Below, one piece after another: positions 1 through 28,983 of a DNA stretch of 28,983 bases. Below the pieces are notes generated by a model. It was not told where the DNA came from, made no database searches, and worked only from the letters and a program-made list of their open reading frames with translations. This DNA is from a virus. The stretch is from positions 1 through 28,983 of the IMG/VR virus record IMGVR_UViG_3300042886_000356. The stretch is one strand, 5' to 3'. The translations under genes and the position numbers were made by a program. How positions within the stretch are numbered: position 1 is the first letter of the stretch; each line of letters starts with the position of its first letter.

Positions 1-2
1 AG

Positions 3-371
3 TCTGACCCCACTTTTATATTTACGGATAATTATGTATTCATATCGTTGAAAAATATTAACATAAATTATCATACTAAAAATAAAAGAAATCAAAACTG
101 GGAGGACTATAACGAATATGATAGTGAAATTGAGGAATATGATTATAATAATGATAAAAAAGTAACCAAAGAAACTTACGATAAACTAAATTCTATTGAT
201 AAGGTTGTAAGTAAATTAGGATATTTTGATAGTAAATTATATATACTTCATTATGTTGAAGGAATACCTCAACGGCAAATTGCAAGAGATACTGATATTC
301 AACTATCAGTTATTCACTATAGATTAAGTAAAATAAAAAATAAAATAAAAGAAGTATATGGAGAGAATTAA
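3..371 (+). CDS. Sigma-70 region-4-like HTH protein, 5' partial
   Basis: The frame is open from the left edge of the window. The first available start is a TTG at 48, but in-frame codons continue upstream without a stop (SDPTFIFTDNYVFIS), so I read this as the end of a gene that begins outside the window. The C-terminal 45 residues look like a helix-turn-helix of sigma-factor region 4 type, with LYILHYVEGIPQRQIARDT followed by a recognition-helix-like segment and a Lys-rich tail. The middle is acidic and low in complexity. Small sigma-like proteins are common just upstream of the terminase genes in Bacteroidota phages, where they may drive late transcription; that role is inference. Its end overlaps the methyltransferase start by 14 nt, so the two are probably co-transcribed. 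A plain HTH DNA-binding protein is the alternative. Confidence 0.55.
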   Translation, partial: SDPTFIFTDNYVFISLKNININYHTKNKRNQNWEDYNEYDSEIEEYDYNNDKKVTKETYDKLNSIDKVVSKLGYFDSKLYILHYVEGIPQRQIARDTDIQLSVIHYRLSKIKNKIKEVYGEN

Positions 372-1539
372 GTTAATGTTAGGTGATAATATGTTATCAT
401 TAAGAGAATTACCAGATAATAGTGTAGATAGTGTTGTAACAGACCCTCCATATGGATTATCATTTATGAATAAGAAGTGGGATTATGATGTTCCATCTGT
501 AGAATTTTGGAAAGAAGTATATAGAGTATTAAAACCTGGTGGGCATATATTATCATTCGGAGGAACAAGAACATATCACAGGATGGCTGTAAATATAGAA
601 GATGCAGGTTTTGAGATTAGAGACCAAATACAATGGATTTATGGTAGTGGTTTTCCAAAGTCCCATAATATAGGAAAAAAACTTAATCAATATGAAGGAT
701 GGGGAACCCAATTAAAACCAGCAAACGAACCAATCTGCGTAGCAAGGAAACCATTATCAGAAAAAACAATTGCGGAGAATGTATTAAAATGGGGAACAGG
801 TGGTATTAATATAGATGGATGTAGAATTGGTTTTATAAATGAAACAGATAAACAAAGTGCTAAACCACAAGGAAAGATTACAACAGGAACTAAAGAGAAT
901 GTTAGATTTAGATATACCGATGATACAACGAGAATTGAGTTAGAAAACAAACAAAACGAACAAGGTCGTTTTCCAGCAAATGTAATATTAGATGAATATG
1001 CTGGAGAATTATTAGACGAACAAAGTGGTGAAAGAAAAGTAGGTAAAGGTAGTAGAAGTGGTGGCTTTCAGAAAAACTATATTAATGGTGAAGTTATAAA
1101 TAGAGTTGTAAATGAAGGTTATAATGATAAAGGTGGAGCATCAAGGTTCTTCTATATACCAAAAGTAAGTAAAAAAGAAAAGAATACTGGATTAGATGAT
1201 TTTGAGGATAAATTACAACCAGCGGCAGAATTTAGACCTAATCATATGGTTAAAGCATTAGATGGGGAAGATGGTAATCCTTTTGGAAGATATTCACCAA
1301 CTAAAAATATTCACCCCACTGTAAAACCTATTAAACTAATGGAATATTTAATCAGATTAGTAACTCCACCAGGGGGAACAACACTAGACCCTTTTATGGG
1401 AAGTGGTTCTTCAGGATGTTCAGCAATAAACGAAGGATGCCACTTCATCGGAATGGAAATGGATAAGGAATACTTCAACATAGCGAAAGCTAGAATAAAT
1501 TATTATAAATATATAAAAGATGGAAAAGAAACCTTGTAA
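358..1539 (+). CDS. Site-specific DNA methyltransferase (beta class, N6-A or N4-C)
   Basis: This is an amino-methyltransferase of 393 aa. The catalytic motif IV is near the N-terminus (DPPY, residues 29-32) and the SAM-binding motif I is near the C-terminus (DPFMGSGS, residues 344-351), preceded by HPTVKP. That order is typical of the beta class. The stretch from about residue 110 to 300 would be the target-recognition region and includes GRFPANVILDEYAGELL, a segment often seen in phage methylases. No restriction endonuclease lies beside it, so it is probably an orphan enzyme that modifies phage DNA to evade host restriction; this is inferred from context. The sequence cannot tell adenine from cytosine specificity, nor the target site. 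The ATG at 358 overlaps the preceding gene by 14 nt, and the gene end overlaps the next one by 20 nt. Confidence 0.9.
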   Translation: MERIKLMLGDNMLSLRELPDNSVDSVVTDPPYGLSFMNKKWDYDVPSVEFWKEVYRVLKPGGHILSFGGTRTYHRMAVNIEDAGFEIRDQIQWIYGSGFPKSHNIGKKLNQYEGWGTQLKPANEPICVARKPLSEKTIAENVLKWGTGGINIDGCRIGFINETDKQSAKPQGKITTGTKENVRFRYTDDTTRIELENKQNEQGRFPANVILDEYAGELLDEQSGERKVGKGSRSGGFQKNYINGEVINRVVNEGYNDKGGASRFFYIPKVSKKEKNTGLDDFEDKLQPAAEFRPNHMVKALDGEDGNPFGRYSPTKNIHPTVKPIKLMEYLIRLVTPPGGTTLDPFMGSGSSGCSAINEGCHFIGMEMDKEYFNIAKARINYYKYIKDGKETL

Positions 1540-1807
1540 GACCTGTAAGAAAAAAATTACAGAAGTAATTGTAGAACCATTAGTAAAAGAAAATGGTGAA
1601 GTAAGAAAAAACCCAAAACTAACTAGAGATATTACAACTCAAGATAGGGAGTTAATGGAGAGAATAAATAAATCATATACTATTGAGAGTGATGATGTTA
1701 AGGCATTGTTTAAGTTATATAGAGAATTGTTCAACAAATATGTTGAAAGATGCAATTGTCCAGGACTTATTAAACTAATGATAGATTTAATTAATAAAGA
1801 ACTATAA
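1520..1807 (+). CDS. Small hypothetical protein with CxxC and CxC motifs
   Basis: I do not recognise this 95-aa protein. It begins with a CxxC pair (KPCKTCKKK) and has a second cysteine pair in ERCNCPG near the C-terminus, so a small zinc-binding fold is possible. The rest is charged and probably helical. It starts inside the methyltransferase gene (20-nt overlap) and ends two bases before the small terminase start, so it belongs to the same transcript as the packaging genes. A role in packaging or DNA binding would be a guess. The ATG at 1520 is the first in the frame. Confidence 0.7.
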   Translation: MEKKPCKTCKKKITEVIVEPLVKENGEVRKNPKLTRDITTQDRELMERINKSYTIESDDVKALFKLYRELFNKYVERCNCPGLIKLMIDLINKEL

Positions 1808-1809
1808 AA

Positions 1810-2214
1810 ATGGAAACAACTAAATTAACTAATGATGAAAAACTATTTGTTAAGGAATATTTAAGTAATGGGTTTAATCAAACAAAAGCCTATCTAAAGA
1901 TTTTCCCCAATACAACTTATGGAGTTGCTGCAACACTATCTAGCAAACTATTAAAAAAAAACCATATTAAGAGCTTTATAGAGAAAGAAATTGAAAAGGC
2001 AGGGGAAAAGATGGATTTAAGAAAAGAAGACCTTATAAAGGATTTATTGAAGATTAAAGAAATGTGCGTTAGTGAGGATAAAAGGTCCATACATAATGCA
2101 ATTAAAGCGATTGAGGTATTGAATAAAATGTTGGGGTATAATGCCCCCGAGAAAACAGATGTTAATATTCAAGGTGATATTGATATTAGTAAATTAATAG
2201 ATTTTGGTGAGTAA
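1810..2214 (+). CDS. terS: Terminase small subunit
   Basis: The 134-aa protein has the usual length and shape of the Terminase_2/XtmA small subunits. The N-terminal part (LTNDEKLFVKEYLSNGFNQTKAY) resembles the helix-turn-helix that binds the packaging site. A helical middle follows, where the ring forms in this family, and the C-terminal tail (SKLIDFGE) is where contact with the large subunit is usual. It lies directly before the large subunit, and its last codons overlap that gene by about 11 nt, which fits translational coupling of the two packaging proteins. The assignment rests on the N-terminal pattern and the neighbour; sequence identity in this family is normally low. Confidence 0.8.
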   Translation: METTKLTNDEKLFVKEYLSNGFNQTKAYLKIFPNTTYGVAATLSSKLLKKNHIKSFIEKEIEKAGEKMDLRKEDLIKDLLKIKEMCVSEDKRSIHNAIKAIEVLNKMLGYNAPEKTDVNIQGDIDISKLIDFGE

Positions 2215-3415
2215 GATAACACTAAATAAAAAATATAAAACCCTATTCAAGAACGATAGAAGATATCATATTGTAAGTGGGGGAAGAGCGTCAGGTAAAT
2301 CCTACAGTGTCGCTCTATATATTTTGTTATTAACTTTAGAAAAAGATAATGTTATTTTATTTAGTCGTTATACAATGACCTCAATATCCATCAGTGTATT
2401 CCCCGAATTTATTGAAAAGATTGAAAGGTTGGGGTTAGAACATTTATTTGAGATAACCAAAAATGAAATCATTAATAAACAGACTGGAAGTAGAATAGTA
2501 TTTAAGGGGTTAAAAACAGGTTCTGCACTACAGACTGCAAACCTGAAGTCTATCGCTGGATTGAATATTATAGTTGTTGATGAATCGGAAGAAATCCCTG
2601 ATGAAGAAACTTTTGATAAGGTAGATTTATCCGCAAGAAAATTGGAGAAATACAATAAGGTAATATTAATGTTCAACCCCACCAGTAAAGCGAGTTGGTT
2701 ATATGATAGGTTCTTCGCAAGAGAAGGTGTTGAACCTGGTCAGTGCGTTGAAACAGATGATATCAATTATATACATACGACCTATTTAGATAATATACAG
2801 AACTTATCCCCCTCTTTTATTAAACAGATTGATAAGATGAAAAGAACCAACCCTGAAAAATATAATCATATTATAATGGGGGCATTTTTAGATAAGTCTG
2901 AAGGTGTTATTTTTAGTAATTGGGGTATAGATAAATTTGATGATGAATTAGAATATGGTTTTGGAATGGATTATGGATTTAATACAGACCCAACAACTTG
3001 CATAAAAGTTGCCATTGATGTTAAGAAAAAGATATTATATTTAGATGAAAGACTTTATAAACCCGAATTAACCACCAGTGAAATATACGACCATATTAAA
3101 GATGAGGTAGGTAATAAATTAATAGTGGGGGATAATGCTGAAGGTAGATTAATTGAAGAACTAAAAAGAAAGAAACTAAATATCATCCCCTGTAAGAAAG
3201 GTGCTGGTAGTGTTGTTGAAGGTATTGAGTTAATGAAAGATTATAGAATAATTGTAACCCCCAATTCAACCAACCTTATTAAAGAGTTAAACAATTATAT
3301 ATGGAACAGCAAAAATACCCCAATAGATATGTATAATCACGCACTTGATGCGACCAGGTATTATTTTACCCATAGAATAAAAAATCAAAAAATTAGTAAA
3401 TACAGAATTAGATAA
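2204..3415 (+). CDS. terL: Terminase large subunit (ATPase-nuclease)
   Basis: This is the DNA-packaging motor, of the PBSX/Terminase_3 type. The Walker A motif is GGRASGKS (residues 26-33), Walker B with its catalytic glutamate is IIVVDE (122-127), and a coupling motif FNPT lies at 157-160. The C-terminal RNase-H-like nuclease shows the expected acidic residues in MDYGF (D256), VGDNAE (D310) and HALDATRYYF (D382). At 403 aa it is a normal size. There is no ATG at the start: translation may begin at TTG 2204 or GTG 2207, both inside the end of terS, so it probably relies on coupling to the small subunit. The last base is shared with the next ATG. Confidence 0.95.
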   Translation: MVSKITLNKKYKTLFKNDRRYHIVSGGRASGKSYSVALYILLLTLEKDNVILFSRYTMTSISISVFPEFIEKIERLGLEHLFEITKNEIINKQTGSRIVFKGLKTGSALQTANLKSIAGLNIIVVDESEEIPDEETFDKVDLSARKLEKYNKVILMFNPTSKASWLYDRFFAREGVEPGQCVETDDINYIHTTYLDNIQNLSPSFIKQIDKMKRTNPEKYNHIIMGAFLDKSEGVIFSNWGIDKFDDELEYGFGMDYGFNTDPTTCIKVAIDVKKKILYLDERLYKPELTTSEIYDHIKDEVGNKLIVGDNAEGRLIEELKRKKLNIIPCKKGAGSVVEGIELMKDYRIIVTPNSTNLIKELNNYIWNSKNTPIDMYNHALDATRYYFTHRIKNQKISKYRIR

Positions 3416-4167
3416 TGGAAATAAATATAGAACAATACATAAAGTTAAAGATAATTGTTAAGTCCTTTCAAGAAGACGAGAACAGATTGTATAAGGAGAT
3501 AATGAAATTATTCAAGATAGACCTCAATATCCCCAAGAAGGAGGGAGATAAAATCATTTTGGATATTATGTCCCAAGTAGAAGAAAATAACTCTTTAATT
3601 CAACGATTTACATATGATGGAATTGAATACGGATTAATCCCCAATTTAGATAACATATCAACTGGTGAATTTATTGATATTGATTCCTTATTGAAGGAGG
3701 ATGAAAATCTACATAAAGTTGCAGCAATCTTATATAGACCCATTACAGATAAGGTAAAAGACTTATATAGAATTGAACCATATAACGATTATGATTTGGA
3801 TTATTACTCCGAGATAATGAAGAAAGTAGATTTTAGAATTATAGCTGGTGCTATAACTTTTTTTTTTAGTTTTAGGGAAGACTTTATTAGAGCATTCCCT
3901 TACCTCTATAAACCAAAAGATGATGAAGATGAAGAAGAACAAGAAGAAGGGATAAATAACCTAAAGAGATACACTGAAGAAGACGCATTTAGAGATGAGA
4001 TGGGTTGGTATTCTATGTTATATGTTGCGGCTGGGGAACAATACCTAAAGATAAGAGAAGTGACCTTATCCCCAGCAAATGAGTTCTTATATTTTATGAA
4101 CTTTTATAAGAAAAAAAGTGAGTTGGAAATCAAGAGAATTAACTCACTCAACAAAAGAACTAATTAA
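3415..4167 (+). CDS. Phage protein, possible tail assembly chaperone
   Basis: The 250-aa protein is acidic and mostly helical. The segment GIEYGLIPNLDNISTGEFID, followed by a stretch on YRPI, resembles a family I know only as conserved in Bacteroidota phages. The C-terminal part (GWYSMLYVAAGEQYLKIREV, then NEFLYFMNFYKKKSELE) has the look of the chaperones encoded upstream of tape-measure genes. That reading fits the following tail genes but remains uncertain. A run of ten T (3858-3867) sits in the middle, encoding TFFFSF; a -1 slip there would reach TAG at once. A DEDEEEQEEG acidic linker splits the two halves. The start shares its A with the last base of terL (TAATG). Confidence 0.4.
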   Translation: MEINIEQYIKLKIIVKSFQEDENRLYKEIMKLFKIDLNIPKKEGDKIILDIMSQVEENNSLIQRFTYDGIEYGLIPNLDNISTGEFIDIDSLLKEDENLHKVAAILYRPITDKVKDLYRIEPYNDYDLDYYSEIMKKVDFRIIAGAITFFFSFREDFIRAFPYLYKPKDDEDEEEQEEGINNLKRYTEEDAFRDEMGWYSMLYVAAGEQYLKIREVTLSPANEFLYFMNFYKKKSELEIKRINSLNKRTN

Positions 4168-4205
4168 TGTCTTTAATACAAAAAAACTATGAACTCATTT
4201 TATAA
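4167..4205 (+). promoter_or_regulatory. ATGTCTTTAA leader element / 12-aa upstream ORF
   Basis: ATGTCTTTAATACAA begins on the stop codon of the preceding gene (TAATG) and lies 22 nt upstream of the ATG at 4189. It would encode a 12-residue peptide starting MSL and ending in TAA, overlapping the start of the next gene in another frame. The same ten bases recur ahead of the genes at 13499 and 16261, with near copies ahead of 10947 and 24603. Whether it acts in translation or as a promoter element cannot be told from sequence. Confidence 0.4.
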
Positions 4206-4647
4206 AGTAAGTAATAAAATAAAAGAACTTTTCTTAACTAACCCTGATGTTAATACAATTGTATTTGGAAGGACTAGTGAAAGAGACTTATACAAGAAAT
4301 CTATTTATCCATTAGTCCATATTAACCCCATTTCAAGTAGCTTTAATACTTCAAGTGTTAATACTTTCACTTTTGAGATAGCGGTATTAGACCAAAGAGA
4401 CTTATCTAGGCAAACTGAAGCGGATAAATACGAGGGTAATGATAATGAGATAGATAACTTGAATTTAACTCATAGTATTATCAATAGATTTATTAGTGAA
4501 TTTAGACTACAGAACAATTCAGATGAAATTGAAATCACCAATGTAACTGAAGCGACTACTCTATTGATGAGTGGGCATAATTTATTGGATGGTTTTTATG
4601 TTAATATTACTTTTATTATCCCTAATACAATGATTGATGTATGCTAA
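4189..4647 (+). CDS. Tail terminator/completion-like protein
   Basis: The 152-aa protein has the pattern of small tail-completion proteins from Bacteroidota siphophages: an N-terminal helix (SFYKVSNKIKELFLTNPDVN), a strand region (YPLVHINPISSSF, TFEIAVLDQRD), a helix with THSIINRFISEF, and a C-terminal strand (DGFYVNITFIIPN). Such proteins cap the tail tube and join it to the head. The position fits, with a gp10-like gene directly after it. I rely on resemblance to remembered family members rather than on a defining motif. It overlaps the next gene by 7 nt. Confidence 0.5.
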   Translation: MNSFYKVSNKIKELFLTNPDVNTIVFGRTSERDLYKKSIYPLVHINPISSSFNTSSVNTFTFEIAVLDQRDLSRQTEADKYEGNDNEIDNLNLTHSIINRFISEFRLQNNSDEIEITNVTEATTLLMSGHNLLDGFYVNITFIIPNTMIDVC

Positions 4648-5120
4648 TTAAACAGATAATAGCGTCCCAAAAGAACTACTGGAGAACTCTACAGGAATAT
4701 TCTGACTATTTTGAGAAAACACTTAAAGATAATGCCCCCATTAATACTGGTAAATTAGCGGAATCAATTAATAGTGAGGTAGGTTTTGATGCGAATGGTA
4801 ATGTTGATTTAGATATTACTATGAACGAATATGGTCTATTTATCAATGCTGGGGTAAATGGTGTAACAATAAGTAGGGGGAGTATATATAGTTATAGAGA
4901 TAAAAAACCCCCAATATCAGCATTACAAGGATGGGCTACGAGTAAGGGTATTAATGTATATGCCTTACAGAATAGTATATATAATAAAGGTATTCAGAAA
5001 CAACCATTTATTGACGAAAGTGTTAGTGATGTCAATGTAGTCAGAATGGCTGATGATTTAGCAAATAACCTATGGAATGATTATTCTGAAATAGAAAACA
5101 ATATAAATATAAATAGATAA
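4641..5120 (+). CDS. HK97 gp10-like head-tail/neck protein
   Basis: The 159-aa protein shows features of the HK97 gp10 family: an N-terminal helix ending in LKDNAPINTGKLAESI, a central strand section (EYGLFINAGVNG), and ISALQGWATSKGINVYALQ followed by NKGIQKQPFIDES. The order of APxxTGxL, an xxGxxG strand pair, and KGIxxxPF is typical. Members take part in head-tail joining. It follows a tail-terminator candidate, as in many siphophages. It overlaps the preceding gene by 7 nt and is followed after four bases by a very large tail gene. Confidence 0.55.
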   Translation: MLIKQIIASQKNYWRTLQEYSDYFEKTLKDNAPINTGKLAESINSEVGFDANGNVDLDITMNEYGLFINAGVNGVTISRGSIYSYRDKKPPISALQGWATSKGINVYALQNSIYNKGIQKQPFIDESVSDVNVVRMADDLANNLWNDYSEIENNININR

Positions 5121-5124
5121 AATT

Positions 5125-8100
5125 ATGCCAACGAAATATTTAACAATAAAATTTTACGAACAACCTGAAGAAGGGGATAAAATAAGATTTGCGATAGCTG
5201 ATGATACTGCAACTTTTGGTGTATATGAATTTAGTAATGGTGAATACGATGCTGAATTAACTTACAAACAACAATCAGGAAAAACTTGCAATAGTATAAT
5301 GGCATTTAATAGTGATTGGTCTATGAGGTCCTCATTCAACTCCCCAGGTGTTGTTGGAGTTGAAGCCCCAGGTGTTATAAAAACAGGTGATACTTTATCA
5401 GGATTTATATATGATGCTGATTTTGATGGTGCTCAAGCTGTATTGGTTGGTCAATTTGACGAATATAATGGTTATAGTTCAAGGAATATGGTTGCTATTG
5501 ATAGAAATGGTAATTTATTAGCGAATTTATCAACTTCATTTGGTTCAGCAACTATTAACTGCGTAAGATACGATTCTAGTTATGGTATTTTATTTGGAAC
5601 TTCAACTACTTTATTTAATGGAACAACAGTAAGAGGGTTTTCAAGATTATCAAGTGGTTTTAGTTTAGATACAACTTTCAACAATAATGTAATTGCAACT
5701 GGATTAGTAAATGCTACAACTCAAGTAACCGCATTGGAAGTATGTCCTACAACTGATAAAATATATGTTGGTTATACTAATTCAACAGGTGGTGGTAGAG
5801 TAGTTAGATTTAACACTGATGGAACTATTGATGCAACATTTACAGCTGTTGTATGTTCTAATGCTACTACAGGAAGTTTAGTGTTTATCAGGTCAATTGC
5901 GATAGACCCTAATAATGGTTTTATATTGATTGGGGGTAATTTTAATGATGTTAATTCAACTGCACAAAGATTAGTAGTTAAAGTTAATAATACTGGAACT
6001 CCCCAAGATTTTATTACATTATCAGGTGGAACAGATTGTAGAGCGATTACTTTAGATGAAGATGGAGATATTGCATATATTGGGGTAAATGCAACAAGAG
6101 TTACAAAAGATATTATACCAGCACAAACAATATATGATATTAGTGGTAAAGGTATTATAAAAGTGGAAACAGCTAGTGGTGATACAAGTAATAACTTTAA
6201 TGAAATAATTGGAAGTGGTATAAGATGTTATTCAGGTAATACAACATATCTTGTTAATGATATTCAAGTTGTTGAACAATATGGTATTGATAATAGAAAG
6301 ATGTTAGCAGTAGGTGGTAAATTCAAGACTTTTGGTGATTTTAGAGCAGAGAACTTCGCTTGTTTTGATTTGGAATTTGGTGTTCCAGCTATTTGGACTG
6401 ATGTTAATGATGCTGTTCCCCAAGTTGATACATTGAAATTTACTACTAACTTTAATAGTGAAATAAATAGACTATTAGTAAGTAAGGTATCACAAGGTGG
6501 GGGATTAACAACCTTACCTAATATGTTTTTAGCATTGGGTAGTTATGATATTCTAAAAGGTATTCAAGTTGATACTCAATTTACACCATCAGGTTCAGCA
6601 CCATATGGAACTTTTAATATAATGAAAAATATTGAGATTGGTCAATATAAAACCAATACAGATAGTGTTACATTTACTTTTAGTCAAGCGAACGAATGCG
6701 AGGGTGATATGTCAATATTATTAGGTAATATATATAATCCTATTACTAATACATATGATGCAATAGGTGAAACATTTGAGTTCAGATACGACCCAGACCC
6801 AGGTCAAGTTCAGATTGGAGCATTTGTTGGTTCAACAATGGTTAATTTTAAGAACGCATTAATAGATAGATTTACCCCCTATTTTGATGATTTATTATTA
6901 TATACAAGGGGTTATGCGTTGGGTGCTGGAGTAAGAGATTTTACCTGGAGTATAGAGATAATTGATGCTACTAATCTAAAGATAACAACTAATAATCCTA
7001 TATGGAGAAATGGTTTTTTAACAACTAATACTTTTCCTGACCCATTTATTGTTGCTAATACTGGGGAAGCAATAACTTATAATAGTTCTTTTGCTGATAC
7101 TTATTGGAACACTTACCATAAATTAAGAGCTGAATATATAAATAGCACTGGTGGTGAGACTATAGTTTATGAAGGAGTATTGAACCAAGATAATGATGAT
7201 TTTTATTATGTATTTGGAAGTGATGTAATAATGGGTGGTGGTAATCTTGATGGTTCTGAAATCAGTTTATCATTTGAGTATGATAATCCTGCACCCCCAG
7301 CTTCACCGAGAGAAGTATCATTTTTTAATATTATTCAACTATTGGGGGAAATAGAATTGTTTTCCGAGGAACAATTAGTTGATGGTTCAGAAACATTTTT
7401 AGTAAGAAGTCCAGGATTTGTAAAAACAACAAGTGGAACAACATATTCAACTTTTGATGTATATACATATTCAGGTAATATTTATGATAATACACCAGTT
7501 AATTATAGTGTTACAAAACAAAAAATAACCCCTACACAAACTACTTTATATATTGATGTATCTAATTTAACAAAAGAAAATTTAGAAGCAGATATTACTA
7601 ATTATGTTAGTGATACACCAGTAATGGAATTAGGTGAAAATGAAAGTAGATGGGTTAAAGTAATCATCAATAATTTTAGTGGCACTACTCAAACTTCACA
7701 AGATATTAAGTATTACTATATTATGGATGGTTTTGTATCCCCACTTGAACTAAATGAAAAAAATACTCTTCCAAGGATATTAACCCCAAAAACTAATATT
7801 ATGGCAAGGGGAACTGCCCCACGAATATACTTTAGAAATAAGGGTGTTGTAAGTATTGGTGGTAATAGTGCTGGTTATCCTTTTGTTATTGACCCTAATG
7901 CGTTTAATTCAGAAAATAATCAATATTTTAACTCTATTTATGTTCCTACTTATTTGGGGGAAAATAATAGTATTACTTTTACTATTTTATATGATGATGA
8001 TACAACTGAAGTAATTACATATACAGTATATGATGAATGTAAATACGATATTTATGAATTAATATTCAAGAACAAGTGGGGTGTATTAGAATCACTACCA

Positions 8101-8481
8101 GTAAGTAAGAAATCAGTAAAATCATTGAATGTTGAAGGTAATGATTATTTAAGAAGTATTGTTGATATTAATGGAGATTATAATATCAATCGGCATACCA
8201 ACAAACAATTTAATGTTGGGGGTTATGAAGAGTGGATATTGAATACCCCATTTATACCTGAATATATGAATGAAAGTATTAAACAAGCAATGTTGAGTGA
8301 AGAAATATGGGTTAGACCTGTAGGTTACTTCCAATTTGGAGAATTAGTTCAGTCACAAGTAGTTTATCCAGCGGTTAGATTAGACCAAAACATTACATTT
8401 AAGACGCTAAATAATGATAGGTTAATACAATATACCATCAAGGTAAAATTGAGCCATAACGAGGTAAAAAATATACTATAA
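5125..8481 (+). CDS. Large tail structural protein with delta-60-type beta-propeller
   Basis: At 1118 aa this is one of the two largest genes of the tail block. Residues about 55-420 look like a beta-propeller of the delta-60/DUF5122 type, with blade signatures such as GFSLDTTFNNNV, RFNTDGTIDATF and IAIDPNNGFILIGGNFNDV. The middle (430-880) is beta-rich without a recognised fold. The C-terminal 200 residues contain YELIFKNKWGVLESLPVSKK, a pattern I associate with tail proteins of Flavobacteria phages. No signal peptide or catalytic motif is visible. It overlaps the next gene at its stop codon (TAATG). A baseplate or tail-side adhesin role is the best inference. Confidence 0.6.
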   Translation: MPTKYLTIKFYEQPEEGDKIRFAIADDTATFGVYEFSNGEYDAELTYKQQSGKTCNSIMAFNSDWSMRSSFNSPGVVGVEAPGVIKTGDTLSGFIYDADFDGAQAVLVGQFDEYNGYSSRNMVAIDRNGNLLANLSTSFGSATINCVRYDSSYGILFGTSTTLFNGTTVRGFSRLSSGFSLDTTFNNNVIATGLVNATTQVTALEVCPTTDKIYVGYTNSTGGGRVVRFNTDGTIDATFTAVVCSNATTGSLVFIRSIAIDPNNGFILIGGNFNDVNSTAQRLVVKVNNTGTPQDFITLSGGTDCRAITLDEDGDIAYIGVNATRVTKDIIPAQTIYDISGKGIIKVETASGDTSNNFNEIIGSGIRCYSGNTTYLVNDIQVVEQYGIDNRKMLAVGGKFKTFGDFRAENFACFDLEFGVPAIWTDVNDAVPQVDTLKFTTNFNSEINRLLVSKVSQGGGLTTLPNMFLALGSYDILKGIQVDTQFTPSGSAPYGTFNIMKNIEIGQYKTNTDSVTFTFSQANECEGDMSILLGNIYNPITNTYDAIGETFEFRYDPDPGQVQIGAFVGSTMVNFKNALIDRFTPYFDDLLLYTRGYALGAGVRDFTWSIEIIDATNLKITTNNPIWRNGFLTTNTFPDPFIVANTGEAITYNSSFADTYWNTYHKLRAEYINSTGGETIVYEGVLNQDNDDFYYVFGSDVIMGGGNLDGSEISLSFEYDNPAPPASPREVSFFNIIQLLGEIELFSEEQLVDGSETFLVRSPGFVKTTSGTTYSTFDVYTYSGNIYDNTPVNYSVTKQKITPTQTTLYIDVSNLTKENLEADITNYVSDTPVMELGENESRWVKVIINNFSGTTQTSQDIKYYYIMDGFVSPLELNEKNTLPRILTPKTNIMARGTAPRIYFRNKGVVSIGGNSAGYPFVIDPNAFNSENNQYFNSIYVPTYLGENNSITFTILYDDDTTEVITYTVYDECKYDIYELIFKNKWGVLESLPVSKKSVKSLNVEGNDYLRSIVDINGDYNINRHTNKQFNVGGYEEWILNTPFIPEYMNESIKQAMLSEEIWVRPVGYFQFGELVQSQVVYPAVRLDQNITFKTLNNDRLIQYTIKVKLSHNEVKNIL

Positions 8482-10943
8482 TGCAAACAAAAATATATAT
8501 TGGAACTGACTACGAATTATTAGATTTATATAATGATGAAAATATTAATGTTACTAGTAAATTAAGTGATATTGAAAAATTATCATCAGTGTTTTCAGAT
8601 TATAGTAATAGTTTTACAGTTCCAGCCACCCCCAATAATAATAAAATATTTAAGCACTATTACAACTTTAATCTTGATAATGGTTATAACGCTAATATTA
8701 GGATAAATTCCTACATTGAGGTGGATACATTACCATTTAAGTATGGTGCGATACAACTGGAGGGGGTCACTATTAAGGACTTTCAACCTGATAGTTATAA
8801 GATTACCTTCTTCGGTGGTGTTACACAATTGAGTGATTTATTTGGTCAGGATGTTATTAGTAGATTAGACTATAGTGCTGATACTTTTGGAAACGAAACA
8901 AAAGTATTTACCTCTTTATCACAATTTGATTATGATTATACTGGTCCTAACTTTGCAGATAGTATTAATAACCCTAGCTTCAAGGATGGTAATATCATAA
9001 CCCCCCTGATTGGTTATGCTGATAGAGACTGGAATTATGGAACAGATGATATTTATGATATTTCAACAACAGGTGCTGCCATATTAGATACTGAATTGAG
9101 ACCAGCAATTAGAGTAATGAATTTAATTGAAGGTATTGAGACTAAATATGATATTAGTTTTAGTAGAAACTTCTTCGGAAAGGCAATGTTCAACAATTTA
9201 TTTTTATGGATGAATGCCAATACAGACCAAAATTTGGGTAAAGAAGAGTTAGAACCTAATATTACTACTCCATTTACTGGAACTAATATTGGTTCAACTA
9301 TAGTTATTGATGGTAATTATATGCAAGTAACTAAAAGATTATACACCACAGATGCTGAAGGTAGGTTTTTAGCGATATGGTATTGGGTTATAACACCTGA
9401 TGATAATAGTATTAGTTATGATGCGTTTATCGTAGATGGGGATGGTAATAAGGTTAGAAGTTATTATAACAATAAAGGATATTTACCTATCAATTTAACT
9501 ATTGAAGCTGATTATGGTGTATCAACTGAATTAGCAACCTTCAAGTATAAATTAATATTAGTTCCCCACCAAACAATGACCTTTAATTTGGGTGCAGCGG
9601 TTAAAAATCAACGATTTACTTCAGGAGGGGCATTAATTGTATATGGTCACCTAATATCAAACCCTAATAATATTACTTTAGATGTTAAAATATTGATGGA
9701 GGAAAATATCCCCAATTTAAGAGTATTAGACTTTATTCAAGGTATTATGAAAATGTTTAAGTTAATCATCAGACCATTAAACAATAGAGAATTTTATATT
9801 GATACACTCAATGGATATTATGGTAATGGAAATATTTTAGATATTACACCATATGTTGATAATAAATTAGTAAATATTGATAGACCCCTAATATATAGAA
9901 CATTAAAATTTTTATACCAAAAAACAGATAATGTTACAGGTAAAAACTTTAGAGAAACCAACGACCCTAATAGAGATGAAATTGGATATGGTGATTTAAG
10001 AAGTATATATAATAGTATTGAGAATAGAGACGAATTAAAAATAGAATTACCTTTTGAGAATATGTTATTTGAGAGATTGGTAGTTCAAGAACCTAATTTA
10101 AGTGCAACTACTTTAACTAATATTATTATTGGTCAATCATCATCGTTGAATAATGATGGGACTTTAAGTAAAAATGCTAGCAAACCTATATTGTTCTTTA
10201 ATAATGGAATATCAGTTACCCCTGAATTTCCATTTAAGACCAGATTTGGTGGTGAAGTTAATCCTGATGAAGGTGGTGATTATGGTATTGGGGGAACTGT
10301 AGCGTCAGTTAGTTATCCTTACATTATCGGAAACACTAATGATGGTATGATAGAACAAGTAACTGATACTATTAACTTCGGTGCTGAAATAGACCCTTGG
10401 CATCTTGTTGAGATAAATAATTCATTATACCTAAATTATTGGGAGGATTGGGTTAATACAATTTACTCATTAAGGCAACGAAAATTCACTTATAGTGCAA
10501 TATTACCAAGTAGGTTTATACAAGAGTTATCGTTGAATGATAGAATTATAATTGGTAATAGTAGGTATAAAATTAATGATTATGCTATCAACCTAAATAC
10601 TAGGGAAACTAAATTCACCCTTTTCAACGATATCTTTGAGTATGCAGATACTCCCCCAGTTGTATCAATAACTAATATTGAGGCTAATGCTGGGACTAAA
10701 TTTTATGGTATTAATGTTAATACTGAAGATAGTTGGACTGTAAGTTTATTAGATGAAGGTTATGGAACTAATTGGGTTGAAGTATTAACTCCAAGTGGAA
10801 CAGGTTCATCTGAAGTAGTTATTAGAATATTGGAGAAGGCATCACAGACCCCTCCTGAAGTATATGAACCAAGAGTAATAACAATAAATATTATAGTAGG
10901 TGGTGAATATTATCCTATCACTTTAACACAATATGGTCTTTAA
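8481..10943 (+). CDS. Tail/baseplate protein with C-terminal BACON-like domain
   Basis: This 820-aa protein has an N-terminal region (IDLYNDE-like start, SDIEKLSSVFSDYSNSFTVP) seen in distal tail or hub-like proteins of Bacteroidota phages. The middle is beta-rich, with an aromatic-rich section near residues 620-690. The last 96 residues (725-820) resemble a BACON domain: SWTVSLL, WVEVLTPSGTGSSEVVIRI, RVITINIIVGG and a final ITLTQYG. BACON domains are thought to bind glycans or mucins, so the tail tip may attach to surface sugars. The gene starts on the stop codon of its upstream neighbour. The hub assignment is inferred from position before the tape measure; the domain call rests on its spacing of Trp, Gly and the closing Q-G. 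Confidence 0.6.
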   Translation: MQTKIYIGTDYELLDLYNDENINVTSKLSDIEKLSSVFSDYSNSFTVPATPNNNKIFKHYYNFNLDNGYNANIRINSYIEVDTLPFKYGAIQLEGVTIKDFQPDSYKITFFGGVTQLSDLFGQDVISRLDYSADTFGNETKVFTSLSQFDYDYTGPNFADSINNPSFKDGNIITPLIGYADRDWNYGTDDIYDISTTGAAILDTELRPAIRVMNLIEGIETKYDISFSRNFFGKAMFNNLFLWMNANTDQNLGKEELEPNITTPFTGTNIGSTIVIDGNYMQVTKRLYTTDAEGRFLAIWYWVITPDDNSISYDAFIVDGDGNKVRSYYNNKGYLPINLTIEADYGVSTELATFKYKLILVPHQTMTFNLGAAVKNQRFTSGGALIVYGHLISNPNNITLDVKILMEENIPNLRVLDFIQGIMKMFKLIIRPLNNREFYIDTLNGYYGNGNILDITPYVDNKLVNIDRPLIYRTLKFLYQKTDNVTGKNFRETNDPNRDEIGYGDLRSIYNSIENRDELKIELPFENMLFERLVVQEPNLSATTLTNIIIGQSSSLNNDGTLSKNASKPILFFNNGISVTPEFPFKTRFGGEVNPDEGGDYGIGGTVASVSYPYIIGNTNDGMIEQVTDTINFGAEIDPWHLVEINNSLYLNYWEDWVNTIYSLRQRKFTYSAILPSRFIQELSLNDRIIIGNSRYKINDYAINLNTRETKFTLFNDIFEYADTPPVVSITNIEANAGTKFYGINVNTEDSWTVSLLDEGYGTNWVEVLTPSGTGSSEVVIRILEKASQTPPEVYEPRVITINIIVGGEYYPITLTQYGL

Positions 10944-10946
10944 GAT

Positions 10947-11090
10947 ATGAAAGAAATTATAGAACTATTACAATCGGATACCTGGTTAGTTAATGATGAA
11001 ATCATTGAAATCGCAAAAGGTAAATATGAATACCCCTCCACATTAAAAGGGTGGGGTGAAAAAATAAAAAGAAAAATTAAAATTAAGTAA
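10947..11090 (+). CDS. 47-aa hypothetical protein
   Basis: A short ORF fills the gap between the BACON-domain tail gene and the tape measure. It starts with ATG three bases after the upstream stop and ends with TAA two bases before the tape-measure start, an exact fit that supports it being real. The protein (MKEIIELLQSDTWLVNDEII, then a basic tail KKIKRKIKIK-like) is helical and Lys-rich at the end. No family is recognised. A near copy of the leader element (ATGGTCTTTAA, from 10933) precedes it. Confidence 0.55.
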   Translation: MKEIIELLQSDTWLVNDEIIEIAKGKYEYPSTLKGWGEKIKRKIKIK

Positions 11091-11092
11091 CA

Positions 11093-13459
11093 ATGGCGGA
11101 TATCAATAAAACTATTAATATTAATGTTAATGCTGGAGGTGCTGATAATCAGTTAGATAACTTATCAGATAAATTAGATAAAGTAGGTAGTTCCACCACT
11201 AAAGTAACTCAATCAACTAATCTGCATACAAAAACATTGGATGGCAATAAGAAAAGTATATTAGAGAATGGTGGTGCAATGGGTATATTGGGAGCGGCTA
11301 CAGGTGGTTTAGCAATGGACTTCAAGGATGCTGTTGAAGCGATTGAAATGACTGGGATATCATTAAAAGGATTAAGAGGTGCTATTATCGCAACAGGTAT
11401 TGGTGCGTTAGCAATTCTATTATTGGAACTTATTACTAATTGGGATAAATGGAGTAAAGTTATTGATGGTTCAACTGCTGCGACTGAAAAATTAAACAAA
11501 CAGATAGAAGAAACCAGAATACAATATGAACAAGTCGCTATTGCTAGAGATGCGAGTATTGCTAAAGCTGAAGCTCAAGGTGTAAGTGAAGCTGAACTTC
11601 ATCGTCAGAGAATGGCACAATTTGCCGAAACAAAAGATAAAATTAATGAACAAATTGCGGATAAAGAAGCTTTAATCGCTATAGAAGAAAAATCATTTAA
11701 TACTAATGAAGAACTAGTTGCCACCACTCAAAAAGAAATCGCACAATTAGAAATTGATAGATTAAAAAATAGTGTTGCTGCTAATACAGAATGGCAAAAA
11801 GAACAATTCAGAATACAGGATGAATTAATTAATAATCAAATAAAATCTGATGATGAAAGAGCCGCATCTGAAAAAATAAGATTAGAAAAATCAGTTGCAG
11901 CACAAAAAGCGGCTAACCAAAAAATATTAGATGAAAGAAAACGAATTAATGATGAAGTTAATAAATTAAACGAAACATTATTTACTCAAGGTTATAGTCA
12001 ATTATCCCAAAATCTTAAGTTAAGTAATACTTTATGGTATGATAATCAAAATGCGTTAGCTGTATTTAATAAAACTTTAGCTCAAAAACAATCAGATAAT
12101 GCTAAAGTTTTATTACAAATTGAATTAGATTCTAAAGAAAAAATAGCTGAAGTTAATAAAGATATTAATTCAAGAGAAATTATAAATGAAGATGAAAGAG
12201 CGGCTAGAATTAAGTTAATTATTGATGATGAAAAAAGATTATTAGAGGAAAGAAATGTTGCCTATAGAATAGAAACAGACGCATTAATTAAAAAAAATAA
12301 TATAAATGATAGAATTGCTAATAAATTTTTAGATAATTCAGCAATTATAAGAAGGTTTAATCGTGATTCGTTAGCTCAAGTAGATATTGAATTAGCTAGA
12401 ACAAATGAACAAATTAAAATAGAAGGTAAAATATTAGCGTTAGAACTTGAAAGATTAAACTTAACAACTGAAATGTTTAACTTTGAGAAAGAAAATGGTT
12501 CATTAGGGTTAGATAATTCCAATAAATTTGAGGAAATTAACAAAAGAATTAACGACCAGTATGATAATAGAATAAAACTTATTAACATATTAGCCGATGC
12601 TGAAGAAGAACGACTAGCTGGAGAAAAAGAAAGTTTAGAAAATCAATTAACATATTATAATGATTTATTAATTGCATCCCAAAAACTCGTAGATGAAAAA
12701 AAGAAAGATGTTGAAAGTGGATTATTAAAAAAAACTGATAAAGAATATGTTGATAGTATTCTGAAAAGAAGTGATTTAGAAATTAAAACAAAAGACCTCA
12801 CTCAAAAATTACAGGAAAAAGAATTAGAACAAACTAAAAGTTTTTCAAGTAAAGTTTTACAAATAAATGAAGAAGGTGCAAATAGAGATTTGGCTATATT
12901 CACTAATATTTGGGAAAAGAAACGAATGTTGCGTGATGAAGCATTAGACCGAGAAAAACTATATTATGGTGGGGTTATGAATATTGCAAATGAATCAGCA
13001 AACTTCTTGGACGCATTGATTAGTAATGGGCATATGAAGGATAAAAAGGCTGCTGAGAATGCGTTAGCATTAAGAAAAGTAATTGGGGTCGCAAATGTCG
13101 TTATTACAGGTCAAGAAGAGATTAGAGGTATATGGGCAAACCCCTCACTTACTGCATTACCTGATACAGGAGCAACAGCTAAAGCATTATTAACAGCAGC
13201 CGCAGTAGCAAGAGCTGGTCTATCTATTGCAACTATCTTGGCTCAAAAGTTAAGTGGTGGTGGAAGTGGTTCTGCAAGTGCTGGAAGTGTAGGTCCCCAA
13301 GCTAACTTTAATGTAGTAGGTTCTTCAAGTAATAATCAATTAGCGGCAACTATCGCTGCTCAACAACAACAACCTGTTAAAGCGTATGTAGTTGGTTCTG
13401 ATGTATCTACTCAACAATCATTGGATAGAAATATCATTAATAATGCGACTTTCATTTAA
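11093..13459 (+). CDS. Tape measure protein
   Basis: The 788-aa protein sets tail length in siphoviruses. It has a short N-terminal helical part with Asn/Asp-rich start (INKTININVNAGGADNQ), hydrophobic segments at about residues 61-75 and 96-115 (GAIIATGIGALAILLLELIT), and then some 500 residues of charged coiled coil rich in Glu, Lys, Ala and Leu. A second hydrophobic Ala-rich part lies near 670-715, followed by a Gly/Ser linker and a Gln-rich C-terminus. This is the usual tape-measure layout of Bacteroidota siphophages. No lysozyme or peptidase domain is seen. Its modest length predicts a tail of roughly 110-120 nm by the usual 1.5 angstrom per residue rule. Confidence 0.85.
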   Translation: MADINKTININVNAGGADNQLDNLSDKLDKVGSSTTKVTQSTNLHTKTLDGNKKSILENGGAMGILGAATGGLAMDFKDAVEAIEMTGISLKGLRGAIIATGIGALAILLLELITNWDKWSKVIDGSTAATEKLNKQIEETRIQYEQVAIARDASIAKAEAQGVSEAELHRQRMAQFAETKDKINEQIADKEALIAIEEKSFNTNEELVATTQKEIAQLEIDRLKNSVAANTEWQKEQFRIQDELINNQIKSDDERAASEKIRLEKSVAAQKAANQKILDERKRINDEVNKLNETLFTQGYSQLSQNLKLSNTLWYDNQNALAVFNKTLAQKQSDNAKVLLQIELDSKEKIAEVNKDINSREIINEDERAARIKLIIDDEKRLLEERNVAYRIETDALIKKNNINDRIANKFLDNSAIIRRFNRDSLAQVDIELARTNEQIKIEGKILALELERLNLTTEMFNFEKENGSLGLDNSNKFEEINKRINDQYDNRIKLINILADAEEERLAGEKESLENQLTYYNDLLIASQKLVDEKKKDVESGLLKKTDKEYVDSILKRSDLEIKTKDLTQKLQEKELEQTKSFSSKVLQINEEGANRDLAIFTNIWEKKRMLRDEALDREKLYYGGVMNIANESANFLDALISNGHMKDKKAAENALALRKVIGVANVVITGQEEIRGIWANPSLTALPDTGATAKALLTAAAVARAGLSIATILAQKLSGGGSGSASAGSVGPQANFNVVGSSSNNQLAATIAAQQQQPVKAYVVGSDVSTQQSLDRNIINNATFI

Positions 13460-13485
13460 CAAAATTATAACAAAATAAATAATAA

Positions 13486-13521
13486 ATGTCTTTAAGTTAT
13501 GGATACAATACAAAATTATAA
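13486..13521 (+). promoter_or_regulatory. ATGTCTTTAA leader element / 11-aa upstream ORF
   Basis: The ten bases ATGTCTTTAA occur 13 nt upstream of the ATG at 13499. Read as an ORF it gives MSLSYGYNTKL and a TAA inside the protease gene. As in the copies at 4167 and 16239, the offset to the true start equals 1 modulo 3. The region before it is A-rich and non-coding. Confidence 0.4.
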
Positions 13522-14617
13522 AGTATTAATAGAACCTGATAATCAAGAGGAGGGTGTATATGGAATATCACTAGTAGAAGACCCTGCCGTTCATTATGAA
13601 TTTATTGCATTTAACAAGCAAAAAGAGGTGTTAATGTTATCTACTATCAATGATGAAAAAAGGATTGTTACAGGGGTTGTTTTAGTTCCAAATATGGTAA
13701 TACCGAGGTATAGTGAAAAAACCAAAACAAGTTATAACTTACAATTTGAGGAAGAAACTATATTAAAATTATCCCAAAAGTTCTTTACTGATGGTTATCA
13801 ACTAAATAGTAATATTAATCATAATCCTAATGATGTTATTAATGGTTTAGTGTTCTTTGAGAGTTGGTTAGTTCTTGACCCCCAAAATGATAAGTCAAAA
13901 GCTTTGGGTTTTACTGATTTACCAAAAGGAACTTGGATGGCATCTGCTCATATTAAAAATGATGAGACCTGGGCTAGAGTTAAAAGTGGTGAGGTTAAAG
14001 GTTTTAGTATTGAAGCGTTCTTGGAAATGGAACAGATTGATTTATCAATAAATAAATATAATAAAAACAATAAAAAACAAGAGATGAGTATATTAAACGA
14101 GTTGAAAAGGATTGTCGCAAAATTATCAGGTGAAGAAACAAAATTGGAATCTGAATACGAAGTAGGGCAAAAATTATTATGTGCTGGAGAACCAGCCGAA
14201 TTTGAGGATAATGGTTATTTAATTAAAGTAGATGAAAATTGTTTCATCACTTCTATTGAAGCTGTTCAACCTATAGAGGAAGAACCAGTTGAAGAACTAT
14301 TATCAGAGGAGGTGGTTACTGAAGAACAATTATCTGAAGAAGCTACAGCTGCTGCTGAAGAAATTGCATCTGATGTTGAAGAAATCGCTGTTGAGGTAGA
14401 ACAAGTTGTAGAACAAGTTGATATTGAGGCATTAAACGCATTGGTAGCTGACTTACAAACTCAAATTGAGGTGTTAAAATCTGAAAAAGAAAAATTAACA
14501 ATGTCAAATGAAGAGTTAAAAACTCAACCAATTACTACTAAATTAAAAGCTAATTCAGTGGTAGATAAAAAAGAAACAACACTTGATGTATTATCAAGGA
14601 TAGCAAATACAAAATAA
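13499..14617 (+). CDS. XkdF-like prohead protease fused to scaffold-like domain
   Basis: Residues 1 to about 185 resemble the XkdF-type phage serine protease: SLVEDPAVHYEFIAF, VTGVVLVPNMVIPR, a candidate catalytic His in NINHNP (H108), and KSGEVKGFSIEAF with Ser170. After an Asn/Lys-rich linker (residues 184-194) comes an acidic, helical region, with Glu-rich repeats around 260-300 and a coiled coil at about 305-345, which looks like a scaffolding protein. The gene is directly before the major capsid gene, where protease and scaffold are expected. The protease would trim scaffold and capsid during maturation. An internal ATG at residue 196 could yield the scaffold alone. The catalytic residues are assigned by pattern only. 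Confidence 0.75.
   Translation: MDTIQNYKVLIEPDNQEEGVYGISLVEDPAVHYEFIAFNKQKEVLMLSTINDEKRIVTGVVLVPNMVIPRYSEKTKTSYNLQFEEETILKLSQKFFTDGYQLNSNINHNPNDVINGLVFFESWLVLDPQNDKSKALGFTDLPKGTWMASAHIKNDETWARVKSGEVKGFSIEAFLEMEQIDLSINKYNKNNKKQEMSILNELKRIVAKLSGEETKLESEYEVGQKLLCAGEPAEFEDNGYLIKVDENCFITSIEAVQPIEEEPVEELLSEEVVTEEQLSEEATAAAEEIASDVEEIAVEVEQVVEQVDIEALNALVADLQTQIEVLKSEKEKLTMSNEELKTQPITTKLKANSVVDKKETTLDVLSRIANTK
14084..14617 (+). CDS. Candidate nested scaffold protein (internal in-frame start)
   Basis: In frame with the protease gene, an ATG at 14084 (Met196 of the long product) begins a 177-aa protein, MSILNELKRIVAKLSG onward. The 40 bases before it are A-rich with few other bases and look just like the leaders of separate genes in this phage, while the residues they encode (NKYNKNNKKQ) look like a meaningless linker. 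The arrangement would match phage lambda, where scaffold Nu3 is made from an internal start in protease gene C. This is inference: no ribosome-binding sequence can be scored in this phage. Confidence 0.4.
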   Translation: MSILNELKRIVAKLSGEETKLESEYEVGQKLLCAGEPAEFEDNGYLIKVDENCFITSIEAVQPIEEEPVEELLSEEVVTEEQLSEEATAAAEEIASDVEEIAVEVEQVVEQVDIEALNALVADLQTQIEVLKSEKEKLTMSNEELKTQPITTKLKANSVVDKKETTLDVLSRIANTK

Positions 14618-14649
14618 AATAAAATAAAAAAAAACTAAAAAAAATTATT

Positions 14650-15540
14650 ATGAGCACTTCATTAACTGTTACTTCTAATTACACTGGTGCATTAGCTGGT
14701 GAAATCTTTGTTCAAGCGTTCAAGAAAGCGGATACTATCGCTAAAAACGCTATTACTGTATTACCAAATGTTATTGGTAATGCGTTCTTACCTAAACTTA
14801 CTCATTCAGCTGGTCTTGTGGCTTATGCTTGTGGATGGGACCCTACTGGTGCTGTTACTTACTCTGAAAAAACTTTAGCAACTAAAAAATTCAGTATTCA
14901 ACTTGAATTGTGTAAAGATGAGTTCTTCCAAACTTTTCAAGCAAAAGCTGCTGGTTTTGGACCTGCGGATAATGAAATCCCTGCTGATATTCAGACTGCA
15001 ATCTTACAAGCGTTGGTTGAAAATCAAGCTGCTGTAGTTGATAACGCTATCTGGAATGGTAATGATGGTGCTAACACTGTTAATGGTTTATTCAAGCAAT
15101 TTACAGGTGATACTGCCGTTATTGATGTAACTGGTATAACTATTACTAAATCTAATGTTGTTGATGAAATTGCAAAAGTATATGATGCAATCATCCCTGA
15201 AGTAGAAGGTGACCCAGACTTGGTATTATTGGTATCTAAAAATGTTGCAAAAGCTTACAAACAAAATCAAGCTGAACAAGGTATTAATACTACTGTTGGT
15301 GAAAAAGAACTAAACTATCTAGGATTGAGAATAGAATCAATGTCTGCTTTCCCTAATGATGTTATGGTGTGCTATAGAGTTAAAAATGTTGGTTTTGGAA
15401 CTGCATTATTGGCTGACCATAATGAGGTTAGAATATCTGATGATGAAGCAAGATTGGATGGTAATGTAAGAGCTAAAATGACTTTTACTTTAGGTGCTGG
15501 TTATTCATTCGGTGAAGAAATTATTTATTACAGAAAATAA
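14650..15540 (+). CDS. Major capsid protein (HK97-fold type)
   Basis: The 296-aa protein follows the protease-scaffold gene and has the features of compact capsid proteins of Bacteroidota siphophages: helical N-terminus (GALAGEIFVQAFKKADTIAK), NAFLPKLTHSAGLV, a long helix region (IPADIQTAILQALVENQAAV) and a C-terminal DHNEVRISDDEARLDGNVR followed by a strand ending EEIIYYRK. Codon use is rich in GCT and GGT, as expected for a highly expressed gene. It has a long A-rich leader and is followed 14 bases later by a strong terminator, which would set capsid mRNA apart from the genes downstream. The fold is assigned from context and general pattern rather than from a diagnostic motif. Confidence 0.8.
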   Translation: MSTSLTVTSNYTGALAGEIFVQAFKKADTIAKNAITVLPNVIGNAFLPKLTHSAGLVAYACGWDPTGAVTYSEKTLATKKFSIQLELCKDEFFQTFQAKAAGFGPADNEIPADIQTAILQALVENQAAVVDNAIWNGNDGANTVNGLFKQFTGDTAVIDVTGITITKSNVVDEIAKVYDAIIPEVEGDPDLVLLVSKNVAKAYKQNQAEQGINTTVGEKELNYLGLRIESMSAFPNDVMVCYRVKNVGFGTALLADHNEVRISDDEARLDGNVRAKMTFTLGAGYSFGEEIIYYRK

Positions 15541-15553
15541 TAAATAAAAAAAT

Positions 15554-15577
15554 ACCCCTCCGATAACGAGGGGTTTT
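15554..15577 (+). terminator. Rho-independent terminator after major capsid gene
   Basis: A perfect 7-bp stem, ACCCCTC with GAGGGGT (15554-15560 and 15568-15574), has a 7-nt loop and runs into TTTT. It lies 14 bases after the capsid stop codon. It probably allows partial read-through, since the following genes have no obvious separate promoter. Confidence 0.8.
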
Positions 15578-15609
15578 ATAAAAATAATAAACTAAAAAAA
15601 AAATATACT

Positions 15610-16155
15610 ATGTCTTGTGCAACAACTAAAGGTAGAATCGTGCTACCTTGTAAAAATGCGATTAGCGGACTTAAAAATATCTACATTGTGCCTTTTGATG
15701 CTACTGAACTTGTAACAACTTCTTCAACTGATTCTGGGCATACTGTAACTAATTTAACTGCTATTACTGAATTTTATCAGTATTCATTAAAAAATACTGC
15801 GAATGTATTTGATGAGGATGCTACTTCATCTTCTGATAACGGAACAACTAAATATACTCAAGTATTACAAGCTACCTTGACTAAATTATCTGCGGAAATG
15901 CAATACCAAATTAAAATGTTGGCTACTGGATATTCAAGGATTTTTATTGAGGATAATGGTGGAACAATTTATGCTATGGGATTAGGTCTTGGTGCTGAAT
16001 TTGTGGTTAAGTCTTCTATTGGAGGAACTTTGGATGGGTTTTCAGGTTATAAATTAACTGGAACAGCAAATGAAACTGAACCATTCTATGTATTAAACTC
16101 TGCATCAGTAACTTGGTTAAAAGCCCATATATCTGTTGATAATATTACTGAATAA
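15610..16155 (+). CDS. Major tail (tube) protein candidate
   Basis: The 181-aa protein is bracketed by two terminators, an arrangement used for highly expressed structural genes. It is beta-rich, with KNIYIVPFDATEL near the N-terminus, YQYSLKNTANVFDEDA, a helical LQATLTKLSAEMQYQIKMLA and a C-terminal GYKLTGTANETEPFYVLN. This series matches tail-tube proteins that I remember from Bacteroidota siphophages. A separate tail-tube gene is required by the presence of a tape measure, and no better candidate is visible in the window. Its position next to the capsid rather than in the tail block is unusual. The start is the ATG at 15610 behind an A-rich leader. Confidence 0.55.
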   Translation: MSCATTKGRIVLPCKNAISGLKNIYIVPFDATELVTTSSTDSGHTVTNLTAITEFYQYSLKNTANVFDEDATSSSDNGTTKYTQVLQATLTKLSAEMQYQIKMLATGYSRIFIEDNGGTIYAMGLGLGAEFVVKSSIGGTLDGFSGYKLTGTANETEPFYVLNSASVTWLKAHISVDNITE

Positions 16156-16178
16156 TTAATATTTATATTAAACTAATT

Positions 16179-16207
16179 AACCCCCTCTGAAAAGAAGGGG
16201 TTTTTTT
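16179..16207 (+). terminator. Rho-independent terminator after tail-tube gene
   Basis: AACCCC (16179-16184) pairs with GGGGTT (16197-16202). A C-A mismatch and a further TCT/AGA stem close on a GAAA loop, and a run of seven T follows. It lies 24 bases after the preceding stop codon. Confidence 0.85.
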
Positions 16208-16238
16208 ATGTTATAATATTCAACAAAATATATAAACT

Positions 16239-16280
16239 ATGTCTTTAATAAAAATAAGATATGAAAATCATAAATGTTAA
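16239..16280 (+). promoter_or_regulatory. ATGTCTTTAA leader element / 13-aa upstream ORF
   Basis: ATGTCTTTAATAAAA begins 22 nt upstream of the ATG at 16261, the same spacing as the copy at 4167. As an ORF it reads MSLIKIRYENHKC and stops with TAA inside the next gene. It lies just after a strong terminator, so a promoter role is possible, but no consensus -33 element is seen. Confidence 0.4.
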
Positions 16281-16668
16281 TAATCTTGAAGGAATTAATG
16301 TAACAGCAGATACAACATTAGTTCGTGCAGATACAACACTCTATACAGCCGATAATAGTGGTTCAACAGGAACAACTATCTACTTTGATATTATTCCTCG
16401 TGAATATGTTGATGAGGTTATTGTAGAGTTCTATAATGAGTTAAGTCAGGTATTTTATTCAGGAATATCCCCAACTGTAATAAATGGTGGTTATATGCGA
16501 GTGTTCTTCCCTAATTATGGTTTTGTGGAAGGTAATTCATATGAATTAACAGTATATAAAAATGATGGTGTAACAATCTTATTCAGAAATAAGGCATATA
16601 CAACCACTAATGATGATTTACCTAATTTTAGATATACATTACCTAATAATAATAAAATACAATTCTAA
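16261..16668 (+). CDS. Small Ig-like virion protein, function unknown
   Basis: The 135-aa protein is predicted mostly beta: TTLYTADNSGSTGTTIYFDI, VDEVIVEFYNELSQ, YMRVFFPNYGFVEGNSYEL, TVYKNDGVTILFRNKAYTT. The final pattern (xxxGxxYxLxVYxxxGxxLFRxKAxxT) is one I recall from small proteins in structural regions of Bacteroidota phages, with an Ig-like strand layout. It sits between the tail-tube candidate and the portal and touches the portal start, so a virion role such as neck or decoration is likely, but this is from context only. Confidence 0.55.
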   Translation: MKIINVNNLEGINVTADTTLVRADTTLYTADNSGSTGTTIYFDIIPREYVDEVIVEFYNELSQVFYSGISPTVINGGYMRVFFPNYGFVEGNSYELTVYKNDGVTILFRNKAYTTTNDDLPNFRYTLPNNNKIQF

Positions 16669-18432
16669 ATGAAAAAAAATATAAACACCACTAAATTTAC
16701 TGGTAAAAATGTAGTTAGTATTAACTTGAACAATTATGTTGTTCCTAATCCAACATTACAATTACAACAAACTACCAAATGGATTACTAATGGAATTGAT
16801 AACTCCTACTTCCAATATGTTGAAGATAGGTATATTGGTTCCCCAACTAATGCTGCGATTATTGATGCTTACACCAACTATATTTATGGTGAGGGATTAG
16901 AAAGTAATATTGATATTGATAGTATCATATCCAAAACTGATGTAAGACTTGCTGTAAAGGACTTAAAGAAACAAGGTGCGTTCGCATTACAGGTAATTTA
17001 TTCTAAAGATAAAAAATCTATTGTTAAGTTATACCATACACCTATCAGAACTTTAGCACTTGCTAAACAAGAGGATATTACAGATGATATTCAGAACTAT
17101 TGGTATTGTTTTGATTGGAGATTAAAAACTAAATTCAGACCTTATATGGTTCCTGCATTTAACTTTGGTGATAAATCAACTCCTGAAATTGCGTATTATA
17201 AAATACCATCTGATAATCCCCTATTCGCATTAAACGATTATGTATCTTGTATGCAATACTGCGAGTTAGAAGAACAATTATCTAATTACTACATCAATCA
17301 TATTAAAAACAATTTTAGTGCTGGAAAAGTGATTAATATTAATCAGGGGATACCTGAAAGTGATGAAGCTCAAGAAGAAGCTGAAAGAGCAATCCTGAAC
17401 AAAACTAGTGGGACTAATAATGCTGGTAATACTTTAATATCTTTCAACGATAATAAAGAAAATGCTACCACTGTAGAGAATATTGAGATAACAGATGCTT
17501 ATCAACAATTCCAGTTCATATCAGTAGAAGCAAGAGATAAGATATTAATGGCTCATAAGGTAACTAATCCTATCTTATTTGGTATTAAAGATGGTAGTGG
17601 TTTTGGTAATAATGCTGAAGAGATGATAACTGCCTTGAAAACCACTTATAGAAACCAAATTAACCCTTATAGGGATATATTTTTAGATGGACTTAAAGAT
17701 ATACTTGAACCATATTATCCTTCGTTAGAAGTAAGATTTAACGACTTTGATGAGTTGAACCCAGTTGTTGAAAATACAAGTGGTGAAACTACTATTGCAA
17801 TGAAAAAAAAAAGTAAAAACATAAATATGGAAAGTTACACTGACTATCCATTACAGGCGATTGAGAATGCTAAAATTGCGTTAAGATATGCTGAAGAAAA
17901 TGGATGGGGAGATTGTGGAACTGCTGTTGGAAAGGCTAGAGCTAATCAATTGGCAAATAAAGAACCTATTAGTGAAGAAACAATTGCGAGAATGGCAGCT
18001 TTTGAGCGTCATAGGCAAAATTCAGATAGAGAATTAGGTGATGGATGTGGTAGATTAATGTGGTTAGCGTGGGGTGGTGATGAAGGTATAGAATGGGCAT
18101 CAAGGAAACTAAAAGAAATTAGAAGTGTTGAATTAAAAAATTGGACTAGCAAACCATCATCATCAAATATAAAACAAATCCTATATAATGATGAAACAAT
18201 GGATTTAGTTATTCAGTTTAGAAGTGGTGATATTTATACCTATCCTGAAGTTGATTTTACTGAATTTGGTGTAATATTCGCTGGTGCTGGTATATGTAGA
18301 ACAAGTGGTGAGAATAGATGGGGAAGTTGGTATGTAGGAAAAACCCCCTCTGTAGGAGCGGCAGTATATAACACTTTAATTAAAAATAATCATCCATATA
18401 AAAAAGGGGGCTCATTAAAGCTTCCAAAATAA
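16669..18432 (+). CDS. Portal protein fused to two C-terminal domains, one KTSC-like
   Basis: Residues 1 to about 382 look like a phage portal protein: SYFQYVEDRYIGSPTNAAII, YTNYIYGEGL, FALQVIYSKDKKS, a stem-like helical section, and AHKVTNPILFGIKDGSGFGN followed by YRNQINPYRDIFLDGL. Portals form the 12-subunit ring through which DNA passes. After a poly-Lys linker (MKKKSKNIN), residues 387-484 form a compact domain with YPLQAIENAKIALRY, RANQLANKEPISEETIARMA and LMWLAWGGDEGIEWA, which I know from head genes of other phages without a function. Residues about 496-575 resemble the KTSC domain (SSSNIKQILYNDETMDLVIQ, then SGDIYTYPEV). The junction carries ten A where a -1 shift stops at once, so the fusion may be recent, programmed or a sequencing error. 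Confidence 0.75.
   Translation: MKKNINTTKFTGKNVVSINLNNYVVPNPTLQLQQTTKWITNGIDNSYFQYVEDRYIGSPTNAAIIDAYTNYIYGEGLESNIDIDSIISKTDVRLAVKDLKKQGAFALQVIYSKDKKSIVKLYHTPIRTLALAKQEDITDDIQNYWYCFDWRLKTKFRPYMVPAFNFGDKSTPEIAYYKIPSDNPLFALNDYVSCMQYCELEEQLSNYYINHIKNNFSAGKVININQGIPESDEAQEEAERAILNKTSGTNNAGNTLISFNDNKENATTVENIEITDAYQQFQFISVEARDKILMAHKVTNPILFGIKDGSGFGNNAEEMITALKTTYRNQINPYRDIFLDGLKDILEPYYPSLEVRFNDFDELNPVVENTSGETTIAMKKKSKNINMESYTDYPLQAIENAKIALRYAEENGWGDCGTAVGKARANQLANKEPISEETIARMAAFERHRQNSDRELGDGCGRLMWLAWGGDEGIEWASRKLKEIRSVELKNWTSKPSSSNIKQILYNDETMDLVIQFRSGDIYTYPEVDFTEFGVIFAGAGICRTSGENRWGSWYVGKTPSVGAAVYNTLIKNNHPYKKGGSLKLPK
17803..17816 (+). other. A10 slip site with -1 frame TAA at the portal domain boundary
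   Basis: Ten A (17803-17812) are followed by GTAA. In frame zero this reads Lys-Lys-Lys-Ser-Lys. One base back it reads AAG TAA, ending the portal at about 382 residues, exactly where the portal domain ends. An intergenic-looking stretch and the ATG at 17827 follow. Confidence 0.5.
17827..18432 (+). CDS. Candidate separate gene nested in the portal frame
   Basis: If the portal ends at the TAA at 17814 through slippage or a corrected base count, the remainder from ATG 17827 would be an independent protein of 201 aa. It has the domain with RANQLANKEPISEETIARMA and GRLMWLAWGGDEGIEWA and then a KTSC-like domain. The bases before the ATG (TAAAAACATAAAT) look like a normal short spacer of this phage. 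Function is unknown; its position suggests a head role. I list it as an alternative reading of the longer fused gene. Confidence 0.4.
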   Translation: MESYTDYPLQAIENAKIALRYAEENGWGDCGTAVGKARANQLANKEPISEETIARMAAFERHRQNSDRELGDGCGRLMWLAWGGDEGIEWASRKLKEIRSVELKNWTSKPSSSNIKQILYNDETMDLVIQFRSGDIYTYPEVDFTEFGVIFAGAGICRTSGENRWGSWYVGKTPSVGAAVYNTLIKNNHPYKKGGSLKLPK

Positions 18433-18452
18433 TAAAATAAATAGAATATAAT

Positions 18453-18998
18453 ATGGCAACTACAATATTATTAAACTCAAACGAAATTACCAAATATACA
18501 ATTATAGGTGGTAATGTTGATATTGATAAAATACTCCCTTCAATTAAGACTTGTCAGGATATTAAAATTAAAAAATTATTAGGTGTAAATCTATATAATA
18601 AAATATGTAACGACTTTCTAAATAATACTTTAACAGGATTATACTTGGAGTTATATGATGATTATGTAAAATCATTAGTTATCCACGGTTCAACAGCAAT
18701 CTTTTTGCAGAGTGGTGCTTATTTAGTTACCGATAATGGTATTACAAAAGGTAAAAGTGAAACAGCTGAAGCGGTAACTAAAAGTGAGGTGGATTTTTTA
18801 GTTCAATCTTCCCGTCAATTATATGAGGATTATAAACAAGAGTTTTTAGAATGGATTAAAATAAATGGGGGTGATATTCCCGAATATATAACTAATACCC
18901 AATCTAACAATTCAAGTAGAATACTAAATGTTGGTGGATGGTTATTAAAGAGACCTAACATATGTAATAACTGCACCGATGAAGAAAATTACTACTAA
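18453..18998 (+). CDS. DUF6712-like head-tail adaptor candidate
   Basis: The 181-aa protein is mainly helical. Its pattern, IDKILPSIKTCQDIKIKKLLG followed by YNKICNDFLNN, a middle helix YDDYVKSLVIHGSTAIFL and a helix EVDFLVQSSRQLYEDYKQEF, fits a family of Bacteroidota phage proteins that I recall as DUF6712. It follows the portal, where head-tail adaptors of the gp6 type are found, so that role is the best inference. The C-terminus has a Cys cluster (NICNNCTDEE). The start is the ATG at 18453, 20 bases after the portal stop. Confidence 0.55.
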   Translation: MATTILLNSNEITKYTIIGGNVDIDKILPSIKTCQDIKIKKLLGVNLYNKICNDFLNNTLTGLYLELYDDYVKSLVIHGSTAIFLQSGAYLVTDNGITKGKSETAEAVTKSEVDFLVQSSRQLYEDYKQEFLEWIKINGGDIPEYITNTQSNNSSRILNVGGWLLKRPNICNNCTDEENYY

Positions 18999-19075
18999 AA
19001 TAGATTATTCAATAAAAAGTGAGTATATAAAGAAACTAAATATATACCTAAAAAATATAGAAAAAGATAAAAACG

Positions 19076-19429
19076 ATGGAAATAATAATAAATACCCCAA
19101 TAAATAGCGGAACAGGTGATGTTTTATCAACCGCTTTTGGAAAAGTTAATGATAACTTTAATGATATTGAGGTTATTCTATCAGGATTAACTGCAAATAC
19201 TGGAACAACTGTTATCACTGAAACCTCGCAATTAATCAATGATGGTGCAAATGGGACTAATCCTTTTATTACTGCGTTGGATACTGCTCCTTTATATGCT
19301 CTTATTGCGGCTCAAAACACTACAATATCAGGACTTACTTCAACAATAATTAACCAAAATAGTCTAATTACTACTATTAATTCAGATATTATAGATATTA
19401 AAAATAGACTAACTAACTGCGGATGCTAA
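19076..19429 (+). CDS. Short fibre-associated protein with phage-fibre N-terminal domain
   Basis: The first 32 residues of this 117-aa protein (IINTPINSGTGDVLSTAFGK, then VNDNFNDIE) are nearly the same as the start of the long fibre at 19443. The motif, a Gly-rich turn with GDxLxxAFxKxNxNF, is widespread at the N-terminus or in the shaft of phage tail fibres. The rest is a short coiled coil with regular Ile and Leu (NQNSLITTINSDIIDIKNRL) and a terminal CGC. It may be a fibre adaptor, or a fibre reduced to its attachment end. It lies 13 bases before the long fibre gene. Confidence 0.6.
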   Translation: MEIIINTPINSGTGDVLSTAFGKVNDNFNDIEVILSGLTANTGTTVITETSQLINDGANGTNPFITALDTAPLYALIAAQNTTISGLTSTIINQNSLITTINSDIIDIKNRLTNCGC

Positions 19430-19442
19430 TTTATAAAAATTT

Positions 19443-22400
19443 ATGGAACATATAATTAATACACCCATTGATAGTGGGTCAGGTGATACTTTAACAGTCG
19501 CTTTTGGAAAAGTTAATGATAACTTTGATAATATAGAAACTAATTATCCTACAAATACAGATTTAACTAATGAGTTATCTAACTATATGGAAATAGGTGA
19601 TGAAGTATCTATTAGTCAAGTTACAGGGTTAGAAACAGCATTAACAAATAAAGTTGATGTATCATCTTATAATAATGATTTATTGGTAATATCAAATGAT
19701 ATTATTGATATTAATCTACAGATAAACGAACTAAATACTGAAATAGATAATTTATCTTTCCCTGATATTTATGTAACAGGTGGAACATATTCAGCTGGAA
19801 CTGCGGTATTTACAAATAATACTGGTGTAACTTTTAGTGTAACAGGTTTTACTACAGGATTTACTCCAGGTATTGATGTTTTTGTAACTGGTGGAACATA
19901 TTCAAGTGGAACAACTATATTTACAAATAATACAGGAGGAACTTTCAGTGTAACAGGTTATACTACAGGTGATACAGGAAGTGGAGGTTATTGGTATGCA
20001 GAAAATTCTACACCCCCAGCAACAAGTCCTATCGCAAGTGGTAGTGATTCTATTGCAATGGGTAGAGGAACTGAAGCTTTATCTGCTGATATGTTCGTAT
20101 ATGGAACTAATGCTGGTCAGAATGCTACTAACGCTTATGATAGTAACTTCTTTGGTCAGAATGCTGGAGCGTATGCTACTAATGCGAATAATTCTAATTT
20201 TATGGGTAATAATGCTGGTCAGAATGCCAGTGGTGCTATTGGTTCTAACTTTTTGGGTCAGAATGCTGGTAGAAACGCATTTAATACTCAATATGGTAAC
20301 TTTATTGGTTATAACGCTGGTGATGGTGCATCAGGTTCTACAGCATCTACTTTTATTGGTTTATTAGCTGGTAGATATGCAACTAACGCACCTCAATCTA
20401 TCTTCATTGGAAGTAGTGCTGGAGAAGAGGCGACTTATGCTTCTAATGCTCAATTTATTGGTTCGGAAGCTGGTTTTCAAGCAACTAATGCTCAAAATTC
20501 TGTTTTTATTGGTAGAAATACTGGGACTGGGGCAATTAATTCATCTTGGTCTAACTTCATTGGAAGTGAAGCTGGTTATGGTCAAGAAAACGCATCATAT
20601 TCAACTTTAATGGGTTATGCTGTTGGTTCTTCAATGGGTAATGATAACGAATTAGGTAGTAATAATATTATCATTGGAACAAACATATCTTTACCGAGTG
20701 GTTCTACAAATAGTGTTAATATCGGTGGTATATTATTCGGTTCTAATACTAATAGTTTTGATATTAATAATCCTACTCCCCCTTCAATAGAACCTTCAAT
20801 TAATGGTAGAATAGGTATTGGTATTGTTAATCCTCAAGCAACATTACATATTAGTGGTGATACAATTATTGATGGAACAATATCTGCAACTACTTATCTG
20901 AATTTCCCTGATTTATCAGGTTCTTATTTACCATTGAGTGGTGGAACGATGGATGATAATGCAAGTATTTCATTTAATAATACTTCCCAATTAAGAGAAG
21001 GAACTTATGATTTCGGAGGTCAAGGTGGTATTAGTCAAATCTGTTCAGTTGGTTATGAAAATAATTGGCAAAGTGGATTTAATCATATTTTTGATAATAA
21101 TGGTTTTATTAGAGAATCAAGATATTGCTTTAATGTTATCCCTGATAATACTTTTGATGATACTTTAAGATTTAAGGTTGGAAGTAGATGGGTGTTGGAT
21201 AATGGTGATATTTATATATGTTCTGATGCAACTACAGGTGCTGCGGTATGGACTTATTATAATAGTGATATTTATGTAACTGGTGGAACATATTCAGATG
21301 GAACAACAACTTTTACTAACAATACAGGAGGAACTTTCAATGTTGATGGTTATTACACTGGTTTTACCCCAGGTGTAGATGTTTTTGTAACAGGTGGAAC
21401 TTATTCGTCTGGAAATGCAATATTTACTAACAATACAGGTGGAACTTTTAGTGTAAGTGGATTTGCTGTAGGTGGTGGTGGTGGTCAAACATTTTACTTG
21501 AACTTATCGCAATCGCAAAATGGAAATAGATTATTGAGTTCAACCGCATCTACGGCATCTGAACAAACTAGTGGTGTTACCATTAATGCTGGTGCAACAG
21601 GTAGTATAGCATCTTTTCAATCACAACCATTAAACATAACATTAATACCAGGTGGTGTCTGGAGTTTTTATTTACATTCATATAAACAAAATAATAATGC
21701 AGGTTTTCAGATATTCGTTGAGGTTTATAAAAGAACAAGTGGTGGAACTCAAACATTGTTATTTACAACAGACCCAGCACCTGTAACTACTAATTCACCT
21801 AATCCGTCAATGCAACTTACTGATGGTTATTTTAGTGGAACAACACTAAATGTTAGTGATAGCATAATTGCGGTGGTCAGAGCGACTAATACAGGTAACC
21901 AATCGCATACAATAACTTTATTTACGGAAGGAACTAATCATTATTCATATGCTGTATCAACGATACCAACCCAACAAGGTTTAACTTGCGATACTTTAAG
22001 TGGTTGTAGTGTTATTCAAACGATTGAGACTAATTTATCAAATAAATTTGATAAAAGTGGTGGAACAATTACAGGTGGTTTAACTGCAAATACAATATCC
22101 GCAACTACTTATCAGAATTTACCTACAGATGTTTTTGTAACAGGTGGAACATATAATAGTGGTAATTTAACTTTCACTAACATAACTGGAGGAACTTTCA
22201 ATGTTACTGGTTTATATACAGGTTTTACCCCTGGTATTGATGTTTTTGTAACAGGTGGAACTTTCAATGCTGGAACAACAACTTTTACTAACAATACAGG
22301 AGGAACTTTCAATGTAACAGGATATTCAACAGGTGGTGGAACATTTACAGGAGGAACTGTTACAGGTCCAACAACCTTTACAAATGGACTTACAGCAAAT

Positions 22401-22814
22401 ACAATATCTGCGACTACTTATCAGAATTTACCTACAGATGTTTTTGTAACTGGTGGAACTTATAATAGTGGAACAGGGGTTGCTAACTTTGTTAATAATA
22501 CAGGTGGAACTTTCAATGTAACAGGATTTAATACTGGTGGAGGTGGAGGAGGATTAACTTTAACTCAAGTAACAGGATTAACTCTATCAGCAACAAGTTG
22601 GACTTTAGTTAGTGGATTTTACGAATATGATTTAAGTGATGGTAATATAACCTCAACAAGTGTAGTAAATGTTATACCTGATAACGCATCAACTTTTATC
22701 GTAAATAATGTTGGAATATTACCAAGAACAGATAGTTCAACAGGGTCAGTAAAAATATATTCAACATATTATCCATATTCGGATATAACAATAACAATTA
22801 ATATACTAAAATAA
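19443..22814 (+). CDS. Long tail fibre with two repeat families
   Basis: The 1123-aa protein begins with the GDxLxxAFGKxNDNF attachment motif, followed by a coiled coil. It then carries seven copies of a roughly 36-residue unit with VTGGTYxxGTxxFTNNTGGT (two near residues 109-180, two near 609-680 and three near 896-1035). Between the first pairs is a block of 17-residue repeats with SNFIGxNAGxxATNA (residues 217-403), which resembles the left-handed head roll of YadA-type adhesins. A typical fibre linker (ATLHISGDTIIDGTISATTY, then LPLSGGTM) follows. The C-terminal 90 residues are non-repetitive and may be the tip. No intramolecular chaperone is evident. It ends one base before the next start and is probably a trimer that reaches the host surface. 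Confidence 0.85.
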   Translation: MEHIINTPIDSGSGDTLTVAFGKVNDNFDNIETNYPTNTDLTNELSNYMEIGDEVSISQVTGLETALTNKVDVSSYNNDLLVISNDIIDINLQINELNTEIDNLSFPDIYVTGGTYSAGTAVFTNNTGVTFSVTGFTTGFTPGIDVFVTGGTYSSGTTIFTNNTGGTFSVTGYTTGDTGSGGYWYAENSTPPATSPIASGSDSIAMGRGTEALSADMFVYGTNAGQNATNAYDSNFFGQNAGAYATNANNSNFMGNNAGQNASGAIGSNFLGQNAGRNAFNTQYGNFIGYNAGDGASGSTASTFIGLLAGRYATNAPQSIFIGSSAGEEATYASNAQFIGSEAGFQATNAQNSVFIGRNTGTGAINSSWSNFIGSEAGYGQENASYSTLMGYAVGSSMGNDNELGSNNIIIGTNISLPSGSTNSVNIGGILFGSNTNSFDINNPTPPSIEPSINGRIGIGIVNPQATLHISGDTIIDGTISATTYLNFPDLSGSYLPLSGGTMDDNASISFNNTSQLREGTYDFGGQGGISQICSVGYENNWQSGFNHIFDNNGFIRESRYCFNVIPDNTFDDTLRFKVGSRWVLDNGDIYICSDATTGAAVWTYYNSDIYVTGGTYSDGTTTFTNNTGGTFNVDGYYTGFTPGVDVFVTGGTYSSGNAIFTNNTGGTFSVSGFAVGGGGGQTFYLNLSQSQNGNRLLSSTASTASEQTSGVTINAGATGSIASFQSQPLNITLIPGGVWSFYLHSYKQNNNAGFQIFVEVYKRTSGGTQTLLFTTDPAPVTTNSPNPSMQLTDGYFSGTTLNVSDSIIAVVRATNTGNQSHTITLFTEGTNHYSYAVSTIPTQQGLTCDTLSGCSVIQTIETNLSNKFDKSGGTITGGLTANTISATTYQNLPTDVFVTGGTYNSGNLTFTNITGGTFNVTGLYTGFTPGIDVFVTGGTFNAGTTTFTNNTGGTFNVTGYSTGGGTFTGGTVTGPTTFTNGLTANTISATTYQNLPTDVFVTGGTYNSGTGVANFVNNTGGTFNVTGFNTGGGGGGLTLTQVTGLTLSATSWTLVSGFYEYDLSDGNITSTSVVNVIPDNASTFIVNNVGILPRTDSSTGSVKIYSTYYPYSDITITINILK
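19767..22545 (+). repeat. Dispersed 36-residue fibre repeats (seven copies)
   Basis: Copies of the unit VFVTGGTYxxG...FTNNTGGTFxVTG start at about 19767, 19878, 21270, 21381, 22131, 22242 and 22440. The DNA is also close, with GATGTTTTTGTAAC repeated at most of these points. A further duplicated segment (GLTANTISATTYQNLPTD) precedes the copies at 22131 and 22440. Such repeats allow length change by recombination. Confidence 0.8.
20091..20651 (+). repeat. Eleven 51-bp units encoding 17-aa YadA-head-like repeats
   Basis: Nine units of exactly 51 bp run from 20142 to 20600, each coding for a 17-residue unit of the type SNFIGxNAGxxATNAxx. One degenerate unit flanks each end (20091-20141 and 20601-20651). 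No unit differs in length. Positions F/M-x-G and NAG are the most conserved. Confidence 0.85.
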
Positions 22815-22815
22815 T

Positions 22816-24357
22816 ATGGCAGTAGGAAATTTTAATACCCCATCAACAAACATAACGCAACCAATCACTCCTTGGGTAAGACCGAGTGATTGGTTAGCTA
22901 TACCAACACCTGGAACTCAAGAAGTTATAGGATTATTAGCTATCTTTGATGATATTAATTATATAGCATTAGAATGCACTGGAGCATATACTGTTGATTG
23001 GGGTGATGGAACCTCAACAAATCACGCAAGTGGAACAAGAGCGAATAAAACTTATGCTTATTCAGGTATAAGTTCTGCAACAACAACAACTTTAGGGTAT
23101 AGGCAAGCTTTAGTTAGAATTACTCCCCAATCAGGTCAGAATTTATCATCAGTAAATTTCGGGGTTCAGAACACTGGATTTACTAAAGCATATTCTGTAG
23201 GATGGTTAGATGTAGATATTAGATTACCTAATGGCACTATGTATTTTAATGGTCATCAAAACCTTGTTAGGTATAGTAGATTAGAGAAAATAGTCATTAG
23301 AGAATTAGTATCAGGTGCTTTAATGGGTAATTTATGTAATAATATGTGGAACTTAAGGTCTATATATATAGAACCTAATGAGACTGCAAATACAAGTAAC
23401 TTCGTTGCTATGTTCGGTTTTTGTTATTCGTTGGAGGAAGCACCATTTATGAATACAATATCAGCTACTTCAATGACTAATATGTTTAATGCGTGTAATA
23501 ATCTAAAATCAGTTCCATTATATAATACCGCTAATGTTACAAATATGGAATCTATGTTTTATCAATGTAGAAGTTTAGAATATATACCACCATTTAATAC
23601 AGGTAAAGTTACAACTATGACGACTATGTTCCAAAACTGCACTTCACTAAAAGCAATACCTTTATTGGATACCTCAAATGTAACTCTTGCAGGTAATATG
23701 TTTAATACTTGCACTGCATTAGAGAGTGTTCCAGCACTAAATTTAGGTAAAGTTGCTAACTTTGGTGGTTTTTTATCTACCTGTTACTCATTAAGAAGTA
23801 TTGGATTAATGAATACTTCAGCCGCAACTTCATTTAATACATTTGCAACAACTTGCACTTCATTAGAAGAAGTCGCATTATTAGATACCTCAAAAGTATT
23901 AGATTTTAATAGTGCATTTTTTGGATGTGTTGCTTTGGAGAAATTACCCCAATTTAATACAAGTGCAGCAACAAATTTTAGTAATATTGTTAATGGATGT
24001 GGTGCTTTATTAGAAATACCATTATGGGATACCACTAAAGTAACCACTTTTAATTTAGCATTTAATAACTGTTTATCATTAAGAAGATTACCAGCACTAA
24101 ATGTTTCAGCATCAACTGTATTTACAAATTTTCTTGGAAATAATGTTTCAATTGGTAAAAGTGAAATTTATGGTGCTAGATATGGAAATTCATATACTAA
24201 TATGGCGTTAAGTCAAGTTGAAATTGTTAATATATTTACTAATTTAGGAACAGCGGTTGGTGCTCAAACAATAAATGTTTCAACTAATCCTGGTAGAGCA
24301 GCATTGACTGCTGGAGAAATAGCGATAGCCACTGGGAAGGGATGGACTGTATTATAA
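22816..24357 (+). CDS. Receptor-binding protein candidate with PKD-like and BspA/DUF285-type repeats
   Basis: The 513-aa protein starts with a virion-linked N-terminus, then a PKD-like strand set (LECTGAYTVDWGDGTSTNHA, then KTYAYSG). From residue 199 to 438 there are ten repeats of exactly 24 residues with the pattern MFxxCxSLxxIPxxNTSxVTxM, as in DUF285/BspA leucine-rich-like proteins. The C-terminus (VNIFTNLGTAVGAQTINVST, then GEIAIATGKGWTVL) is common at the end of such phage proteins. BspA-type surfaces bind proteins, so this is probably the receptor-binding tip beside the long fibre. It follows the fibre gene after one base. Confidence 0.75.
   Translation: MAVGNFNTPSTNITQPITPWVRPSDWLAIPTPGTQEVIGLLAIFDDINYIALECTGAYTVDWGDGTSTNHASGTRANKTYAYSGISSATTTTLGYRQALVRITPQSGQNLSSVNFGVQNTGFTKAYSVGWLDVDIRLPNGTMYFNGHQNLVRYSRLEKIVIRELVSGALMGNLCNNMWNLRSIYIEPNETANTSNFVAMFGFCYSLEEAPFMNTISATSMTNMFNACNNLKSVPLYNTANVTNMESMFYQCRSLEYIPPFNTGKVTTMTTMFQNCTSLKAIPLLDTSNVTLAGNMFNTCTALESVPALNLGKVANFGGFLSTCYSLRSIGLMNTSAATSFNTFATTCTSLEEVALLDTSKVLDFNSAFFGCVALEKLPQFNTSAATNFSNIVNGCGALLEIPLWDTTKVTTFNLAFNNCLSLRRLPALNVSASTVFTNFLGNNVSIGKSEIYGARYGNSYTNMALSQVEIVNIFTNLGTAVGAQTINVSTNPGRAALTAGEIAIATGKGWTVL
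23410..24129 (+). repeat. Ten 72-bp units encoding 24-aa BspA-type repeats
   Basis: Ten units of exactly 72 bp begin at 23410 with MFGFC. Each has a Cys at position 5, SL at 7-8, and a N/DTSxV segment near 15-19. The N-terminal Met-Phe is kept in units 1-5 and drifts to FL, FA, AF or IV in later ones. The array ends with a degenerate unit at 24130 (FLGNN). Confidence 0.85.
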
Positions 24358-24381
24358 TAATAAACAATAAAAATAAAAATT

Positions 24382-24570
24382 ATGAAAATAGAAACTATAC
24401 CAAATTATTTTATCCATATAACTGCTGAAGAAGGTAAAGAACTGGTTAATGGAGATAATAGAGCAAAAGAAATTTATGTTCCTTTAGATGGTGATTATTC
24501 AATGTGGGTTGAAGAAGATGAATTAATTATACCTGAAATAATTATACCTGAAATAGAACAAACTGAATAA
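24382..24570 (+). CDS. Small acidic hypothetical protein
   Basis: The 62-aa protein (MKIETIPNYFIHITAEEGKE onward) has no recognised family. It has a central YVPLDGDYSMWVEEDE and a short tandem repeat at the end (IPEI-IIPEIE). Small acidic proteins with this outline are often found between fibre and lysis genes in Bacteroidota phages. It has an A-rich leader, and its stop lies two bases before the holin ORF. Confidence 0.6.
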   Translation: MKIETIPNYFIHITAEEGKELVNGDNRAKEIYVPLDGDYSMWVEEDELIIPEIIIPEIEQTE

Positions 24571-24572
24571 TT

Positions 24573-25046
24573 ATGTTTTTAATACAACTAAATATTGATT
24601 CTATGAGAGCATATCTATTGGGAGTTTTAACCTCCATATTAACCTTTTTCTTACCGATTAAAGGATTTTTAACACTAATGGGGGGTATGGTAGCATTGGA
24701 TACTTGTTTTGCGATGTATGTTGCTTATACAATGGGTGATGGTATGAAAAGTCTTACAAGTAGTAAGTTCTTCAACATCGCCCCCAAATTGTATTTTTAT
24801 TTAGGTGTTATTATGTTAGCATATATGGTAGATTATTTTATTGTTGGAACTGACTACTTATTCGGTGTTAAACAATTCGGAACGAAGATAGTTACCTTTG
24901 CGTTCATCAGTAATGAAATTAAGAGTGTAAATGAGACCTTTGTTAAACGATTTAATAAAAGTATATATGATACACTAAAAGAATATTTTAGCGTCCTAAA
25001 AGACCTAAAAAAAGATATTCAGGAAATTATAAATGATAAAGAATAA
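24573..25046 (+). CDS. Phage holin (holin_4-like)
   Basis: The protein has three or four hydrophobic segments at about residues 12-27, 31-53, 72-91 and 103-113, and a charged C-terminal tail, with FISNEIKSVNETF resembling the NExxSIxEN motif of the Phage_holin_4 family. Holins form the membrane lesions that trigger lysis, and an endolysin follows shortly. The start is uncertain: the ATG at 24573 lies in a stretch almost the same as the leader element at 4167 (ATGTTTTTAATACAA), and a start at ATG 24603 (MRAYLLGVLTS) would give a more usual holin beginning. The longer version has ten extra residues (MFLIQLNIDS). Confidence 0.75.
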   Translation: MFLIQLNIDSMRAYLLGVLTSILTFFLPIKGFLTLMGGMVALDTCFAMYVAYTMGDGMKSLTSSKFFNIAPKLYFYLGVIMLAYMVDYFIVGTDYLFGVKQFGTKIVTFAFISNEIKSVNETFVKRFNKSIYDTLKEYFSVLKDLKKDIQEIINDKE

Positions 25047-25058
25047 AAACATATTAAT

Positions 25059-25223
25059 ATGAAAGAACAAATACCTGTAGAATTAATAAATTTACTTCAA
25101 GAAGGAGCTCGTCAATACACTAATAGTAAAGCAACAACGGATGCTGGAGTAGTATTACGACTTATTGCTAAATTTATCCCCGTATCATTAATAATAAAAT
25201 TATTTGCTCATAAACTAAAATAA
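25059..25223 (+). CDS. 54-aa hydrophobic protein between holin and endolysin
   Basis: A short ORF fits exactly between the holin and the endolysin, ending one base before the endolysin start. The protein begins with a polar helix (MKEQIPVELINLLQEGARQY) and has a hydrophobic segment from about residue 30 to 50 (GVVLRLIAKFIPVSLIIKLF) with a basic C-terminus. One membrane span is possible, so an accessory lysis protein such as an antiholin or small holin is conceivable. No family is recognised and the role is from position only. Confidence 0.6.
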   Translation: MKEQIPVELINLLQEGARQYTNSKATTDAGVVLRLIAKFIPVSLIIKLFAHKLK

Positions 25224-25224
25224 A

Positions 25225-25683
25225 ATGCTAACAACAACAGAGATAAAAAAAACCTATGGAGAACCTGGTGAAAGTGGGTTAATGCTAATAACACTACCTT
25301 ATCCGATGCGATTAGCGTGGGATAAAAAAACAACAGTAACTAGGATACAATGCCACCGATTGGTTGCTGATAACTTTTTAAGAGTTTTCAGTGAAATACT
25401 AAAAGAGTATGGACTTGAAAAGATAAAAGAACTTGAAATAGATATTTATGGTGGGTGTTATAACCTTCGTAAAATGAGAGGTGGTAGTGAGTTAAGTCGT
25501 CACTCGTGGGGTATTGCAATTGACCTAAATCCTGAAAAGAACACTCTAAAAGAGACTAAAAAAACAGCTCAATTCGCAAAACCTGAATATAAAAAGATGA
25601 TTGATATCTTTTATAAACACGGATTTTTATCTTTAGGTAGAGAAAAGAACTACGACTGGATGCACTTTGAGATTAAAGAGTAA
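25225..25683 (+). CDS. Endolysin, M15-family peptidase
   Basis: The 152-aa protein is a zinc peptidase of the M15 (D-Ala-D-Ala carboxypeptidase or L-Ala-D-Glu endopeptidase) type. The zinc ligands are seen in SRHSWGIAIDLNP (H93 and D100) and YDWMHFE (H147), with the usual Trp two residues before the last His. The N-terminal half has GGCYNLRKMRGG just before the first ligand, as in phage members. It would cut the peptide part of peptidoglycan at lysis. There is no signal peptide, so release through the holin is expected. It is the last plus-strand gene of the late block and is followed by a strong terminator. Confidence 0.85.
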   Translation: MLTTTEIKKTYGEPGESGLMLITLPYPMRLAWDKKTTVTRIQCHRLVADNFLRVFSEILKEYGLEKIKELEIDIYGGCYNLRKMRGGSELSRHSWGIAIDLNPEKNTLKETKKTAQFAKPEYKKMIDIFYKHGFLSLGREKNYDWMHFEIKE

Positions 25684-25687
25684 TAAA

Positions 25688-25712
25688 AAACCCCTCCGTT
25701 TAAGAGGGGTTT
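25688..25712 (+). terminator. Terminator at the end of the late gene block
   Basis: AAACCCCTC (25688-25696) pairs with GAGGGGTTT (25704-25712) in a perfect 9-bp stem with a 7-nt loop. The T tail is short. It starts five bases after the endolysin stop and resembles the stem after the capsid gene. Confidence 0.8.
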
Positions 25713-25891
25713 AACATTTTCCAGCAAATTGGCAAATAAACTGAAATCAAACAAACCATTTTAACTAAATAAATTTAGATTGGGACTAAATTATGAAAAC
25801 AAGGTTCAATATTGGTTGAATATCTTACTTAATTATAAATATCTGTAATTTATTGTAAAGACTAAATTGATATGTTAATTTATTGTTAATT
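25713..25891. other. AT-rich spacer with a short direct repeat
   Basis: I see no gene in these 179 bases. TAATTTATTGT occurs twice about 35 bases apart, near 25848 and 25876. The spacer separates the late operon terminator from the 3' end of a minus-strand gene. Confidence 0.4.
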
Positions 25892-26053
25892 TTATAAATT
25901 TTCATTTAATGCGTGTAATATATTTATTTTTTCCCTGATTGTTTTCGCATTACTAAAATCTTTTGTTATCTGATTGATAAGTTTATCATTTTCAATACTA
26001 CCAAGAACTACTATTTTATTAGTTAAACTTTCAATTAATTTTTTATTTTTCAT
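25892..26053 (-). CDS. 53-aa hypothetical protein (minus strand)
   Basis: On the minus strand, an ATG (complement of 26051-26053) opens an ORF of 53 residues, MKNKKLIESLTNKIVVLGSI onward, that ends with TAA. The protein is helical and basic at the start, with regular Leu/Ile spacing. It has an A-rich leader and a good Bacteroidota-type promoter just upstream, which strongly supports a real gene. No family is recognised. It lies downstream of the winged-helix gene on the same strand and might be a small regulator. Confidence 0.6.
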   Translation of the reverse strand: MKNKKLIESLTNKIVVLGSIENDKLINQITKDFSNAKTIREKINILHALNENL

Positions 26054-26075
26054 AATTTTATTTTTTTATTTTTTA

Positions 26076-26106
26076 CAAACTTACAATTTTATATAATATC
26101 ATCCAA
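26076..26106 (-). promoter_or_regulatory. Bacteroidota-type promoter for the 53-aa minus-strand gene
   Basis: Read on the minus strand, TTG (complement of 26104-26106) is followed by 20 nt and then TAAGTTTG (complement of 26076-26083), a full match to the known Bacteroidota consensus TAnnTTTG with a TTG upstream at the right distance. It would start a leader of about 16 nt before the ATG at 26053. Confidence 0.6.
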
Positions 26107-26118
26107 GTTATTTTTTAT

Positions 26119-26865
26119 TTAATTTACATAATTACTTTTATTATTCAGAACCCTCCCCCATATACTATCAGTTAGAATATCATCATCATCACTTTTTATA
26201 GTATTTTTTTTATCAATTTTACTTTCAACATTGGATATTAATTCAATTATTGACTTATCACTTTTCTTCCAGGTTTTTATTTCATTTTCAAGTTCATATT
26301 GGCATAATTTATATTTACCAATATACCTAGTTAATTTCATATAATAATCATCAACACTTGCCCAAGGATTATCTTTCAACATTTCTTCAATTTCAATAAC
26401 TAATTCATTGTTGATATTATCTTTAGATTTAATTATTGGTAGGTTTTCTTCTTCCTGTTGAACGATAATATCTTTTTTATGTATTGATACCACTTTTATA
26501 TTATCTTCCTTTATTTGGTCTATTTTAACTTCTTTATTCGTTGAAGATACATTTTTATCTAATTTGTTACCTAATGTAATATACCTTCTATTCCCCCATT
26601 TAGAATCAGGATATTTTTGCTTAGAAGTTGAAGTAATAATAAAATCATTATCTTTAAGATATTTTATAATTCTACTAATCATTCTAACACCCCCCAGTTT
26701 TTCGTTGAAGTGTTTTACTATATGTTCATCTGTATAGAAGAACTCTTGTTTATTATCGCAGTGTGAGATAATAAATGATAATAATGTAATATCATTATTT
26801 GATAATTCGTTGAAGTTATATAAATAATTATATACTTTAGTAAATGTAGTTGAAGTAGTTTCCAT
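26119..26865 (-). CDS. Winged-helix DNA-binding protein, candidate replication initiator
   Basis: The 248-aa protein has an N-terminal winged-helix region (residues about 15-98): ELSNNDITLLSFIISHCDNK, FYTDEHIVKHFNEKLGG, RMISRIIKYLKDNDFIITST and GNRRYITLG. This is the outline of HTH_36-type or phage replisome-organiser domains. A charged linker (100-150) leads to a C-terminal helical domain with NPWASVDDYYMKLTRYIGKY and IKTWKKS. It is on the opposite strand to the late genes. A hairpin, AT-rich DNA and five tandem iterons lie upstream of its start, the classic layout of an initiator beside its origin. A transcription regulator is the alternative. No helicase or primase motif is seen. Confidence 0.6.
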   Translation of the reverse strand: METTSTTFTKVYNYLYNFNELSNNDITLLSFIISHCDNKQEFFYTDEHIVKHFNEKLGGVRMISRIIKYLKDNDFIITSTSKQKYPDSKWGNRRYITLGNKLDKNVSSTNKEVKIDQIKEDNIKVVSIHKKDIIVQQEEENLPIIKSKDNINNELVIEIEEMLKDNPWASVDDYYMKLTRYIGKYKLCQYELENEIKTWKKSDKSIIELISNVESKIDKKNTIKSDDDDILTDSIWGRVLNNKSNYVN

Positions 26866-26909
26866 TTTTTTTATTCCTTTATTTTTATGTTATGTCCTTT
26901 TTTATTTTA

Positions 26910-26952
26910 CTCGGGAAAGGAAGTTGGGGGTAATTAATCCCCAACACCCGAG
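26910..26952 (-). promoter_or_regulatory. Strong two-part hairpin upstream of the winged-helix gene
   Basis: CTCGGG (26910-26915) pairs with CCCGAG (26947-26952), and GTTGGGG (26923-26929) pairs with CCCCAAC (26939-26945) around a 9-nt loop. A 7-nt bulge faces a single A. It is by far the most GC-rich spot in the region. No T run follows on either strand, so it is not a normal terminator. It would be in the 5' leader of the winged-helix mRNA, about 45 bases from the start codon, or could act as DNA structure at the origin. Confidence 0.55.
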
Positions 26953-27141
26953 GAAGATTGATAACAACCTTCTATTATAAATATATTAAACTTTATAAAA
27001 AGACCAAATAATTAACTATATTATTTTCTTATAGTAAAAACAATTTCAATAGATATTATTTATATAATCTTATTTATGTAAAATTACTATTATTATTTCA
27101 ATAAAACAATTTTTTATATATATAATATAATAATTATTATA

Positions 27142-27191
27142 ATCTTATCTTATTTCTTATCTTATTATCTTATCTTATTTCTTATCTTATT
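27142..27191. repeat. Two perfect 25-bp direct repeats (AT-rich, TCTTAT-based)
   Basis: Two adjacent identical units (27142-27166 and 27167-27191) are each built from the hexamer TCTTAT with one T-rich spacer. They contain only C, T and A on this strand. Such tracts are typical of DNA-unwinding elements beside iterons. Confidence 0.75.
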
Positions 27192-27198
27192 ATGAATG

Positions 27199-27313
27199 GT
27201 CATATATGTCTATATAATGTAGTCATATATGTCTATATAATGTAGTCATATCTGTCTATATAATATGGTCATATCTGTCTATATAGTATAGTCATATTTG
27301 TCTATATATGATT
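27199..27313. repeat. Five tandem 23-bp iterons
   Basis: Units begin at 27199, 27222, 27245, 27268 and 27291, all exactly 23 bp apart. The shared core is GTCATATnTGTCTATATA. The first two units are identical, and the later ones drift mainly after the core. The spacing of about two helix turns puts the sites on one face of DNA, as for Rep-protein iterons. There are no spacers, so this is not a CRISPR array. Confidence 0.8.
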
Positions 27314-27332
27314 TAACAATTTGGTAGATATC

Positions 27333-27345
27333 GGTGATTATCACC
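27333..27345. promoter_or_regulatory. 13-bp palindrome GGTGATTATCACC, possible operator
   Basis: Two 6-bp arms, GGTGAT and ATCACC, flank a single T, a size and symmetry typical of a dimeric repressor site. It lies between the iterons and the promoter candidate of the gene at 27470. Confidence 0.45.
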
Positions 27346-27408
27346 TGTAAGTAAGAAAAATATAAATAAAACCTATAGGACCATCTTCAACGATAGAAAA
27401 AAAGTATT

Positions 27409-27437
27409 TTGTATTTTAGTAAAATTGATTATATTTA
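27409..27437 (+). promoter_or_regulatory. Candidate promoter for the gene at 27470
   Basis: TTG (27409-27411) is followed by 18 nt and then TATATTTA (27430-27437), one base off the Bacteroidota TAnnTTTG element. The following leader ATATAAACAAACTAAAAA resembles that before the gene at 28222. Confidence 0.4.
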
Positions 27438-27469
27438 TATTATATAAACAAACTAAAAAACTAAATAAA

Positions 27470-27673
27470 ATGGCAAATTCAACAGGTAAGGCAATCGCAA
27501 CTCAATCACAATTAAAATTCGTATTGGATTATTCAATCCATATGGATAAAAAATTATCACTAAAAGATATTATTGCAATCAGTAATGTTCTTATTGATTA
27601 TGTAGAAAACGGATACTCAAAAGAACTATCAGATAGAATAGGTAAGATAGATGAATATCTTCAAGATAAATAA
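27470..27673 (+). CDS. 67-aa hypothetical early protein
   Basis: The protein (MANSTGKAIATQSQLKFVLD onward) is small and helical, with HMDKKLSLKDIIAISNVLID and a C-terminal amphipathic helix ELSDRIGKIDEYLQDK. No family is recognised. I choose ATG 27470, since the leader before it is A-rich like other genes here. A longer frame from TTG 27425 would translate the promoter-like region. The gene is the first plus-strand gene after the putative origin and ends at a terminator shared with a convergent gene. Confidence 0.65.
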   Translation: MANSTGKAIATQSQLKFVLDYSIHMDKKLSLKDIIAISNVLIDYVENGYSKELSDRIGKIDEYLQDK

Positions 27674-27722
27674 CGACCACTTCAAGTGGAACTTAGGACC
27701 TTATCGTAACGGGTAAGAAATT

Positions 27723-27752
27723 AAAAGGGGAACTCGCTACTCCCCTTTTTTT
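27723..27752. terminator. Bidirectional terminator between convergent genes
   Basis: AAAAGGGGA (27723-27731) pairs perfectly with TCCCCTTTT (27741-27749) around a 9-nt loop, with a T run on the plus strand and an A run upstream that gives a U run for minus-strand transcripts. It lies between the stops of the genes at 27470 (plus) and 27755 (minus). Confidence 0.85.
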
Positions 27753-27754
27753 AT

Positions 27755-28126
27755 TTATACTAATTTAATCCTATCAAAACATAATATATGATTAACCAGG
27801 TCCTCCCCAATACAAGTAAGTGTTGTATTAATAAATTGTTTTGGATGTAAATGGGGGTTGTCAAAGATAAGATTTAACTCAATAGATAGAGATAAGTTCT
27901 TCAACGAAATATCACGAATAATAAAGGGTTTTACGGAACCGAAATAATCTTCCAGTATCTTATGAGTTAAAATGATTAATTGTTTCTTATATGTAGTAAA
28001 ACTATCATCAAAGTCCTCATCCTTTTCAACTTTACTCTTTATAATAACATAAAACAATTTACTTGTCTTTAAGTTGTCGCAACCTATTGTATAATCTACC
28101 GAATGATAGTTAATTCTTTTTACCAT
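27755..28126 (-). CDS. Hypothetical protein, 123 aa (minus strand)
   Basis: I do not recognise this protein. It starts MVKRINYHSVDYTIGCDNLK, has a strand-helix-strand feel with KLFYVIIKSKVEKDEDFDD and a middle helix (YKKQLIILTHKILEDYFGSV), and then a strand stretch (LSLSIELNLIFDNP). No catalytic motif or membrane span is visible. It converges on the 67-aa gene across a bidirectional terminator and diverges from the nuclease gene at 28222 through a 95-bp AT-rich gap. Position in the early region suggests a regulatory or host-takeover role, but nothing shows it directly. Confidence 0.7.
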   Translation of the reverse strand: MVKRINYHSVDYTIGCDNLKTSKLFYVIIKSKVEKDEDFDDSFTTYKKQLIILTHKILEDYFGSVKPFIIRDISLKNLSLSIELNLIFDNPHLHPKQFINTTLTCIGEDLVNHILCFDRIKLV

Positions 28127-28221
28127 AATCTTAAAATTTTGTTAAAGTTTTGTTAATTTTTATAGTTTTTTATAATAACTATATATTTATAAATATAAAC
28201 TAAAACTAAAAAAAACAAATT
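28127..28221. promoter_or_regulatory. Divergent promoter region
   Basis: The 95-bp AT-rich gap must hold promoters for the genes at 27755 (minus) and 28222 (plus). TATATTTATA at 28182, followed by ATATAAACTAAAACTAAAA, closely matches the leader at 27430-27460. No TTG at the right distance is seen, so the promoter call is weak. Confidence 0.4.
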
Positions 28222-28725
28222 ATGGGAAATTATCAAACACAAGATGAAGATGGTCGGCAACTGTTTCATCTATTATGTTCGCAACAAAAGTGGTGTAGGC
28301 ATAAAAAGGATTCAACTAATAAGTATTCAAGTTGGGACTTATCTTATTTAAGTGGTAAAACACGAATGATAGGTGAAATAAAATACAGGAGAGAATATGA
28401 AGGTGATGAATTTTATGATTGGATACTGGAGCTTGAGAAACTAAATAATCTAAAGAAAATCCACGAAAAGATGTTAAAACAGGGGATTGAGACTAGGATA
28501 ACATATATTAATCACTTCAACGCTAATTATACTTTAATATGGGATATTACTGACCTAAATTTAGATAATTATCAAATTAAAAAAGTTAAACTACAGAAAA
28601 ACAATTTTGATACAACTGAAATATGGAAAGATGTAATTTATTTACCAAGTTATCAGGCTATATTCAGAGGAGAAACAGATGAAACTAAAAGTATATTTAT
28701 AAAACAACTACACAATGGCAACTAA
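28222..28725 (+). CDS. Predicted PD-(D/E)XK nuclease-like protein
   Basis: The 167-aa protein has a candidate PD-(D/E)XK core: D39 in SSWDLSYLSG, then a turn and E52-I-K54 in MIGEIKYRREY. Between them lies a strand-turn-strand spacing typical of this fold. A helix EFYDWILELEKLNNLKKIHE follows, and then the strands RITYINHF and YTLIWDI. Such nucleases in phage early regions act in recombination, DNA processing or degrading host DNA. The call rests on a single D...ExK arrangement and is tentative. It starts at ATG 28222 with an A-rich leader and overlaps the next small ORF by 11 nt. Confidence 0.5.
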   Translation: MGNYQTQDEDGRQLFHLLCSQQKWCRHKKDSTNKYSSWDLSYLSGKTRMIGEIKYRREYEGDEFYDWILELEKLNNLKKIHEKMLKQGIETRITYINHFNANYTLIWDITDLNLDNYQIKKVKLQKNNFDTTEIWKDVIYLPSYQAIFRGETDETKSIFIKQLHNGN

Positions 28726-28840
28726 AAAACAAACAAACAAAAAGGACGAAGAAATAATCAAGAACATATTTATCTTGTTGAAAAAATTAGATGATTCGCA
28801 AGTAAAATTATCAGAAATATTAAAAAAAAATGAAAAATAA
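28715..28840 (+). CDS. 41-aa Lys-rich hypothetical protein
   Basis: The ORF starts within the end of the nuclease gene (11-nt overlap) and encodes MATKKQTNKKDEEIIKNIFI onward, a charged helix with regular Leu/Ile. It ends with TAA. The tight overlap with both neighbours supports it being translated. No family is recognised. Confidence 0.5.
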   Translation: MATKKQTNKKDEEIIKNIFILLKKLDDSQVKLSEILKKNEK

Positions 28841-28940
28841 AGATAAAAAAATACAGGAAGAATTAAGAAAAAAAGCGATTAGAGAAATAAAAGCAATATT
28901 ATTCTTACAACAATTTAATAAAATGTTAAAAAAAATATAA
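28830..28940 (+). CDS. 36-aa basic hypothetical protein
   Basis: A short ORF overlapping its upstream neighbour by 11 nt, and its downstream neighbour by one base, encodes MKNKDKKIQEELRKKAIREI onward. It is basic and helical, and its size makes the call uncertain. The chain of overlaps suggests translational coupling. Confidence 0.45.
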   Translation: MKNKDKKIQEELRKKAIREIKAILFLQQFNKMLKKI

Positions 28941-28983
28941 TGGAAAAATCATTTAGCGAAAAAATACAGGAACAAAAACGAAA
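28940..28983 (+). CDS. Start of a gene cut by the right edge
   Basis: An ATG on the preceding stop codon (TAATG) opens a frame, MEKSFSEKIQEQKR, still open at the window end. The TAATG junction is the same as at other gene borders here. Nothing can be said of its product. Confidence 0.45.
   Translation, partial: MEKSFSEKIQEQKR

Follow-up and report, generated by a model that had tools for sequence, protein, structure and literature searches.

The window analysed here, i.e. the whole stretch of 28,983 bp, is an entire IMG/VR record without end repeats. Its late genes form one rightward block, comprising a truncated sigma-like gene, an N6/N4 methylase, TerS, TerL, tail genes, an XkdF-type protease, a probable capsid and portal, tail/fibre genes and an M15 endolysin. 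Since the sigma-like gene is cut by the left edge of the window, the contig is incomplete, with a stretch missing between its right end and its left end. The TerL was closest to that of Nonlabens phage P12024L (45%, the best match among cultured phages) and the endolysin to those of Flavobacterium phages (67%); judged from these similarities the host is therefore most likely a member of the Bacteroidota, and the phage is a Bacteroidota-type siphophage. A terminator-like hairpin (25688..25712, minus strand) lies between the rightward late genes and a leftward unit, which holds the gene for a 248-aa protein (26119..26865, minus strand) and behind it, possibly in the same operon, a 53-aa ORF of no known family (25892..26053, minus strand). 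Upstream of the 248-aa protein gene is a 604-bp gap with 80% A+T (26866-27469), and the first ORF to the right, encoding 67 aa without clear family (27470..27673, plus strand), begins 162 bp past the repeats described below. The GC skew of the window tracks gene direction and was therefore left out as evidence for an origin, and sigma-70-like promoter matches were not above the shuffle level.

Repeats and easily melted DNA in the intergenic gap

The sequence-only reading had described five tandem units of exactly 23 bp in this gap, and that description was fully borne out. The array (27199..27308, plus strand) has five 18-bp cores with which the units start (27199-27216, 27222-27239, 27245-27262, 27268-27285 and 27291-27308), all agreeing with GTCATATnTGTCTATATA at zero mismatches. 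When the window was shuffled with preservation of dinucleotides, core matches averaged only 0.38 with a maximum of 3, even with three mismatches allowed, and at a period of 23 the 604-bp intergenic region scored 81/87 for self-matches, compared with at most 53 in 500 shuffles. The units are direct repeats and not clearly palindromic. Variation is concentrated in the spacer, with 4 of its 5 columns being variable as compared with 1 of 18 in the core, thus leaving 17 core columns invariant. A constant core with a variable spacer points to separate protein sites and not merely to fresh duplication, but we regard this as no more than supportive because the hypergeometric figure of 0.0027, which is uncorrected for block choice, rises to about 0.06 after multiplication by the 23 possible blocks. 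Arrays of this kind (period 16-32, at least 3.5 copies) occurred five times among 187 loci (1.94 Mb), two of the five being that of the window and that of the related contig L012 discussed below. The sequence-only reading had also proposed a search for the same iterons elsewhere, which recovered no second array: they were absent from plasmid (72,556 records) and phage (50,697 records) collections, an exact search of IMG/VR gave three single matches, none of them tandem and all with surroundings unlike the array, and a two-unit pattern was not found in 397 genomes of the family of the Flavobacterium MAG behind locus L217.

Ahead of the array, the two perfect 25-bp repeats that had been noted earlier were likewise found as described, with TCTTATCTTATTTCTTATCTTATTA at 27143-27167 and 27168-27192 (27143..27192, plus strand; 96% identical in the register picked by an automated repeat search). 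They contain four TCTTATCTTATT 12-mers, at 27143, 27155, 27168 and 27180, and are candidates for the 13-mer-like repeats of an unwinding element. When stability was computed from nearest-neighbour energies for segments of 80, 150, 300 and 600 bp, the least stable one of each length in the window fell within 26973-27572 and started to the left of the array. The part at 26973..27198 (89% A+T), which overlaps these least stable segments, adjoins the iterons and has the 12-mers inside, is hence our candidate DNA unwinding element. No DnaA box, exact or with one mismatch, was found in the gap, which was counted against an origin, although DnaA is dispensable in some replicons. An inverted repeat, GGTGATtATCACC (27333..27345), lies past the iterons, ahead of the rightward ORF, and is a possible separate operator. 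Iteron origins have 2-7 iterons, commonly of 17-22 bp, together with Reps having winged-helix domains and with 13-mers in the unwinding element, of which RK2 has four (PMC4980987). Five tandem direct 18-bp cores at a period of 23 bp, adjacent to an easily melted AT-rich element, are what we found in the window.

The predicted winged-helix protein

A divergent winged-helix gene close to the repeats had also been postulated, and the leftward gene 26119-26865 agreed with this, weakly by sequence and better by structure prediction. The first iteron is 334 bp away from its start codon and the array as a whole spans 334-443 bp upstream; the product should consist of an N-terminal winged helix (residues 1-105), a linker and a C-terminal helical part. 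The match to HTH_36 (PF13730) spans the model but is weak (E 0.17; 12.2 bits against a Pfam cut-off of 25), and neither RepA_N (PF06970) nor Rep_3 (PF01051) gave any match at E<=1; Phage_rep_O gave no profile match either, and the iterons lie outside the gene. Sequence searches of phages (50,697 records), plasmids (72,556 records) and IMG/VR revealed no relatives, the weak match to the L012 protein being the only sequence relationship detectable. A profile built from the window and L012 proteins found two HTH_36-type proteins in 299 genomes of the family of the L217 Flavobacterium MAG. Sequence matches in the PDB were weak and were judged to be due to chance.

The 105-residue domain, modelled from a two-row alignment, was predicted to be a winged helix with the order H-H-E-H-H-E-E (pLDDT 68.5, pTM 0.62); an AlphaFold model of the whole protein was of low quality (pLDDT 36.5) and was excluded from the fold search. 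With VIA-align, the four best matches included 4pql_B (Z 8.7) and 4pt7_B (Z 8.4), aligned over 89 residues with an rmsd of 3.1, their PDB titles being ‘N-terminal domain of DNA binding protein’ and ‘Structure of initiator’, respectively; 4PT7 is a staphylococcal plasmid RepA (PMC7145576). The range of Z 8.0-8.7 held 4pql, 5jbr (an uncharacterised protein), 4pt7 and others, and the Rep-DNA complex 5kbj followed at Z 7.8. The viral fold matches included replisome organizers and a replication protein O. Since the Z values of RepA are tied with those of MarR-type and other winged helices, MarR-like proteins falling within one Z unit, the fold does not by itself separate an initiator from a regulator. 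The predicted fold is consistent with an initiator, not proof of one, and with all the evidence considered the product of 26119-26865 is likely to be an initiator.

A similar layout in a distantly related phage

When related contigs were scanned over their whole length for tandem arrays lying in gaps, L196 stood out, the same contig as L012 (IMGVR_UViG_3300046011_009677), from a distant relative of the window phage (TerL 55%). The stretch from lysozyme to TerL is unbroken in this contig. In its early region a leftward gene encodes an HTH_36-like protein of 235 aa that begins with METT, as the protein of the window does, and scores 17.1 bits on HTH_36 (below the Pfam cut-off of 25). The L012 array, in the gap that comes next, has five repeats of about 18 bp at 5014, 5036, 5060, 5084 and 5106, spaced by 22, 24, 24 and 22 bp, and the least stable DNA of that contig lies alongside. 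The repeat sequences of the two phages are unrelated. Two features of the comparison were counted against an origin, namely that the winged-helix proteins have hardly any similarity (BLASTP E 0.12) and that the least stable DNA is on opposite sides of the two arrays. Among the L012 proteins tested between lysozyme and terminase, none was recognisable as a helicase, primase or polymerase. Sequence searches with the L012 HTH_36-like protein gave nothing in phages or plasmids and only itself in IMG/VR. None of 44 related records, several of them fragments, had HTH_36 at E<=0.001; near-full-length matches were limited to the window and L012 among the records searched, with partial ones elsewhere (E<=0.05). 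When further relatives of the L012 module were sought, L005 alone was found, which ends before the array.

The two phages also have in common a leftward small ORF followed by a nuclease-like gene. This parallel is by position only, because pairwise BLAST gave no significant similarity between either the small ORFs or the nuclease-like genes. In the window, a 167-aa ORF (28222-28725, plus strand) has WDLSYLSGKTRMIGEIKYR and is perhaps a PD-(D/E)XK nuclease, and the equivalent position in L012 (6700-7317) has an Mrr-like nuclease (below the Pfam cut-off). The first rightward gene past the L012 array (5403-6056, plus strand) encodes a sigma-70-family factor with regions 2 and 4, in addition to the sigma-like gene that precedes TerS.

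A structured RNA element in the window

The window also has a structured noncoding element at 27674-27755 (plus strand), with further copies in L085 (6250-6370), L087 (6500-6615) and loci L232-L349. Its parts follow in the order of a hairpin, an invariant UUAGGACC(G), a second hairpin and a last stem with GAA(U/C)UCGCUACUC inside it, in many copies accompanied by a U run. Matches to the pattern TTAGGACCN{28,58}TCGCTACTC occurred in at least 119 IMG/VR contigs with none expected from window shuffles, and the element often follows the stop codons of varied phage genes at a distance of 7-35 nt. Among 52 non-redundant copies, 46-52 had standard pairs at every position of the last stem and most of these positions had several pair types, i.e. 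were covarying. No Rfam family matched the element in the window or in eight loci, and two copies used as blastn queries had no match in cultured phages; it is perhaps an undescribed 3' UTR or terminator RNA.

Assessment of the candidate origin and alternative explanations

We consider it probable that the gap 26866-27469 is an iteron-type replication origin of the phage. This is the best supported reading because of the iterons, the least stable DNA with its 12-mers, the leftward position of the gene with a predicted winged-helix fold, and the same layout in L012. The leftward gene would encode the initiator of this origin, whose N-terminal winged helix would bind the five iterons spaced at 23 bp, whereupon the iteron-bound array would melt the AT-rich element with the TCTTAT 12-mers on the gene-proximal side. 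The C-terminal helical part of the initiator could then recruit the host replisome (helicase, primase), with replication proceeding in theta mode; binding, melting, recruitment and theta mode are steps that we infer. Other replication genes were not found elsewhere in the window. Two further points were counted against an origin, which are that the missing stretch of the contig might hold further replication genes and that AT-rich stretches separating divergent genes are a common feature of promoters too.

The position between divergent genes would also suit an operator or enhancer array, in which a winged-helix regulator acting on the five sites sets both leftward and rightward expression. 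Many MarR-type regulators were found among the fold matches at tied Z values, and in L012 the best repeat copy is near-palindromic (GGTAGAATTAAATCTACC) with a sigma-factor gene then following. However, the units in the window are direct and not clearly palindromic, five regular copies by the least stable DNA in two phages exceed the needs of a promoter, and neither the window nor those L012 early proteins that were tested offered another candidate initiator, so that we find regulation in place of replication to be unlikely. An initiator controlling its own expression would be compatible with either reading. We give very little credence to the array being a centromere-like partition site, as the parS or tubC repeats of phages living as plasmids, since neither the window proteins nor those early proteins of L012 that were tested matched ParA, ParB, ParM or TubZ. 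A point in favour of such a site was that proteins of the TubR type have winged helices. In some mycobacteriophages, moreover, clusters of direct repeats close to rep act as parS, with five repeats in Miko and Rachaly (PMC7157519). A recent tandem duplication without function in AT-rich DNA could be suspected from the 80% A+T around the array, but the core is constant with variable spacers, the L012 array has the same size, copy number and place with an unrelated sequence, and the rarity of such arrays, with two of the five belonging to these very phages, makes this explanation the most improbable of all.

The sequence-only reading had furthermore likened the locus to plasmid theta origins; of this, the iterons and the AT-rich element held up and a winged helix is predicted for the product of the adjacent gene, whereas a match to a plasmid-type Rep family and a DnaA box near the array were lacking. 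Its suggestion of a phage-plasmid gained no support, with no plasmid-type Rep, ParA/ParB or integrase match in the (incomplete) window, and copy control had nothing beyond analogy to speak for it; both remain conjecture. It would be a bold proposal, which we view as rather doubtful, that such Bacteroidota phages have a minimal single-protein replicon in which a small, fast-diverging winged-helix initiator with co-evolving iterons replaces the primase/helicase/recombination module present in related siphophages such as P12024L, drawing all its enzymes from the host and possibly enabling the phage to persist as a copy-controlled plasmid.

Related phages differ in this region. In the early region of L203, one gene resembling a primase and one resembling a helicase were noted by eye, and L087 (6725-7696, minus strand) and L165 (782-1762, plus strand) have a 323-326-aa protein in place of the winged-helix gene, with no Pfam match and no clear family. 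By eye, these proteins have a winged-helix-like N-terminus and short motifs recalling motifs A and C of family A polymerases (IDAQASQPK, PIHDCLIVK), and in L087 the sequence AAAAGTGAGGGrCAATAGAATGATA occurs twice just upstream of the gene. If the candidate origin is real, these findings suggest that replication modules are exchanged at one site in otherwise similar siphophages. The window would then be the source of an origin-initiator cassette that is small and portable, comes from a Bacteroidota phage not yet in culture and could be used as a replicon for Flavobacterium-type vectors, and together with L012 it would provide a natural case of initiator-iteron co-evolution.

Comparison with known replication systems

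The theta plasmids RK2, P1, F and pPS10 are like the window in having direct repeats and an AT-rich element, and their initiators have winged-helix domains, a fold predicted for the candidate initiator of the window, whereas no DnaA box was found in the gap of the window and its candidate initiator gave no Rep_3 match. The RepA_N/HTH_36 initiators (pSK41, pTZ2162, pPR9 and PLE RepA) have an N-terminal winged helix of about 105-120 aa, a linker and a C-terminal domain, as the window protein appears to have, and RepA structures were among its best fold matches, but it lacks a PF06970 match; in pSK41 the Rep boxes are furthermore inside rep, whereas the iterons of the window lie outside the gene. 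In pPR9, as a review on staphylococcal plasmids describes, a working replicon uses an N-terminal domain of the PF13730 (HTH_36) type that resembles a phage replication protein (PMC5703833). The lambda ori has a few iterons beside an AT-rich tract and a phage-encoded initiator, O (PMC7466680), an arrangement shared by the window with its candidate initiator, although the lambda iterons are inside O and the window has neither a Phage_rep_O match nor a recognised helicase loader (P). The mycobacteriophages Miko, Rachaly and Jeeves have repA opposite to the virion genes with the origin in or beside repA (PMC7157519), comparable to the candidate initiator gene and candidate origin of the window; they are extrachromosomal prophages with parABS, whereas no par genes were found in the window. 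Nonlabens phage P12024L (Inhavirus) has a broadly similar late gene order, but in its early region, from endolysin to terminase, there are genes for a VirE-type primase, a helicase, ERF and YqaJ. In a limited literature search we found no earlier description of an iteron origin in Bacteroidota phages; the arrangement itself is of a known type.
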